Below, piece after piece: positions 1 to 64,000 of a stretch of 64,000 bases of DNA. The first letter of the stretch is position 1. Each line of letters begins with the position of its first letter. The DNA comes from Ramlibacter monticola (lineage in GTDB: Bacteria > Pseudomonadota > Gammaproteobacteria > Burkholderiales > Burkholderiaceae_C), in the NCBI RefSeq assembly GCF_016722785.1, contig NZ_JAEQNE010000001.1, forward strand, positions 1,488,001 to 1,552,000, read 5' to 3'. The notes under the pieces were generated by a model. It was given only the letters and a program-made list of their open reading frames with translations, did no database searches and was not told the origin of the DNA. The translations under genes were made by a program, and so were the position numbers.

Positions 1-873
1 GGCATCCCGCTGCAGGCCTTCCTGGGCCAGCTGATGCTCGGGCTCGTGAACGGCGCTTTCTACGCCATGCTGAGCCTCGGCCTCGCCGTCATCTTCGGCC
101 TGCTCGACATCGTCAATTTCGCGCACGGCGCCCTGTACATGGTGGGCGCCTTCGCCGCGTGGATCATGCTGGACAAGTGGGGCGTGAACTACTGGGCCGC
201 GCTCGTGCTCGCGCCGCTGATCGTGGGCGCGCTGGGCGTGGTGATCGAACGCTTCTTCCTCAAGCGGCTGTACGGGCTGGACCCGCTCTACGGCCTGCTG
301 CTGACCTTCGGCCTGTCGCTGATCCTGGAAGGCATCTTCCGCGACCAGTACGGCGTGTCGGGCCAGTCCTATCCGGTGCCGGAGCTGCTGGCCGGCTCCA
401 CCAACCTCGGCTTCATGGTGCTGCCCAACTACCGCGCCTGGGTGGTCTTCGCCTCCATCACCGTGTGCCTGGGCACCTGGTACCTGATCGAGCGCACGCG
501 GCTGGGCGCCTACCTGCGCGCCGGCACCGAGAACGCGAAGCTGGTGCAGGCCTTCGGCGTCAACGTGCCGATGATGGTCACCCTGACCTACGGCGCCGGC
601 GTGGCGCTGGCCGCACTGGCCGGCGTGCTGGCCGCGCCGGTCATCCAGGTGCGGCCGGTGATGGGCTCCAGCCTCATCATCGTGGTGTTCGCCGTGGTGG
701 TGATCGGGGGCATGGGCTCCATCCTCGGCTCGGTGATCACGGGCCTGCTGCTCGGGGTGGTCGAGGGCTTCACCCGGGTGTTCTATCCCGAGGCCTCCAA
801 CGTCGTGGTGTTCGTGATCATGGTGATCGTGCTGATGGTGCGCCCCGCGGGCCTGTTCGGAAAGGAAGCCTGA
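1..873 (+). CDS. livH: LivH-type branched-chain amino acid ABC transporter permease (5' end outside window)
   Basis: Inner-membrane permease of the Liv/HAAT family that, with LivM and the LivG/LivF ATPases, imports branched-chain amino acids or related substrates delivered by a periplasmic binding protein. The reading frame is already open at base 1 (reads GIPLQAFLGQLMLG), which matches the usual N-terminus one or two residues after the start, so the start codon lies just upstream; the ATG at 34 is internal. 290 residues are visible, almost all hydrophobic, with the family motif VIFGLLDIVNFAHGALYMVG near the N-terminus and a conserved C-terminal GGMGSILG segment. livM follows after a palindromic spacer. 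The substrate cannot be read from the permease. Confidence 0.93.
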   Translation, partial: GIPLQAFLGQLMLGLVNGAFYAMLSLGLAVIFGLLDIVNFAHGALYMVGAFAAWIMLDKWGVNYWAALVLAPLIVGALGVVIERFFLKRLYGLDPLYGLLLTFGLSLILEGIFRDQYGVSGQSYPVPELLAGSTNLGFMVLPNYRAWVVFASITVCLGTWYLIERTRLGAYLRAGTENAKLVQAFGVNVPMMVTLTYGAGVALAALAGVLAAPVIQVRPVMGSSLIIVVFAVVVIGGMGSILGSVITGLLLGVVEGFTRVFYPEASNVVVFVIMVIVLMVRPAGLFGKEA

Positions 874-878
874 GGATA

Positions 879-960
879 TGGCTCCCCCCCGAAGCGCCTT
901 CGGCGCCTCCCCCTCGAGGGGGCGCCACCCGCGGCCCGGCAAAGCCGGTTCCGCGGTGGC
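879..960. repeat. Tandem extragenic palindromes between livH and livM (REP-like)
   Basis: The 138-bp gap between livH and livM holds at least two consecutive dyads. One is centred on CCCTCGAGGG and spans 902-926, with GGCGCC at the left end and GCGCC at the right. The second pairs CCGCGG at 929-934 with CCGCGG at 951-956, enclosing CCGGC/GCCGG. There is no T-tract, so simple intrinsic termination is unlikely. REP/BIME-like elements inside operons often modulate mRNA stability between cistrons; that role is inferred here. Confidence 0.6.
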
Positions 961-1011
961 ACTGGATTCGGCCGTGCGCGCGTGTGCCGCAGGCGTGATG
1001 GGAGAACTGAA

Positions 1012-2028
1012 TTGAATACGACATCCGCCGCAGTCGCCGAGGAGGTGCCGGTCACGGCCGCCGCTCCGGCCGCCGCCGCGCCCGTGCGCACGAGCCCCGC
1101 GGTGCTCGTCACCTACCTGGTGCTGCTGGCCCTGGCCATCGCGGCCCCGCTGGTGGGCCTCTATCCCGTGTTCGTGATGAAGGCGCTGTGCTTCGCCCTG
1201 TTCGCCTGCGCCTTCAACCTGCTGCTCGGGTTCACCGGGCTGCTGTCCTTCGGCCATGCGGCCTTCTTCGGTTTCGCCGCCTACGTGACCGGCTGGGTGG
1301 TGAAGGTGCAGGCCTGGCCGCCCGTCGTCGGCATCCTGGGCGGCACCGCGGTGGCGGCCCTGCTGGGCCTGCTGTTCGGGCTGGTGGCGATCCGGCGCCA
1401 GGGCATCTACTTCGCCATGATCACGCTGGCGCTGGCGCAGATGGTGTTCTTCGTCTGCCTGCAGGCGCCCTTCACCGGCGGCGAGGACGGCCTGCAGGCC
1501 GTGCCGCGCGGCACCCTCTTCGGCATCCTGCCGATCGCGAACGACACCGTCATGTACTACGTGGTGCTGGCGGTCTTCGTCGCCTGCTTCCTCGGCATCA
1601 AGCGCATCGTCACCTCGCCCTTCGGCCAGGTGCTGAAGATGATCCGCGAGAACGAGCCGCGCGCGATCTCGCTCGGCTACGAGGTGGACCGCTACAAGCT
1701 GCTCGCCTTCGTGCTGTCGGCGACGCTGGCGGGCCTGGCCGGGGCGCTGAAGTGCCTGGTCATGGGGCTGGCGTCGCTGACCGACGTGGACTGGACGATG
1801 TCGGGCGAGGTGATCCTCATGAGCCTGCTGGGCGGCGTCGGCACCTTCCTGGGGCCGGTGATCGGCGCCGGGCTGGTGATCTCGCTGCAGGACACGCTGG
1901 CGGACAAGGTCGGCGCCTGGGTGACGGTGATCATCGGCGCGATCTTTGTCATATGCGTGCTGGCGTTCCGCAAGGGGATCGTCGGGGAGATCCTGGCGTT
2001 GCTCGAGCGGCGCAAGACGCGGGTTTGA
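1012..2028 (+). CDS. livM: LivM-type branched-chain amino acid ABC transporter permease
   Basis: Second integral-membrane permease subunit of the Liv/HAAT importer, partner of the upstream livH. The product is about 338 residues. It has a short Ala/Pro-rich cytoplasmic start and then 8-10 hydrophobic segments, with the family motifs AFNLLLGFTGLLSFGHAAFFG (read in pieces) and SPFGQVLKMIRENEPRAISL, typical of the cytoplasmic loop that contacts the ATPases. I chose a TTG start at 1012 because GGAGAA at 1001-1006 sits 5 nt upstream; an ATG at 982 in the same frame would add ten residues from the palindromic spacer. No livG/livF follow: the gene is succeeded by a palindromic repeat and a convergent gene, so the ATPases must be elsewhere or upstream of the window. 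Confidence 0.9.
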   Translation: MNTTSAAVAEEVPVTAAAPAAAAPVRTSPAVLVTYLVLLALAIAAPLVGLYPVFVMKALCFALFACAFNLLLGFTGLLSFGHAAFFGFAAYVTGWVVKVQAWPPVVGILGGTAVAALLGLLFGLVAIRRQGIYFAMITLALAQMVFFVCLQAPFTGGEDGLQAVPRGTLFGILPIANDTVMYYVVLAVFVACFLGIKRIVTSPFGQVLKMIRENEPRAISLGYEVDRYKLLAFVLSATLAGLAGALKCLVMGLASLTDVDWTMSGEVILMSLLGGVGTFLGPVIGAGLVISLQDTLADKVGAWVTVIIGAIFVICVLAFRKGIVGEILALLERRKTRV

Positions 2029-2047
2029 GGGGCGAAGAAACAAGAGG

Positions 2048-2155
2048 CCGAACGCAGAGGGCGCAGAGGATACGCAGAGAACGCAGAAAAGAAACTTCAA
2101 AAGTCTTTGGTCTTTTCTGCGTCCTTTGCGCATCCTCTGCGCCCTCTGCGTTCGG
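2048..2155. repeat. Large palindromic intergenic repeat, copy 1
   Basis: Inverted repeat of about 108 bp whose arms start with CCGAACGCAGAGGGCGCAG and end with its complement. Each arm is itself made of about four units of roughly 9 bp related to CGCAGAGGA. It begins 20 nt after the livM stop and ends 12 nt before the stop of the convergent lipoprotein gene, so it may act as a bidirectional 3'-end structure. Related copies: 4521-4657, 12798-12920, 24353-24475, 31057-31178 and 54857-54974. Confidence 0.9.
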
Positions 2156-2166
2156 CTGTCAGGTTT

Positions 2167-3615
2167 TCAACTCCGCCCGACCCAGGTGCGCAGTTCCGTG
2201 TACGGCACGATCCGCCCGTGCAGCGGCAGGATCCGGTCCGGGGTCCATCCCAGCCGCTCGATGTTCTGCACCAGGTTGACGTTGTTCGCGTTCGGCGGCG
2301 AAGGCGGGGCCGTGTTGGGCGCGCCCGGCGTGTAGGCGTCCGCTTCCACCAGCAGGCGCTCGCGCGGCAGCCAGGCCATCATGAAGCCCTGCGCGTGCAC
2401 GCTGCCTTCGATGAAGCGCACTTCCACCGTGCGCGAGGCGTCGCTGAAGGTGCGCGAGCCATTGATGCCCAGCAGCGTGGGACGCCGGCCGGACTGCTGC
2501 AGCGCATCCGGGCGGATCGCGTTCGGCGTGGCGAAGGCCTGCTCGTACCAGGGCCGCGCCTGCTCGCTCACCACCAGCGTGGCGCCGGCCGAGGCCGCGG
2601 TGCGCAAGCCGCCCGCGTGATCGAAGTGGTGGTGCGAGTTGACCACGTAGCGCAGCGGCTTGCCGGGCACGAGGCGCCGCGCCTCCGCCAGCACCGCCAG
2701 CGAGCGCCCGTCGTACAGCGGGCTTTCGATCAGCATGGTGTGGTCCGCGAACTCCACCAGCACGCTGTGGTGCGAACCGCCCGCGAGGTACCAGATGCCC
2801 GGCGCGACCTGCTGCGCGTCCACCTTCTCGGCAAAGGACGCCACCAGCGGCGGCACCGGCATGTCGAGCGCGGGGTTGGCCTGTACCTCGGTGACGGTCA
2901 GGTCGTACACGGGATGGCCGCCCTGCGTCTGGACGATGCGGGCCGGGAACTTCACGCCGCCCCAGTCGCGCCAGCCCGAATAGACCGTGGTGGTGGGCGT
3001 GTCGCCGGTCACCGGGTTCGGCACCACCGACTCGACCCGCTGCACCAGTCCGTCGGCGCCGATGTACGCGGTGGCGCGGTAGCGGCCGGGCTGGGCGAAG
3101 GCCACGACGGACAGGCCGCCCTCGGACCGCACGGTCGCGTTGTTGCGCATCGCCGCCTTGATCACGCCGTGCGGCGTGGTCCACAGGTCGTGGATGCGGC
3201 CGTCGAGCGCGACCGGTGCCGCCTGCGGCGCCGGTCCGACCATGTTCCAGGCCTGCTCGCCGCGCACCCAGGCCGAGACGCGCTGCTCGCCCGTGCCCAT
3301 CAGGGGCAAGGCGCCGCCGCCGTTGGGTTCGGCCCGCGTGCGCACGGAGTCCTCGCGCATCGCCGCGTTGTCGTAGTCGATCCAGCGCGCGAAGGTCGGG
3401 ATGTTGATGCGCGGCCAGGGCTGGCCGGGCACGTAGGCCTGGCCGAAGATGCCGCCGGTGCCGTTGGCGGCGAAGCGCAGCGTCTTCAGCTGGCTGCCGC
3501 CCATGGCCACGTCGGCCTGGCGCAGCACCGCCTGCGGGTCGGACACGGATGTCGCGCAGCCCGCGACACCGAGGGCCGCGAGCGCGGCGAGGGAAACCAG
3601 GGCACGTCTCTGCAT
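2167..3615 (-). CDS. Metallo-beta-lactamase-fold lipoprotein
   Basis: Probable outer- or inner-membrane-anchored metallohydrolase of 482 residues. The N-terminus has a basic start, a hydrophobic stretch and a lipobox ending GVAGC, with Cys20 as the lipidation site. Residues about 25-260 form a domain I cannot name. Residues about 265-480 form a metallo-beta-lactamase fold with the zinc motif HHHFDHAG at 328-335. The substrate cannot be predicted; the fold covers lactonases, thioesterases, sulfatases and others. The start ATG at 3615 is preceded by AAGGAG with good spacing; longer reading frames upstream lack a ribosome binding site. It is transcribed convergently with livM and divergently from the dehydrogenase gene at 3739. 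Confidence 0.85.
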   Translation of the reverse strand: MQRRALVSLAALAALGVAGCATSVSDPQAVLRQADVAMGGSQLKTLRFAANGTGGIFGQAYVPGQPWPRINIPTFARWIDYDNAAMREDSVRTRAEPNGGGALPLMGTGEQRVSAWVRGEQAWNMVGPAPQAAPVALDGRIHDLWTTPHGVIKAAMRNNATVRSEGGLSVVAFAQPGRYRATAYIGADGLVQRVESVVPNPVTGDTPTTTVYSGWRDWGGVKFPARIVQTQGGHPVYDLTVTEVQANPALDMPVPPLVASFAEKVDAQQVAPGIWYLAGGSHHSVLVEFADHTMLIESPLYDGRSLAVLAEARRLVPGKPLRYVVNSHHHFDHAGGLRTAASAGATLVVSEQARPWYEQAFATPNAIRPDALQQSGRRPTLLGINGSRTFSDASRTVEVRFIEGSVHAQGFMMAWLPRERLLVEADAYTPGAPNTAPPSPPNANNVNLVQNIERLGWTPDRILPLHGRIVPYTELRTWVGRS

Positions 3616-3738
3616 GTCGTCTCCTTGCCAGCGGCGGTCGGTGCGCGCAGTAAAGCGACGCGCTGGGGGTTGTCCTGAAGGTGATTGGAGCCGGCGCGCG
3701 CCTGCATTAGGCTGCGCCGACGCGAAAGGAGTTCCCCG

Positions 3739-4512
3739 ATGAAAGACCTGTTTTCCCTGCAAGGGCGCGTGGCCCTCGTGACCGGCGGCTCGCGCGGCAT
3801 CGGCCGCATGATCGCCACCGGCTTCCTCCACCACGGCGTGAAGGTCTACATCAGCGCGCGCAAGGCAGCGGCCTGCGAGGCCACGGCCGAGGAGCTGTCG
3901 GCGATCGGGCCCTGCGTCCCCTTGCCGGCGGACGTGTCCACGGTCGAGGGCGCGCGCGCGCTGGCGGCGCAGGTGATGGAGCGCGAACCCTCGCTGGACA
4001 TCCTGGTGAACAACGCGGGCGCAGCCTGGGGCGAGGCCTTCGACACCTTCCCCGAGAGCGGCTGGGACAAGGTGGTGGACCTGAACATGAAGGCGCCCTT
4101 CTTCCTCACGCAGGCCCTGCACGCGCACCTGCGCAAGGCGGCGACAGCGCAGCGGCCGGCCAAGGTGATCAACATCGCCTCGATCGACGGCATCTCCGTC
4201 AACCAGTGGGAAACCTACTCGTACACGGCGAGCAAGGCCGGACTCATCCACCTCACCCGGCGCATGGCCCTGCGGCTCGCGCAGGACGGCATCGTGGTGA
4301 ACGGGATCGCGCCGGGTCCCTTCGCGTCGGACATGAACAAGCAGGCGCGCGACCACGGCGACGAGGTGGCGCAGCGGGTGCCGGCGGGCCGGATCGGGCA
4401 GCCGGAGGACATGGCGGGGGCCGCGATCTTCCTGGCGTCGCGGGCGGGGGATTTCGTCGTCGGGGAGACGATCGTGGTGGACGGCGGGGTGACGTTCGCG
4501 CGGGGGTCTTGA
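3739..4512 (+). CDS. SDR-family NAD(P)-dependent oxidoreductase
   Basis: Short-chain dehydrogenase/reductase of 257 residues, a classical single-domain Rossmann enzyme. The cofactor motif TGGSRGIG lies at about residues 14-21, NNAG marks beta-strand 4, and the catalytic YTASK motif (YxxxK) follows a conserved Ser. The C-terminal VVDGG stretch fits the FabG-like subgroup, but the substrate cannot be read. The start at 3739 was chosen because AAAGGAG lies 7 nt upstream; the in-frame ATG at 3685 has no such site. It stands alone, divergent from the lipoprotein gene, and is followed 9 nt after its stop by palindromic repeat copy 2. Confidence 0.9.
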   Translation: MKDLFSLQGRVALVTGGSRGIGRMIATGFLHHGVKVYISARKAAACEATAEELSAIGPCVPLPADVSTVEGARALAAQVMEREPSLDILVNNAGAAWGEAFDTFPESGWDKVVDLNMKAPFFLTQALHAHLRKAATAQRPAKVINIASIDGISVNQWETYSYTASKAGLIHLTRRMALRLAQDGIVVNGIAPGPFASDMNKQARDHGDEVAQRVPAGRIGQPEDMAGAAIFLASRAGDFVVGETIVVDGGVTFARGS

Positions 4513-4520
4513 AGGGAGAA

Positions 4521-4657
4521 ACCGAACAGCCGAACGCAGAGGGCGCAAAGGATACGCAGAGGACGCAGAAAAGACCTCAGAAGGATTTCCCTTCCTTCCG
4601 GATGTTCTTCTGCGTCCTCTGCGCTCTCTCTGCGCCCTCTGCGTTCGGCTGTTCGGT
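4521..4657. repeat. Large palindromic intergenic repeat, copy 2
   Basis: Inverted repeat of about 137 bp between the convergent SDR and PfkB-kinase genes (stops at 4512 and 4672). The outer arms are ACCGAACAGCCGAACGCAG and its complement. The apex carries its own small dyad, AAGGATTTCCCTTCCTT. The right arm shares a long exact block with copy 5 (starting GGATGTTCTTCTGCG), suggesting recent duplication or conversion between the two. Confidence 0.9.
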
Positions 4658-4671
4658 CTTGCCTTTTCCGA

Positions 4672-5568
4672 CTAGCGCTTCAGCCCGTCCAGCGTGTAGT
4701 TCTGCGGCCCGCGGCTCGCGATCTTGATCGCGCCCACCTTGTTGCCCAGCTCGGCGCAGCGCGCGAGCGTCCAGCCCTGCTCCAGGCCGTACAGCAGCGC
4801 GCCGCGCCAGGCGTCGCCGCAGCCGGTGGGATCGACGATGGCGGCCGGCTGCTCCGGCGGCACCCGCGTCACCTCGCCGTCGACCCACACCTCGCAGCCG
4901 TCGCCGCCCAGCGTCACCACCAGGCCGCGCACGCGGCGCGAGATCTCGGCGCTGCTCCAGCCCGTGCGTTCGCTGAGCATCTTGCCCTCGTAGTCGTTCA
5001 CGGTGACCCAGGTCGCCTGCTCGATGAAGTTCGCCAGTTCCCAGCCGTCGAACATCGGCAGGCCCTGGCCCGGGTCGAACACGAAGGGGATGCCGGCGGC
5101 CTGGAACTGCTCGGCGTGCTGCAGCATCGCGTCGCGGCCGTCGGGCGAGATCATGCCCAGCCGGATGTCCTGCCGCGCCGGCACCTTCACCTGGTGCGCC
5201 TGCATCATGGCGCCGGGGTGGAAGGCGGTGATCTGGTTGTTGTCCTGGTCCGTCATGATCATCGCCTGCGCCGTGTAGGTGTCGTCCACGCGCAGCACGA
5301 ACTCGGTGCGGATGCCCAGCTTGTCGAAGCGCTGCAGGTAGTCGCCGCCGTCGCTGCCGACCGCGCCCATGGGCAGCGGCTCGCCGCCCAGCAGCTTCAG
5401 CGCGTAGGCGATGTTGCCCGCGCAGCCGCCGAAGTCGCGCCGCAGCGAAGGCACGAGGAAGGAGACGTTGAGGATGTGCAGCTGGTCCGGCAGGATCTGC
5501 TCGGCGAAGCGCCCCTCGAAGTTCATGATGTTGTCGAAGGCGAGGGATCCGCAGATGACGGCGGCCAT
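4672..5568 (-). CDS. PfkB-family carbohydrate/adenosine kinase
   Basis: Sugar or nucleoside kinase of the ribokinase/PfkB family, 298 residues. The C-terminal signature DPTGCGDAWRGAL contains the catalytic base Asp and anion hole (DTxGxGD type). The N-terminal GGCAGNIAYALKLLG motif binds substrate. In related Burkholderiales this type is usually annotated as adenosine kinase-like, but specificity among adenosine, ribose and fructose derivatives cannot be settled from sequence. It is probably cytoplasmic. The next minus-strand gene upstream, the DUF3426 gene, ends 22 nt before this start, so the two may be co-transcribed. Confidence 0.88.
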   Translation of the reverse strand: MAAVICGSLAFDNIMNFEGRFAEQILPDQLHILNVSFLVPSLRRDFGGCAGNIAYALKLLGGEPLPMGAVGSDGGDYLQRFDKLGIRTEFVLRVDDTYTAQAMIMTDQDNNQITAFHPGAMMQAHQVKVPARQDIRLGMISPDGRDAMLQHAEQFQAAGIPFVFDPGQGLPMFDGWELANFIEQATWVTVNDYEGKMLSERTGWSSAEISRRVRGLVVTLGGDGCEVWVDGEVTRVPPEQPAAIVDPTGCGDAWRGALLYGLEQGWTLARCAELGNKVGAIKIASRGPQNYTLDGLKR

Positions 5569-5590
5569 GGTTCTCTTTCGGTGGGGAGGA

Positions 5591-6676
5591 TCAGGGGTAG
5601 AAGGCGAGCAGGCGGTAGCCGGCCACGCGCGACGCGTTCGGCATGGTGAGCGACACGCCCACCGCGCCCGTCCACTCGGCGCCCTGGGCGAGTGCCTCGC
5701 CCGCCGCGCCGAGCTCGCCGGGCAGCAGGACGCGCCGCGCGATCGCCTGGTCCTGCGCGTCCGTGACGGTCAGCTCCATGGCCGGCAGCGCGACCTGGGT
5801 GCGCGCCGTGTTGCGCACGGTGAACGCGAGGCGGTAGATGTCGTTGCGCACGCGCGTGAAGCCGGAGCTCTCGATGACGATGGACTCGATCTGCCGCGGA
5901 GGTCCGAGCCGGCACTGCAGCAGCGCGCACATCTGCGCGAGCGCCGGCCGCAGGGCCGGCTGCTGCAGCGCGAGCCGGTCGCGGTCGTGCCAGGCGACCT
6001 GCAGCGCGAGCAGCGTGCCCAGCACGAAGGCGGCGAGCAGGAGCCCGCCGCGCACCGCCGGCCGGCGCCAGAAGGCGCGGCGCCGGGCCTGGCGCATGAA
6101 GGAGACGTCGTGCAGCTGCTCCTCGGTGTACTCCTCCTCGTCCTCCTCCCCGCGCGGGCGGCGCTCGGACGGCGCCGGCGGGGTCGACGGGTCGAGGTCG
6201 TCGACCATCAGGTCCGAGCGTCGGAACACGAAGGGCCCGTCCAGGGGCGAGGGTTCGAGGGCGTGGCTGACGGCGTCCAGGTAGCCGGAGTCGTCCTGCC
6301 GCTTCAGCGCAGGCGCGACGGTGCGCTCGGCCGCCGCCGCCAGTGGCTCGGCCGGCGCCGGTTCCGGGGCCGGCAGCGGGGCCGGGTCCATGCTGTCCGG
6401 GAAGCCGGTGGAGGGCAGCCAGCTGTCCGCCTCCGCCGGCGGGGGCTCCGGGCGCAGCGCGGGCGGCGTCGCCGCCAGGAAGGACGGTACCTCCGGCGGC
6501 CGGGCGGCTTCCGCCGTGCGGACCTGCTCCAGCACCGATTCGTCGACCATGTGGGCGGAGGCGTCGAACACCTCGCTGCAATGGCCGCAGCGCACCCAGC
6601 CCTCGGAGATCTTCAACTGGTCCGGCACGACACGGAACATGGTCCCGCAGGCAGGGCAGCTGGTGATCAGGCTCAT
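5591..6676 (-). CDS. Zinc-ribbon / DUF3426 membrane protein
   Basis: Protein of 361 residues with an N-terminal MJ0042-type zinc ribbon (Cys7, Cys10, Cys30 and Cys33 visible as CPAC and CGHC). A long Pro/Ala/Glu-rich, low-complexity, acidic linker follows, then one transmembrane segment near residues 200-222. The C-terminal domain is of DUF3426 type and probably lies on the periplasmic side. Its function is unknown. The placement next to prmA is a conserved Burkholderiales arrangement. The short gap to prmA (25 nt) suggests co-transcription with prmA and the accBC genes. Confidence 0.85.
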   Translation of the reverse strand: MSLITSCPACGTMFRVVPDQLKISEGWVRCGHCSEVFDASAHMVDESVLEQVRTAEAARPPEVPSFLAATPPALRPEPPPAEADSWLPSTGFPDSMDPAPLPAPEPAPAEPLAAAAERTVAPALKRQDDSGYLDAVSHALEPSPLDGPFVFRRSDLMVDDLDPSTPPAPSERRPRGEEDEEEYTEEQLHDVSFMRQARRRAFWRRPAVRGGLLLAAFVLGTLLALQVAWHDRDRLALQQPALRPALAQMCALLQCRLGPPRQIESIVIESSGFTRVRNDIYRLAFTVRNTARTQVALPAMELTVTDAQDQAIARRVLLPGELGAAGEALAQGAEWTGAVGVSLTMPNASRVAGYRLLAFYP

Positions 6677-6701
6677 GAGCCCGCGATTGTAGAGATGGCG
6701 G

Positions 6702-7583
6702 CTAGAGTTTCGCCGTCATCAGGATCCAGCCGTCTTCTTCGTCGCTGACGTCCAGCTGGCAGTAAGGCTCGTAGGCGTCCTTCAGCTCCTGCGCCTGCCG
6801 CGCCAGGATGCCCGCGAGGACCAGCGCGCCGCCGGGGGCCACGTGGCTCGCGAGCAGGGGTGCCAGCACCTTCAGCGGCGTGGCCAGGATGTTGGCCAGC
6901 ACGGAGTCGTAGCGGCCCTTGGCGCGCTCCGGCAGTCCGGCCGTGAGTTGCACGCCGTTGGCCTGCGCGTTCGCTTCGGTGGAACGCACCGCGGCCTCGT
7001 CGATGTCCACTGCATCGACCTGCGCCGCTCCGTGCTTGGCCGCACCGATGGCGAGGATGCCGGAGCCGCAGCCGTAATCGAGCACGCGCTGCCCCGCGGG
7101 CGCATGGCGCGCGATCCAGCGCAGGCACATGCGGGTGGTGGGATGCGTGCCGGTGCCGAAGGCCAGCCCGGGGTCGAGCCGGATCACCTGCCGCGCCCCC
7201 GCGGGCGGCTCGTGCCAGCTGGGCACGATCCAGAAGGTGGGCGTGATCTCCACCGGCTCGAACTGCGATTGCGTCAGGCGCACCCAGTCCTGGTCCGGCA
7301 CGGCCTGGATGCCGAGGAGCTTGCAGCCCTGGAAGAAGTCCTGCGGCTGCAGCAGCTGCGCCGCCTCCCGCGCCTGCGCCTCCTCGGTGAACAGCGCGAC
7401 GACCAGCGAGCGCTGCCAGCCCTCCTTGGGCGGCGGCATCCCGGGTTCGCCGAAAAGCGCCTGCTCCGCGGGGGTCTGGGCGTCGGCGTCCTCCACCGAG
7501 ACGCTCAGCGCATCGAGCGCCTCGAGCGCGTCGCCGACCGCCTCGACGCGCTCTTCCGGGCACAGCAGCCGCAGTTCGAACAT
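6702..7583 (-). CDS. prmA: Ribosomal protein L11 methyltransferase PrmA
   Basis: SAM-dependent enzyme that methylates several Lys and N-terminal amino groups of ribosomal protein L11. The product has 293 residues, the normal length. An N-terminal L11-recognition domain (about 1-100) precedes a Rossmann methyltransferase domain with motif I DYGCGSGILAIGAAKHGA and the catalytic-loop motif NILATPL. The start MFELRLLC at 7583 is the standard N-terminus; an in-frame extension upstream has no support. It lies between accC (92 nt upstream) and the DUF3426 gene. Confidence 0.95.
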   Translation of the reverse strand: MFELRLLCPEERVEAVGDALEALDALSVSVEDADAQTPAEQALFGEPGMPPPKEGWQRSLVVALFTEEAQAREAAQLLQPQDFFQGCKLLGIQAVPDQDWVRLTQSQFEPVEITPTFWIVPSWHEPPAGARQVIRLDPGLAFGTGTHPTTRMCLRWIARHAPAGQRVLDYGCGSGILAIGAAKHGAAQVDAVDIDEAAVRSTEANAQANGVQLTAGLPERAKGRYDSVLANILATPLKVLAPLLASHVAPGGALVLAGILARQAQELKDAYEPYCQLDVSDEEDGWILMTAKL

Positions 7584-7675
7584 CGTCAACTCGCCGCCGG
7601 GCCGCCCCAAGGCGAGTTGGGCCCGCTCGGGGGGCAGCGACGACACGAAGTGCGGAGCGTGGGGGCCATGATTCT

Positions 7676-9025
7676 TCAGCGCTTGTGGTGCGCCAGCCAC
7701 TCCTCGAGGTAGTGGATGTTGGTGCCGCCGGCCATGAACTTGGCGTCCACCAGCAGGTCGCGGTGCAGCGGGATGTTGGTCTTGATGCCTTCCACCACCA
7801 TCTCGCCCAGCGCGCTGCGCATGCGGGCGAGCGCCATCTCGCGGGTGTCCGCGTGGACGATGATCTTGCCGATCATGGAGTCGTAGTTGGACGGCACGAA
7901 GTAGTTGTTGTAGACGTGCGAGTCCACCCGCACGCCCGGCCCGCCCGGCGGATGCCACAGGGTGATGCGCCCCGGCGAGGGCATGAAGTTGTAGGGATCC
8001 TCGGCGTTCACGCGGCACTCGATCGCGTGGCCGCGCAGCACGATGTCGCGCTGGGTGAAGGGCAGCTTCTCGCCGGCGGCCACCATGATCTGCGTCTTGA
8101 CGATGTCGACGCCGGTGATGAGCTCCGTCACCGGGTGCTCCACCTGCACCCGCGTGTTCATCTCGATGAAGTAGAACTCGCCGTTTTCATACAGGAACTC
8201 GAAGGTGCCGGCGCCGCGGTAGCCGATCTTCTTGCAAGCCGCCGCGCAGCGCTCGCCGATCTTCTCGATCAGCTTGCGGGGGATGCCCGGGGCCGGCGCC
8301 TCTTCCATCACCTTCTGGTGGCGCCGCTGCATGGAGCAGTCACGCTCGCCGAGGTAGACGGCGTTCTTGTACTTGTCGGCCAGGATCTGGATCTCGACGT
8401 GGCGCGGGTCCTGGAGGAACTTCTCCATGTACACCGCGCCGTTGCCGAAGGCGGCCAGCGCCTCGGCCTTGGTCATCTGCACCGCGTTGACCAGCGCCGC
8501 CTCGGTGTGCACGACGCGCATGCCGCGGCCGCCGCCGCCGCCGGCGGCCTTGATGATCACGGGGTAGCCCACCGTCTTGGCGATGCGGCGGATCTCGGCC
8601 GGGTTGTCCGGCAGCTCGCCCTCGGAACCCGGCACGCAGGGCACGCCGGCCTTGATCATGGCCTGCTTGGCCGAGACCTTGTCGCCCATCATGCGGATCG
8701 ACTCGGGCGTCGGGCCGATGAACTGGAAGCCGCTCTTCTCGACCCGCTCGGCGAAGTCGGCGTTCTCGGACAGGAAGCCGTAGCCCGGGTGGATCGCCTC
8801 GGCGTCCGTCACTTCGGCCGCCGAGATGATGGCCGGCATGTTCAGGTAGCTTTGCGCCGAGGGCGCGGGGCCGATGCACACCGCCTCTTCCGCCAGCTTG
8901 ACGTACTTGGCTTCGCGGTCGGCCTCGGAATAGACCATCACGGCCTTGATTCCGAGTTCGCGGCACGCGCGCTGGACGCGAAGCGCGATCTCACCGCGGT
9001 TCGCAACAAGAATCTTCTTGAACAT
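7676..9025 (-). CDS. accC: Acetyl-CoA carboxylase, biotin carboxylase subunit
   Basis: ATP-grasp enzyme that carboxylates the biotin of AccB, the first half-reaction of malonyl-CoA synthesis for fatty acids. The product has 449 residues, the expected size. The N-terminal biotin-carboxylase domain starts [14 protein letters not shown], the Gly-rich ATP loop GGGGRGMR lies near residue 165, and the catalytic [14 protein letters not shown] segment near 288-301. The accB stop lies 3 nt upstream of the start, so the two are translationally linked, as in most bacteria. Confidence 0.98.
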
Positions 9026-9028
9026 TGT

Positions 9029-9502
9029 TTATTCGATGACGAACAGCGGCTGGCCGTATTCGACCGCCTGCCCGTTCTCGCACAGGATCTCGGTGATGGT
9101 GCCGGCCTTGTCGGCCTCGATCTCGTTGAGGATCTTCATCGCCTCGATGATGCAGACGGTGTCGCCTTCCTTGATCTGGCTGCCCACTTCGACGAAGGAC
9201 TTGGCCCCCGGCGCGGAGGCGCGGTAGAAGGTTCCCACCATCGGCGACTTCACGACATGGCCCTTCGGGACTTCGGGGGCCGCGGCGGCCGGCGCCGCAG
9301 CGGGGGCCAGTGCGGGAGCCGGGGCGGCGCCGACATTCGCCTGCATCGGCATCTGCATCTGCATCGGCATGTGCCCGGCCTGCACCGTCGCAGGACCGCC
9401 CTTCACGATGCGAACCTTGCCCTCCGCTTCCGTGATCTCCAGTTCGGATACGTTCGATTCCGACACCAGGTCGATCAGCGTCTTGAGTTTGCGCAAGTCC
9501 AT
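9029..9502 (-). CDS. accB: Biotin carboxyl carrier protein of acetyl-CoA carboxylase
   Basis: Carrier subunit (157 residues) whose biotin swings between AccC and the carboxyltransferase. The C-terminal biotinyl domain has the [12 protein letters not shown] motif with biotinylated Lys at residue 123. A Pro/Ala/Met-rich flexible linker joins it to the N-terminal helical domain. It is the first gene of accBC. An imperfect dyad ACATA-CAAC-TATGT lies at 9574-9587, about 70 bp upstream; whether a regulator binds it is unknown. Confidence 0.97.
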
Positions 9503-9646
9503 GGGATGCCTCGTTCTTGAGAGGACGCGAATTTACAGCAAAATCCGCCTACTTCTCTCTTTTCGCGTCAACTACATACAACTATGTTGGACGAAGTTCA
9601 CGCGGGAGACGTCCTCGGGACCGCCGGCGAAGGCGGCTGGGTGCAC

Positions 9647-10222
9647 TCAGGCCGAACCGACCCAGGCCTGCAGGTCGGCTTCGGAGAGCTTGCCCATTTT
9701 ACGCTGCCGCACGCGCCCATCCGGATCGAACAGCACGGAAAACGGCAGGCCGCCGGCCATGTTCCCCAATTGCTTGGTGAGGTCGGTGCCGCCGAAACCG
9801 GCCAGGCCGATCGGGAAGCTGACCGGCGTCTTCTCCAGGAACTTGCGCACCGAGCTCGGCTGGTCGATCGCAAGTCCAAGCACTTGCCAGCCCTTTGCCG
9901 AATTTTGGCGGTAGAAGCTGTCGAGCATCGGCATTTCCTCGATGCACGGGGCGCACCACGTGGCCCAGAAGTTCAGGATCAGGGGCTTGCCCTTGAGGGA
10001 GGCCATGGCGAGCTTCGTGCCCTGTGGCGTCTCGAACTCCAGCGGCCAGAACTGCTGCACGCCGGACTGGTCGATCGTCGGCGCGCCGCCGCCGGCGGGC
10101 TTCTGCTTCGTACGCCACCAGGCGTAGCCCGCGCCGGCCAGGACCGCCGCCGTGCCCACGCCCACGATCAGCCCCCGGCGACCCGACGCCGGCGAACCGG
10201 CGGGCTTGACTGCTTCATCCAT
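9647..10222 (-). CDS. TlpA-family thioredoxin-fold disulfide reductase
   Basis: Membrane-anchored periplasmic thioredoxin-like protein of about 191 residues. It has a short cytoplasmic N-terminus, one signal-anchor helix (about residues 17-36) and a TlpA/ResA-type domain with active site WATWCAPC. Such proteins reduce disulfides in cytochrome c maturation or other secreted targets; the partner is not evident here. The start ATG at 10222 has GGAGG upstream and overlaps the end of the upstream gene by 8 nt, implying translational coupling. A start at 10246 is possible but would overlap further without a better site. Confidence 0.88.
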   Translation of the reverse strand: MDEAVKPAGSPASGRRGLIVGVGTAAVLAGAGYAWWRTKQKPAGGGAPTIDQSGVQQFWPLEFETPQGTKLAMASLKGKPLILNFWATWCAPCIEEMPMLDSFYRQNSAKGWQVLGLAIDQPSSVRKFLEKTPVSFPIGLAGFGGTDLTKQLGNMAGGLPFSVLFDPDGRVRQRKMGKLSEADLQAWVGSA

Positions 10223-10811
10223 TTCCAGTTTCCTCCACCAATGCACGAACCGCGGCCAGGTCGCCGCGGGGGGTGCGCCCCTTCGTATCCGGTTTCAGCG
10301 CCCCGCGCAGGTCGTCGTGGTCGTACACCAGCAGGTGCACGCCGATCGGCTCCCCCAGCTCGGGGCTCATGCTGCTCAGACTGAGCGCCTCCACCGATTC
10401 TCCATGGAAGCCGGTCACCGTGCGAGGCGTGTAGTCGACCCGATGCTCGATGAGGGCGATTTCCGCGGATTTCGGATCGTCGCAGAACAGCTGCAGGTAG
10501 ATGTCGGACAAGCGGGTGGCGCTGCCGTGCCAGACCGCGCCCCCCAGGTGGGGCCGGAATTCCGCCAGCCGCTCCATCCAGGTCAGGGCCAGGCGGCGCA
10601 GGGCCGCGAGTTCGGCCGGCTGGGTGTCGGCGCAGAAGACCGCGATGTATTCGCGCACGGCGTCTTCCAGCGCATCGTTGTCCGGCAGCGCGGTGCGCGC
10701 GCTCAGGCCCATCTGCTTCACGGCCCGCCGCTTGGCCGGCCCGTATTCCAGGCCTTCCTCCACCACCAGCCGCGCGGCGGCGGCGGCGATTTCCGACTGC
10801 AGGGTGTCCAT
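10215..10811 (-). CDS. Conserved protein of unknown function
   Basis: About 198 residues, starting MDTLQSEIAAAAARLVVEEG; an ATG at 10826 is an equally possible start that adds five residues. Neither start has a strong ribosome binding site. The sequence is soluble and mostly helical at the N-terminus, with a conserved-looking central block around HGSATRLSDIYLQLFCDD and a basic C-terminus (KPDTKGRTPRGDL). I recognise no catalytic motif. It is coupled to the downstream TlpA-like gene by an 8-nt overlap, so the two may act together. Its promoter region is the complex inverted-repeat segment 10861-11132. Confidence 0.75.
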   Translation of the reverse strand: MDTLQSEIAAAAARLVVEEGLEYGPAKRRAVKQMGLSARTALPDNDALEDAVREYIAVFCADTQPAELAALRRLALTWMERLAEFRPHLGGAVWHGSATRLSDIYLQLFCDDPKSAEIALIEHRVDYTPRTVTGFHGESVEALSLSSMSPELGEPIGVHLLVYDHDDLRGALKPDTKGRTPRGDLAAVRALVEETGNG

Positions 10812-10860
10812 CCGGGCATTCTGCATTGCCCGGGCCCCACTGGAGCCGTACAGTGCGCCA

Positions 10861-11132
10861 GGAGCCTGGGCGGCAGAGAAACGGACCTGCGCCGGGGCCT
10901 GGGAGCCTGCCAGCCTAGGCGCGGTCGACCGCCGCGTACTTTGCGTACGCAAGGGCGACTGCAACGACGGATGGCAGGCTCCCAGGCCCCGGCCCGGAGG
11001 GTTGGGCCTGCAAGGGGCCGGCTGCGTCGTTGCAGGAACGGGTCAAGCCGCCCGGGCTTGACCCGTTCCCGCGCCTAGCATCCAGCCCCTTGCAGGCCCA
11101 ACGCAGGCCCGTTTCTCTGCCGCCCAGGCTCC
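10861..11132. repeat. Nested multi-arm inverted-repeat segment in a divergent intergenic region
   Basis: The 346-bp gap between the divergent genes at 10811 and 11158 is almost entirely made of paired inverted repeats: 10861-10891 with 11102-11132 (30 of 31 match); 10892-10912 with 10972-10992 (21 exact); 11001-11018 with 11085-11102 (18 exact); 11035-11049 with 11055-11069 (15 exact, 5-nt loop); 10959-10969 with 11025-11035 (11 exact); 10915-10924 with 11069-11078 (10 exact). The outer pair encloses all the others and some inner pairs interleave. No open frame is convincing. It resembles a compound REP/MITE-like element. Any promoter for either gene must lie in or beside it. Confidence 0.85.
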
Positions 11133-11157
11133 CCATCCGGCCGCCGAGGAGACAGGC

Positions 11158-12786
11158 ATGCAGAGCACGATGATGACCACGCCGCTGTCGCTCAACCACC
11201 TGCTGGAACGGGCGGGGCAGCTGTTCCACCGCAACGAGATCGTCTCCCGGCTGCCGGACAAGTCCCTGCGGCGCCACAGCTACGGCGAGTTCCACCGCCG
11301 CACCCGCGCCCTGGCCGCCGTGCTGCAGCAGCTGGGGCTGCGCAAGGGCGATCGCGTGGCGACGCTCTGCTGGAACCACCATGCGCACCTGGAGTGCTAC
11401 TTCGGCATTCCGGCGGCGGGCGGCGTGATGCACACGCTCAACCTGCGCCTCGCGCCGGACGAGATCGGCTGGATCGCCAGCGACGCGCAGGACCGCTTCC
11501 TGGTCGTCGACGACGTGCTGCTGCCCCTGTACCGGCAGATCGCCGGCCTGCACCAGTTCGAGAAGGTGATCGTCTTTCCCTTCTCGGGCGCCGAGGTGCC
11601 GGCCGGCTTCGAGGACTACGAGCGGCTGCTGGCCGGCGCCGACCCCGGGCGCTTCCGCTACGCGGAGCACGAGGAGGACGATCCGGTGGCCATGTGCTAC
11701 ACGTCCGGCACGACCGGCCGGCCGAAGGGCGTAGCCTACTCCCACCGCTCCACCATCCTGCACACGCTGGTGGCCAGCCTGGGCGACTTCTGGGGCCTGC
11801 GGGGCACCGACGTCGTCCTGCCGGTCACCCCCATGTTCCACGCCAATAGCTGGGGGATGCCCTATGGCGCGGTGATGATGGGCGTGAAGCTGGTGTTCCC
11901 CGGCCCGCACCTGCACCCCGAGGACCTGCTGGACCTGATGCAGTTGGAGCCGCCGACGCTGTCGCTGGGCGTGCCGACCATCTGGCTGTCGCTGATCCAG
12001 ACCTTCGACGCCGCGCAGCAGCCCGAATCGCCGAATCACGGCCGCTGGAAGCTGCCGCGCGGCATGCGCTCCCTGGTGGGCGGCGCCGCGGTGCCGGAGG
12101 CCCTGATCCGGGCCTTCGACCGGCACGGCATCTGGATCGAGCAGGGCTGGGGCATGACCGAGACCTCGCCGGTGTGCACGATCTCCTATCCGCGCGCGGA
12201 GCTGCAGGGCGCGGACGAGGACGAGAAGTGCCGGCGCGCCGCCATGGCCGGCGTGCCGGTGCCGCTGGTGGACCTGCGCGTGGTCGGCGACGGGGGCGAG
12301 CAGCCGTGGGACGGCAGGAGCGTCGGCGAGATCCAGGTGCGCGGCCCCTTCATCACGGGCAGCTACCACCAGGTCCCGCGCGACGCGGGCAAGTTCACGC
12401 CGGACGGCTGGCTGCGCACCGGCGACGTGGCGAGCGTGGACGATCTCGGTTTCGTGCGCATCACCGACCGCACCAAGGACCTGATCAAGTCCGGCGGCGA
12501 GTGGATCAGTTCGGTGGACCTGGAAAACGCCCTGATGGGGCACCCCGCGGTGGCCGAGGCCGCCGTGATCGCCATCCCGCACGAAAAATGGGGCGAGCGC
12601 CCGCTGGCCTGCGTGGTGCTGAAGAAAGGCGCCGCCACGCAGCCCGGCGAACTGGACGCCCACCTGCTGCAACGCAGCTTCGCCAAGTGGCAGCTGCCAG
12701 CACGCTACGAGTTCATCGAGGCGGTGCCGCGCACGTCGACGGGCAAGTTCTACAAGCTGAAACTGCGGCAGATGTTCCCGAAGTAG
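11158..12786 (+). CDS. Fatty acyl-CoA ligase (AMP-binding, DmdB/FadD-like)
   Basis: Adenylate-forming ligase that activates a carboxylic acid to its CoA thioester, 542 residues. The P-loop-like AMP motif [11 protein letters not shown] lies near residues 180-190, the A5 motif GWGMTETSP follows, the hinge region TGDVASVD marks A8, and the catalytic A10 lysine is in [11 protein letters not shown] near the C-terminus. The early EIVSR motif fits the 3-methylmercaptopropionyl-CoA/medium-to-long-chain ligase group, so the chain length is uncertain. The start at 11158 has GAGGAGA 6 nt upstream. Palindromic repeat copy 3 follows the stop by 12 nt. Confidence 0.9.
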
Positions 12787-12797
12787 GCCGCCGAAAG

Positions 12798-12920
12798 CGG
12801 ACAGCCGAACGCAGAGGGCGCAAAGGATCCGCAGAGGGCGCAAAGAATGCCTTTCAATTGATTTCGGCATTTTTTGCGCCCTCTGCGAAATCTTTGCGCC
12901 CTCTGCGTTCGGATGTTCGG
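12798..12920. repeat. Large palindromic intergenic repeat, copy 3
   Basis: Inverted repeat of about 123 bp between the tandem acyl-CoA ligase and mpl genes. The arms begin GCGGACAGCCGAACGCAGAG and end with a near complement (GCGTTCGGATGTTCGG). The apex has its own dyad, AATGCC/GGCATT. It fills most of the 188-bp gap, leaving about 54 bp for an mpl promoter. Confidence 0.88.
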
Positions 12921-12974
12921 TGTTCCCCTCCCCCGTTACGGCCGACTTACACCCCGCCGCGATAATCGCGGCCC

Positions 12975-14360
12975 ATGCACATTCATATCCTCGGCATCTG
13001 CGGCACCTTCATGGGCGGGCTCGCCGCCCTGGCGCGCGAGGCCGGACACAAGGTGACCGGCTGCGACGCCGGCGTCTATCCGCCCATGAGCGACCAGCTC
13101 CGCGCCTTGGGCATCGACTTGATCGAAGGCTTCGGCACCGAGCAGCTGGCACTGAACCCCGACGTCTGGGTGGTGGGCAACGTGGTCTCGCGCGCCCGCA
13201 CCGCCGACGGCACGCCCCGCTACCCGCTGATGGAAGCCATCCTGGACCAGGGGCTGCGCTACACCAGCGGCCCGCAGTGGCTCGCCGAGAACGTGCTGCA
13301 AGGCCGGCACGTGCTGGCCGTGGCCGGCACCCACGGCAAGACGACGACCACGTCGATGCTGGCCTGGATCCTGGAACACGCGGGCCTGCAGCCCGGCTTC
13401 CTGGTGGGCGGCGTGCCCCTGAACTTCGGCGTGTCCGCCCGCCTGGGCAACATGGCGCGGCCCAACACCGCCTTCGTGATCGAGGCCGACGAATACGACA
13501 CCGCCTTCTTCGACAAGCGCAGCAAGTTCGTCCACTACCGCCCCCGCACGGCGATCCTGAACAACCTGGAATACGACCACGCCGACATCTTCGACGACCT
13601 GGCGGCGATCGAACGGCAGTTCCACCATCTCGTGCGCACCATCCCCTCCACCGGCCGCATCGTCGTCAACGGGCTGGAGGAAAGCCTGCAGCGCGTGCTG
13701 CACCAGGGCTGCTGGAGCGAGGTGCGCAGCTTCGGCGCCGCGGTGAGCGACTTCCGCGCCGAGGGCGAGCCGACCCGCTTCGACGTGCTGGAACAGGGCC
13801 ACCGCGCGGCGCAGGTGCACTGGGAGGTGTCCGGCGTGCACAACCAGCTCAATGCGCTGGCCGCCATCGCCGCGGCGCAGCACGTCGGGGTGACGCCGGC
13901 CGTCGCGGCGGAGGCGCTGCGCGAGTTCCGCAACGTGAAGCGGCGCATGGAGGTGCGCGGCGTCGCCAACGGCGTGACGGTCTACGACGACTTCGCGCAC
14001 CACCCCACGGCGATCCGCACCACCATCGACGGCCTGCGCCGGCAGGTCGGCGCGCAGCGCATACTGGCGGTGTTCGAGCCGCGCAGCAACACGATGAAGC
14101 TGGGCATGATGAAGGCGCAGCTGCCCTGGAGCCTGGAGCAGGCCGACCTGTCCTTCTGCCACGCCGGCGGCCTGGGCTGGGATCCGAAGGAGGTGCTGCA
14201 GTCCATGGGCGACAAGGCGCGCGTCGCTGCGACCGTGCCCGAACTGGTCGACCAGGTGGTGGCCACCGCACGCCCGGGCGACCACATCCTCTGCATGAGC
14301 AACGGCGGCTTCGGCGGCATCCACGCGACGCTGCTGGATGCCCTGGGCCGGGCCGGCTAG
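12975..14360 (+). CDS. mpl: UDP-N-acetylmuramate:L-Ala-gamma-D-Glu-meso-DAP ligase
   Basis: Mur-ligase-family enzyme of murein recycling that joins the salvaged tripeptide L-Ala-gamma-D-Glu-meso-DAP to UDP-MurNAc. The product has 461 residues. The MurC-like N-terminal Rossmann domain starts MHIHILGICGTFMGGLA, where MurC has GIGGAGM; the ATP loop [10 protein letters not shown] lies near residues 116-125; the C-terminal ligase domain has YDDFAHHPTAI. Presence of Mpl together with the MurE DNPR motif supports meso-DAP-type peptidoglycan. The stop lies inside a palindrome shared with the convergent gene. Confidence 0.95.
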   Translation: MHIHILGICGTFMGGLAALAREAGHKVTGCDAGVYPPMSDQLRALGIDLIEGFGTEQLALNPDVWVVGNVVSRARTADGTPRYPLMEAILDQGLRYTSGPQWLAENVLQGRHVLAVAGTHGKTTTTSMLAWILEHAGLQPGFLVGGVPLNFGVSARLGNMARPNTAFVIEADEYDTAFFDKRSKFVHYRPRTAILNNLEYDHADIFDDLAAIERQFHHLVRTIPSTGRIVVNGLEESLQRVLHQGCWSEVRSFGAAVSDFRAEGEPTRFDVLEQGHRAAQVHWEVSGVHNQLNALAAIAAAQHVGVTPAVAAEALREFRNVKRRMEVRGVANGVTVYDDFAHHPTAIRTTIDGLRRQVGAQRILAVFEPRSNTMKLGMMKAQLPWSLEQADLSFCHAGGLGWDPKEVLQSMGDKARVAATVPELVDQVVATARPGDHILCMSNGGFGGIHATLLDALGRAG

Positions 14361-14376
14361 GAGCCGGGACTCCTAG
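14357..14376. terminator. Bidirectional hairpin spanning two convergent stop codons
   Basis: Perfect 7-bp dyad CTAGGAG (14357-14363) / CTCCTAG (14370-14376) with a 6-nt loop. The TAG of mpl (14358-14360) lies in the left arm and the TAG of the opposite gene (14373-14375) in the right arm, so the genes end 12 bp apart. There is no T-tract on either side; a terminator function is plausible but not typical. Confidence 0.45.
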
Positions 14377-15404
14377 TCCCGCATCAGCGGCAGCGGTGCG
14401 GTGAGGTCCAGCGCCCGCCGCGGCGCCAGGTCCGAGGGGCGCGGCACCGTGTCCCCCACGGACTCGAAGAGGCTCTGGCGGGACGGCGGCCCGGAGTCGC
14501 GCACCGCCGCCGCCAGCTGCGTGGCCGCGCTCGCGCGGCGCGGGTTCGATGTGATGGAGCCGACCACGTACAGGGCCGACAGGCAGCGCGCCAGCGGCGC
14601 GTCGGCGAGGCCGGTGGCGTGCTGCAGCGCCTCGAAGTCCATGCCCGGCTGCGCGACCAGCTCGCGCATCAGCAGCAGGTGGGCGTCCTTCAGCTGCCGC
14701 TGCGCCAGCCGCGGCGGCCGGCGGAAGAACAGCGGCCTGGTCCGGTAGTGCGGCGGCAGCAGGTCGCGCTGGGTGCGCTGGGCGTACTGCCACATCAGCT
14801 GCGACACGCTGGCGCGCGGCCAGCCCGGGGGGATCACCACGCCGCCGTGCGCGCGCACGCACCAGGTCGCGTCGTCGAAATCGGCCGGCCCCGCCTGCGG
14901 GTCCACCGCGGCGCCCAGCTTGAGGTCCACCACCGCCACGAGATCGCCTTCGTGCAGGACCTCCCAGGAGCCGGCGCCCAGGGTCGGCTGCTTTTCGGCG
15001 ATGCTGGAGCCCAGGCAGAAATGCGCCAGCGCGAGCTGCATCCAGCTGGCGAACTGGTGCAGGACCTTCACGGCGGCGGTCCGGTTCTCGAGCTCGAAGC
15101 TCACGGCCGGCTTGAAATCGGGGGCCGCCAGCGGCAGCGAGAAGGCCACCGGCCGGTCCACGTCGGCCAGGGCGATCTGGACCGAGCGGCCGGACGGCAC
15201 GGCGGGCTGCACCCGCAGGTGCTTGTTGGGCATCAGCAAGGTGCGGCGGCCCTCCAGCCACCAGGCGTCCGCGTCCGCGAACGGGCCGGTTTCCCAGGCG
15301 GCGCGCGGCGAGGAGGCGGCCTTCGCCGCCTCTTCCACCAACTTCTGCTGCGCCTCGCCAAAGCCGGCCAATCCCAGGCGCAGTACCGGCACCTCGATCG
15401 TCAT
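14373..15404 (-). CDS. Conserved protein of unknown function (343 aa)
   Basis: Soluble-looking protein of 343 residues, starting MTIEVPVLRLGLAGFGEAQ. It has no signal peptide or membrane span. The middle is rich in Trp and aromatic residues (ATWCVRAHGG, QLMWQYAQRT), and the C-terminal third looks like a helical, possibly winged-helix-like segment (FEALQHATGLADAPLARCLSALY read in parts) followed by a disordered tail. I do not recognise the family. The start at 15404 has GGAGGGG 4 nt upstream and a good sigma70-type promoter about 40 bp upstream, so it is probably transcribed on its own rather than from aroG. Confidence 0.8.
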   Translation of the reverse strand: MTIEVPVLRLGLAGFGEAQQKLVEEAAKAASSPRAAWETGPFADADAWWLEGRRTLLMPNKHLRVQPAVPSGRSVQIALADVDRPVAFSLPLAAPDFKPAVSFELENRTAAVKVLHQFASWMQLALAHFCLGSSIAEKQPTLGAGSWEVLHEGDLVAVVDLKLGAAVDPQAGPADFDDATWCVRAHGGVVIPPGWPRASVSQLMWQYAQRTQRDLLPPHYRTRPLFFRRPPRLAQRQLKDAHLLLMRELVAQPGMDFEALQHATGLADAPLARCLSALYVVGSITSNPRRASAATQLAAAVRDSGPPSRQSLFESVGDTVPRPSDLAPRRALDLTAPLPLMRD

Positions 15405-15444
15405 TTGTCCCCTCCCCCGCCCCCCTGCGGGCCGAGTGGAAACA

Positions 15445-15473
15445 AATATACCGGACTAGTTACTGAATGTGAA
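15445..15473 (-). promoter_or_regulatory. Candidate sigma70 promoter for the 343-aa protein gene
   Basis: On the minus strand TTCACA (15468-15473, 5 of 6 to the -35 consensus) is separated by 17 nt from TATATT (15445-15450, 5 of 6 to the -10). The predicted transcript would start near 15438, leaving a leader of about 34 nt with the GGAGGGG site. This is one of the few clearly AT-rich promoter-like spots in the window. Confidence 0.6.
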
Positions 15474-15480
15474 CAAGTCC

Positions 15481-16608
15481 TCAGGCCCGATTCCGGCGAT
15501 CTTTCACGGCCTGCGCCAGGACTTCGAGCACCTCCTGCGATTCGTCCCAGCTGATGCAGGCATCGGTAATGCTTTTGCCGTAATCCAGTCCGGTGGGATC
15601 GTCCTTGCCGGGCGTGAATTTCTGGGCCCCCCCGCACAGGTGGCTCTCGACCATCAGGCCGAAGACATTCCGCGAGCCGCCCGCGATCTGGCCGGCGATG
15701 TCCCTGGCCACGACGACCTGGCGTTCGTGCTGCTTGCTGCTGTTCGCGTGGCTGCAATCCACCATCAGCACCGGCGGCAGCTTCGCGGCCTCCAGTTCGC
15801 GGCAGGCGGTGGCGACGCTGTCGGCGTCGTAGTTGGGCGCCTTGCCCCCGCGCAGGATCACGTGGCAGTCGCGGTTGCCGTTGGTCTGGACGATCGCGAC
15901 CTGGCCGTTCTTGTGCACCGACAGGAAGTGGTGCCCGCGCGCCGCGGCCTGGATCGCGTCGGTGGCGATCTTGATGTTGCCGTCGGTGCCGTTCTTGAAG
16001 CCGATGGGCGCCGACAGGCCCGAGGCGAGTTCGCGGTGCACCTGGCTCTCGGTAGTGCGCGCGCCGATGGCGCCCCAGGAGATCAGGTCGCCGATGTACT
16101 GCGGCGAGATCACGTCCAGGAACTCGCTGCCGGCGGGCAGGCCGAGCCGGTTGATCTCGATGAGAAGCTGGCGCGCGATGCGCAGGCCCTCGTCGATCCG
16201 GAAGCTCTCGTCGAGGTACGGGTCGTTGATCAGGCCCTTCCAGCCCACGGTCGTGCGCGGCTTCTCGAAGTACACCCGCATCACGATCTCCAGCGAATCG
16301 CGGTACTTGTCGCGCGCCTCCTTCAGCCGGCGCGCGTAGTCCAGCGCCGCGCCCGGATCGTGGATCGAGCACGGCCCGATCACCACCAGCAGGCGGTCGT
16401 CCTGCCCCGCCATGATGTTGTGGATGCTGCGCCGCGTCGCGCTGATCAGGCTCTCCACCGCGGTGCCCCGGATCGGGAAGAAGCGGATCAGGTGTTCGGG
16501 CGGGGGCAGCACGGTGATGTCCTTGATGCGTTGGTCGTCGGTCTGGCTGGTTCGGTCGACGGGGTGCGCATGCCAGGCATCGGCGGCGGCTGCTTTGGGC
16601 GGGTTCAT
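15481..16608 (-). CDS. aroG: 3-deoxy-7-phosphoheptulonate (DAHP) synthase, class I
   Basis: Condenses phosphoenolpyruvate and erythrose 4-phosphate to DAHP, the committed step of the shikimate pathway. The product has 375 residues, of the AroF/G/H class. Visible landmarks are the substrate-binding stretch VVIGPCSIHDP, YFEKPRTTVGWKG, the phosphate/metal region PIGFKNGTDGN, and MVDCSHANSSKQ. Which aromatic amino acid inhibits it cannot be safely read. The start ATG at 16608 follows an attenuator-type leader (16649-16780), so expression is probably set by charged tRNA levels. The symbol aroG is used for the family; an aroF or aroH equivalent is possible. Confidence 0.93.
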   Translation of the reverse strand: MNPPKAAAADAWHAHPVDRTSQTDDQRIKDITVLPPPEHLIRFFPIRGTAVESLISATRRSIHNIMAGQDDRLLVVIGPCSIHDPGAALDYARRLKEARDKYRDSLEIVMRVYFEKPRTTVGWKGLINDPYLDESFRIDEGLRIARQLLIEINRLGLPAGSEFLDVISPQYIGDLISWGAIGARTTESQVHRELASGLSAPIGFKNGTDGNIKIATDAIQAAARGHHFLSVHKNGQVAIVQTNGNRDCHVILRGGKAPNYDADSVATACRELEAAKLPPVLMVDCSHANSSKQHERQVVVARDIAGQIAGGSRNVFGLMVESHLCGGAQKFTPGKDDPTGLDYGKSITDACISWDESQEVLEVLAQAVKDRRNRA

Positions 16609-16648
16609 GACACGGTTCTCGCTGGTGGTTGGTTTTGGGGGCCCAAGA

Positions 16649-16677
16649 AAAAACCGCCGGGGTTGCCGGCGGTTTTT
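16649..16677 (-). terminator. Intrinsic terminator/attenuator hairpin in the DAHP synthase leader
   Basis: Perfect 12-bp stem AAAAACCGCCGG / CCGGCGGTTTTT with a 5-nt loop, followed on the minus strand by a T-run (six T in total including the stem end). It lies 41 nt upstream of the DAHP synthase start and 31 nt downstream of the leader-peptide stop. Its 5' arm can alternatively pair with CCGGCGG inside the leader ORF (16723-16729), the expected antiterminator. Confidence 0.85.
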
Positions 16678-16708
16678 CGAGGATTCCTTGCGTTTGTTGC
16701 GGGTACGC

Positions 16709-16780
16709 TCAGATCTCTCTTCCGCCGGGGGCGCAGGAGAACCAAAAGTAGCCAAAAAAGAAGGCGCGAACGGAACGCAT
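16709..16780 (-). CDS. Aromatic-rich leader peptide of the DAHP synthase attenuator
   Basis: Short ORF of 23 codons (ATG at 16780, TGA at 16709-16711) in the leader of the DAHP synthase gene. Residues 7-14 read FFFGYFWF: five Phe, one Tyr and one Trp among eight codons. Codons 17-20 (Ala-Pro-Gly-Gly) encode the RNA segment that can pair with the 5' arm of the terminator. A ribosome stalled on the aromatic codons would leave that segment free and form the antiterminator; a ribosome reaching the stop would cover it and allow termination. There is no clear ribosome binding site. A possible promoter (TGGACA at 16809-16814, TAAATT/TTAAAT near 16787-16793) would start the RNA almost at the ATG, so the leader may be leaderless. 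Confidence 0.82.
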   Translation of the reverse strand: MRSVRAFFFGYFWFSCAPGGREI

Positions 16781-16836
16781 GGAGTCAATTTAACACAGGC
16801 TGGTGGGCTGTCCAGCACGATCGTCGGCGCGTTGCA

Positions 16837-17415
16837 TCACCGCCGCAGCTTCTGCCACCACTGGAGCACCCGGGCGACCTGGTTTTCCCGCAGGCGGTCG
16901 AAGTCCGAACGGGGCTCGGGGACGTCCGGGCGCAGCAGCAGCTGCTCGTACATGTCCACCAGCAGCATGCCCTCGCCCATGGTCCGCCAGGCGACCAGTT
17001 CGAAGTCCGCCGGGGTCACCGGCAGGTCGTCATCCCAGGGCGCGACCTTGAGCAGCCACTGGCCGATCAGGACGCGGAAGTTGTTCAGCGCCTGCAGGTA
17101 GGCCGCGTATTCGTAGAGGCCGCGCCAGGAGGGCCCGAGCTCCACCACGAAGGCGCGGTGCTGGCGCAGCACCGTGAGCATGTCCATCAGCACGGGGCTG
17201 GCCCGGTTGCGGTGGCGGCTCTTGCGCAGGTCCGAGACCACGATCTCGGCCTGCCGCGCCAGCGCCGCCATGCTCTCGGAAAACAGCTGGCTGTCCTCGT
17301 CGGCGATGGCCGTGCGCAGGAAATCGCTCAACCCGTCGAACGTATTGATGCTCGGCAGGTTGGTGAGCGGATCGATCGGGAGCCGCAGCGTGGTGGACGG
17401 GGGCGGGTTCGGCAT
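16837..17415 (-). CDS. Conserved protein of unknown function (192 aa)
   Basis: 192-residue, probably cytoplasmic, alpha-helical protein starting MPNPPPSTTLRLPIDPLTN. No signal peptide or membrane span is evident. The sequence has several conserved-looking Trp and acidic patches (GPSWRGLYEYAAYL, APWDDDLP, VAWRTMGEGM) and ends VLQWWQKLRR. I do not recognise a family. It lies directly upstream of the DAHP synthase leader on the same strand; its stop is 56 nt before the leader ATG, so any read-through would pass through the attenuator. Confidence 0.75.
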   Translation of the reverse strand: MPNPPPSTTLRLPIDPLTNLPSINTFDGLSDFLRTAIADEDSQLFSESMAALARQAEIVVSDLRKSRHRNRASPVLMDMLTVLRQHRAFVVELGPSWRGLYEYAAYLQALNNFRVLIGQWLLKVAPWDDDLPVTPADFELVAWRTMGEGMLLVDMYEQLLLRPDVPEPRSDFDRLRENQVARVLQWWQKLRR

Positions 17416-17490
17416 GGCGCTTAACCCCCAAGTATCACACCGCGGCCGAGCTGCACCGCGCCAAAATGGCCCAGAATGGGCCAGGGGTAA

Positions 17491-18951
17491 TCAGGCCGTG
17501 CCGCCGACCGTCAGTCCGTCGATGCGCAACGTGGGCTGGCCGACGCCCACCGGCACGCTCTGGCCTTCCTTGCCGCAGGTGCCCACTCCGGTGTCCAGCT
17601 TCATGTCGTTGCCGATCATGGAGACGCGGGTGAGCGCGTCCGGCCCGTTGCCGACGATCGTCGCGCCCTTGACGGGGTAGAGGATGCGGCCGTTCTCGAC
17701 CCAGTAAGCCTCGCTGGCCGAGAACACGAACTTGCCGGAAGTGATGTCCACCTGGCCGCCGCCGAAGTTGGTGGCGTACAGGCCCTTGTCGATGCTGGCG
17801 ACGATCTCCTCGGCGGACTTGTCGCCGCCCAGCATGTAGGTGTTGGTCATGCGCGGCATCGGGATGTGGGCGTAGCTTTCGCGACGGCCGTTGCCGGTGG
17901 GCTGCACGCCCATCAGGCGGGCATTGAGCGAGTCCTGGATGTAGCCGCGCAGGATGCCGTCCTCGATCAGCACGTTGCGCTGGCTCGGGTTGCCTTCGTC
18001 GTCCACGTTGAGCGAGCCGCGGCGGTCGGCGATGGTGCCGTCGTCGAGCACCGTCACGCCCGGGGCGGCGACGCGCTGGCCCAGCCGGCCCGAGAAGGCG
18101 CTGGAGCCCTTGCGGTTGAAGTCGCCCTCCAGGCCGTGGCCCACCGCCTCGTGCAGCAGGATGCCGGGCCAGCCGGGGCCGAGCACCACCGTCATGTGGC
18201 CGGCCGGGGCCGGCCGCGACTCCAGGTTGGTCAGCGCGGCCTTCACCGCATCGTTCACGTAGCTCTGCAGGCGCTCGTCGTCGAAGTACGCCAGCCCGAA
18301 GCGGCCGCCGCCGCCGCCGGTGCCCATCTCGCGCCGTCCGTTCTGTTCCGCGATCACGGTGACCGACAGCCGCACCAGCGGCCGCACGTCGGCGGCCAGG
18401 GTGCCGTCCGCGCGGGCGATCAGCACCACGTCATATTCGCTCGCCAGGCCCGCCATCACCTGCGCCACGCGCGGGTCCCTGGCGCGCGCCATCTGCTCGA
18501 CCCGCTCCAGCAGCTTGACCTTCGCCGTGCTGTCCAGCGTGGCGATCGGATCCAGCCCCTGGTAGAGCGAGCGGCTGCCCGCCACCTGCTGGGGCGGCAC
18601 GTGCACGCGCCCGCCGTCCCCCGCCGCCCCGATCGTCCGCACGGCCCGCGCCGCATCGAGCAGCGAGGTTTCCGAGATGTCGTCGGAGTACGCGAAGGCG
18701 GTCTTCTCGCCGCTGACGGCCCGCACGCCCACGCCCTGGTCGATGCTGAAGCTGCCCGTCTTGACGATGCCCTCCTCCAGGCTCCAGCCCTCGCTGCGCG
18801 TGTACTGGAAGTAGAGGTCGGCGTCGTCGACGCGGTGCGCGCGGATCTCCGCCAGGGCGCGCGAGAGGTGCGTTTCGTCGAGGCCGAAGGGTTCGAGCAG
18901 CAGCGCCCGGGCCGTGGCCAGGCGCTCGATGGTGGGTTCGCGGGAGATCAT
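17491..18951 (-). CDS. tldD: Metalloprotease TldD
   Basis: Zinc metalloprotease subunit (486 residues) that with TldE/PmbA degrades unfolded peptides and processes small modified peptides in other bacteria. The zinc-binding motif HEAVGHGLEGD lies near residue 268, followed by the conserved NRKGSSAFSGRLG segment; the C-terminus carries the GTCGKEGQ(S/G)VPVGVGQPT block typical of TldD. No tldE/pmbA is in the window. The start MISREPTIERL at 18951 gives the usual length. Confidence 0.94.
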   Translation of the reverse strand: MISREPTIERLATARALLLEPFGLDETHLSRALAEIRAHRVDDADLYFQYTRSEGWSLEEGIVKTGSFSIDQGVGVRAVSGEKTAFAYSDDISETSLLDAARAVRTIGAAGDGGRVHVPPQQVAGSRSLYQGLDPIATLDSTAKVKLLERVEQMARARDPRVAQVMAGLASEYDVVLIARADGTLAADVRPLVRLSVTVIAEQNGRREMGTGGGGGRFGLAYFDDERLQSYVNDAVKAALTNLESRPAPAGHMTVVLGPGWPGILLHEAVGHGLEGDFNRKGSSAFSGRLGQRVAAPGVTVLDDGTIADRRGSLNVDDEGNPSQRNVLIEDGILRGYIQDSLNARLMGVQPTGNGRRESYAHIPMPRMTNTYMLGGDKSAEEIVASIDKGLYATNFGGGQVDITSGKFVFSASEAYWVENGRILYPVKGATIVGNGPDALTRVSMIGNDMKLDTGVGTCGKEGQSVPVGVGQPTLRIDGLTVGGTA

Positions 18952-19047
18952 CGGACCATTGTAGGTGCCGCCCCCGGCTTGCGACGGTCGCGCCCGCTAC
19001 GGCGCTTGCCTAGGGGCCGGGGCGGCAGCTGGGGCGTGGGGGCGCGC

Positions 19048-19923
19048 TCATGTGTCCCCGCGGAACAGGCGCAGCAGCGCCGCGTCGTCGAGACCGGCAT
19101 CCCCGGCCGCCACCGAGCGGTTGAAGACCTCGTGCGCCACGGGCCCGAGGCACCCCGGGAAGCCCGCCTCGCGGGCGGCCTGCAGCGCCAGCCCGATGTC
19201 CTTCTGCAGCAGGGTGACGTGAGCCCGCGGCGCGTAGTCTCCGGCGATGGCGCGGTGCATGCGGTCCGAGCCGATCCAGCTCTGCCCGCTGGACTGCTCG
19301 ATCACCGCCAGCGTGCGCGCCGCGTCCAGGCCCAGCCGTTCGGCCAGGGCGAGGGCCTCGGCCGCGCCGGCCAGGTTGATGCCGGCCAGCAGGTTGTTGA
19401 CCAGCTTGGTGCGGGCGCCGTCGCCGACCCGCGTGCCGATGCGGAAAAGCCGGCCGGACAAGGTTTCCAGCAACTCGCGGTTGGCCTGGAACACCGGCTC
19501 GGCGCAGGCCACCATCAGGCTCATGCTCCCGTCGCGCGCCCGGGCCGGCCCGCCCGACATCGGCGCGTCGATCGGCGCCAAGCCTCGTTCTTCAAGCGCG
19601 CTGGCCAGCCCTTGCGTGTCTTCCGGCGCGATCGTGGGGCACAGCAGCACGGCGCGACCGGCCCCCAGTGCCGCGGCCGCGCCCTGCGGGCCGAACAGCA
19701 CCTCCCGCGACTGCGCGGCATCCACCACGCACACGACCAGGGCCTGGGCCCCGTCGGCGGCCTCGGCCGGGCTGGCGGCGGCCCGCGCGCCCTGCCGCAC
19801 CAGCGCCTGCACCTTGTCCGCCACCAGGTCGCAGGCCTGCACCCGCCAGCCGCATTCGAGCAGTCGCGCGGCCATGCCGCCGCCCATGTTGCCCACGCCG
19901 ACGATGCCGACCGTGCGCGCCAC
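19048..19923 (-). CDS. NAD(P)-dependent beta-hydroxyacid dehydrogenase (MmsB/GarR-like)
   Basis: 3-hydroxyisobutyrate dehydrogenase-family oxidoreductase of 291 residues. The N-terminal Rossmann motif GVGNMGGGMA binds NAD(P). The substrate loop SGGPARARDG and the catalytic Lys in GARTKLVNNLLAG (family GxxxKxxxN) are both present. The substrate (3-hydroxyisobutyrate, tartronate semialdehyde, succinic semialdehyde) is not resolved. It starts 7 nt after the rodA stop, so it is probably in a rodA transcript, although the functions seem unrelated. Confidence 0.88.
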   Translation of the reverse strand: MARTVGIVGVGNMGGGMAARLLECGWRVQACDLVADKVQALVRQGARAAASPAEAADGAQALVVCVVDAAQSREVLFGPQGAAAALGAGRAVLLCPTIAPEDTQGLASALEERGLAPIDAPMSGGPARARDGSMSLMVACAEPVFQANRELLETLSGRLFRIGTRVGDGARTKLVNNLLAGINLAGAAEALALAERLGLDAARTLAVIEQSSGQSWIGSDRMHRAIAGDYAPRAHVTLLQKDIGLALQAAREAGFPGCLGPVAHEVFNRSVAAGDAGLDDAALLRLFRGDT

Positions 19924-19930
19924 GGCAGCC

Positions 19931-21085
19931 TCAGCTCTGGACCAGCCGCTTCGACTTGGAGATCGACATCAGGATCCCCAGCCCCAGCCCCAGCGTCACC
20001 ATGGCGGTGCCCCCGTAGCTGATGAAGGGCAGCGGCACGCCCACCACCGGCAGGATGCCGCTGACCATGCCCATGTTCACGAAGGCATAGGTGAAGAAGA
20101 TCATGGTGATCGCCCCGGCCAGCAGCCGGGCGAACAGCGTCGGCGCCTCGATGGCGATGGCCAGCCCGCGCAGCACCAGGAACAGGAAGCTGGCGATCAG
20201 GAACAGGTTGCCCAGCAGACCGAATTCCTCCGAGTAGGCGGCGAAGATGAAGTCGGTGGTGCGCTCGGGGATGAACTCCAGGTGCGTCTGCGTGCCCTGC
20301 ATGAAGCCCTTGCCGAACAGGCCCCCGGAGCCGATCGCGATCATGCCCTGGATGATGTGGAAGCCCTTGCCCAGCGGGTCCTTGGTGGGATCGAGCAGGG
20401 TGCAGATGCGCTGCTGCTGGTAGTCGTGCAGCACGGGCCAGCGGTAGCCGTCGGCGCACAGCATGGGCTCGAAGGACACCACCAGCACCACCGCCACGAT
20501 GCCCAGCACCACCGGCGGGATGATCAGTTTCCAGGACAGGCCGGCGAAGAAGATCACCGCCATGCCCGCAGTCAGCACCAGCACGGCCGTGCCGAGGTCC
20601 GGCTGCTTGACGATCAGGCCCACGGGCACGGCCAGCAGCGCGCCGGCCACGAGGTAGTCCAGCGGCCGCAGCTGCCCCTCCCGCTTCTGGAACCACCAGG
20701 CCAGCATCAGGGGCATGGCGATCTTCAGGATCTCGCTGGGCTGGATCACGACTCCCAGGTTGATCCAGCGCCGGGCGCCCTTCTTCGTGATCCCGAACAG
20801 CGCCACCGCGATCAGGAGCCCGACCCCGACCACGTACAAGGGCACCGCGAAGCTCATCAGCCGCTGCGGCGGAACCTGCGCCACCACGAACATGATGGAG
20901 CCGGCCAGCACCATGTTGCGGGCGTGGTCGTAGAAGCGCACCCCGTGGTCGTAGCCGGAGCTGTACATGGTCAGCAGGCCGGCGCAGGCGAGCAGGAAGA
21001 CGGCGAAGGCCAGCGGCCCGTCGAACCCCTGGAGCATGGGGGTGAGGCGCTGGCGCACCGAGGGTTTGTCGAAGACTGCGGCCAT
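19931..21085 (-). CDS. rodA: Rod-shape SEDS peptidoglycan polymerase RodA
   Basis: Polytopic SEDS-family glycosyltransferase (384 residues, about 10 transmembrane segments) that polymerises lipid II during lateral wall growth with PBP2 and MreBCD. Characteristic segments include GARRWINLGVVIQPSEILKI, KQPDLGTAVL, ERTTDFIFAAYSEEFG and GVPLPFISYGGTAM. The start ATG at 21085 (MAAVFDKPSV) was chosen over the longer frame because the family N-terminus fits. Unlike the usual mreBCD-mrdA-rodA order, no PBP2 or mre gene is adjacent here; the neighbours are a dehydrogenase gene and a divergent response-regulator gene. Confidence 0.94.
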   Translation of the reverse strand: MAAVFDKPSVRQRLTPMLQGFDGPLAFAVFLLACAGLLTMYSSGYDHGVRFYDHARNMVLAGSIMFVVAQVPPQRLMSFAVPLYVVGVGLLIAVALFGITKKGARRWINLGVVIQPSEILKIAMPLMLAWWFQKREGQLRPLDYLVAGALLAVPVGLIVKQPDLGTAVLVLTAGMAVIFFAGLSWKLIIPPVVLGIVAVVLVVSFEPMLCADGYRWPVLHDYQQQRICTLLDPTKDPLGKGFHIIQGMIAIGSGGLFGKGFMQGTQTHLEFIPERTTDFIFAAYSEEFGLLGNLFLIASFLFLVLRGLAIAIEAPTLFARLLAGAITMIFFTYAFVNMGMVSGILPVVGVPLPFISYGGTAMVTLGLGLGILMSISKSKRLVQS

Positions 21086-21212
21086 GGCGGGATTATCCGG
21101 GAGCGGCCATCCCGGCAGGGCCCGCCGCATCCGCGGCCGTCCAATCCTCCAAAAGGACAGTTTTCGGCTCCAACCCGGCTGCTACCATCGTCGCGAACCC
21201 CGAAGGCACCCC

Positions 21213-21884
21213 ATGAACATCCTTGTCGTCGACGACCACCCCCTGTACCGCAGCGGCGTCGTGCACACGCTGCAGAACACCGGCATGGAGGTGAACGTGG
21301 TCGAATGCGCCGCGCTGGAAACGGCCTTCCAGCGCGCCAGCGAGGGCCAGCAGTTCGATCTGGTGATCCTCGACCTGCAGATGCCCGGCTACCAGGGCAC
21401 CGACTCCGTGCGCGCGGTCCGCATGCGCCTGCCGGAACTGCCCGTGCTGGTGCTCTCCGGCAACGAAGACCCGGCGATCGTGCGCGACTGCATCGACCTC
21501 GGCGCCTGCGGCTTCGTGCCCAAGTCCGCGCCCAGCGACGAATTCCACGCCGCGCTGACGCTGGTGCTGTCCGGGGGCGTGTACCTGCCGCCCACGAGCC
21601 TCAGCGTGGGCTCGCCGGCCAGCCGCGCCCAGCAGGATGCCTGGGCGCGCCTGGGCGCGCGCCTCACGGACCGCCAGCGCCAGGTGCTGCTGGGGATCGT
21701 GCAGGGCAAGCCGAACAAGGTGATCGCACGCGACCTCGGCCTGTCCGACACGACCGTGAAGTCGCACGTGGCGCACATCCTGGACGCGCTGGTCGTGTCC
21801 AACCGCACCGAGGCCGTCTATGCGCTCGCGCGCGCGGGCCTCACCATGCGGGACCTGGAACCCGCCCCGACGCGGGCCTGCTAG
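21213..21884 (+). CDS. NarL/FixJ-type response regulator
   Basis: Two-component response regulator of 223 residues. The receiver domain (about 1-120) has acidic residues DDH at 9-11, the phospho-acceptor Asp in VILDLQMPG and the conserved Lys in FVPKSAP. A LuxR-type helix-turn-helix (about 150-210, with LTDRQRQVLLGIVQGKPNK) follows. The start at 21213 begins MNILVVDDHPLY. The gene converges with the hybrid histidine kinase at 21916, 31 bp apart, so the two could be a cognate pair although not in one operon. Target genes are unknown. Confidence 0.92.
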   Translation: MNILVVDDHPLYRSGVVHTLQNTGMEVNVVECAALETAFQRASEGQQFDLVILDLQMPGYQGTDSVRAVRMRLPELPVLVLSGNEDPAIVRDCIDLGACGFVPKSAPSDEFHAALTLVLSGGVYLPPTSLSVGSPASRAQQDAWARLGARLTDRQRQVLLGIVQGKPNKVIARDLGLSDTTVKSHVAHILDALVVSNRTEAVYALARAGLTMRDLEPAPTRAC

Positions 21885-21915
21885 AAGTCACGACAGCGCG
21901 GCGCGCCCGCCACGG

Positions 21916-23676
21916 TCACGCCGCCGGATGCAGGGCCGGCGCCCGCTCGCGCGCCAGCGTGGCCTGCATCGTCTCGAGCAGCAGGTCCGGCGCGACCGGC
22001 TTCTGCAGCACCGGCAGCGGCAGCCCGCGCTCGCGGATGTCGGCCTCCCCGGAAAGGATCAGGGCCGGCACCGGGCCGAAGCGCTCGCGCAGGGCCTCCA
22101 CGGCGTCGAGGCCGGAGCCCTCGGCGAGCCGGTAGTCCGCCAGCAGGAAATCAGGCCTCTCGCGCTCGCCCTGCAGGACCTGCTGCACTTCCGCCAGCGT
22201 GCCCCCGGCCGCGACGCGCGCGCCGGCTTCCTGCAGCCACGCCGCCAGGGCGTCGCGCGCGAGCCGGTCGTTCTCCACCACCGCGACCAGCAGTCCCTTC
22301 AGCGGCGCCCCGCCGTGCGCCGCCGCGGCCGGCGCCCGCGCCCCTGCCTCCCGCGCCAGCGGCAGGTGCATCGTGACGCGGGTGCCCTGCCCCGGCTGCG
22401 AGTCCATCTCCAGCCCGGTCTGCATCAGGTCCGCCATGTGCCGCGAAATCGCCAGACCCAGCCCGATGCCCTCGGCCTCGGTCTTCACGGCGGAGCGGCC
22501 CCGGAAGAAGGCATTGCAGGCCTGCGCCAGGTCGTCCGGGTCCATGCCCACGCCCTGGTCCGAGATCGTGAGGACTGCCTCCTGCCCCGTGCAGTCGGCG
22601 CGCACCACGATCTCGCCCTTCAGCGAGTACTTGAAGGCGTTGTCCAGGAAGTTGCGCAGCATCCGCTCCAGCAGCACCGGATCGGCCGACACGTTGCAGG
22701 AGCCGGCGATCTCGATGCGGAAGCCCAGGCCGCGCGCGGCGCACTTCTCGGCGAAGCCGGAGCTCGCCGAGGCCAGCAGCCGCTCCAGCTGCACCGGCTG
22801 CACCACGGCCTTCATCGTGCCGGCGTCGATCTGCGCGAAATCCACCAGGTGGCGGAACATGCCGTCGATGGACTGCCCCGTGCGCATGATCTGCTGCGCC
22901 ATGGCGTCGCGCCGTGCCGGGTCGGTGGACTTGCGGAAGATGTCGGAGAGGAACAGCAGCGCCTGCACCGGCTGCCGCAGGTCGTGGCTGGCTGCGCCGA
23001 GGAAGCGCGAGCGCGCGCGCTGCGTCTCCTGCAGGTTCTTCAGCGACTGGCGCAGCTGCTCCACGACACGGGCCTTGTCCTGGCCGGCGTCCACGAGGTC
23101 GATCAGCTGCTGGTGCAGGGTGCGGGCGAGCCGGGCCATGATCGGCGCGCCCACCGCCATGGCGACGGCCATCATCACCATCGCCTCCGCATCGGCGTGC
23201 TGCGCCCAGCCGAGGTAGATGGTGGCCATGCTGGCCAGCAGGTAGCCGATGTAGACCCGCGGCCGCACGGCCAGCAGCGAGACGCCCAGCGAGATCCAGC
23301 AGACCACGATCATGGTGAGCACGCCGACGTCGGTGACGCCGAGGTAGGGCGAGAAAACGGGCAGGAGGGTCGACACGAACCAGCCCGTCACCGCCGCGCC
23401 CACCGCGATGCGGTGCAGCGCGCGCTCGGTGGTGCCGTGGCGCGCCAGCACCCACCGGAAGTACGGTTGCCGCGCCAGCATGCCGCTGGCGAACACGACG
23501 TACCACGCGAGGAAGAGGAGCCAGCCGGAATGGGGAACCACGATGACCCCGAGCAGGGCAGCCATCAACAGCGCGGTGACCAGCCCCCCGCGCGCCTGCG
23601 CCACGATCACGGCGACGCTGCGCTCGATCAACTCCTGCGACGCCTCCCTTGCTGCCGCAGCCTCGGTGTGTTCCAC
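21916..23676 (-). CDS. Hybrid sensor histidine kinase with C-terminal receiver
   Basis: Membrane sensor kinase of about 586 residues. The N-terminal third has about 6 hydrophobic segments without a large periplasmic loop. A HisKA domain with phospho-acceptor His in ASHDLRQP follows, then the HATPase domain (LRNFLDNAFKYS N-box, SDQGVGMD G1, GIGLGLAIS G2). A C-terminal receiver has Asp in LLADYRLAEGS and a late KPV motif. The start is a GTG: two adjacent GTGs at 23679 and 23676 follow AGGAG; 23676 has the better spacing (7 nt). The stimulus is unknown. It is divergent from the YqiA-like gene by 81 bp. Confidence 0.88.
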   Translation of the reverse strand: MEHTEAAAAREASQELIERSVAVIVAQARGGLVTALLMAALLGVIVVPHSGWLLFLAWYVVFASGMLARQPYFRWVLARHGTTERALHRIAVGAAVTGWFVSTLLPVFSPYLGVTDVGVLTMIVVCWISLGVSLLAVRPRVYIGYLLASMATIYLGWAQHADAEAMVMMAVAMAVGAPIMARLARTLHQQLIDLVDAGQDKARVVEQLRQSLKNLQETQRARSRFLGAASHDLRQPVQALLFLSDIFRKSTDPARRDAMAQQIMRTGQSIDGMFRHLVDFAQIDAGTMKAVVQPVQLERLLASASSGFAEKCAARGLGFRIEIAGSCNVSADPVLLERMLRNFLDNAFKYSLKGEIVVRADCTGQEAVLTISDQGVGMDPDDLAQACNAFFRGRSAVKTEAEGIGLGLAISRHMADLMQTGLEMDSQPGQGTRVTMHLPLAREAGARAPAAAAHGGAPLKGLLVAVVENDRLARDALAAWLQEAGARVAAGGTLAEVQQVLQGERERPDFLLADYRLAEGSGLDAVEALRERFGPVPALILSGEADIRERGLPLPVLQKPVAPDLLLETMQATLARERAPALHPAA

Positions 23677-23757
23677 CACTTTTCTCCTGAAGGAGTCAGT
23701 TTGGCAAAGAACGGCCGTGGCGACAATGTCGCAAGGCTGACGAATACCATACGTCCG

Positions 23758-24342
23758 ATGCACACCACGCACCTGCTGTACCTGCACGGCTTCCGTTCCT
23801 CGCCCCGCTCCTTCAAGGCGCAGCGCATGCATTCCCTCGTGCAGGAGCGGCATCCGCGGGTGGACTGGAACTGCCCGCAACTGCCGCCCTCACCCAAAGA
23901 GGCGATGGCGCTGATCCATGATTCCATTAGGGACTGGCCGCGCGAGCGCATGGCCGTGGTGGGGTCCTCGCTCGGCGGCTTCTACGCCACCTGCCTGGCC
24001 GAAGACACCGGCTGCCGCGCCGTGCTGCTCAATCCGGCGGTGGACCCGGCCCGCGACCTGGCCGGCTACATCGGCGAGCAGACGGCCTTCCACGACCCGT
24101 CGCAGCACTTCTACTTCGCCCCCGCCTTCGTCGACGAACTCCGGGCGCTGCAGCGCGGCCCGGTGGCCCGCCCGGAGCGCTACTTCGCCGTGATCGCCAA
24201 GGGCGACGAGCTCCTGGACTGGCGCGAGATGACGGCCCGCTATCCGGGCATCCGGCTCAAGCTGCTGGAGGGCAGCGACCACGGGCTGACGGATTTCGAC
24301 GCGCACGTGGAGGAGATCCTGCGATTCCTGCAGCTCGCGTGA
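23758..24342 (+). CDS. YqiA/YcfP-family alpha/beta hydrolase
   Basis: Small esterase-like alpha/beta hydrolase of 194 residues. It has LYLHGFRSSP at the oxyanion region near the N-terminus, the nucleophile elbow GSSLGG (Ser in GxSxG), and a late Asp and His (KGDELLDW, GSDHGLTDFD). Members of this family in enterobacteria hydrolyse short acyl or palmitoyl-CoA esters; the physiological substrate is unclear. The start MHTTHLLYLHGF at 23758 is the only sensible N-terminus. Repeat copy 4 begins 11 nt after the stop. Confidence 0.87.
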   Translation: MHTTHLLYLHGFRSSPRSFKAQRMHSLVQERHPRVDWNCPQLPPSPKEAMALIHDSIRDWPRERMAVVGSSLGGFYATCLAEDTGCRAVLLNPAVDPARDLAGYIGEQTAFHDPSQHFYFAPAFVDELRALQRGPVARPERYFAVIAKGDELLDWREMTARYPGIRLKLLEGSDHGLTDFDAHVEEILRFLQLA

Positions 24343-24352
24343 AGAGGGCAAA

Positions 24353-24475
24353 ACCGAACAGCCGAACGCAGAGGGCGCAGAGGATCCGCAGAAGACGCAG
24401 AAGAACCCCATAAAGGGGGAAATTCTTCTGCGATCTCTGCGAAACCTCTGCGCCCTCTGCGTTCGGCTGTCTGGT
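24353..24475. repeat. Large palindromic intergenic repeat, copy 4
   Basis: Inverted repeat of about 123 bp between the tandem hydrolase and RNB exonuclease genes. The outer arms are ACCGAACAGCCGAACGCAG and GCGTTCGGCTGTCTGGT. The apex has CCCC...GGGG in CCCCATAAAGGGGG, giving a stable tip. It starts 11 nt after the upstream stop. Confidence 0.9.
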
Positions 24476-24528
24476 GTTGAATTGCCCGCCCGGACGGACG
24501 GCTCCCCCCCGCATGGGAAAATCGGGGA

Positions 24529-26595
24529 ATGTTCGTTCTGTTCGAAGATGCCGGGAAGTTCCTGGGCGGCCGGGTCCTGTCCGAGAGCGATGCCTCGGCC
24601 CAGGTCGAGCTGGAAAGCGGCAAGCGGGTCAAGGTCAAGTCCGCCAACGTGCTGCTGAGGTTCGAGAAGCCGCAACCCGCGGAGCTGCTGCGCGACGCGC
24701 AGGCCGAGGCCTCCGGCATCGAGCTGGACCTCGCCTGGGAGTTCGCCCCCGAGGAGGAATTCGGCTTCGCCGACCTGGCCCGCGAGTACTTCAGCGCCAA
24801 CGCCAGCCTGGTGCAGCAGGCCGCCGCGCTGCTGCGCCTGTTCGAGGCGCCCCACTACTTCCGGCGCGCCGGCAAGGGGCGCTTCCGCAAGGCGTCCGCC
24901 GAGATCCTGCAGCAGGCCCTCGTCGCCATCGAGAAGAAGAAGCAGCTGCAGGCCCAGATTTCCGCCTGGGCCGCGGAACTCGCCTCGGGCGGCTGCCCGC
25001 CGGAGATCCGCGAGCAGCTGTACAAGATCCTGTTCAAGCCGGACAAGAACGCGCCCGAATACAAGGCGGTGGTCGAGGCCTCGCGCAACACCCAGACCGC
25101 GCCGCTGGCGCTGCTGCAGCGCGCGGGCGCCATCACCTCGCCCTACCAGTTCCACTGGAAGCGCTTCCTGCTGGAGTGGTTCCCCAAGGGCACGGGTTTC
25201 CCGCCCCTGGCCGCGCCGGCGATCCGCGACGAGCTGCCGCTCGCGGGCGTGCAGGCCTTCTCGGTCGACGACTCCAGCACCACCGAGATCGACGACGCGC
25301 TGTCCGTGCAGGGGCTGGGGACCGGCACCGTCACCGTGGGCGTGCACATCGCGGCGCCCGGCCTCGCGATCCAGACCGGCACGCCGCTGGACCAGCTCGC
25401 GCGCCAGCGCCTGTCCACCGTCTACATGCCGGGGCACAAGATCACGATGCTGCCGGACGACGTGGTGCAGGCCTACACGCTGCTGGAAGGCCGCGACTGC
25501 CCCGCCGTGTCGCTGTACGTGCGCTACGACGAATCGACCCTGGAGGTGCAGGCCAGCGAAACGCGCCTGGAGCGGGTGCCCATCGCGGTCAACCTGCGCC
25601 ACGACCAGCTCGACGAACACCTGCCGGCGGAATTCCTGGAAGACCCGACCGCCCCCGGCGCGGGCATTCCGGAGCCGGCGCTGCGTTTCCGCGCCGAACT
25701 GTCCTTCCTGTTCCGGCTCGCGAAGCAGCTGAAGGCGCAGCGCGAAGTACTGCGCGGAAAGCCGGAAAACTTCACGCGTCCCGACTACAACTTCCGCGTC
25801 CCGACGGCCGGCGAGCAGGGGCCGACGGGCGAGGAGCCGGTGGAGATCACCGTGCGCAAGCGCGGCGCGCCGCTGGACCTGATCGTGGCCGAAGCCATGA
25901 TCCTCGCCAACAGCACCTGGGGCCAGTGGCTGGCCGAGAACGGCGTGCCCGGCATCTACCGCAGCCAGGCCAGCCTGGCCCCCGGCGTCAAGGTGCGCAT
26001 GGGCACCAAGGCGCTGCCGCACGCCGGCATCGGCGTGAAGAGCTACGCCTGGAGCACTTCGCCGCTGCGCCGCTACACGGACCTGGTGAACCAGTGGCAG
26101 ATCATCGCGGCGGCCCGCCACGGGCGCACGGCGGCCCTGGCGGCGCCCTTCAAGCCCAAGGACGCGGAGCTGTTCTCGATCATCTCCGGCTTCGACGCCG
26201 CCTACGGCGCCTACAACGGGCACCAGGCCGGCATGGAGCGCTTCTGGACGCTCAAGTACCTGCAGCAGAACGGGGTGCGCGAACTGGAAGCCACCGTCTT
26301 CAAGGACAACCTCGCCCGCGCCGACACGCTGCCGCTGGTGCTGCCGCTGCTCGGCGCGGCGGACCTGCCGCGGGGCGCCCGGGTGCGCCTGCGCCTGGGC
26401 GAGATCGACCTGATCACCCTGGACGTGAGCGGCACGGTGCTGCAACGACTCGATACGATTGCCGCGCCGGCGTCGGTTGAAGACGACAGCGAAGAGGAAA
26501 CGGTCGCGGGTCCGATTGCGATCGCCGTGGATGTCACGGACACTTCCGAGGACAATCCGGTTATCGCGCCCGCCGGCGCCGACGTGAGTTCGTGA
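24529..26595 (+). CDS. RNB-domain 3'-5' exoribonuclease (RNase II/R family)
   Basis: Hydrolytic exoribonuclease of 688 residues that degrades RNA from the 3' end. The catalytic RNB domain includes the Asp-rich active-site segment [14 protein letters not shown] near residues 246-259 and the [14 protein letters not shown] motif near 510. A long N-terminal helical region replaces the clear cold-shock domains of RNase R, and the length is between RNase II (about 644) and RNase R (about 800), as is usual in this Burkholderiales subgroup. The ATG at 24529 is the natural start. It heads a cluster with a 4-nt overlap into the TonB-like gene. Confidence 0.92.
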
Positions 26596-27446
26596 ACCTG
26601 AAGTCCCTCAGCACCCTGCAGATCGCACTGGGCATGTCCGTGGCCGTGCACGCGGCCCTGCTCACGGTGCGCATCGTCGACCCCGAAGGTTTCAACCGCG
26701 TGTTCCAGGACACGCCGCTGGAAGTGGTGCTGGTCAACGCGCGCACCCACGAGCGGGTCGACAAGGCGCAGGCCATCGCGCAGGCGTCGCTGGCCGGCGG
26801 CGGCGAGGCCGAGAGCGGCCGCGCCACCTCGCCCCTGCCCGCGTCCGCCCTCACGTCCATCGGCGACGCCGCGGACGACGAGCAGAAGAAGATCGAGACG
26901 ATGCAGGAGCAGCAGATGCTCATGCTCGCCAACCTGAAGCGCACCCTCGCGGCCATGCCGCCGGCGGACCCCAAGCAGGCCCGCGCGAACCCGGAAGCGG
27001 CCGCGCGCGAGGAGAAGCGGCGCCACCTGGTCAAGCTGCTGGCCGAGATCGAGAAGCGCATCAACGAGGAAAACGCCCGGCCCAAGAAGCGCTACATCAG
27101 CCCCTCGACGCGCGAGGAGGTGTACGCGGTCTACTACGACTCGCTGCGCCGCAAGATCGAGGAACGCGGCACCAGCAACTTCCCGGAGGCGGCGGGCCGC
27201 AAGCTGTACGGCGAGCTCACGATGATCGTGACCGTCAACCACGACGGCCGGGTGCTCGACACCGAGGTGGTGGAGACTTCCGGCAACCGCACCCTCGACC
27301 GCCGCGCCGCCACCATCGCGCGCGCGGCCGGGCCCTTCGGCCGCTTCAACGAGCCGATGCGGCACAAGGCCGACCAGATCGTGGTGGTGTCGCGCTTCAA
27401 GTTCACGCGCGACGACACCCTGGAAACGAAGCTCACCAGCCGCTGA
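26592..27446 (+). CDS. TonB-family energy transducer-like protein
   Basis: Protein of 284 residues with an N-terminal membrane anchor (about residues 8-25, with the TonB-like SVAVHAALL), a long charged, coiled-coil-prone linker rich in Glu/Lys/Arg, and a C-terminal TonB domain ([25 protein letters not shown] read in pieces). TonB proteins couple the proton-motive force to outer-membrane receptors, but this copy is not near exbBD or a receptor; its conserved place between the RNB nuclease and aroE suggests another envelope role. It starts with GTG overlapping the upstream TGA (GTGA). Confidence 0.87.
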
Positions 27447-27454
27447 GGAGCCCC

Positions 27455-28285
27455 GTGGATCGTTATTGCGTCATGGGCAATCCCGTGGAGCACAGCAGGT
27501 CGCCGTGGATCCACGCCCGCTTCGCCGCCCTCACCGGCCAGCCGGTGGAGTACGGCAAGCGCCTGGTGCCGCTGGACGGCTTCGCGGCGGCGCTGCAGGC
27601 CTTCCGCGACCAGGGCGGCCGCGGTTGCAACGTCACGGTGCCCTTCAAGTTCGAGGCCGCGTCGCTGGCCGGCCGGCGCAGCGCCCGGGCGGAGCTCGCC
27701 GGCGCCTGCAACACGCTGCGCTTCGATGCGGACGGCATCTACGGCGACAACACCGACGGCGTCGGCCTGGTGCACGACCTGCAGCACAACGCGGGCGTGG
27801 CGCTCGCCGGGCGGGAGCTGCTCCTGATCGGCGCCGGCGGCGCGGCGGCCGGCGTGCTGGGGCCGCTGGTCGAGGCGAAGCCGCGCCGCATCGTGGTCGC
27901 CAACCGCACGGTGGGCAAGGCGCAGGCGTTGGTCGCGAGCCATGCGGAGCTGGCCCGGGCCGGCGGCGTGGAAGTCTCCGCCAGCGGGCTCGACGAAGTC
28001 GTGGGCCGCTTCGACGTGGTGGTGAACGGCACGGCCAGCAGCCTGAGCGGCGCCGACGTGCCGGTGCCGGCGTCCGTGCTGCGGCCCGGCGCCCTCGGCT
28101 ACGACATGATGTACGGGCCCGCCGCCGAGGGCTTCCTGCAGTGGGCCCGCGCGCATGGCGCGATCGGCCGCGACGGGCTGGGCATGCTGGTGGAACAGGC
28201 GGCCGAGGCCTTCCTGGTGTGGCGCGGCGTGCGGCCCCCTTCGGGCGAGGTCCTGGCGGAACTGCGGCGGGAGCTGGCGAAGTGA
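27455..28285 (+). CDS. aroE: Shikimate dehydrogenase
   Basis: NADPH-dependent reduction of 3-dehydroshikimate to shikimate. The product has 276 residues. The N-terminal substrate domain has [12 protein letters not shown] and the catalytic Lys in NVTVPFK, the Asp in NTDGVGL, and the Rossmann motif GAGGAAAGV. The GTG start at 27455 follows GAGGAG. It ends in a 4-nt overlap with mtgA. Its link to the pathway fed by the attenuated DAHP synthase is functional, not positional. Confidence 0.95.
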
Positions 28286-29013
28286 AAGCCGTCCTGCGCT
28301 GGCTGGGGCTGGTCGTGATCGCAAGCGTCGCGCTGCAGCTGTTCTTCGTCGGCCGCGTCGCGCTGATGGCCATCGCGGACCCGGAGTCCACCACCTTCCA
28401 GCGCTCGGAGGCCTGGCGCATCACCAACGAACGTGACAAGCTGCGCTGGAGCCAGCACTGGGTCCCCTACGCGCACATCTCCGACAACCTCAAGCGCGCC
28501 GTCATCGCCTCGGAGGACAGCACCTTCGCCGAGCACGATGGCGTGGACTGGGACGCCCTGGAGAGGGCCTGGGCGCGCAACGAGAAGGCCGAGGAACGGG
28601 CGGCGAGGCAGGCGCAGTTCGCACCCATGCGCGCCCGGCCGCCGAAGATCGTGGGCGGCTCCACGATCACGCAGCAGCTGGCGAAGAACCTGCTGCTGTC
28701 CGGCGAGCGCAACCTGCTGCGCAAGGGGCAGGAGTTCGTGCTCACGATGGCGCTGGAGCACACGCTGTCGAAGCAGCGCATCCTGGAGATCTACCTCAAC
28801 AACGTGGAGTGGGGCGAGGGCGTGTTCGGCGCCGAGGCGGCCGCGCAGCACTACTTCCGCAAGCCGGCCAGCCGGCTCACCCCGTACGAGGCCGCCCGGC
28901 TCGCCGTGATGCTGCCGCAGCCCAAGCGCTTCGAGAAGATGCCCGGCTCGCGCTACCTGGCCGGGCGCACCGCGACCATCGTGGCGCGCATGTCCGCGGC
29001 GGAACTGCCGTGA
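28282..29013 (+). CDS. mtgA: Monofunctional biosynthetic peptidoglycan transglycosylase
   Basis: GT51-family glycosyltransferase (243 residues) that polymerises lipid II into glycan strands without a transpeptidase domain. An N-terminal membrane anchor (about 5-25) precedes the catalytic motif [12 protein letters not shown] (first catalytic Glu), [13 protein letters not shown] and the [15 protein letters not shown] motif. The GTG at 28282 overlaps the aroE stop by 4 nt, so translation is coupled. This order is conserved in Burkholderiales. Confidence 0.94.
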
Positions 29014-29044
29014 TGCGCGCCGCACGGCCGCCCGAAGACGCGCG

Positions 29045-29109
29045 CCCCCTCCGCTTGCGGAGGGGGGCCGGCGGGGTCCCCGAGAAAAAGCTTCAGCTTT
29101 TTTTCGGGG
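29045..29109 (+). terminator. Double hairpin between mtgA and ruvC
   Basis: Two consecutive dyads lie in the 145-bp gap. The first is a perfect 10-bp stem, CCCCCTCCGC/GCGGAGGGGG (29045-29054 with 29057-29066). The second is CCCCGAGAAAAAGCT/AGCTTTTTTTCGGGG (29078-29092 with 29095-29109, 14 of 15 matching), whose right arm contains a run of seven T. Intrinsic termination or mRNA stabilisation after mtgA is likely; read-through into ruvC is still possible. Confidence 0.55.
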
Positions 29110-29158
29110 TGGACGGTGAGAAGGCCGCGAAGCGGACGAGCCTGGGGGAGGTTCTCTA

Positions 29159-29707
29159 ATGCGCATCCTCGGGATCGACCCCGGCCTGCAGCGCACCGGC
29201 TTCGGCGTGATCGACGCCCACGGCCACGCGCTGCAGTACGTCGCCAGCGGCACGATCAGCACCATGCACATGGAGCGCGGCGACCTGCCGGCGCGGCTGA
29301 AGGTGCTGTTCGACGGCATCGGCGAACTGCGCTCGCGCTACCAGCCGGATGCGGCGGCGGTCGAGATCGTGTTCGTCAACGTCAATCCGCAGTCGACGCT
29401 GCTGCTGGGACAGGCGCGCGGCGCGTGCGTGACCGCGCTGGTGGCCAATGCGCTGTCGGTGGCGGAGTACACGCCGATGCAGATGAAGCTGGCGGTGGCG
29501 GGCACCGGCAAGGCGGCGAAGACGCAGGTGCAGCTGATGGTGCAGCGGCTGCTGCAGTTGCCCGGGATCCCGGGGAAGGACGCGGCGGATGCGCTGGGGC
29601 TGGCGATCACGCATGCACATGCGGCGATCGCGACGGCGAGGATCCAGGAGGCGGGCGGCGTCGCGCGCCGGAAGACGGGCTACTACAAGACCGGACGGGT
29701 GGTTTAG
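29159..29707 (+). CDS. ruvC: Holliday junction resolvase RuvC
   Basis: Endonuclease that cuts Holliday junctions moved by RuvAB. The product has 182 residues, normal length. The catalytic acidic residues are visible: Asp7 in GIDPG, the Glu in [13 protein letters not shown], and the two Asp in [10 protein letters not shown]. No ruvA or ruvB is adjacent. The ATG at 29159 is the standard start. It is convergent with the dcw cluster. Confidence 0.97.
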
Positions 29708-29829
29708 GAAGACCGCTGCCGATCGAGTTCGCTGCCTTCTTGCCGGACCCGACCGGGACTGTCCGTCTCAGCGACTGTCCCCTCCCTGGTCCGGCCCGAG
29801 GCAACGGACCTTTGCAACCGGAAGCGGGC

Positions 29830-30009
29830 CTACGAACGCGCGCGATCGATGAACAGCACCGCGAAGAAGGCCAGCGCCGCCAGCAGCGTCCACTTCAGCA
29901 CGGTCAGCCCGAAGCGCCGATACTTCACCTGCCCGGTGAGGGCATAGATCGCGAAACTGACCCCCGCTGTCAGGAGCAGCAGCAGGACGATCGTCCGGAC
30001 GACGGCCAC
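29830..30009 (-). CDS. Small two-span membrane protein of unknown function
   Basis: Predicted 59-residue protein read from a GTG at 30009, 2 nt after the lpxC stop. Two hydrophobic helices (about residues 4-22 and 36-53) are separated by a short basic loop (GQVKYRRFG). No better start is available and the ribosome binding site is weak, so the call rests on the membrane-protein pattern and its tight position at the end of the dcw/lpxC cluster. The function is unknown. Confidence 0.55.
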   Translation of the reverse strand: MAVVRTIVLLLLLTAGVSFAIYALTGQVKYRRFGLTVLKWTLLAALAFFAVLFIDRARS

Positions 30010-30011
30010 GC

Positions 30012-30935
30012 CTACCAGGCGCGCGCGGGCTGGGCGAAGCCGACGGGCGCCTCGCGCTCGTCGCCGAAGCTCACCACCTCGAACGCGTCCTGGTCCGCCA
30101 GCAGCGCGCGGATCAGCTTGTTGTTCAGGGCGTGGCCCGAACGGAAGGCGCTGTAGGCGGCCAGCAGGGGCTTGCCGATGAGGTACAGGTCGCCCATGGC
30201 GTCGAGGATCTTGTGCTTCACGAACTCGTCGTCGTAGCGCAGGCCGTCCGCATTGAGCACGCGGTAGTCGTCCACCACGATGGCGTTGTCCATGCCGCCG
30301 CCCATGGCGAGGCCGCGGGCCCGCATCATCTCCAGGTCCTTGGTGAAGCCGAAGGTGCGGGCACGCGCGATGTCGCGCGAGTACTGCCCCGAGCTCAGGT
30401 CGAACTCGTAGCGCTGGCCGGTGGAATTCACCACGCGGTGGTTGAATTCGATCTCGAAGCCGAGCTTGAAGCCGTGGTACGGGTCGAGCCGCGCCCACTT
30501 CAGGTTCTCGCCCTCGCCTTCGCGCACTTCCACCGGGCGGGTGACCCGGATGAAGCGCCGCGGCGCGTCCTGCGGCTCGATGCCGGCGCTTTGCAGCAGG
30601 TAGACGAAGGAGGCGGAGGAGCCGTCGAGGATCGGCACTTCTTCCGCGGTGATGTCCACGTACAGGTTGTCCACCCCGAGGCCGGCGCAGGCCGACATCA
30701 GGTGCTCCACGGTGTGGACCTTGGCCCCGCCGTTGGAGATCGTGGAGGCCATGCGGGTATCGGTCACGGCCTGGGCGGACACGGGAATGGTCACCGGCAA
30801 CGGGAGGTCCGTGCGGCGGAACACGATGCCGGTATCGGGCTGGGCGGGGCGCAGCGTCAGCTCCACTCGCTGACCGCTGTGCAGGCCCACGCCCACGGCC
30901 TTGGTCAGGGTCTTGAGGGTTCGCTGGCGCAGCAT
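30012..30935 (-). CDS. lpxC: UDP-3-O-acyl-N-acetylglucosamine deacetylase
   Basis: Zinc amidase catalysing the committed step of lipid A synthesis. The product has 307 residues. The zinc and catalytic residues are visible in [12 protein letters not shown], the HKILDAMGD motif and [10 protein letters not shown] chose MLRQRTLK at 30935; an ATG at 30944 would add three residues. It is the last classical gene of the dcw cluster, separated from ftsZ by palindromic repeat copy 5, which may decouple lpxC expression from ftsZ. Confidence 0.96.
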
Positions 30936-31056
30936 GGCCGTCATTTTACGGCCGGGCAGGGATGCCCCCCGTTGACTTTCCACATGTCCGTGATAGAGCC
31001 AGGCCATCGGCTGAGCCTCGCGCGAAGCCGTTAATGGCTTATGAAGGAGAAGTAAA

Positions 31057-31178
31057 ACCGAACAGCCGAACGCAGAGGTCGCAGAGGACTCGTAAAGGAC
31101 GCAGAAAACCCCAATTTCTGGATGTTCTTCTGCGTCCTCTGCGTAATCTCTGCGCCCTCTGCGTTCGGTATCTGGTTG
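31057..31178. repeat. Large palindromic intergenic repeat, copy 5 (between ftsZ and lpxC)
   Basis: Inverted repeat of about 122 bp starting 2 nt after the ftsZ stop codon. The outer left arm AACCGAACAGCCGAACGCAG pairs with a slightly diverged right arm (GCGTTCGGTATCTGGTTG). It shares a long right-arm block with copy 2. Its position means every ftsZ message that reads into lpxC must pass a strong stem. Confidence 0.88.
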
Positions 31179-31179
31179 T

Positions 31180-32433
31180 TCAGTCCGCCTGCTTGCGCAG
31201 GAACGCCGGGATTTCGAAGTCGTCCATCCCGCCGCTCGACAGCGCGTCCACCTTGGCCGCGGCCTGAGAGCGGTTGGTGCGCCACACGCTCGGCACGGCC
31301 AGGCCGCCGTAGTCCGGCTGCTGCGGGGCGGCGGCGCCGCGGCCGTCCATCTCGCGCGTCACGATCGCGCCCGGGCCCGCCACCGCGTTGTGGATCGTCG
31401 GCACGTTGAAGGGCACGTTGTCGGTGCCGGTGCGCAGCACCTGCAGCGGGGGCGCCGTGCGGCGCTGCTGGCCCTGGCGCGACAGGCCGGTGGCCACGAC
31501 GGTCACGCGGACCTGGTCGCCCAGCGAGTCGTCGTAGGCCGTGCCGTAGATCACGTGCGCGTCCGCCGAGGCATAGGCGCGGATCGTGTTCATGGCCAGC
31601 TTGGACTCCGACAGCTTCAGGCTGCCCTTGGCCGCGGTGATCAGCACCAGCACGCCCTTGGCGCCGGAGAGGTCGATGCCATCCAGCAGCGGGCAGGCCA
31701 CGGCCTGTTCGGCGGCGATGCGGGCGCGGTCCGGGCCGGAGGCCAGCGCGGTGCCCATCATGGCCTTGCCCGGCTCGCCCATCACCGTGCGCACGTCCTC
31801 GAAGTCCACGTTCACGTGGCCGGGCACGTTGATGATCTCCGCGATGCCGCCCACGGCGTTCTTCAGCACGTCGTTGGCGTGCGCGAAGGCCTCGTCCTGG
31901 GTGATGTCGTCGCCCAGCACCTCCAGCAGCTTCTCGTTCAGCACCACGATCAGCGAGTCGACGTTGGCTTCCAGTTCGGACAGGCCGCTGTCGGCGTTGG
32001 TCATGCGGCGGCCGCCTTCCCAGTCGAAGGGCTTGGTGACGACGCCGACGGTGAGGATGCCCATCTCCTTGGCCACGCGCGCGATCACCGGCGCCGCGCC
32101 GGTGCCGGTGCCGCCGCCCATGCCGGCGGTGATGAACAGCATGTGAGCGCCCGCGATCGCCTGGCGGATGTCCTCCACCGCGGCCTCGGCGCACTCGCGG
32201 CCCTTCTCCGGCTTGCTGCCGGCGCCCAGGCCGGTGCCACCCAGCTGGATCAGCTTGTGCGCGGTGCTGCGCGTGAGCGCCTGCGCATCGGTGTTGGCGC
32301 AGATGAATTCCACCCCCTGCACGTTGCGCTCGATCATGTGCGCCACGGCGTTGCCCCCGCCGCCGCCGACACCGATCACCTTGATCTGCGTGCCCTGGTG
32401 GAACTCCTCGACTTCGATCATTTCGATGCTCAT
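31180..32433 (-). CDS. ftsZ: Cell division GTPase FtsZ
   Basis: Tubulin-like GTPase forming the Z ring. The product has 417 residues. The signature [11 protein letters not shown] binds GTP, the T7 loop region [11 protein letters not shown] is intact, a Pro/Gln-rich linker follows, and the C-terminal peptide [12 protein letters not shown] recruits FtsA/ZipA. The start at 32433 has AGGAGA 6 nt upstream; an ATG at 32463 lies in the leader. A 146-bp gap from ftsA probably holds an extra ftsZ promoter, as is usual. Confidence 0.98.
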
Positions 32434-32579
32434 GTGATTCTCCTGACTCTCTGCAGTTGCCACTTGCGAATGTTGTTGGTTGGGGTGCTTAACGCGGAAC
32501 GGGCGGATCGGTGGACCGCCAGCGCTCCTTTCGCGGGGGACTGCCCCGCGCGAGCCAGAGCTTGTATCTCGTCATGGCT

Positions 32580-33809
32580 TCAGAAGTTCCCCACGATGAA
32601 GTCGCGGATGCGGCCGAAGGCGGTCTTCACCGAGCCGTGCTTCTGCGCCACGCGGGCGCCGCGCACCCGCGCCAGGCGCGCTTCCTCCAGCAGCCCCATC
32701 ACGGTGGCGGCGCGCGGCTGCGCCACCATGTCGGCGAGCGCGCCGGCGTAGCGCGGCACGCCGCGGCGCACCGGCTTCAGGAAGATGTCCTCGCCCAGTT
32801 CCACCATGCCGGGCATCACCGCGCTGCCGCCGGTGATCACGATCCCGGAGGACAGGACCTCCTCGTAGCCCGACTCGCGGATCACCTGCTGCACCAGCGA
32901 GAAGATCTCCTCCACGCGCGGCTCGATCACGCCGGCCAGCGCCTGCTTGGACAGCATGCGGGGCCCGCGGTCGCCCAGCCCGGGCACCTCGACCTGCTGC
33001 TCGGGGTCGGCCAGCAGCTGCTTGGCATAGCCCGACTCCACCTTGATGTCCTCGGCGTCCTTGGTCGGCGTGCGCAAGGCCATCGCGATGTCGCTCGTGA
33101 TCAGGTCGCCGGCGATCGGGATCACGGCGGTGTGGCGGATCGCGCCGCCGGTGAAGATCGCCACGTCGGTGGTGCCGGCGCCGATGTCGACGCAGGCCAC
33201 GCCCAGTTCCTTCTCGTCCTCGGACAGCACGGCCGCCGAAGTGGCCAGCGGGTTCAGCAGCAGCTGCTCCACCTCCAGCCCGCAGCGCCGCACGCACTTG
33301 AGGATGTTCTCGGCCGCGCTCTGGGCGCCGGTGACGATGTGCACCTTGGCTTCCAGCCGGATGCCGCTCATGCCGATCGGCTCCTTCACGTCCTGGCCGT
33401 CGATCACGAATTCCTGCGGCTCCACCAGCAGCAGGCGCTGGTCGGTCGAGATGTTGATGGCCCGCGCCGTCTCCACCACCCGCGCCACGTCGGCGGGCGT
33501 CACCTCGCGGTCCTTCACCGCCACCATCCCGCTCGAATTGATGCCGCGGATGTGGCTGCCGGTGATGCCGGTGTAGACGCGCGTGATCTTGCAGTCCGCC
33601 ATCAGCTCGGCTTCCTTGAGCGCCTGCTGGATGCTCTGCACCGTGGCGTCGATGTTGACCACCACGCCGCGCTTCAGGCCATTGGCGGGCGCGACGCCCA
33701 GCCCCGCGATCTTCAGTTCGCCGCCCGGCATGACCTCGGCCACCACTGCCATCACCTTGGCGGTGCCGATGTCCAGGCCGACGACGAGATCCTTGTAATC
33801 CTTCGCCAT
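32580..33809 (-). CDS. ftsA: Cell division protein FtsA
   Basis: Actin-like protein that tethers FtsZ to the membrane. The product has 409 residues. The nucleotide-binding motifs VGLDIGTAKVMAVV and DIGAGTTDVAIFTGG are visible, and the C-terminus (FGRIRDFIVGNF) is the amphipathic membrane-targeting helix. It starts 12 nt after ftsQ, in the contiguous dcw run. Confidence 0.97.
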   Translation of the reverse strand: MAKDYKDLVVGLDIGTAKVMAVVAEVMPGGELKIAGLGVAPANGLKRGVVVNIDATVQSIQQALKEAELMADCKITRVYTGITGSHIRGINSSGMVAVKDREVTPADVARVVETARAINISTDQRLLLVEPQEFVIDGQDVKEPIGMSGIRLEAKVHIVTGAQSAAENILKCVRRCGLEVEQLLLNPLATSAAVLSEDEKELGVACVDIGAGTTDVAIFTGGAIRHTAVIPIAGDLITSDIAMALRTPTKDAEDIKVESGYAKQLLADPEQQVEVPGLGDRGPRMLSKQALAGVIEPRVEEIFSLVQQVIRESGYEEVLSSGIVITGGSAVMPGMVELGEDIFLKPVRRGVPRYAGALADMVAQPRAATVMGLLEEARLARVRGARVAQKHGSVKTAFGRIRDFIVGNF

Positions 33810-33821
33810 CCTCGTTGTTCC

Positions 33822-34612
33822 TCAGTTCCTCCGTGGCGCCGCCGCTTCGGCGGTCACCACGCCCCTCAACCTGATTGCATAGCCGTCGGCGTGCCGCAGG
33901 TCCGCCGCGACGAGCGCCTCCGGCCGCCGTCCGTACTTCGAAGTGACCTGCGTGATCGTGTGGGCGAAGCGCCGGCTGCGCGCCAGCACCTCGTCCAGCG
34001 TGCCGCGACCGAGTTCCACGATCGCCCCGCTATCCAGCTGCAGGGTCCAGCCGCCGCGCCCCGTCAGCACGACCTGCTCCACGGCCAGGTCCAGCGGCTG
34101 CATCAGCGGACCGAGCGAGCGGTACATCGCCAGCACCTGCGGGGAGGAGCCGTCCGGGCCCGCCAGCCGCGGCATGTCGTCCTGCTCCACGTCGCCGGCG
34201 TTGGCCTCGAACACCTCGCCGAAGGTGTTGACCAGGCGCGACTCGGAATCGGCGCCCCAGAAAGCCTCGGCCCGGTGCTCCTCGATCCGCACGCGCAGCT
34301 TGTCCGGGAACTGCCGCGTGACGACCGCCTTGCGCACCCAGGGCACGGCCTCGAAGGCCGCCCGCGCCTGCTCCAGGTCGATGGTGAAGAAGTTGCCGGC
34401 CAGCCGCGGCGCGACGTTCGCCCGGAGCGTCGCCGCGCTGTTGTGCGTGACTTCGCCCTGCACCACGATGGAACGGATGGCGAACACGGGATGCCGCACG
34501 GCCCACCAGGCGAGCGCCGCCACCAGCATGACGCCGCACACCGCGAACAGCACCGTGGCGGTGAGGTTCATCAGCCGGACGTCGAAAGGCGGCGGGGTCG
34601 CCTGCTTGGTCT

Positions 34613-34616
<4 letters not shown>
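33822..34616 (-). CDS. ftsQ: Cell division protein FtsQ
   Basis: Bitopic divisome scaffold that binds FtsB/FtsL and FtsA. The product has 264 residues. A short cytoplasmic N-terminus ([15 protein letters not shown]) and one transmembrane helix (about 18-40) precede the POTRA domain ([22 protein letters not shown] read in pieces) and the beta domain. The ATG at 34616 overlaps the ddl stop by 4 nt (ATGA). Confidence 0.95.
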
Positions 34617-35592
<976 letters not shown>

Positions 35593-35596
<4 letters not shown>

Positions 35597-37011
35597 GCCT
35601 TGGCCCCTCCCGTCGCATCCACCAGCTTCGCCGGCACGCCGCCGATGGAGCCGGCACCCATGCACATCACCACGTCGCCGTCGCGCACGGTGGACAGCAC
35701 CGCTGCCGGCATCTCGCCGATCTCGCCCACGAACTGCGGCTCCACCTTGCCCGCCACGCGCACGGCGCGGGCCAGCGAGCGGCCGTCGGCCGCCACGATG
35801 GGTTCCTCGCCGGCGGAGTAGACCTCCGCCAGCAGCACGATGTCGGCCGTGCCCAGCACCTGCACGAAGTCCTCGAAGCAGTCGCGCGTTCGGGTGTAGC
35901 GGTGCGGCTGGAAGGCCAGCACGATGCGCTGTCCCGGGAAGGCGCCGCGCGCGGCCGCCAGCGTGGCGCGCATCTCCACCGGGTGATGGCCATAGTCCTC
36001 GATCACGGTGAAGGTGCCCCCGCCTTGCGCCTCCGGCACCGGCAGTTCGCCATAGCTCTGGAAGCGGCGGCCGACGCCTCGGAATTCGCCCAGCGCCTTT
36101 ACCACCGCGTCGTCGGGGATGTTCAGTTCGACGCCGATGGCGATGGCCGCCAGCGCGTTCAGCACGTTGTGCATGCCGACCAGGTTCAGCTTTACCTGCA
36201 GGTCGGGCAGCGTGACGCCGTTGCGGCGCTGCACCGTGAAGTGCATCTGCGGGCCGACCGCCTTCACGTCCACCGCGCGCACCTGGGCGTCCTCGCCCAG
36301 GCCGTAGGTGGTCACCGGGCACTGCACCTGCGGGATGATCGAGCGCACCGCCTCGTCGTCGGTGCACAGGATGGCCGTGCCGTAGAAGGGCATGCGGTGC
36401 AGGAACTCGAGGAAGGCCTTCTTCAGGTTGTTGAAGTCGTGGCCGTAGGTGTCCATGTGGTCGGCGTCGATGTTGGTCACCACCGCCATCACCGGGAGCA
36501 GGTTGAGGAAGGACGCGTCGGATTCGTCCGCCTCCACCACGATGTAGTCGCCCGACCCCAGCTTGGCGTTGGCGCCGGCGCTGTTCAGCCGGCCGCCGAT
36601 CACGAAGGTCGGGTCCAGCCCGCCTTCGGCCAGCAGGCTCGCCACCAGGCTCGTGGTCGTCGTCTTGCCGTGCGTGCCGGCGATCGCGATGCCCTGCTTC
36701 AGGCGCATCAGCTCCGCCAGCATCACCGCGCGCGGCACGATCGGGATCTTGCGCTTGCGCGCGGCGACCACCTCGGGGTTGTCCTGCTGCACCGCGGTGG
36801 ACGTGACGACGGCATCGGCGCCGATCACGTTGGCCGCGGCGTGGCCCACGAAGGTCTGGATGCCCAGCTCCGCCAGCCGCCCCAGCGTGGGCGAGTCGGC
36901 GATGTCGGAACCGGAAATGAGGTAGCCGAGGTTGCGCAGCACTTCGGCGATGCCGGACATGCCGGCGCCGCCGATGCCTACGAAATGGATGTGCTTGATC
37001 GCGTGTTTCAT
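35593..37011 (-). CDS. murC: UDP-N-acetylmuramate--L-alanine ligase
   Basis: Adds the first amino acid to UDP-MurNAc. The product has 472 residues. The UDP-binding motif [17 protein letters not shown], the ATP loop GTHGKTTTT and the C-terminal YGHHPVE motif (here [10 protein letters not shown]) are all present. The start at 37011 overlaps the murG stop by 4 nt. Confidence 0.97.
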
Positions 37012-38072
37012 CGTGCGAGGGCCTCGCAGGCGGCGACCATCTGCTCGGTCGCCTGGGTCTTGGCCATCTTCCGGGCCGCCACGGCGCGCTGCAGCAGCGC
37101 GGCGCGGTCGGTGCCGCGCAGGAGGGTGGCCAGGGATTCGGGGGTGAGATCGCGTTGCTGGACGAGCCAGCCACCGCCGGCGTCGACCAGGAACTTCGCG
37201 TTGGTGGTCTGGTGGTCGTCCACCGCGTGCGGGAACGGGACGAACAGCGCCGCGGCACCGACCGCGGCGAGCTCGGTGACGGTGCTGGCGCCGGCGCGGC
37301 AGATCACGAGATCGGCTTCGGCGAAGGCGCTGGCGGTGTCGTCGATGAAAGGCGTGAGTTCGGCCTGCACGCCGGCGGCGGCATAGTTGGCACGCAGTTC
37401 GTCGATCTGCTTCGCGCCGCTCTGGTGCAGCACGTGCGGGCGCTCGCCTTCGGGGATCAGGGCCAGCGCCTTGGGCACGGCATCGTTGAGGCCCCTGGCG
37501 CCCAGGCTGCCGCCCACCACCAGCACCTTCAGCGGGCCGCCGCGGCCGGCGAAGCGCTCTTCGGGCGAGGGCTGGCGCAGGAAGGCGTCGCGCAACGGGT
37601 TGCCGATCCACTCGCCCTTGCGCATGACGTTCGGGAAGGCGCTGTAGACGCGGTCGGCCACGCCCGAGAGCACCTTGTTGGCCATGCCCGCCACCGAGTT
37701 CTGCTCGTGCAGCACCAGCGGCTTGCCGAGCAGCACGCTCATCATCCCGCCCGGGAAGGTGATGTAGCCGCCGAGGCCGACGACGACCTGCGGCCGCACC
37801 CGGCGTACGACGCGGATGCTTTGCCAGAAAGCGCGCAGCAACTTCAGGGGCAGGAGCACCAGGGTCTTGAGACCCTTGCCGCGCACACCGCCGAAGTCGA
37901 CCGCCTCGAGCGGGAAGCCCCGCGGCGGCACCAGCTGCGCTTCCATGCTGTTCGGCGCGCCCAGCCAATGCACGCGCCAGCCCCGCTGGCGCAGCGCTTC
38001 GGCCACGGCCAGGCCCGGAAAGATGTGGCCTCCCGTACCCCCTGCCATGACCAGCGCCGTGCGTTCCGTCAT
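37008..38072 (-). CDS. murG: Undecaprenyldiphospho-muramoylpentapeptide N-acetylglucosaminyltransferase
   Basis: Membrane-associated glycosyltransferase that converts lipid I to lipid II. The product has 354 residues. [15 protein letters not shown] at the N-terminus, GGSLGA and the UDP-GlcNAc-binding [15 protein letters not shown] are visible. I chose [12 protein letters not shown] at 38072, which follows GGAGG with 6-nt spacing, over an ATG at 38096. The gap to ftsW (82 bp) is one of the few in the cluster. Confidence 0.96.
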
Positions 38073-38154
38073 GCCCGGCCTCCGCGCATCAGCCAAGCCG
38101 CCTTCGGCGTCTTGCAGCGCTTCGCGCTGGTGCTGTTTTGGTGAAACAGAACCT

Positions 38155-39393
38155 TCATGCGCGGCCTCCGCGCATCAGAGTTCTGTTTTCGTAGTCGATG
38201 CGCAGCACCACCGCGATCGCCACCACGTTCAACAGCACCGCGGAGCCGCCATAGGACATCAGCGGCAGGGTCAGGCCCTTGGTCGGCAGCGCGCCCAGGT
38301 TCACGCCCATGTTGATGAAGGCCTGGAAGCCGATCCAGATGCCCACGCCCTGGGCCACCAGCCCGGCGAACACGCGGTCCAGCGCGATCGCCTGGCGGCC
38401 GATGTGCATGATGCGGCGGGTCATCCAGAGGAACGCCACGATGGCCGAGAGCACGCCGACCAGGCCGAACTCCTCGCCGATCACGGCCAGCAGGAAGTCA
38501 GTGTGGGCTTCCGGCAGCCAGTGCAGCTTCTCCACGCTGCCGCCGAGGCCGACGCCGAAGATCTCGCCGCGGCCGATGGCGATCAGCGAGTGCGACAGCT
38601 GGTAGCCCTTGCCCAGCGCGTACTTCTCGTTCCAGGGATCGAGGTAGGCAAAGATCCGCTCGCGCCGCCAGTCGGAGAACGCGATCATCAGCATGAAGGC
38701 GACGACGATCACCGCCGCGATCAGGAAGAACATGCGCGCGTTGACGCCGCCCAGGAACAGGATCCCCATGGCGATCACCGCGATCACCATGAAGGCGCCC
38801 ATGTCCGGCTCCGCCAGCAGCAGCACGCCGACCACGGCGACGGCGGCGGCCATCGGCAGCACGGCGCGGAAGAAGCGCTCCTTCACCTCCATCTTGCGCA
38901 CCATGTAGTTGGCGGCGTAGAGCAGGACCGCCAGCTTGGCGAGCTCCGAAGGCTGGAACGAAAGGGGGCCCAGCGCCAGCCAGCGGCGCGCGCCGTTGAC
39001 GCCCTTGCCGATCCCGGGGATCAGCACCACGATCAGCAGCAGCAGCGAGGCCACGAACAGCCACGGCGCCAGGCGTTCCCAGGTTTCCACCCTGACCTGG
39101 AAGGCCAGCAGCCCGGCAACGAAGGCCAACACGAGGAACAGCGCGTGGCGGCTGAGGAAATAGGTGTGGGCGTAGCGGCCGAAGCGGGGGTTGTCCGGCA
39201 GCGCGATGGAGGCGGAATAGACCATCACCATGCCCCAGGCGAGCAGCGCCACCGTGACCCACAGGAGGCCCGGGTCGAAGGCGTGGATCCTGAGGTTGTC
39301 CCGCGGCTGCGACGGCATCCAGGCTGCGTCCGTCGAACGCCGGAAGGGATTGCGCATCCAGCCCGCGAGGGCGTCGGGCAGCGAGAGGTTCAA
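38155..39393 (-). CDS. ftsW: Septal SEDS peptidoglycan polymerase FtsW
   Basis: Polytopic SEDS glycosyltransferase (up to 412 residues, about 10 membrane spans) that works with FtsI at the septum. Landmarks are [46 protein letters not shown] and [12 protein letters not shown]. The most coupled start is a TTG at 39393 overlapping the murD TGA by 4 nt. The first in-frame ATG is at 39357 (MRNPFRRS), giving 400 residues; I cannot decide between them from sequence alone. Confidence 0.94.
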
Positions 39394-40904
39394 GCCTCGC
39401 CTCCGTCCAGCATCGCGCCCGTTTCGTCCGCCAGCGCCTGCACCGCGGCGCGGAACACCTCGGCGCGGTGCGGATAGTTGCGGAACATGTCGAAGCTCGC
39501 GCAGGCCGGGGACATCAGCACGGCGTCGCCGGCGTGGGCGCGCTGGGTCGCGATGCGCACGGCCTCTTCCATCGTCGCGGCATCGGCCAGCGGCACGCCG
39601 GTGGGCTCCAGCACGGCGCGGATCCGGGGACCGTCGCGGCCGATCAGCACCGCGGCGCGGGCGAAGCGCGCCACCGGCTCGGCCAGCGGCGCGAAGTCCT
39701 GGCCCTTGCCGTCCCCGCCCAGGATGATCACCAGCCTGCGCTCGGCGCCCAGGCCCTGCAGGGCGGCGACCGTGGCGCCGACGTTGGTGCCCTTGCTGTC
39801 GTCGAAGTACTCGACCTCGTTGACGATGCCCACCGGGTCCACGCGGTGCGGCTCGCCGCGGTATTCCCGCAGGCCGTACAGCATGGGCGCGAGCTGGCAG
39901 CCGGCGGAAGTGGCCAGGGCCAGCGCGGACAACGCGTTGATCGCGTTGTGGCGGCCGCGGATGCGCAGGGCGTCCGCGGGCATCAGGCGCTGCAGGTGGA
40001 TTTCCTGCTCGGCATCCTTGCGGCGTCGTTCCGTTTCGTCGGCCTCGTGCGCCCGCACCAGCCAGGCCATGCCGTGCACGACCTCCAGGCCGAAATCGCC
40101 CGGACGCTTCGGCAGGTCGCCGCCGAAGGTCACGTGCCGGCGCTGCTCGTACTTGCCGCCCTTCAGGCGCACCGGTCCGGGCAGCATCTTCATCACGAGC
40201 GGGTCCTCGCGATTGAGGACCAGGGTGCCGGTCTGGCCGAAGATGCGCGCCTTGGCGGCGGCATAGGCTTCCATGGTGCCGTGCCAGTCCAGGTGGTCCT
40301 GCGTCACGTTCAGCACGGTGGCCGCGGTCGGCTCGAAGCCGGTCTCGCCATCGAGCTGGAAGCTGGAAAGCTCCAGCACCCAGACCTGCGGCAGCGCATT
40401 GGCCTCGCGCTTCTGCGCCAGCGTGTCCAGCAGCGTCGGGCCGATATTGCCGGCCACGGCCACGGTCTTGCCGCTGCGCTCGACGAGCTGGCCGGTGAGC
40501 GAGGTCACCGTGGTCTTGCCGTTGGTGCCGGTCACGGCCAGCACCGCGGGGTGGTAGCCATCGGCCTGGCGCATCGCCGCCAGCGCGTCGGCGAACAAGC
40601 CCAGCTCGCCGCGCACGGGGATGCCCTGCGCGCGCGCCGCTGCTTCGACCGGGGCGACCTGCGCCGGCGTCAGGCCGGGGCTGCGCAGCACCAGCCGGCG
40701 GCCCTGCGCCAGTTCGGCCGTGAAGGCGCCGCCGATGAAGCCCGCATCCGGCACCTGCTCGCGCAGGGTCGCCAGCTGCGGCGGATCTTCGCGCGTGTCG
40801 GCCACCGTCACGCGCGCGCCCTGCCCGGCGCACCAGCGCGCCATGGCGAGGCCCGAGGCCCCGCAGCCGAGCACCAGGACGTCCTGATCGCGCAAGCTTT
40901 CCAT
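39390..40904 (-). CDS. murD: UDP-N-acetylmuramoylalanine--D-glutamate ligase
   Basis: Adds D-Glu to UDP-MurNAc-L-Ala. The product has 504 residues, longer than the 438 of E. coli. The ATP loop [23 protein letters not shown] and the C-terminal DDSKGTN motif are present. The extra length lies partly in a charged insertion around residues 240-300 ([19 protein letters not shown]), common in Comamonadaceae-type MurD. Its ATG shares one base with the mraY stop (TGATG). Confidence 0.96.
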
Positions 40905-42082
40905 CACCGCAGCTTCAGGGTGGACAGGCCGACGAGGCACAGCAGCATCGTGATGATCCAGAAGCGGATCACCACCTGCGTTTCCTTCCAGCCGGTTTTC
41001 TCGAAATGGTGGTGCAGCGGCGCCATCAGCAGGATGCGCCGGCCCTCCCCGTACTTGCGCTTCGTGTACTTGAAGTAGATGACCTGGGCCATCACCGAGA
41101 GCGCTTCCACCACGAAGATCCCGCCCATGATGGCCAGCACGATTTCCTGCCGCACGATCACGGCGATGGTGCCGAGCGCGCCGCCCAGCGCGAGCGCGCC
41201 GACGTCGCCCATGAACACCTCGGCCGGGTGGGCGTTGAACCACAGGAAGGCGAGGCCGGCGCCGGCCATGGCGGCGCAGAAGATCAGCAGTTCGCCCGAG
41301 CCGGGGATGTGGGGCAGCAGCAGGTAGCGCGAGTACACGGCACTGCCGGTGACGTAGGCGAACACGCCCAGCGCCGAGCCCACCATCACCACCGGCATGA
41401 TCGCCAGGCCGTCGAGGCCGTCGGTGAGGTTCACCGCATTGCTGGAGCCCACGATGACGAGATAGGTCATGAGCACGAAGCCGAACACGCCCAGCGGGTA
41501 GCTGATCTCCTTGAAGAAGGGCACCAGCAGGTTCGCCTTGGGCGGCAGGTTCATGTCGAAGCCCGAGCGCACCCAGTCGAAGAACAGCCCCAGCACCCGC
41601 ACGTTGGTCGTCTCCGAGACGCTGAAGGCGAGGTACAGCGCGGCGACCAGGCCGATCAGCGATTGCCACAGGTACTTCTCGCGCGAGCGCATGCCCTCGG
41701 GGTCCTTGTTGACCACCTTGCGCCAGTCGTCCACCCAGCCGATGGCGCCGAAGCCCACCGTGACCAGCATCACGATCCACACGAAGCGGTTGGTCCAGTC
41801 GAACCAGAGGAGGGTCGACAGCGTCACCGAGATCAGGATCAGCACGCCGCCCATGGTGGGCGTGCCGCTCTTCTTCAGGTGCGACTGCATGGCGTATTCG
41901 CGCACCGGCTGCCCGATCTTCAGTTCGGTCAGGCGGCGGATCACCCAGGGGCCGAAAATGATCCCGATCAGCAGCGCGGTCATCGCCGCCATCACGGCGC
42001 GGAAGGTGATGTACTGGAAGACGCGGAAGAATCCGAATTCGTGACCGTGGCTTTGCATCCACGAGGCCAGGCTAACGAGCAT
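40904..42082 (-). CDS. mraY: Phospho-N-acetylmuramoyl-pentapeptide-transferase
   Basis: Integral-membrane enzyme (392 residues, about 10 spans) that transfers phospho-MurNAc-pentapeptide to undecaprenyl phosphate, giving lipid I. Visible motifs are [10 protein letters not shown], the active-site Asp pair region [27 protein letters not shown] and [14 protein letters not shown]. The start overlaps the murF 3' end by 11 nt. Confidence 0.98.
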
Positions 42083-43466
42083 CGGGGCTCCCCTTGTCCT
42101 GTTGTCGTGCGTGCGCGGCGATCGCCTCGACCACCCGTTCCATCTTCATGAAGCGCGATCCCTTGACCAGGACGCTTTCCGTCCCCGCCAGCGCCAGCAG
42201 CACCGCGGCGTTGAGCCCGTCGAGGTCCGCGAAGTGCGTGCCATTCATGCCCGCCGCCTGCTCGCCCAGCGTGAAGAGCTGCTCGATTCCGCGCTGGCGC
42301 GCGTAGTCCCCGACCTCCGCATGGAAGGCCGGGCCCTGGTTGCCCACCTCGCCCATGTCGCCCAGCACCAGCAGGCGCGGGCCGGGCAGTTCGGCGAGCA
42401 CGTCGATGGCCGCGCGCACCGAGTCGGGGTTGGCGTTGTAGCTGTCGTCCACCACGGTCAGCGTGCGGCCGGCCAGCGCCACGCCGAGCGCGCGCGAGCG
42501 GCCCTTCACCGGCTCGAAGGCCTCCAGCCCTTGCTGGATGGCCTGCAGCGGGACGCCCGCGGCAAGAGCGCAGGCGGCCGCGGCGAGCGCGTTGCGCACG
42601 TTGTGGCGGCCGGCGATATGGAGTCGGAACGCAATGGCGCCGGCCGGGGTTTCCGCCCCGACGCGCCAGTGTTCCTGGTGCCATTCAGACCCGGCCAGGA
42701 AAACGTCGGCGTCCGTGTCGCGCGCGTCGCCGAAGGTCATGCAGGGACGCGCGTCGGCCAGCGCCGTCCACAGCATCGTGAAGGCGTCGTCGGCAGGGAA
42801 CACGGCCACGCCGCTGGGCGGCAGGGCCGCGAACACGCTGCCGTTCTCGCGGGCCACGGCTTCCACCGTCGCCATGAATTCCTGGTGCTCGCGCTGGGCG
42901 TTGTTGACCAGCGCCACGGTCGGCGCCGCGATGCGCGCGAGGTAGCCGATCTCGCCGGGGTGGTTCATGCCCAGTTCGATGACACCGATGCGCTGCTTGG
43001 CGCGCAGGCGCAGCAGGGTGAGCGGCAGGCCGATGTCGTTGTTCAGGTTGCCCTGGGTCGCCAGGTGCGCCTCGGGCTGCCAGGCGCGCAGGATGGACGC
43101 GATCATCTGCGTCACCGTGGTCTTGCCGTTGCTGCCCGTCACCGCGATCAGCGGCAGCTTGTACTGCATGCGCCAGGCGTGGGCCAGCTCGCCGAGCGCG
43201 AGCTTGCTGTCCTCGACTTCGATGCCGGGCATGCCGGCGGGCAGCCGGCCCGCTTGCGCGATCGCCGCGACCGCGCCCCTGGCGCGTGCATCGGCCAGGA
43301 AGTCGTTGGCATCGAAGCGCTCGCCCTTGAGCGCGACGAACAGGTCGCCCGGCTGCAGCGTGCGGGTGTCGGAGTGCACGCGCTGCACCGCGACGGCGCT
43401 GTCGCCGACCAGGCGGCCGCCGGTCCACTCGGCAGCCTGCTTCAGGCTGAACATGGACTCGCTCAT
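42072..43466 (-). CDS. murF: UDP-N-acetylmuramoyl-tripeptide--D-alanyl-D-alanine ligase
   Basis: Adds D-Ala-D-Ala to the UDP-MurNAc tripeptide. The product has 464 residues. The ATP loop [11 protein letters not shown], the [10 protein letters not shown] motif and [12 protein letters not shown] are characteristic. ATG at 43466 overlaps the murE stop by 4 nt; an internal ATG at 43454 (MFSLKQA) is an alternative. Confidence 0.97.
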
Positions 43467-44932
43467 CTGCGTGCCTCCAGCGCCTTCTGCGCGTGCGCCT
43501 GGTCGGAGAAGGGGTGCTTGACGCCCGCGATCTCCTGGTAGTCCTCGTGGCCCTTGCCGGCCAGCAGGATCACGTCGCCGCCGTCGGCGGCGGCGATCGT
43601 CTCGGCGATCGCGCGGGCGCGATCGACTTCCACCTGCACGCACTCGCGGTGCGACAGGCCCAGCAGGATCTGGCTGATGATCGCTTCCGGCTTCTCGCTG
43701 CGCGGGTTGTCGCTGGTGACCACGACGCGGTCGGCGTTCTTCTCCGCCACCGCCGCCATCAGCGGGCGCTTGGTCGCATCGCGGTCGCCGCCGCAGCCGA
43801 ACACGCACCACAGCTTGCCGCCCCGCTGCGCCGCCAGCGGGCGCAGGGCCTGCAGGCCCTTGTCGAGCGCGTCCGGGGTGTGCGCGTAGTCGACCGCCAC
43901 CAGCGGCTGGCCGGGGACGAGGAGCCTTTCCATGCGCCCGGGCACCGGCAGCAGGTCGGTGCAGGCCGCCACCGCGTCGGCCAGCGGCACGCCGATGGCG
44001 CGCATCATCCCGAGCACGCCCAGCAGGTTGGACACGTTGTACTGGCCGACGAGCTTCGTCTGCAGCGGATGGCGTTCGGCGCCCTCCGCCACCACGAAGC
44101 GCAGGCCCTCGTCGCCGTAGCCGATCTCCTGCGCCTGCAGGCGGGCGGGGCGCTCGCAGGAGACCGTCCACACGTCGAGCGAACCTTCGAGCTGGCGTTC
44201 CAGCACCTCGGCCTTCCCGTCGTCGAGGTTCAGCACGGCCGCCTGCAGCCCGGGCCAGTGGAACAGCTGCGCCTTCGCCGCCCAGTAGGCATCCATGCTG
44301 CCGTGGTAGTCCAGGTGGTCCTGCGTGAAGTTGGTGAAGGCGGCCACGCGGATGCGCGTGCCATCCAGGCGCCGCTCCTCGATGCCGATGGAGGAAGCCT
44401 CGATCGCGCAGGCCTTCGCGCCTTCGGCGAGGAAGCGGCGGAAGTGGCGCTGCATCAGCACCGGGTCGGGCGTGGTGAGGCCGGTGTGCTCCACGTGCGG
44501 CGGCCGGCCGATGCCCAGCGTGCCGACCAGCCCGCAGGGCACCGGCGGCCGCAGGTTGGCAAGCGCCTGGGCGAGCCACCACGCGGTGGAGGTCTTGCCG
44601 TTGGTGCCCGTCACGGCGAGCACGTCGAGCTGCGCGGTCGGCTCGCCGTAGAACAGGGCGCCGATCGGGCCGGTGGCGGCCTTGAGGCCTTCGTAGGCGG
44701 CGACCGCCTCCGAAGAAAAGCCGTACCCCTCGCTGCCCGCCGCTTCGACGAGGCAGGCGCGCGCGCCCTGCTGCAAGGCGGCGGGCACGAACTTGCGGCC
44801 GTCGGTGGCGGCGCCGGGCCAGGCGATGAAGCCGTCGCCGGCCTGGACCTGGCGGCTGTCGCAGTGCACTTCGCCGGCCACGCGCGCGCGCAGCCAGTCG
44901 GCGGCTTCCCGGGGGGTGCGGAGGACCCGCAT
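43463..44932 (-). CDS. murE: UDP-MurNAc-L-Ala-D-Glu--2,6-diaminopimelate ligase
   Basis: Adds meso-diaminopimelate to the growing stem peptide. The product has 489 residues. The ATP loop GTNGKTS, NFTQDHLDYHGSM and the specificity motif DNPR (in TSDNPRSEKPE) are present; DNPR marks meso-DAP rather than Lys enzymes. Its ATG shares one base with the ftsI stop. It agrees with dapF and mpl elsewhere in the window. Confidence 0.97.
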   Translation of the reverse strand: MRVLRTPREAADWLRARVAGEVHCDSRQVQAGDGFIAWPGAATDGRKFVPAALQQGARACLVEAAGSEGYGFSSEAVAAYEGLKAATGPIGALFYGEPTAQLDVLAVTGTNGKTSTAWWLAQALANLRPPVPCGLVGTLGIGRPPHVEHTGLTTPDPVLMQRHFRRFLAEGAKACAIEASSIGIEERRLDGTRIRVAAFTNFTQDHLDYHGSMDAYWAAKAQLFHWPGLQAAVLNLDDGKAEVLERQLEGSLDVWTVSCERPARLQAQEIGYGDEGLRFVVAEGAERHPLQTKLVGQYNVSNLLGVLGMMRAIGVPLADAVAACTDLLPVPGRMERLLVPGQPLVAVDYAHTPDALDKGLQALRPLAAQRGGKLWCVFGCGGDRDATKRPLMAAVAEKNADRVVVTSDNPRSEKPEAIISQILLGLSHRECVQVEVDRARAIAETIAAADGGDVILLAGKGHEDYQEIAGVKHPFSDQAHAQKALEARR

Positions 44933-46674
44933 CAGAACGACTCCTCCACGGCCTGCACCAGGATCTGCGGTTTCACGTTCATGTCCGGCTGCACCCCCAG
45001 CATGCGCAGGGTCTGCTGCACGGTGGCGCTGAACACCGGAGCGGCGACGTCGCCGCCGAAATAGCGGCCGGCGCTCGGCTCGTCGATCATCACCGCCACC
45101 ACGATGCGCGGCTGCTCCACCGGCGCGACGCCGACGAAGAAACCGCGGTACTTGCGGTCCGCATAGCCCTTGCCTTCCTGCTTGTGCGCGGTGCCGGTCT
45201 TGCCGCCCACCGAATAGCCCATGGTCTGCGCCTTGGGCGCCGTGCCGCCGCTCTGCGTGACGAGGTGCAGCATGTGGCGCACGGCCTGCGCCGTCGGGGG
45301 CTGCAGCACGCGCATGCCGGCCGCCGGAGTGCCGCTCGAAGTCTTCAGCAAGGTCACGGGCACGAGCTCGCCATCGCGGGCGAACACGCTGTAGGCGCGG
45401 GCCAGCTGGAACAGGCTGGCCGACAGGCCGTAGCCGTAGCTCATGGTGGCCTGCTCGATCGGACGCCAGGTCTTCCAGGCGCGCAGCTTGCCGCTCACCG
45501 CGCCGGGGAAGGGCAGCTGCGGGCGCTGGCCGAAGCCGACCTGGCTGAACATGTCCCACATCTCGCGCGGCTGCAGCTGCATCGCCATCTTCACGGTGCC
45601 GACGTTGCTGGACTTCTGGATCACCTCGTTGACCGTGAGCACGCCGTGCGGGTGCGAGTCGCTGATCGTGGAGCCGGAGATGGTGAGGCGGCCCGGCGCC
45701 GTCTGGATCGGCGTGGTCGGCTGCACCAGCCCCTTCTCCAGCGCCAGCGCCGCCACGAAGGGCTTCATGGTCGAACCGGGCTCGAAGGTGTCGGTCAGCG
45801 CGCGGTTGCGCAGCTGCGCGCCCGTGAGGTTCTGCCGGTTGGCGGGCGCGTAGCTCGGGTAGTTGGCCAGCGCCAGCACCTCGCCGGTCTGCACGTCCAG
45901 CACCACCACGCTGCCGGCCTTGGCCTTGTTCTCGACGACGGCGTCGCGCAGCTTCTGGTACGCGAAGAACTGCACCTTGCTGTCGATGGACAGCTGCAGG
46001 TCCCTGCCCGCCGCCGGCGGCACCTGCTCGCCCACGTCTTCCACGATGCGGCCGAGGCGGTCCTTGATGACGCGGCGCGAGCCCGGACGGCCGGCCAGTT
46101 CCTTGTCGAACGCCAGCTCCACGCCTTCCTGGCCGTGGTCCTCCACGTTGGTGAAGCCGACGACGTGCGCGGCGGCCTCGCCCTCGGGGTACTGGCGGCG
46201 GTATTCCTTGCGCTGGTAGATGCCCTTGATGTCCAGCGCGGCGATCTGGCGGGCCGTGGCCTCGTCGACCTGGCGCTTGAGCCAGACGAAGTTGCGCTCG
46301 TCCTCCTCCAGCTTCTTCATCAGGTCCGGCAGCGGCAGCTGCAGCAGCTTCGCGAGCTGGGCCAGCTTGAGCTTGTCGCGCTCGACGTCCTCGGGGATGG
46401 CCCAGATGCTGGGCACGGGCACGCTGGTCGCAAGCAGCAGGCCGTTGCGGTCCACAATGCGGCCGCGGTTGGCGGGCAGCTCCAGGGTGCGGGCGAAGCG
46501 CACCTCGCCCTGCTTGCGGTAGAACTCGTTGCCGAACACCTGCACCCAGGCAGCGCGGCCGGCCAGCGCCAGGAAGCCCAGCGCGATGCCGGCCACGATG
46601 AACTTGCTGCGCCACACGGGCGTGCGGCTGGCCAGCAGCGGGCTGGAGGAGTAGGCGACGACGCGACCGCTCAT
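44932..46674 (-). CDS. ftsI: Septal transpeptidase FtsI (PBP3)
   Basis: Class B penicillin-binding protein that cross-links septal peptidoglycan with FtsW. The product has 580 residues. A short cytoplasmic tail and one membrane anchor (about 24-42) precede the pedestal domain. The transpeptidase active-site motifs are STMKPF (Ser-x-x-Lys), SSN and KTGTAHK. The start overlaps the ftsL stop by 4 nt. Confidence 0.97.
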   Translation of the reverse strand: MSGRVVAYSSSPLLASRTPVWRSKFIVAGIALGFLALAGRAAWVQVFGNEFYRKQGEVRFARTLELPANRGRIVDRNGLLLATSVPVPSIWAIPEDVERDKLKLAQLAKLLQLPLPDLMKKLEEDERNFVWLKRQVDEATARQIAALDIKGIYQRKEYRRQYPEGEAAAHVVGFTNVEDHGQEGVELAFDKELAGRPGSRRVIKDRLGRIVEDVGEQVPPAAGRDLQLSIDSKVQFFAYQKLRDAVVENKAKAGSVVVLDVQTGEVLALANYPSYAPANRQNLTGAQLRNRALTDTFEPGSTMKPFVAALALEKGLVQPTTPIQTAPGRLTISGSTISDSHPHGVLTVNEVIQKSSNVGTVKMAMQLQPREMWDMFSQVGFGQRPQLPFPGAVSGKLRAWKTWRPIEQATMSYGYGLSASLFQLARAYSVFARDGELVPVTLLKTSSGTPAAGMRVLQPPTAQAVRHMLHLVTQSGGTAPKAQTMGYSVGGKTGTAHKQEGKGYADRKYRGFFVGVAPVEQPRIVVAVMIDEPSAGRYFGGDVAAPVFSATVQQTLRMLGVQPDMNVKPQILVQAVEESF

Positions 46675-46961
46675 TGCGACGCCCCCTGTCCCACGCCCTT
46701 GTGCGTGACGTACAGCGTGATGGCCGGCGTGGCCGGACGCATCCCCAGCTGCTCGCGGGCGACCTTCTCCACGCGCGCCGACGTGGCCTGCTTGCGTTTC
46801 TCCACCTGCAGCCGCTCGTTCTCGCTCCCCAGCTTGCGGGCGTCGTTCTCCGCCCGCTCGATCTCGGCGTACAGGCGGCGCGACTCGTACTGCACCTGCA
46901 CCAGGTACAGCGCGCTGGCGACCAGCGCGACCAGCAGCGTGAGGTTCAGGCGCAGCATCAC
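46671..46961 (-). CDS. ftsL: Cell division protein FtsL
   Basis: Bitopic divisome protein of 96 residues. An N-terminal membrane span (about 3-21, [20 protein letters not shown]) is followed by a periplasmic coiled coil with heptad-like Leu/Glu/Arg pattern. It pairs with FtsB and FtsQ and activates FtsWI. It overlaps both rsmH and ftsI by 4 nt. Identification relies strongly on position, as the family is poorly conserved. Confidence 0.9.
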
Positions 46962-47869
46962 GCGTCCGTCCTCTCGGCCACCCGCATGATGGCGCTGCGC
47001 GCGCGGGCGTTCGCTCCCACCTCGGCGGCGCTCGGCTTCACGCGCTCCACCGACTTCAGCTTCATGGGCTTGGGTGCGGCGAAGGGCACGCGGCGGTCCA
47101 CTTCCTCGCGCGAATGCTTCGCGATGAACTGCTTCACGATGCGATCTTCCAGCGAATGAAAGCTGATCACGACCAGCCGGCCTCCGGGTTCGAGAACGTC
47201 GAGACTTGCTTCTAGCGCGGCCTGCAGCTCTTCAAGCTCGGCGTTGACGAAAATCCGAAGAGCCTGAAATGTGCGCGTTGCAGGGTCCTGGCCCGGCTCG
47301 CGGGTTTTGACCGTGCCAGCCACGAGCTGGGCCAGCTCGGAGGTGCTGGCAAGTGGCCCCCTCTCCTGCCGGCGAGCTGCAATCGCCTTTGCAATCTGAA
47401 AAGCAAACCGTTCTTCGCCATATTCACGAATCACCTCCGCCATCTGTTCCACCGGGGCGGTGGCGAGCCAGTCCGCGGCGCTGGTGCCGCGCGTGGGGTC
47501 CATGCGCATGTCCAGCGGGCCGTCGGAACGGAACGAAAAACCGCGCGCGGGGTTGTCGATCTGCGGCGAGCTGACGCCCAGGTCCATCAGCACCCCGGCC
47601 ACGCTGCGGGCCTCCAGTTCGCGCAGGGCCGCGAAGCCCTCGTGCCGGATCTCGAAGCGCGTGTCCTCGATGGCATTGGCCACCGCGACCGCCTCGGGGT
47701 CCTTGTCGAACGCGATGAGCCGGCCCTGCGGCTCCAGCCGCGACAGGACCAGGCGCGAGTGCCCGCCGCGACCGAAGGTCGCGTCGATGTAGGTTCCATC
47801 CGGCTTGGTGACGAGGGCGTCGACTGCTTCGTTCAACAAGACGGTGGTGTGTTGCCATCTGCCTTCCAC
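46958..47869 (-). CDS. rsmH: 16S rRNA (cytosine(1402)-N(4))-methyltransferase RsmH
   Basis: SAM-dependent methyltransferase for 16S rRNA C1402. The product has 303 residues. [13 protein letters not shown] at the N-terminus, the SAM motif [25 protein letters not shown] and the late [10 protein letters not shown] are visible. The protein is complete. An internal tract of about 47150-47450 uses AT-ending codons (ATT, GAA, TTT, GCT, GCA, CTT, AGT) unlike either flank, suggesting a recombined segment. Confidence 0.96.
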
Positions 47870-47878
47870 CGCCTGCCT

Positions 47879-48307
47879 TCAGAAAGAGAAGTCCTTGAAG
47901 GCTTCGGGCATTCCGCCGCGCATGGCCTCGGCCTCCTTCGCCTCGTAGGTCGCCTTGTCCCAAAGCTCGAAGTGCGTTCCCATTCCCAGCAGCATCGTTT
48001 CCTTCTCGATGCCGGTCGCGGCACGCAGTTCGGGCGCCACCAGCACGCGGCCGGTCGAATCCAGCTCCACGTCCTGGGCGTTGCCCAGAAAGATTCTCTT
48101 CCACCACTGCGCGTCCATGGGGAGCTGCGCGATGCGGTCACGAAATTTTTCCCATTCCGGCCGCGGGAAGACCATCAGGCAGCCGTGGGGGTGGCGGGTG
48201 ATCGTGAGCTGGTTGGCGGCGGTGGCGGCCAGGACGTCACGATGCCGGGTCGGCATGGACAGCCGCCCCTTGGCATCGAGATTCAGCGACGACGCGCCCT
48301 GGAACAC
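47879..48307 (-). CDS. mraZ: Transcriptional regulator MraZ
   Basis: DNA-binding regulator of the dcw operon, 142 residues with two SpoVT/AbrB-like repeats, marked by [14 protein letters not shown] near residue 11 and [13 protein letters not shown] near 85. It acts in a ring-like oligomer on direct repeats upstream of itself. Such repeats are present at 48352-48365. First gene of the dcw cluster, 9 nt before rsmH. Confidence 0.97.
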
Positions 48308-48351
48308 CTTGTTCTGCCCTCACTGCGAAACCGCAAATCGCGGCGGGAACT

Positions 48352-48365
48352 CCCACAATCCCCCA
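48352..48365 (-). promoter_or_regulatory. Candidate MraZ operator (two TGGG boxes, 10-bp spacing)
   Basis: On the minus strand two TGGG boxes start exactly 10 bp apart (TGGGGGATTGTGGG), about 45 bp upstream of the mraZ start. Known MraZ sites consist of TGGG/TGGGN repeats at 10-bp intervals; only two clean boxes are seen here rather than three or four. Confidence 0.55.
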
Positions 48366-48384
48366 CTTCATTGCACTTTTTTGC

Positions 48385-48412
48385 ACTGTAGCAGGAAAAA
48401 GGGGGATCGCAA
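48385..48412 (-). promoter_or_regulatory. Candidate dcw promoter upstream of mraZ
   Basis: Minus-strand TTGCGA (48407-48412) and TACAGT (48385-48390) with a 16-nt spacer, each 4 of 6 to the sigma70 consensus. The predicted start near 48378 places the MraZ boxes at about +14 to +27, a sensible position for repression. Confidence 0.45.
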
Positions 48413-48480
48413 GGGAGCGGCGGTAAGAATTGGCAATGAAATCAAGCACTTAGAAGCGATTCGGCGGCCCGAGGCCGCCG

Positions 48481-48520
48481 AAAAAACCGTTCCAGAGCAA
48501 GCACTTACGTGAGGCTCTGC
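48481..48520 (-). terminator. Possible terminator after hslU
   Basis: On the minus strand a 6-bp stem CAGAGC/GCTCTG (48514-48519 with 48493-48498, 15-nt loop) is followed six bases later by TTTTTT (48481-48486). The stem is short, so termination may be partial. A competing hairpin CGTGAGG/CCTCACG overlaps it. Confidence 0.35.
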
Positions 48521-48538
48521 ATGTGAATCCTCACGGAA

Positions 48539-49852
48539 TCAGAGGATGTACCGCGACAGGTCCTCGTTGCGGCTCAGCTCGCTGAGGCGCGCGTCCACGT
48601 AGGCCGCGTCGATCGTCACAGACTGGCCTTCGAGCCGGGTCGCCTCGAAGCTCACCTCGTCCAGCAGGCGCTCCATCACCGTCGAAAGCCGCCGGGCGCC
48701 GATGTTCTCGGTCCGCTCGTTGACCTCGTAGGCGATCTGCGCCAGCCGCGTGATGCCTTCGGGCTGGAACGTGAGCTGCACGTTCTCGGTCGCCAGCAGC
48801 GCCTGGTACTGCTTGACCAGCGAGGCGTGCGTGGTCGTGAGGATGGCCTCGAAGTCCTGCACCGACAGCGAGCCGAGCTCCACCCGGATCGGGAAGCGGC
48901 CCTGCAGTTCCGGGATGAGGTCGCTCGGCTTGGACAGGTGGAAGGCGCCGCTGGCGATGAACAGGATGTGGTCGGTGCGGATCGGCCCGTACTTGGTGGA
49001 GACGGTCGTGCCTTCCACCAGCGGCAGCAGGTCGCGCTGCACGCCCTGGCGCGACACGTCGGCGCCGGCGGCCTCGCTGCGCGACGCGACCTTGTCGATC
49101 TCGTCGATGAAGACGATGCCGTTCTGCTCCGCGTTCTGGATCGCGGCCGCCTTGATCTCGTCCTCGTTGACCATGCCGGCCGCCTCCTCGTCGACCAGCA
49201 GCTTCATCGCCTCGCCGATCTTGAGCTTGCGACTCTTGCGCTTGGTGCCGCCGAATTGCGTGAAGAGGCCGCGCAGCTGCTCGGTCATGTCCTCCATGCC
49301 GGGCGGACCCATGATCTCCAGCTGCGGCTTCGGCTCCGCCACGTCGATCTCGATGTCCTTGTCGTCGAGCTCGCCCTGGCGCAGCTTCTTGCGGAAGACC
49401 TGCCGCGCCGTGTTCTCGCCGGGCTCCTCGCCGCGCGCCGGCGGCACCAGCACGCCGAGGATGCGTTCCTCGGCGGCGTCTTCGGCGCGGGTGCGCACCT
49501 TGCGCATCTCGGCGATGCGCGTCTGCTTCACCGCCATCTCCGCGAGGTCGCGCACGATCGAATCGACGTCCTTGCCGACGTAGCCCACCTCGGTGAACTT
49601 GGTCGCCTCCACCTTGATGAAGGGCGCATCGGCGAGCTTGGCCAGCCGGCGCGCGATCTCGGTCTTGCCGACGCCGGTCGGGCCGATCATCAGGATGTTC
49701 TTCGGCGTGATCTCGGGGCGCAGCTTCTCCTCGACCTGCTGGCGGCGCCAGCGGTTGCGCAGGGCGATCGCCACGGCGCGCTTGGCCTGGTGCTGGCCCA
49801 CGATGTGGCGATCCAGCTCCGAGACGATCTCCTGGGGCGTCATGGAGCTCAT
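48539..49852 (-). CDS. hslU: ATP-dependent protease ATPase subunit HslU
   Basis: AAA+ unfoldase that feeds substrates to HslV. The product has 437 residues. Walker [14 protein letters not shown], the GYVGKDVDS pore motif and Walker [13 protein letters not shown] are visible; the charged I-domain lies between. The start at 49852 (MSSMTPQE) overlaps the hslV TGA by 4 nt and has GAGG upstream; an ATG three codons later is the alternative. Confidence 0.97.
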
Positions 49853-50400
49853 TCCAGCACCTCGATCGTGTGGTTCATGTTGGTGTAGATGCACAGCTCG
49901 CCCGCGATCTCGAGCGACTTCTTGACGATGTCGCGCGCGCCTAGCTCGGTGTTCTCCAGCAGCGCGCGCGCCGAGGCCTGCGCGTAGCCGCCGCCCGAGC
50001 CGATGGAGACGATGCCGTGCTCGGGCTCGAGCACGTCGCCGTTGCCGGTGATGATCAGCGAGGACTCGCGGTCGGCCACGGCCAGCATGGCCTCCAGTCG
50101 ACGCAGCACGCGGTCGGTGCGCCAGTCCTTGGTGAGCTCGATCGCGGCGCGCACGAGGTGGCCCTGGTGCTTCTCCAGCTTGCCCTCGAAGCGCTCGAAC
50201 AGCGTGAAGGCGTCCGCGGTCGCGCCGGCGAAGCCGGCCAGCACCTTGTCGTGGTAGAGCTTGCGGACCTTGCGGGCGGATCCCTTGATGACGATGTTGC
50301 CCAGGGTCACCTGGCCGTCGCCGCCGATCGCCACCTGCCAGCGGCCGTCGGCGGCCTTGCGCCGCACGCTGACGATGGTCGTGCCGTGAAACTGTTCCAT
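49849..50400 (-). CDS. hslV: ATP-dependent protease peptidase subunit HslV
   Basis: Threonine peptidase of the HslVU complex. The product has 183 residues. The propeptide MEQFHG is followed by the catalytic N-terminal Thr (Thr7) in [23 protein letters not shown] is conserved. The ATG at 50400 was chosen because the catalytic Thr must be near the N-terminus. A heat-shock-type promoter precedes it. Confidence 0.97.
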
Positions 50401-50427
50401 GGGGGATGAGGTGACAAAAGGAAGAGC

Positions 50428-50452
50428 TTGGGGCGCCCTGCGCCTTCTCAAG
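50428..50452 (-). promoter_or_regulatory. Candidate heat-shock (sigma32) promoter of hslVU
   Basis: On the minus strand CTTGAG (50447-50452) is separated by 13 nt from CCCCAA (50428-50433), close to the RpoH pattern CTTGAAA-N(12-15)-CCCCAT. It lies 28 bp upstream of the hslV start, leaving a short leader. hslVU is a heat-shock operon in many proteobacteria. Confidence 0.6.
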
Positions 50453-50489
50453 TCATTTTGTCATCGAAGCCGCCGGACGGGCGGCAGGC

Positions 50490-52382
50490 TCAGTCGGTCC
50501 GGATGCCGATGCGCGCGTGCTCGCTGATGCCGATGACGTTGTAGAACGCGGCGACCAGGCGGTGCACTTCGACGAACTGCACCTGGCGGCCTTCCGATAC
50601 GCGGGCGGTCACCCAGTTCAGCAGCGTGCCCGCCGCGGTGAAGTCGATGCGCATCAGGCGGGCGCAGTTGATGATCATCACGTCGGCGTCGCCGAGCTTG
50701 GCGTCCAGCAACTCCAGCGCTTCCTTGCCGTCGCCCAGCACCTGGCCCGAGAACTCCACGGTGGCCACGCTGGACATCTGCGACGTCACTGCCGCCAGCT
50801 GCGAATCGCCGTAGGTCATGATGCTGGACATGACCGACTCGTGGAAGGCCTCGCCCACGATGGTGTTGCGCGTGGCGAGGCTGCCGTCCGGCTGCATGGA
50901 CTTGAACTCGCAGCGTGCGCTTTCCCACGAGGGCGGCGAGACCTCGTAGGTCACGCAGTAGTCCAGGGCGACCAGCTCGAATTCGTCCGGCCGGTGCATC
51001 ACGCGCAGGATTTCCATGCGCAGCTTCCACCACGCGGGGTTGACGCCGCGGTCGCCCGAGGGCGTGTTGTCCTTCAGCACCTTTTCCAGCGCCTCGCCGC
51101 CGATGAAGCGCAGCTGCAGGGACTGGCCGGCCCATTGCGTGAACAGGCGGGTGAGCGGCTCGATCGCCGATTCGACGATGGAGTTCAGCTTGGTCCAGTT
51201 CAGCTTGAACGGCTGCGGGGCGCGCGCGAGCGCCGCGCTCAGCGCCGCGACCGTCTGCGAACCGAAGATCGCCGGCGAATTCCAGTCGGCCGCCGTCTGG
51301 CCGGGGGTCAAGGGCGCCATGGTGCTCGGCGCGCTGAGGCGGCCCACGATCGCGGGCATCGAGAACCACTGCGGGGCGGAACGGCCGAAGCGACCGGCGA
51401 ACTCGATGGCCGCGGTCTCGAAGCGGTCCTGCTTGCCGGTGGCGCGATAGAGGTCGAACAGCGTGAGCCAGGTCTCGTCGTGGTTCACGCGCGAGCCCTG
51501 CGGGGCCAGCACCTCCAGCAGGCCGGCCTCGGCGCCCTCGTCGTCGCCGTTGGCGAAGCGGATCGAGGCCTCCTCCAGTTCCGGGTCGTGGGCGAATTCC
51601 TCGACCTGGATCGCATACTGCTTGGATTGCGAGAACACGCTCGGCACGCTCGGCGAGCCGGCGATGGCAGCGTCGTTGCGGGGCGGCGCCGCAGCGGGCG
51701 CACCGGCTGCGCCGTCCAGCGGCGCCGCGGCGGCCGGACGCGCCGGTGCCCCAGGCGCGCTGCCAGCGGGCCGTGCGGCAGCTGCGGGCTGGGGCGCCAT
51801 GCCGCCTGCCTGCGCCACTCCCCTCGGCAGCACCGACTCCATCAGCGGCTGCTGCTGCAACGGCGTCGCCGCAGTGGGCGCAGTGCCCAGTTGCTGCGGC
51901 GCGGTGCGCGAATAGGAAGTCGCGGCCGGCCCGGGCTGCTGCTGCACCGCTTCGGGCGGCATGTGCGAGGACATGGTGAAGCCCGTGCTCGCGGGCTGCT
52001 GCGACTGCCCGCCGTGCTTGGTCTTCCACCACTGCATGGACATCTGCGCCTCGATCTCGTCGATCTTCTTCAGCGTGGTGGCGCGGTCGTCCGGCTTGGA
52101 CGGCATCGAGCTCTGGAAGAAGGACGGGCGCAGGCCCAGGTCCTGCCCGGCCAGCACCTCGCTGCGGCGCATCTTGCGCAGCATGTCGAACTCGCGCTTG
52201 CGCACGAAGTCGTTGCGCCGCTTGCGCTCGATCATCTCCTTGAGCATCTGCTTGGAGTACGAGCTTTCGCGGTCACCCTCGGCTTCGGAGCTGCCCTCTC
52301 CCCAGGCGGTGGCGGGACTCTTGACGAACCGCACCACCCTGGACAGCAACCCACTGGGCGCGGAATCGTCTTTCTGCGGCAT
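50490..52382 (-). CDS. Large protein with C-terminal STAS-like domain
   Basis: 630-residue soluble protein of unknown role. The N-terminus (about 1-110) is highly charged and helical. Residues about 115-230 are a Pro/Gln/Ala/Ser low-complexity linker. The middle is helical and repeat-like, with TPR flavour (LLEVLAPQGSRVNHDETWLTLF read in parts). The last 90 residues look like a STAS domain (VMIINCARLMRIDFTAAGTLLNWV read in parts), as in anti-anti-sigma factors and MlaB. I infer a scaffolding or regulatory function, not proven. It lies between dksA and hslV on the same strand, with its own gaps on both sides. Confidence 0.82.
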   Translation of the reverse strand: MPQKDDSAPSGLLSRVVRFVKSPATAWGEGSSEAEGDRESSYSKQMLKEMIERKRRNDFVRKREFDMLRKMRRSEVLAGQDLGLRPSFFQSSMPSKPDDRATTLKKIDEIEAQMSMQWWKTKHGGQSQQPASTGFTMSSHMPPEAVQQQPGPAATSYSRTAPQQLGTAPTAATPLQQQPLMESVLPRGVAQAGGMAPQPAAAARPAGSAPGAPARPAAAAPLDGAAGAPAAAPPRNDAAIAGSPSVPSVFSQSKQYAIQVEEFAHDPELEEASIRFANGDDEGAEAGLLEVLAPQGSRVNHDETWLTLFDLYRATGKQDRFETAAIEFAGRFGRSAPQWFSMPAIVGRLSAPSTMAPLTPGQTAADWNSPAIFGSQTVAALSAALARAPQPFKLNWTKLNSIVESAIEPLTRLFTQWAGQSLQLRFIGGEALEKVLKDNTPSGDRGVNPAWWKLRMEILRVMHRPDEFELVALDYCVTYEVSPPSWESARCEFKSMQPDGSLATRNTIVGEAFHESVMSSIMTYGDSQLAAVTSQMSSVATVEFSGQVLGDGKEALELLDAKLGDADVMIINCARLMRIDFTAAGTLLNWVTARVSEGRQVQFVEVHRLVAAFYNVIGISEHARIGIRTD

Positions 52383-52421
52383 GGACGGTTGCGAGTACTG
52401 CAGGAGTCAGCGAGGGAGGGG

Positions 52422-53483
52422 TCAGTCCCCGAACATCTTCTGCTTCAACTCGCGGCGCTGCTGCGCCTCGAGCGACAGGGTCGCCGTGGGGCGCGCCAGC
52501 AGGCGGCCGACGCCGATCGGCTCGCCCGTCTCGTCGCAGTAGCCGTAGTCGCCGGCGTCGATGCGGGCGATGGACTGCTCGATCTTCTTCAGCAGCTTGC
52601 GCTCGCGGTCGCGGGTGCGCAGTTCGAGCGCGTGCTCCTCCTCGATCGTGGCGCGGTCGGCCGGATCGGGGACGATCACCGTGTCCTCGCGCAGGTGCTC
52701 GGTGGTCTCGCCGGCGCTATTGAGGATGTCCTGTTTGAGCTGCAGCAGCTTCAGGCGGAAGTACGCCATCTGCTTCTCGTTCATGTACTCGGTGTCCGGC
52801 ATGGCGAGCACTTCTTCATCCGTGAGCTCTTCTGCGGACTTGGTCTTCCAGTTGTTCGCCAATTTCGGGTCTTTCTTGATGGCGACGACCGGCGGGGGCG
52901 TCAGTACGGATTGGGTGGCCATGGGGATATAGCTTGCCTTGGCGGCACCCGGAGCGGCGGGCGCGCTGACGACCGGTGGCTGCGCGGCCCGCGGCGCGGC
53001 AGGCGCCGGCCTCGGGACTTGCGCGGACACGGGGGCCGGCTTCGCTGCGGCGGGTGCGGGTGCCGCGGGTGGTTGGGCTGCCTTGGGCGGCGCGGTCTTT
53101 GCGGGAACCGGGCTGGCCTTGGCAGGGATCTTCTTGGCGGCGGCGACGACTGCCTTGGCGCCCGTGACCACCGCCTTCGCCACCGCGCCGACCACCTTGC
53201 CGGCCGTCGTCTTGGCGGCCTTGGGCGCGGCCTTCTCCGCGGGCCTGGCCGCCTTGACCGGAGCGGCCTTGGCAGGGGTCTTCGCCGGGGCCTTGGCGGC
53301 CGGCTTGGCAGGCGCCTTCGCGACGGCCTTGACCGCCGTCCTGGCAGGAGTCTTCACCGCCGCCGTCTTGGCCGCGGGCTTGACGGCCTTGGCGACCGGC
53401 TTGGGGGCGGTCTTGGACGCAGGCAGAGCCTTCGCCGCGGTCTTCTTCGTGGTCTTGGCAGCGGCCTTGGGCTGAGCCTTCAC
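52422..53483 (-). CDS. dksA: RNA polymerase-binding protein DksA with long Lys/Ala/Pro N-terminal extension
   Basis: DksA binds the RNA polymerase secondary channel and mediates the stringent response with ppGpp. The canonical domain is the last 166 residues; its coiled-coil tip motif DPADRA is intact (Asp273, Asp276, Ala278). The zinc-finger region keeps only one of four Cys: C316, then Thr319, Ser337 and Ala340 where E. coli has Cys, so zinc binding is unlikely, as in DksA2-type proteins. The first 187 residues are a Lys/Ala/Pro repeat tail (KAPAK, AKTPAK) like histone H1 or AlgP. A GTG at 53483 has GGAG 7 nt upstream; the ATG at 52922 would give a normal-sized DksA without the tail. Confidence 0.9.
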   Translation of the reverse strand: MKAQPKAAAKTTKKTAAKALPASKTAPKPVAKAVKPAAKTAAVKTPARTAVKAVAKAPAKPAAKAPAKTPAKAAPVKAARPAEKAAPKAAKTTAGKVVGAVAKAVVTGAKAVVAAAKKIPAKASPVPAKTAPPKAAQPPAAPAPAAAKPAPVSAQVPRPAPAAPRAAQPPVVSAPAAPGAAKASYIPMATQSVLTPPPVVAIKKDPKLANNWKTKSAEELTDEEVLAMPDTEYMNEKQMAYFRLKLLQLKQDILNSAGETTEHLREDTVIVPDPADRATIEEEHALELRTRDRERKLLKKIEQSIARIDAGDYGYCDETGEPIGVGRLLARPTATLSLEAQQRRELKQKMFGD

Positions 53484-53771
53484 TTCCCGTCTCCTCGCGT
53501 CGGCGCAGGCTGGCCGCGGTGCGAACTCCGCCAACGAGCCTTTTTTTCTAGGTGCAACGCCGTCATGACCGCGATTTATACCCTGATTGTTCGGCTCTGC
53601 ACGACCGTGAACCTCCTTTTCGTCATGATGCGCCCGTGCCGCCCATGGACAGGCGGATACGGCCAGTTGCAGAACTGAGACAAACACGGGCGGCGGATGC
53701 TGGTGCATGAAGGGCGCCAGCGTAGCCCCGGGGCCGCCCGGCGGGGTTTCAGACCGCGCCGCGGCGGCGCG
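53484..53771. other. 288-bp gap between the COG0523 GTPase gene and dksA
   Basis: I find no convincing gene here. On the minus strand a TATAAA box lies at 53575-53580 without a good -35 partner, and an AT-rich A-tract lies near 53541-53549. A dksA promoter is expected here. No clear palindromic zinc-uptake-regulator site was found. Confidence 0.4.
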
Positions 53772-54812
53772 TCAGACAAGGCACTGCTCGAGCCCCTGCA
53801 AAAAGATGTCCTTGGGGAGCTCGATGCCGATGAAGACCATCTTGGACTGGCGCATCTCGCCCTCGGCCCACTTGGGGCCCAGGTCGCTTCCCATGAGCTG
53901 GTGGACGCCCTGGAAGATCACCTTGCGCTCGGTGCCCTTCATGTGGAGCACGCCCTTGTAGCGCAGCATGCGGGGCCCGTAGATGTTGACGATCGCGCCC
54001 AGGAAATCCTCCAGCTTCATCGGGTCGAAGGCGCGCTCGGAGCGGAACACGAAGCTCTTGACGTCGTCGTCGTGGCGATGGTGGTGCGGGTGGTCGCAGT
54101 GCTCGCCGTGCTCGTGGTCGTGATCGTCGTGATGGTGGTGCTCGTGCTCGTCTTCCTCCTTGAGGAAGTCCGGGTCGATATCCAGCTTGGCGTTGAGGTT
54201 GAAGCCGCGCAGGTCGAACACGTCCTTGATCGGCACGTCGCCGAAGTGCACCGCCCGCTGGGGCGCGCGGGGGTTCATGTGCTTGAGGCGGTGCGTGAGG
54301 GCATCGACCTCGTCCTGGCCCACCAGGTCGGTCTTGCTGATGAAGATCTGGTCGGCGAAGCCCACCTGCCGCCGCGCCTCCTGGCGCTCGTCGAGCTGCT
54401 TGTCGGCGTGCTTGGCGTCGACCAGGGTGAGGATCGAGTCCAGCAGGTAGCTCTCGGCGATCTCGTCATCCATGAAGAAGGTCTGCGCCACCGGGCCGGG
54501 ATCGGCCAGGCCGGTGGTCTCGATCACGATGCGGTCGAAATCGAGCATGCCCTTGCGCTTCTTGGCGGCCAGCAGCTGCAAAGTGGCGCGCAGGTCCTCG
54601 CGGATGGTGCAGCAGATGCAGCCGTTGCTCATCTGCACGATCTGTTCCTTCGTCTCGGAGACCAGGATGTCGTTGTCGATGTTCTCCTCGCCGAATTCGT
54701 TTTCGATCACGGCGATCTTCTGCCCGTGCGCCTCGCCCAGCACGCGCTTGAGCAGTGTCGTCTTGCCGGAGCCGAGGAAGCCGGTGAGGATGGTGGCGGG
54801 GATGAGGCTCAT
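53772..54812 (-). CDS. COG0523 (CobW/ZNG1-like) metal-chaperone GTPase
   Basis: G3E-family GTPase of 346 residues implicated in delivering zinc or other metals to client proteins. Walker A GFLGSGKTTLLKR is near the N-terminus, the metal-binding CxCC motif is present as GCICCTIRED, the G4 motif SKTDLV is seen, and a His/Asp/Glu-rich loop lies around residues 226-252 (begins HEHHHHDDHDHEHGEH). The C-terminal CobW_C domain follows. Its place upstream of dksA matches a recurring association of COG0523 proteins with DksA-type factors. The metal and client are not known. Confidence 0.93.
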   Translation of the reverse strand: MSLIPATILTGFLGSGKTTLLKRVLGEAHGQKIAVIENEFGEENIDNDILVSETKEQIVQMSNGCICCTIREDLRATLQLLAAKKRKGMLDFDRIVIETTGLADPGPVAQTFFMDDEIAESYLLDSILTLVDAKHADKQLDERQEARRQVGFADQIFISKTDLVGQDEVDALTHRLKHMNPRAPQRAVHFGDVPIKDVFDLRGFNLNAKLDIDPDFLKEEDEHEHHHHDDHDHEHGEHCDHPHHHRHDDDVKSFVFRSERAFDPMKLEDFLGAIVNIYGPRMLRYKGVLHMKGTERKVIFQGVHQLMGSDLGPKWAEGEMRQSKMVFIGIELPKDIFLQGLEQCLV

Positions 54813-54856
54813 GATGGGGTACGAATGGGGACTGAGCCCAGTTTAGCGCCGCGAGA

Positions 54857-54974
54857 ACATCCGGACGCGGAGGACACAAAGGGTACGCAGAGAACGCAAA
54901 GGAAATCCCCTAAGGGATTCTTTGCCTTCTTTTGCGTCCTCTGCGTACCCTTCGCGCCCTCTGCGTCCGGATGT
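54857..54974. repeat. Large palindromic intergenic repeat, copy 6 (most diverged)
   Basis: Inverted repeat of about 118 bp between rlmI (stop at 54989) and the GTPase gene (start at 54812). The arms are ACATCCGGACGCGGAGGAC and GCGTCCGGATGT; the unit pattern CGCAGAG/AACGCAAAGG is kept while the outer arms differ from the other copies (CCGGACGC instead of CCGAACGC). The changes are matched in both arms, so the pairing is preserved. Confidence 0.85.
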
Positions 54975-54988
54975 CCGGATTTCGGCTG

Positions 54989-56170
54989 TTATTTCCTGAT
55001 CACCACCAGCCCCTTGAGGTACTCCCCCTCGGGAAACGCCAGCGTCATCGGGTGGTCCGGGGCGGCGCCCAGGTGGTCGGCGATGTAGCCGTCGACGACG
55101 GCGTCGGTGCCGGCGGAGGCCACGATCTTGTGGAACAGGTCGGCCGAGATGCCGCCGGAGCAGGAGAACGTGAACAGCACGCCTCCCGGCGCCAGCAGCT
55201 TCAGCCCCAGCCGGTTGATGTCCTTGTAGGCCCGCGCGGCCCGCTCCGCGTGCGCCACGGTGGGCGCGAGCTTGGGCGGATCGAGCACGATCGCGTCGAA
55301 CTGGCGGCCGGCCTCCACGAAGCGGCGCAGGCTGGCGTTGACGTCCGCATCCAGGAATTCCGCCCGGCCCGGGTCGAAGCCGTTGAGGGCGACGTTGGCC
55401 CGGGCGCGCTCCAGCGCCGGCCCCGATGAATCGATCGAAGTCACCTCGCCGGCGCCGCCCGCCAGCGCCGCCACGGTGAAGCCGCCGGTGTAGCAATAGC
55501 AGTTCAGGACGCGCTGCGCCCCCAGCCTGCGCACCCACTCGGCGAAGCGGGCGCGGTTCTCGCGCTGGTCGAGGTAGAAGCCGGTCTTGTGGCCGGTGGC
55601 CACGTCCAGCCCGAACTTCCAGCCGGATTCGGCGATCGCCAGCTCGGTTGGACCGTCGCCCCGCAGCCAGCCGCTGACCTCCGGCAAACCCTCCAGGCCG
55701 CGGGCGCTGGCATCGGAACGCTCGTACAGGCGTTGCGTTCCCGAGACATCCAGCAGGGTGTCGGCGAGAACTTTTTTCCATTTTTCGGCGCCGGCCGACA
55801 GGAACTGGGCGACGAGGACATCGCCGTAGCGGTCCACGACGAAACCGGGCAGGCCGTCCGATTCGCCGTGTACCAGGCGCACGCCATCGCTCGGCACCTT
55901 AAGCCTCTGGCGTGCACTAAGCGCTTCGCTTAACCGGCGGCGGAAGAAGGCGGGATCGATCCGGTCCCCCTCCTCGAAGCTCCAGGCCCGCGCCCGGATC
56001 TTCGACTGCGGGCTGAACGCCGCCCAGGCCAGGAAGCGGCCGTCGTTCCCCTCCACCCTGACGGTTTCCCCGGGGTCGGCCCCCCCCTTGGCGACCGCCG
56101 AATCGAAGATCCATGGGTGGCGACGCAAGAGCGAGCGCTCGCGACCCTCCCGCAACCGAATGACTTTCAT
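54989..56170 (-). CDS. rlmI: 23S rRNA methyltransferase RlmI/RlmK-like
   Basis: Class I SAM-dependent rRNA cytosine-C5 methyltransferase. The product has 393 residues. The N-terminal PUA domain (MKVIRLREGRERSLLRRHPW) is followed by the EEHD-type central region and a Rossmann domain with VLNCYCYTGGFTVAAL and the catalytic DPPKLAPT. The substrate (C1962 in E. coli) is inferred from the family. The start at 56170 is the usual PUA start. Divergent from the 7TMR-DISM gene by 67 bp. Confidence 0.9.
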   Translation of the reverse strand: MKVIRLREGRERSLLRRHPWIFDSAVAKGGADPGETVRVEGNDGRFLAWAAFSPQSKIRARAWSFEEGDRIDPAFFRRRLSEALSARQRLKVPSDGVRLVHGESDGLPGFVVDRYGDVLVAQFLSAGAEKWKKVLADTLLDVSGTQRLYERSDASARGLEGLPEVSGWLRGDGPTELAIAESGWKFGLDVATGHKTGFYLDQRENRARFAEWVRRLGAQRVLNCYCYTGGFTVAALAGGAGEVTSIDSSGPALERARANVALNGFDPGRAEFLDADVNASLRRFVEAGRQFDAIVLDPPKLAPTVAHAERAARAYKDINRLGLKLLAPGGVLFTFSCSGGISADLFHKIVASAGTDAVVDGYIADHLGAAPDHPMTLAFPEGEYLKGLVVIRK

Positions 56171-56237
56171 GCCCCTATTGTCGACTGGCAGCTCAGGCGT
56201 AAGAATGTGCAACAGAACTGCCGGAAGGAGAACGTCG

Positions 56238-57989
56238 ATGGCGTGGAGGTCCCGGGTGTGCCGGGCGCTCGTGCTGCTGCTGTGGCTGGCCATGACGCTC
56301 GTGGCCGGCCGGGCCGCGGCCGGCCCCGTGCTCGCATTCGATCCGGGCCGCCAGCCGGTCATGCTGGCCCAGAGCGGCGAAGCCTGGGTGGACAACACCG
56401 GCGCCAAGTCCATCGCCAACGTGGCCGCCGACGCCCGCACCCCCTGGCACGCGACCGACCCGAGCACGATCTACCGGCTCGACAAGGGCCGGGTGCTCTG
56501 GGTGCGCTTCACCGTGCCCCCGACTCCCACCACGGAGCGCTGGTACCTCGAGGTCCCTTATCCCGGCGTGGACCGGGTCACCCTGTACGTGCAGAACGCC
56601 GCGGGCGAGTGGACGGAGCGCTCGGCGGGCGACAGCGTGCCGGTCGCCAACTGGCCGCTTCCGCACCGGCACCCCATCGTGCCGGTCGTCGTCTCGCCGC
56701 AGACGCCGCAGGTGCACTACGTGCGGGTCAAGAACGGCACCATGTTCGGCGCGCCCATGCAGTTCGTCAGCGACCAGCACGTGATGCGCAGCGAGCAGCG
56801 CATCTCGCTCGCCCTGGGCATCTATTTCGGCCTGGTGGCGCTCGCGGTGATGCTGTCCGTGGGCGGCGCGATCACCATGAAGGACCACGTCTACACCCTG
56901 TACGCGATGTCGGCGGTGCTGATGGCGCTGACCCAGGCGACGATCACGGGGGTGGCCGGCCTGCACGCGTGGGGCAACGCGACCTGGTGGAACAACCTCG
57001 CGCCGCAGGTGCTGCCGCTGTTCGCCATCGCCTCGCTGCAGCTGTTCCTGGCCGAACTGGTCTCCCTGCGCGAACGCTCGCGGCTGCTCTATCGCCTGAT
57101 GGTCACCGGCGGCCTGCTGTCGCTGCCGCTGGCGGCCTACATGATGTCCACGCCGGAGACGATCGAGCGCATGCGCTTCATCATCGCCTACTTCGTCGCC
57201 GAGACCGTGGCCGGGCTCGGCGTCGTGGCGTGGACCGCGCTGCGCGGCGACCGCTACGCGCCCTGGCTGCTGGTGGGCGCGGCCCCCGTCGCGATCGGCG
57301 CCCTCTTTCCGCTGGCGCGCACCGCCGGCCTGCTGCCGATCGGCTTCTGGACCACGCACGGCATGCAGATCGCGATCGCCATCGAACTGCCGATCCTGCT
57401 GGTGGTGATGGTGCTGCGCAGCCAGCACCGGCGCGAGCACGTGCGACGCATCCACGGGCTGGACCGCATCGACCCCGCCACCGGCCTCATCAACGCCGCG
57501 GTCTTCCACGAGCGCCTGGTGCGGCTGATCGCGCGTTCGCAGCGGCTGAAATTCCGCAGCGCCATGCTGCTGGTGGACATCTCCAACATCGAGCAGATCC
57601 GGCGCGACTTCGATCCGGATTCGGCGCGCGAACTCACGCTGCGCGTGGCGGGCCGGCTGCTGTCGGTGGCGCGCGAGATCGACACGGTGGCGCGGCTGTC
57701 GGAGCACCGCTTCGGCGTGCTGATGGAAGGGCCGCTGCACGCCGAGGAAGTGGCCGAGGCCGGGCCGCGCATCGTGGCGCGCTGCCTGATGCCCTTCAAG
57801 GGGCATCCGCTCGAATGGTCGGCCCAGGTCCGCGTCGCCCAGGGGCTGATCCCCATGGATGGCACCGATCCCGTCCAGCTGCTCGGCCGCCTCGAGATGC
57901 TGCTGGCGGGTGCCCCCGCGGACAGCCGGCGCGCCGTGTTCATGCTGTCCAAGGCCGGCGGCCTGTCCACGCTCCTGCCCATCGCCTGA
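56238..57989 (+). CDS. 7TMR-DISM protein with degenerate GGDEF domain
   Basis: 583-residue membrane protein with a signal peptide (about 1-28), a periplasmic 7TMR-DISMED2-type sensor (about 30-190), seven hydrophobic spans (about 195-405) and a C-terminal GGDEF-like domain. The domain has the expected DxxTGLxN start (DPATGLINAAVF) but the signature GGDEF is replaced by SEHRF at residues 488-492 (57699-57713), so diguanylate cyclase activity is unlikely. It may instead bind GTP or c-di-GMP or act as a structural relay. AAGGAG lies 7 nt upstream of the ATG. Confidence 0.88.
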   Translation: MAWRSRVCRALVLLLWLAMTLVAGRAAAGPVLAFDPGRQPVMLAQSGEAWVDNTGAKSIANVAADARTPWHATDPSTIYRLDKGRVLWVRFTVPPTPTTERWYLEVPYPGVDRVTLYVQNAAGEWTERSAGDSVPVANWPLPHRHPIVPVVVSPQTPQVHYVRVKNGTMFGAPMQFVSDQHVMRSEQRISLALGIYFGLVALAVMLSVGGAITMKDHVYTLYAMSAVLMALTQATITGVAGLHAWGNATWWNNLAPQVLPLFAIASLQLFLAELVSLRERSRLLYRLMVTGGLLSLPLAAYMMSTPETIERMRFIIAYFVAETVAGLGVVAWTALRGDRYAPWLLVGAAPVAIGALFPLARTAGLLPIGFWTTHGMQIAIAIELPILLVVMVLRSQHRREHVRRIHGLDRIDPATGLINAAVFHERLVRLIARSQRLKFRSAMLLVDISNIEQIRRDFDPDSARELTLRVAGRLLSVAREIDTVARLSEHRFGVLMEGPLHAEEVAEAGPRIVARCLMPFKGHPLEWSAQVRVAQGLIPMDGTDPVQLLGRLEMLLAGAPADSRRAVFMLSKAGGLSTLLPIA

Positions 57990-58000
57990 GCCATTTCCCA

Positions 58001-58017
58001 CTCGGGAAAGTCCCGAG
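58001..58017. terminator. Short hairpin after the 7TMR-DISM gene
   Basis: Perfect 7-bp dyad CTCGGGA (58001-58007) / TCCCGAG (58011-58017) with a 3-nt loop, 12 nt after the stop codon. There is no T-tract, so its function is uncertain. Confidence 0.35.
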
Positions 58018-58083
58018 CCGCCCGCGCCGGCGGGGTGCGACAACTCTCTTTCGCCCGGCAGGGAGGCCGGGAGGGGCGTCCGC

Positions 58084-59691
58084 ATGAACCGCAATCACTG
58101 GCCTGAAGTCCTCCTCCGCGACGAGCGGCATTTCGACGACCGCGTGCTGCGCTGCTTCGCCGAACGCCCGCCCCACCTGCCGGCCCTGCTGGCCGCCGCC
58201 GAGGCGCGGGACCCGGGCGCGCCCGCGCTCGTGGACGGCCCGCGCCGCTGGAACTGGCGAGCCCTGCGCGAGGAGAGCACCCGGCTCGCCGTGGGGCTGC
58301 GCAGGCTGGACGTGAAGGCGGGGGACCGGGTCGTGCTGCTGGCGCCGAACCGCGCCGAGTTCGTGATCGCCACCCACGCGGTGCTGCGGCTGGGGGCCGT
58401 GCTGGTGCCGGTCAGCATGCGCGAGGCCGGCCCCGGCATCGCCTTCATCCTCAACCAGTGCCGCGCCTCGGTCGTGATCGCCGACCCCGTGATGATGATG
58501 CTGGTGCCGCCGGCGCTCGCCGACGGCGAGCCGCTGCAGCGCGTGTGCCTGCCCGGCGCCAGCGCCAGCGACGGCTGGATGCGCTGGGAGACCTTGCTGG
58601 ACCAGCCCACCGCCGGCTTCATGGACGCGGCCCCGGGCGAAGAGGAAGCGGCCGTGATCCTCTACACCTCGGGCACCACCGGCGCGCCCAAGGGGGCGGT
58701 GCTCGCGCACCTGAACCTGGTCCACTCGGTGCTGCACTACCGCCATGGCCTCGGCCTCCGCGCGGGCGAGTGCGGCCTGCTCGCCGTGCCAGGCTCGCAC
58801 GTCACGGGGCTGGTGGCGCTGATCCTCGCGATGGCCGGCGTCGGCGGCAGCGTGGTGCTGCTGGCGGATTTCAAGGCGGCGGCCTCGCTGGCCCTGGTCG
58901 CGCGCGAACGCGTCACCTACACGCTGATGGTGCCGGCGATGTACGCACTGTGGCTGCGCGACCCGGCGCTGCGCGGAACCGATCTTTCGTCGCTGCGGCT
59001 GGCGGGCTTCGGCGGTGCGCCCATGGCGCCGGCCACCATCGAGGGCCTGCGCGCCAGTTGCCCGGGCATCCGCCTGTTCAACGCCTACGGCTCCACCGAG
59101 ACCGCCTCGCCGGCAACCATGACCCCGCCCGGCTCCGACGTGCTGGAGGCGGTGGGCAAGCCGCTGCCCTGCGCCGACATCCGCGTGATGGACGAACAGG
59201 GCCGCGAGGTCCCGCGCGGCACGCCGGGCGAGGTGTGGATCGGCGGCCCCATGGTGGTGCCGCGCTACTGGGACAACCCCAAGGCCACGGCCGAGGGCTT
59301 CGCGGCGGGCTACTGGCAGTCGGGCGACATCGGCACCCTGGACGCGGAGGGCTACCTGCGCGTGCACGACCGCAAGAAGGACATGATCAACCGCGGCGGC
59401 TACAAGGTGTTCTCGGTGGAAGTCGAAAACTGCCTGGTGGGCCATCCCGCGGTGCAGGAAGCCGCGACAGTGGGCGTGCCCTGCCCCGTGCTGGGCGAAC
59501 GCATCCACGCCTTCGTGTATGCGCCGGGCGCGAGCGACCGCGGCTCGCTGCGGGCGGAACTGGTGGCGCGCTGCAGGACGGAACTGGCGGACTACAAGAC
59601 GCCGGACGGCTGGAGCTGGCTGGCGGAGCCCCTGCCGCGGAATGCGAATGGAAAGGTTTTGAAGAGGGCGTTGCGCGAGCAGGTGGTGTAG
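58084..59691 (+). CDS. Class I adenylate-forming acyl-CoA synthetase
   Basis: AMP-dependent carboxylate-CoA ligase of 535 residues. The A3 motif YTSGTTGAPKGAV, A5 NAYGSTETASP, A7/A8 SGDIGTLDAEGYLRVHDRKKDMI and the A10 Lys in NANGKVLKRAL are all intact. The substrate is unknown; it is less similar to the DmdB-like ligase at 11158 than that ligase is to its own family, judged by motif flanks. The ATG at 58084 follows GGAGGGG. Confidence 0.9.
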   Translation: MNRNHWPEVLLRDERHFDDRVLRCFAERPPHLPALLAAAEARDPGAPALVDGPRRWNWRALREESTRLAVGLRRLDVKAGDRVVLLAPNRAEFVIATHAVLRLGAVLVPVSMREAGPGIAFILNQCRASVVIADPVMMMLVPPALADGEPLQRVCLPGASASDGWMRWETLLDQPTAGFMDAAPGEEEAAVILYTSGTTGAPKGAVLAHLNLVHSVLHYRHGLGLRAGECGLLAVPGSHVTGLVALILAMAGVGGSVVLLADFKAAASLALVARERVTYTLMVPAMYALWLRDPALRGTDLSSLRLAGFGGAPMAPATIEGLRASCPGIRLFNAYGSTETASPATMTPPGSDVLEAVGKPLPCADIRVMDEQGREVPRGTPGEVWIGGPMVVPRYWDNPKATAEGFAAGYWQSGDIGTLDAEGYLRVHDRKKDMINRGGYKVFSVEVENCLVGHPAVQEAATVGVPCPVLGERIHAFVYAPGASDRGSLRAELVARCRTELADYKTPDGWSWLAEPLPRNANGKVLKRALREQVV

Positions 59692-59727
59692 CTGGAGTCC
59701 CGCCGGCGAAGGAAGGACGGGCGGGGG

Positions 59728-60648
59728 CTACTTCCGCTTCGCCCGCGGGTGCGCCGCGTCGTACGCCTTCGCCAGGTGCTGGAAGTCCAGCCGCGTGTAC
59801 ACCTGCGTCGTTCCGATGTTCGCGTGCCCCAGCAACTCCTGCACCGCCCGCAGGTCGCCGCTCGACTGCAGCACGTGGCTGGCGAACGAATGCCGCAGCA
59901 TGTGCGGATGCACCGGCGTGGCCAGCCCCGCCTGCAGGCTGCGCCGCTTCAGGCGCGCCCAGATCGCCTGCGCGCTCAGGCGCCCGCCGTTGCGGCCGAT
60001 GAACAGCGCGGCGTCGCCCGCAGCCCGCCCCCCGGCACGCTGGTCCAGCCAGTGCCGCAGCGCCTCCAGCGCCTTGGACCCCACCGGCACGGTGCGCCGC
60101 TTGCTGCCCTTGCCCAGCACGTGCGCCTCGCCGGCCTGCGCGTCGATCCAGCCCTTCGCGCTGCCGCTGGCCTGCACGTCCAGGCCGACCAGCTCGCCCA
60201 CGCGCAGGCCGCAGCCATAGAGCAGTTCGACGATCGCCGCATCGCGCGCTTCCAGCCAGGGATCGGCCGCGTCCTCGCTGAACTCGGCTAGCTGCACCGC
60301 GTCGTCGACACTCAGCGCCTTGGGCAGGGGCTTCGCCGCCTTGGGCGCGCGCACGTCCTGCACCGGATTGCTCTTGACCAGCCCCTCGCGCCCCAGCCAG
60401 GCATAGAAGCCCCGCCAGCCGGAGAGGATCAGCGCGATGCCGCGGCCGCTGCGGCGCCCGGCATGCATCTGGGCGACCCAGCGCCGCACGTGCGCGTTCT
60501 GCACCTCGCCAAGGGGCACGCCCGCCTTCGCGGCGTTCTCCGACAGCTTCTGCAGGTCCAGTGCATAGAGTTCGACCGTGCGCGCAGCCAGCCGCTTCTG
60601 CACGCGGACGTGTTCGAGGTACTTCTCGACCAGCCCGCCGTCGTCCAT
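59728..60648 (-). CDS. xerC: Tyrosine recombinase XerC
   Basis: Site-specific recombinase that with XerD resolves chromosome dimers at dif. The product has 306 residues. An N-terminal SAM-like core-binding domain is followed by the catalytic domain with Arg in GCGLRVGE, Lys region LGKGSKRRTVP, HPHMLRHSFASH (His-x-x-Arg) and LLGHANIGTTQVYTRLD with the nucleophilic Tyr. Its place after dapF and the DUF484 gene is the standard arrangement, which identifies it as XerC rather than a phage integrase. Confidence 0.95.
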   Translation of the reverse strand: MDDGGLVEKYLEHVRVQKRLAARTVELYALDLQKLSENAAKAGVPLGEVQNAHVRRWVAQMHAGRRSGRGIALILSGWRGFYAWLGREGLVKSNPVQDVRAPKAAKPLPKALSVDDAVQLAEFSEDAADPWLEARDAAIVELLYGCGLRVGELVGLDVQASGSAKGWIDAQAGEAHVLGKGSKRRTVPVGSKALEALRHWLDQRAGGRAAGDAALFIGRNGGRLSAQAIWARLKRRSLQAGLATPVHPHMLRHSFASHVLQSSGDLRAVQELLGHANIGTTQVYTRLDFQHLAKAYDAAHPRAKRK

Positions 60649-60653
60649 GGCAC

Positions 60654-61349
60654 TCAGCGCGGGCGCAGCCGCGACAGCGCGGCACTCGCGAGTTCGGCGA
60701 TGCGCTCGAGGAAGTCCGTCGCCATGCCCGGTTCGAAGCGCTGCGGGTCGGGCGAGGCCAGCACCAGCATGCCGAAGGCCGGCGCCACCCCGTTGACCGC
60801 GCCGGCCCGCAGGGGGATCAGCGCCAGCGACATCGCCGTGTCCGGCTGCTCCAGCCAGCCCACGGCCTCGATGCCGGTCACCACGCCGCAATACGGCTGG
60901 GCGAGCGAGGTGGCGAAGGCCCTGGCGTCCTCGCTGACGCCCTGCGCGAAGGGCTCTTCCCGGTAGCGCTCGTCCACCTCCCAGACCTTCAGCGCCACCT
61001 GCGGCACCATGAACTGGTTCTGCAGTTCGGTCACCAGCGTCGCCGGCAGGGCCCGCGAGGACGTCACGAGCAGCAGCGCGCGGGCCCAGCGGTGCACCCG
61101 GTCGGAGATCACCATGTTGTCGTTGCCGTGCCGCACCATGTCCATGATGCGGTGCTCCAGCGCCTTGATCTTGTCGCGCAGCATCTCGGCCTGGCGCTCC
61201 TGCAGGCTCACGGCGCGGTTGCCGTGCGGGCTGGTGAGCTGCACCGAGGCCAGCAGCTGCGCATGGCGCTCGAAGAAATCCGGGCTGTTGACCAGGTAGT
61301 TCGCGATGTCGTCTTCGGTGATCGGGGTCATCGGGTCGTGGGCCATCAT
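60654..61349 (-). CDS. DUF484 family protein
   Basis: 231-residue protein with a GAF-like fold in known relatives and no assigned function. The N-terminus has the family pattern ITEDDIANYLVNSPDFFERH, followed by a coiled-coil stretch and an HWARALL-type block. Starts at 61349, 61346 or 61331 are all possible; AGGA lies 9 nt before 61349. It lies between dapF and xerC with 5-nt gaps on both sides, and is probably co-transcribed with them. Confidence 0.88.
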   Translation of the reverse strand: MMAHDPMTPITEDDIANYLVNSPDFFERHAQLLASVQLTSPHGNRAVSLQERQAEMLRDKIKALEHRIMDMVRHGNDNMVISDRVHRWARALLLVTSSRALPATLVTELQNQFMVPQVALKVWEVDERYREEPFAQGVSEDARAFATSLAQPYCGVVTGIEAVGWLEQPDTAMSLALIPLRAGAVNGVAPAFGMLVLASPDPQRFEPGMATDFLERIAELASAALSRLRPR

Positions 61350-61354
61350 CCTAT

Positions 61355-62224
61355 TCAGTCCTGCAGTTCGATTTCGCCTTCGAAGACGGTCACCGCCGGC
61401 CCCGTCATGGACACGGGCGCCTCGCCGCCGGCCCATTCGATGGTGAGCAGGCCGCCGCGGGTCTCCACGTCCACGCGCGGGCCCAGGCGGCCCAGCCGGA
61501 TGCCGGCCACCACCGCGGCGCAGGCGCCGGTGCCGCACGCGAGCGTCTCGCCCACCCCGCGCTCCCAGACCCGCAGCTTGATGCGGCCGCGGTCCACGAC
61601 CTGCATGAATCCGGCGTTGACGCGCTTCGGGAAGCGCGGGTGGTTCTCGATCTCGGGGCCCTGGACGCACAGCGGCGCGGCTTCCACGTCGGCCACTTCC
61701 TGCACCGCGTGCGGGTTGCCCATGGAGAGCACCGCCACGGCGACGATCTCCGAGCCGGCCTCGACCTCCAGCGCGAGATGCCACTTCTGCCACTGGCCGT
61801 CGCGGTGCGGGCTCAGGCCCGCCGCATCGAAGGGCACGGCGGGCAGGTCGAACACCGGCGCGCCCATGTCCACGGTGACCCGGCCATCGGCATTGAGCCG
61901 GGGCTCGATCACGCCGGACAGCGTCTGCACCCGGATGCGCTCGCCGCGCACCAGCCCCTTGTCGACGACGTAGCGGGCGAAGCAGCGCGCGCCGTTGCCG
62001 CACTGCTCCACCTGGCCGCCATCGGCGTTGTGGATCACGTATTCGAAATCGACCCCCGGCGCCGGCGACGGCCGCACGCTCAGGATCTGGTCGGCGCCGA
62101 CGCCGAAGTGGCGGTCGGCCAGTTGCCGGTACTGCTCCGGCGCGAGGTTCAGGCGCTGGCGTGTTTCGTCGAGCACGACGAAGTCGTTGCCCGCGCCCTG
62201 CATCTTGGTAAAGCGGATGCGCAT
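61355..62224 (-). CDS. dapF: Diaminopimelate epimerase
   Basis: Converts LL- to meso-diaminopimelate for lysine and peptidoglycan synthesis. The product has 289 residues. The two catalytic Cys are visible in [10 protein letters not shown] and [25 protein letters not shown] at the N-terminus is typical. It provides the residue used by MurE and recycled by Mpl elsewhere in the window. Confidence 0.97.
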
Positions 62225-62231
62225 GCGGCGA

Positions 62232-62870
62232 TTATCCGCGCTGTCGCAGCTGCGCGAGCGCGCGGTCGACGAAGAAGAGGCGGTCCTGGCCCCACCAGCG
62301 CTCCGGGTGGCCGGGGATGATGAAGGTGGGCGCGCCGAACACACCCAGCCGCACCGCTTCCTCGCTGTAGGCACGGTATTGCTGCTGCACGGCCTCCGAG
62401 CGCTCCAGCGCCTGCAGCGCCGCGCCGTCGTAGCCGTTCTCCTCGGCGACCCGGATGCGCACGTCCGCGAGCGAGGTGTCGCGCTCCTCCGCCCACAGGG
62501 CTCGCAGCAGCGCGTGCGACAGCACGAAGGCGTCCAGCCCCTGCTGCTGCGCCGCGATCACCATCCAGCCGGCGTACTTGTTCCACTCGGGGTCCGCCGG
62601 CATGGACTGCGGATAGTGCTTCGGCTCGAGGTTCAGCGGCAGGCCCAGGTAGTCGCGCCAGCGCGCCAGTTCCTCGGCGTGGTAGCTGCGCCGCGCCGGC
62701 GGCCGCGTGCGGATCGGGATGCCGCCGGTCTGCACCACCACGGCCTGGAAGTCGTAGGGCTTCAGCACCAGCTTCACGCGATGGCGGCGGACGATGTCCT
62801 GCAACTGCGGCCCGGCAAAATAGGCCCACGGCGATGACAGGCTGTAATAGCAGTCCAGTTGAATCGTCAT
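62232..62870 (-). CDS. 2-hydroxychromene-2-carboxylate isomerase-like protein (DsbA/GST-kappa fold)
   Basis: 212-residue thioredoxin-fold protein without a CxxC; the N-terminal [13 protein letters not shown] contains the active-site Ser used by glutathione-dependent isomerases of naphthalene degradation. The late [10 protein letters not shown] is the conserved cis-Pro region. No other aromatic catabolism genes are in the window, so the physiological substrate is uncertain. It ends 7 nt before the dapF start on the same strand. Its start is only 17 nt from that of the divergent oxidoreductase. Confidence 0.87.
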
Positions 62871-62887
62871 CCGCGGATTATCAGCCT

Positions 62888-64000
62888 GTGATCCCCTCCT
62901 TCTCCGAACTGCCGCCGGTCCCGGCGCAGTCCGTCGCCAGCGAACGCCAGCCCGAAGCTTTGGCGCGCCTGGCACGCGATGCTCGCGCCGACCTGGCCCG
63001 CCTGAACCTGCCGCCCGCGAACTGGGTCCCGTCCGCCGAGGGTCCCCAAGGTCAGGCCGTGCTCGACGTGCTGGTGGTGGGCGCCGGCATGTGCGGCCAG
63101 ACCGCCGCCTGCGCGCTGCTGCGCGAGGGCGTCGCCAACGTGCGCGTGATCGACCGCGCCGCCCGCGGCGAGGAAGGGCCCTGGGGCACCTATGCCCGCA
63201 TGGTCACCCTGCGCAGCCCCAAGCACCTGACCGGCCCCGACCTGGGCGTCCCCTCCCTGACCTTCCGCGCCTGGTACGAGGCGCAGCACGGCGAGGCAGG
63301 CTGGGCGGCGCTGCACAAGGTGGGCCGGCTGGACTGGCGCGACTACCTGCTGTGGGTGCGCGACACGGTCGGCCTGCGCGTGGACAACGGCGTCTCGCTG
63401 GTCTCGCTGGAGGACGAGGCGGGGCTGCTGCGGGCCCGCCTGCAATCCGCCGCCGGCCCCGAGACCGTGTGGGCGCGCAAGGTGGTGCTGGCCCTCGGGC
63501 GCGAAGGCAGCGGCGCCCCGCGCTGGCCTGCGTTCTCCTCCCTGCGCCGCGAGGACCCGCTGGCGGCCGGCCGCGTGTTCCACTCCGCCGACGCGATCCC
63601 CTTCGAGGCGCTGCGCGGGCGCCGGATCGGCGTGCTGGGCGCGGGCGCCTCCGCCTTCGACAATGCGGCCTGCGCGCTGGAGGCGGGCGCGCGCGTGGAG
63701 CTGTTCGCGCGCCGACCCTTCCTGCCGCAGGTGAACAAGAGCAAGTGGACCTCGTTCCCGGGCTTCTTCCGCGGCTATGAGTCGCTCGATGACCAGCGCA
63801 AGTGGCGCTTCTACACCTACATCTTCGACGAGCAGGTGCCGCCGCCGTGGGAGACCGTGCGGCGCTGCGATGCGCATGCGGGCTTCGGCGCGCGCCTGGC
63901 GACGCCGTGGCTGGACGTGCAGCCGCAGCGCGATGGCGTCCGCGTCGTGACGCCGCAGGGCAGCGAGCAGTTCGATGCGGTCCTCTTCGGCACCGGCTTC
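62888..64000 (+). CDS. FAD/NAD(P)-dependent oxidoreductase (3' end outside window)
   Basis: Open frame of 371 codons running to the window end, so incomplete. It has the FAD Rossmann motif VVGAGMCGQTAAC near residue 65 and a second dinucleotide motif GVLGAGASAFD near residue 245, as in flavin-dependent monooxygenases. The NADPH/substrate region around YTYIFDEQVPPPWET is also monooxygenase-like. The substrate is unknown. The earliest start is a GTG at 62888 without a clear ribosome binding site; a TTG at 62960 is possible. Confidence 0.85.
   Translation, partial: MIPSFSELPPVPAQSVASERQPEALARLARDARADLARLNLPPANWVPSAEGPQGQAVLDVLVVGAGMCGQTAACALLREGVANVRVIDRAARGEEGPWGTYARMVTLRSPKHLTGPDLGVPSLTFRAWYEAQHGEAGWAALHKVGRLDWRDYLLWVRDTVGLRVDNGVSLVSLEDEAGLLRARLQSAAGPETVWARKVVLALGREGSGAPRWPAFSSLRREDPLAAGRVFHSADAIPFEALRGRRIGVLGAGASAFDNAACALEAGARVELFARRPFLPQVNKSKWTSFPGFFRGYESLDDQRKWRFYTYIFDEQVPPPWETVRRCDAHAGFGARLATPWLDVQPQRDGVRVVTPQGSEQFDAVLFGTGF

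Follow-up and report, generated by a model that had tools for sequence, protein, structure and literature searches.

A candidate leaderless attenuator with phenylalanine, tyrosine and tryptophan codons upstream of the DAHP synthase gene of Ramlibacter monticola

The window analyzed here is a stretch of 64,000 nucleotides from Ramlibacter monticola, and the features of interest surround a DAHP synthase gene. A reading made from the letters alone (the sequence-only reading) had described an aromatic ORF, a CCGGCGG segment, a 12-bp terminator and a DAHP synthase gene, without naming the strand. All of these parts are present, and they lie on the minus strand as follows.

17415-16837, minus strand: co-oriented gene 5' of the leader, 192 aa (from the gene position)
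16787..16814, minus strand: predicted sigma-70-like promoter TGGACA-N16-TAAATT with an extended -10 (TG) (promoter scan, 1 found, shuffle mean 0.0)
16709..16780, minus strand: leader ORF of 23 codons, MRSVRAFFFGYFWFSCAPGGREI (ORF translation), whose start codon is the predicted transcription start
16739..16762, minus strand: putative aromatic control codons FFFGYFWF, residues 7-14 of the leader ORF (translation)
16722..16728, minus strand: segment 2, CCGGCGG, within the leader ORF, the putative 5' half of the antiterminator (sequence, folds)
Directly after segment 2, minus strand: AAGAGAG, part of which lengthens the antiterminator helix (folds)
16666..16728, minus strand: putative antiterminator hairpin of segment 2 and the terminator 5' arm (window fold -24.6 kcal/mol; swap tests)
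16648..16677, minus strand: intrinsic terminator AAAAACCGCCGG-CAACC-CCGGCGGTTTTT at 16677-16649 followed by one further T, with a CAACC loop and a T-run (sequence, fold, alignment)
15481..16608, minus strand, ATG at 16608: DAHP synthase of class I, AroFGH type, the putative regulated gene (TIGR00034, 535.6 bits, cut-off 173.2)

The end of the -10 box (16787) lies 6 nt from the leader ATG (16780), and no Shine-Dalgarno sequence was seen before the leader ORF in the window. The terminator stem comprises 12 bp, and 13 pairs were obtained in the fold of the leader region of the window. This region (16782-16609) folded better than its shuffled versions (z -2.63), of which 2 of 200 were as good. A simple terminator scan of the window did not list the terminator, perhaps because A-U pairs consume the T-run, and it is the fold and the alignment that show it. 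Among the matches listed, the closest relatives of the enzyme were those of a Comamonadaceae MAG (87%) and of Ramlibacter (86%). The window genome encodes a second DAHP synthase with 54% identity to that of the window (L082), and no aromatic leader was found at this gene.

Conservation and predicted start of the leader

With the window's DAHP synthase as query, the best 80 of at least 594 matches were taken as relatives, which together with the window gave 81 upstream regions. In 72 of them, an ORF with a dense aromatic run preceded a CCGCC/GGCGG terminator, and this recurrence argues that the arrangement did not arise by chance. One of the 72 is a weak case (L053), with a less rich ORF and another stem, and was excluded from the alignment A1 of 71 sequences. 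Upstream sequence was sufficient in 79 relatives, the remaining one (L029) offering only 10 nt. Eight of the 79 had no leader, and none of these eight was matched by the broader of our two leader models (R2). Four of them are records titled Polynucleobacter, two are Cupriavidus, and the others are L076 and L078. The records titled Polynucleobacter are split, since L035 and L036 have the leader and L051, L054, L055 and L059 do not. Variovorax carries the leader in L007 and L012.

The aromatic stretch appears to be conserved at the protein level, and synonymous codons are in use for both Phe and Tyr. Over the 72 leaders, TTT occurred 195 times and TTC 112 times, while TAC and TAT occurred 69 and 47 times, respectively. 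For the GGCGG of the leader ORF, the reading frame was 0 in 49 leaders and 2 in another 16, with the exact string missing in seven; because two frames are used, the constraint seems to act on the nucleotides and not on the encoded amino acids. Moreover, the core stem CCGCC/GGCGG and the T-run were almost invariant in the alignments. The sequence-only reading had staked its case on the conservation of the short ORF and of the two alternative pairings in relatives, and both are conserved (72/81 regions, with the folds and swap tests described below).

In 66 of the 72 leaders a TAnnnT box preceded the start codon, at a distance of 6 bases in 17, 7 bases in 35, and 8 bases in 14. An extended -10 box (TG) at 6-8 nt was found in 65/72 leaders, compared with 3/18,700 control positions upstream, and an SD-like sequence before the start codon in only two. 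In these counts, in-frame starts with a -10 box were preferred and six were assigned manually (L031, L052, L065, L067, L077, and L079); a start rule blind to the promoter returned the same start in 72/72 leaders and the same counts (66 with the box, 65 extended, 2 SD-like). The transcript is therefore probably leaderless, given the distance of 6-8 nt between box and start codon. Its conservation bears out what the sequence-only reading had guessed from a single locus. A transcription start downstream of the leader ORF would, according to the same reading, have counted against it; the promoter predicted here is on the upstream side of the ORF.

Beyond the near relatives the picture is more mixed. 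The -10 box was found in 5/5, 4/4, 3/3, and 6/7 leaders of the Burkholderiales families labeled f4, f13, f44, and f23, and in none of those of f8 (0/10), f32 (0/5), f11, f3, and f20 (0/3 each). Altogether 74 leaders from other families and from outside the order were tallied, with starts taken from a scoring that favored a -10 box; the strict box rule gave 30/74, which is an undercount for alphaproteobacterial boxes of the form CTANNN, and SD-like sequences were again rare (2/74). A looser box, nTAnnn at 7-8 bases before the ATG, was present in 19/19 leaders (the 17 from outside the class described below and two from Paracoccus), and TGACA stood upstream of it in 18 of the 19, the control for the full pattern being 108/96,540. 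For Paracoccus the upstream one of two in-frame ATGs was used in this count and the other ATG in the tally of 74. Similar elements have been reported, namely a TGnTA motif, resembling an extended -10, that precedes leaderless mRNAs of Bradyrhizobium japonicum (PMC4842269) and a TA-rich motif directly upstream of leaderless transcripts in Burkholderia cenocepacia (PMC4603805).

Taxonomic range and control codons

Two models of the leader, R1 and the broader R2, were used to search genomes within the phylum of the window. In the family of the window, R1 matched 292/299 genomes and 124/126 genera, nearly always in a single copy (E <= 1e-4). In an even sample of the order Burkholderiales it matched 131/399 genomes (E <= 0.01), a count that includes terminator-only matches; full-length matches were obtained in about 102 genomes, leaving out the weak matches in G014 and G074, which had no DAHP synthase. 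We inspected 69 loci of the order: the 29 top-scoring ones other than the window, plus 40 more chosen from the list across families. DAHP synthase was encoded downstream in 66 of them, and 62 of these 66 had a leader with an aromatic run. One inspected locus (L158) is a distant paralogue.

In the sample of the class, R1 matched 8/369 genomes, five of them outside the order and one of these five by the terminator only. In the phylum sample, R2 matched 40/249 genomes (E <= 0.001), of which 20 lay outside the class. In three of these 20 the match covered the terminator only; the loci of the remaining 17 all had an aromatic ORF and a DAHP synthase gene (55-61% identity), with a hairpin and T-run recognizable by eye, and these 17 genomes are probably Alphaproteobacteria. 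Furthermore, R2 matched Paracoccus denitrificans PD1222 (6.6e-7) and P. pantotrophus (3.3e-6), where the downstream gene is annotated as 3-deoxy-7-phosphoheptulonate synthase and the neighbor upstream of the leader is divergent. Plasmid-collection records of Burkholderia stagnalis, Cupriavidus, Aeromonas, and Vibrio (L189-L192) gave no leader match.

Two single cases were recorded during this survey. Genome G301 carries two DAHP synthase genes on two contigs (L128 and L129). Both are preceded by aromatic leaders that closely resemble each other, and this could reflect a duplication or an assembly mixture. In a record titled Solimonas sp. SE-A11 (L043), a DAHP synthase 81% identical to that of the window is preceded by a Burkholderiales-like leader. 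The four other copies looked at from the class outside the order had DAHP synthases 61-65% identical to the window's. The leader and enzyme of Solimonas sp. SE-A11 were possibly acquired by transfer.

The aromatic residues encoded by the leaders were also compared. In the first 18 residues of the 72 leaders near the window's gene, the combination FYW was found in 60, FY in nine, F alone in two, and FW in one, so that Tyr occurred in 69/72 and Trp in 61/72. In the first 20 residues of 51 leaders from other Burkholderiales families, FYW occurred in 19, FY in 28, and FW and F in two each, and all three aromatic residues were present in 23/23 leaders from outside the order. Phe was found in all 74 of these more distant leaders. 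Phe is thus present in every leader tallied and Tyr in nearly every one, while Trp depends on the lineage. The sequence-only reading had suggested a single sensor for all three end products. The codon content of the leaders would fit such a sensor of the pathway's three products in the family of the window, although 12 of the 72 near leaders lack Trp codons, Tyr codons or both. In the other Burkholderiales families, one or two of the three residues are missing from 32 of the 51 leaders. In three loci of family f44 (L143, L144, and L150), the leader RNA and the DAHP synthase gene are kept and the aromatic run is lost, which suggests a decayed or re-purposed sensor.

Antiterminator and terminator

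In the folds inspected, nearly all 72 leaders showed a hairpin of (C)CGGCGG with CCGCCGG, often lengthened by the pairing of GAGAG with CTC. It engages the 5' arm of the terminator, and the two pairings are mutually exclusive. When each sequence was folded from its last aromatic codon through the terminator 5' arm, the median energy of this antiterminator stretch over the 72 leaders was -22.4 kcal/mol, compared with -19.1 kcal/mol for the terminator alone. Stalled ribosomes were modeled with a footprint of 15 bases from the start of the P-site codon, the seven leaders without the exact GGCGG being left unscored. Stalls at every aromatic codon left GGCGG free in 61/65 leaders, and with a stall at the last aromatic codon the pairing probability of GGCGG with the 5' arm exceeded 0.5 in 65/65.

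The antiterminator halves were then exchanged between sequences. Native halves gave a mean of -15.45, compared with -14.21 (sd 0.21) for permuted ones, and none of 10,000 permutations was as good. This test ignores relatedness, and related sequences could give such a result without any constraint, so we relied on a version controlled for kinship, in which each sequence was paired with its closest unused non-identical relative on the DAHP synthase tree (101/125 sequences usable). Among 50 independent pairs, the native combination was better in 28, worse in 14, and equal in eight (sign test p 0.022, Wilcoxon p 0.0005). The 11 pairs of very close sequences (distance <0.15) showed no effect, with two better, four worse, and five equal. 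The controlled test supports the antiterminator pairing, and together with the modeled stalls it agrees with the proposal in the sequence-only reading that CCGGCGG may pair with the CCGCCGG of the terminator 5' arm.

A three-way association was also seen at the base flanking the core. After 12 of the 125 sequences were dropped for lack of the exact motif, segment 2, the 5' arm and the 3' arm read C/G/C in 50 and T/A/T in 23 of 113. We did not use this as proof, because few changes underlie it on the DAHP synthase tree: two joint changes were counted at this base against 1.04 expected (p 0.28, not significant; L125 was misread there, as seen by eye). RNAalifold on the full alignment returned the terminator alone, with eight pairs, one of them with a double change, and no antiterminator. 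Presumably it misses the antiterminator because the same arm is competed for and the spacer is gapped; per-sequence folds and swap tests were therefore used.

The weakest point of the attenuator model is the geometry of its 'off' state. A ribosome at the stop codon covers at least three bases of GGCGG in 21/65 leaders, the window included, and in the other 44 the stop codon lies 21-31 bases downstream of GGCGG. The simplest 'off' picture thus holds in the window and fails in most relatives, as the stop-codon ribosome masks the motif in so few of them. Protective pairing of GGCGG with upstream ORF sequence had a probability >0.5 in 48/65 leaders. In the 44 leaders the 'off' state would have to be brought about by the moving ribosome, by a ribosome within the antiterminator, or by re-pairing of GGCGG with an upstream part of the ORF.

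Proposed attenuation, rival explanations and known systems

These comparisons of sequences and predicted folds make it very likely, in our view, that DAHP synthase is controlled by ribosome-mediated transcription attenuation responding to charged tRNA-Phe, tRNA-Tyr, and, in most near relatives, tRNA-Trp. RNA polymerase would start at the leader AUG or within about two bases of it, and a ribosome would load on the 5' end of the RNA without a Shine-Dalgarno site. When charged tRNA-Phe, -Tyr, or -Trp is scarce, the ribosome would stall in the aromatic run. (C)CGGCGG and the following bases would then be free to pair with the 5' arm of the terminator, namely ACCGCCGG with its preceding bases. With this antiterminator formed, the terminator would not form and DAHP synthase would be transcribed. 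When all three tRNAs are charged, the ribosome would pass (C)CGGCGG, the antiterminator would not form in time, and the CCGCCGG/CCGGCGG terminator would end transcription before DAHP synthase. The RNA ends, the translation of the ORF, the stalling and the amino acids that matter are predicted elements of this model.

A broader form of the model can be put forward, and we hold it tentatively, at somewhat less than an even chance. One old, leaderless, pan-aromatic attenuator would guard DAHP synthase in alpha-, beta- and some gammaproteobacteria, reading the joint charging of tRNA-Phe, -Tyr, and -Trp at the first step of the pathway without a ribosome binding site or the classical pause-and-wait step; since the RNA would start at the AUG, a 70S ribosome could engage once the 5' end leaves the polymerase. 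Alternatively, the same attenuator may sense mainly Phe, with the Tyr and Trp codons having little effect. Phe is the only aromatic residue common to all leaders tallied, and the aroR leader of Corynebacterium glutamicum (Phe-Tyr-Phe) is described as responding to limitation for Phe and not for Tyr (PMC11802643). However, the frequency of Tyr and Trp in the near leaders and the presence of all three residues in every leader from outside the order speak against it, and we regard this alternative as possible but rather unlikely.

Explanations that dispense with codon charging or with the terminator as the main output fare worse. It is improbable that the leader senses a nascent peptide or a small molecule, as an arrest peptide or a riboswitch would. 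Near relatives differ rather little in the motif around the aromatic run (YFWF, in many followed by S or P), but the frame shifts after the run while the nucleotides stay, the N-terminal part of the leader is variable, and there is no Rfam match at the gathering score. Even less probable is Rho or translational control of the DAHP synthase gene as the main output, with the terminator secondary: no result here favors it, although the antiterminator could also influence downstream structure, and the near-invariance of the core stem and T-run speaks against it. Finally, the hairpin could be a mere terminator of the 192-aa gene upstream, which is on the same strand, and the short ORF a product of chance. 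A conserved promoter box directly before the leader and the aromatic ORF in 72/81 regions argue against this, and in Paracoccus the terminator cannot end the upstream gene, because that gene is divergent; we find this last explanation barely credible.

The trp and pheA attenuators of E. coli share with the attenuator proposed here the control codons in a leader ORF and the competition of an ORF segment for a terminator arm; they differ in using a single amino acid each and in controlling other genes. On the window, Phe_leader reached 17.3 bits (gathering score, 55), and neither it nor Trp_leader gave a match at or above the gathering score. Rfam 15 at the gathering score gave no match in the window stretch or at six other loci, and at E up to 10 no fitting family was found on the leader stretch of the window.

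A precedent is the C. glutamicum aroR-aroF attenuator, which has been studied experimentally (Neshat et al., 2014, cited via PMC11802643 and PMC4046766). As in our model, a leader peptide precedes DAHP synthase and ribosome stalling raises transcription. In contrast, that bacterium is an actinobacterium, and the account in PMC11802643 mentions no Trp and describes a response to Phe and none to Tyr. The view in the sequence-only reading that such attenuators are little described outside enterobacteria is thus not quite right. In Sinorhizobium meliloti, the trpL/rnTrpL attenuator RNA likewise starts at the leader AUG, and translation of the leader ORF was detected by Ribo-seq; unlike the leader described here, it controls trpE and senses Trp, with no DAHP synthase involved in these descriptions (PMC7298713, PMC10117765). 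Attenuators have also been predicted before DAHP synthase genes in Acholeplasma (uORFC-13-1, with a predicted RBS; PMC8632094), for Shewanella aroF (PMC2659441), and for Vibrio aroA-tyrA (PMC1173090); these are other lineages, and the descriptions in these sources contain no leaderless leader with three amino acids. In searches of openly available full texts, we found no account of this DAHP synthase leader in Proteobacteria. The kind of mechanism is therefore known, with the target in C. glutamicum aroR-aroF and the leaderless form in S. meliloti trpL, and this leader was not found described. It is unusual in that a leaderless start and control codons for three amino acids come together at the entry step of the pathway.

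DAHP synthase governs the entry of carbon into aromatic synthesis, and in E. coli TyrR and TrpR act on the DNA to control the genes of its isoenzymes (PMC5343134). If the proposed attenuation is true, one RNA switch, almost always in a single copy, would read the end products of the pathway via tRNAs in nearly the whole family of the window, and the same switch would operate in a share of the remaining Burkholderiales as well as in some Alphaproteobacteria. It could then be annotated as a new RNA family and would offer a natural collection for the study of leaderless translation-transcription coupling, while aromatic overproduction in bacteria that carry the leader would gain a simple handle.

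As a separate observation, trpE of the window's family has its own short upstream ORF. After two of 25 loci were dropped as partial trpE matches, an ORF with the motif AW[PL]WR was present in 21 of the 23 loci inspected (L159, L193-L214), and the two without it (L204 and L206) have shortened flanks. No convincing terminator followed, with none in 13 of 15 loci and a weak one in two, and Rfam gave no match near threshold on the trpE upstream region of the window genome (L159). There the ORF reads MFIHRTTITGCSDRGAWPWRKPVQVRT and lies about 259 nt upstream of the trpE match (G000:C13). An extended -10 box was located 5-8 nt before the ORF start in 16/23 loci, with starts chosen to favor such a box. 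In addition, the stretch around GACCGGGGAGCCTGGCCCTGGCG hardly varied among most of these 15 loci.
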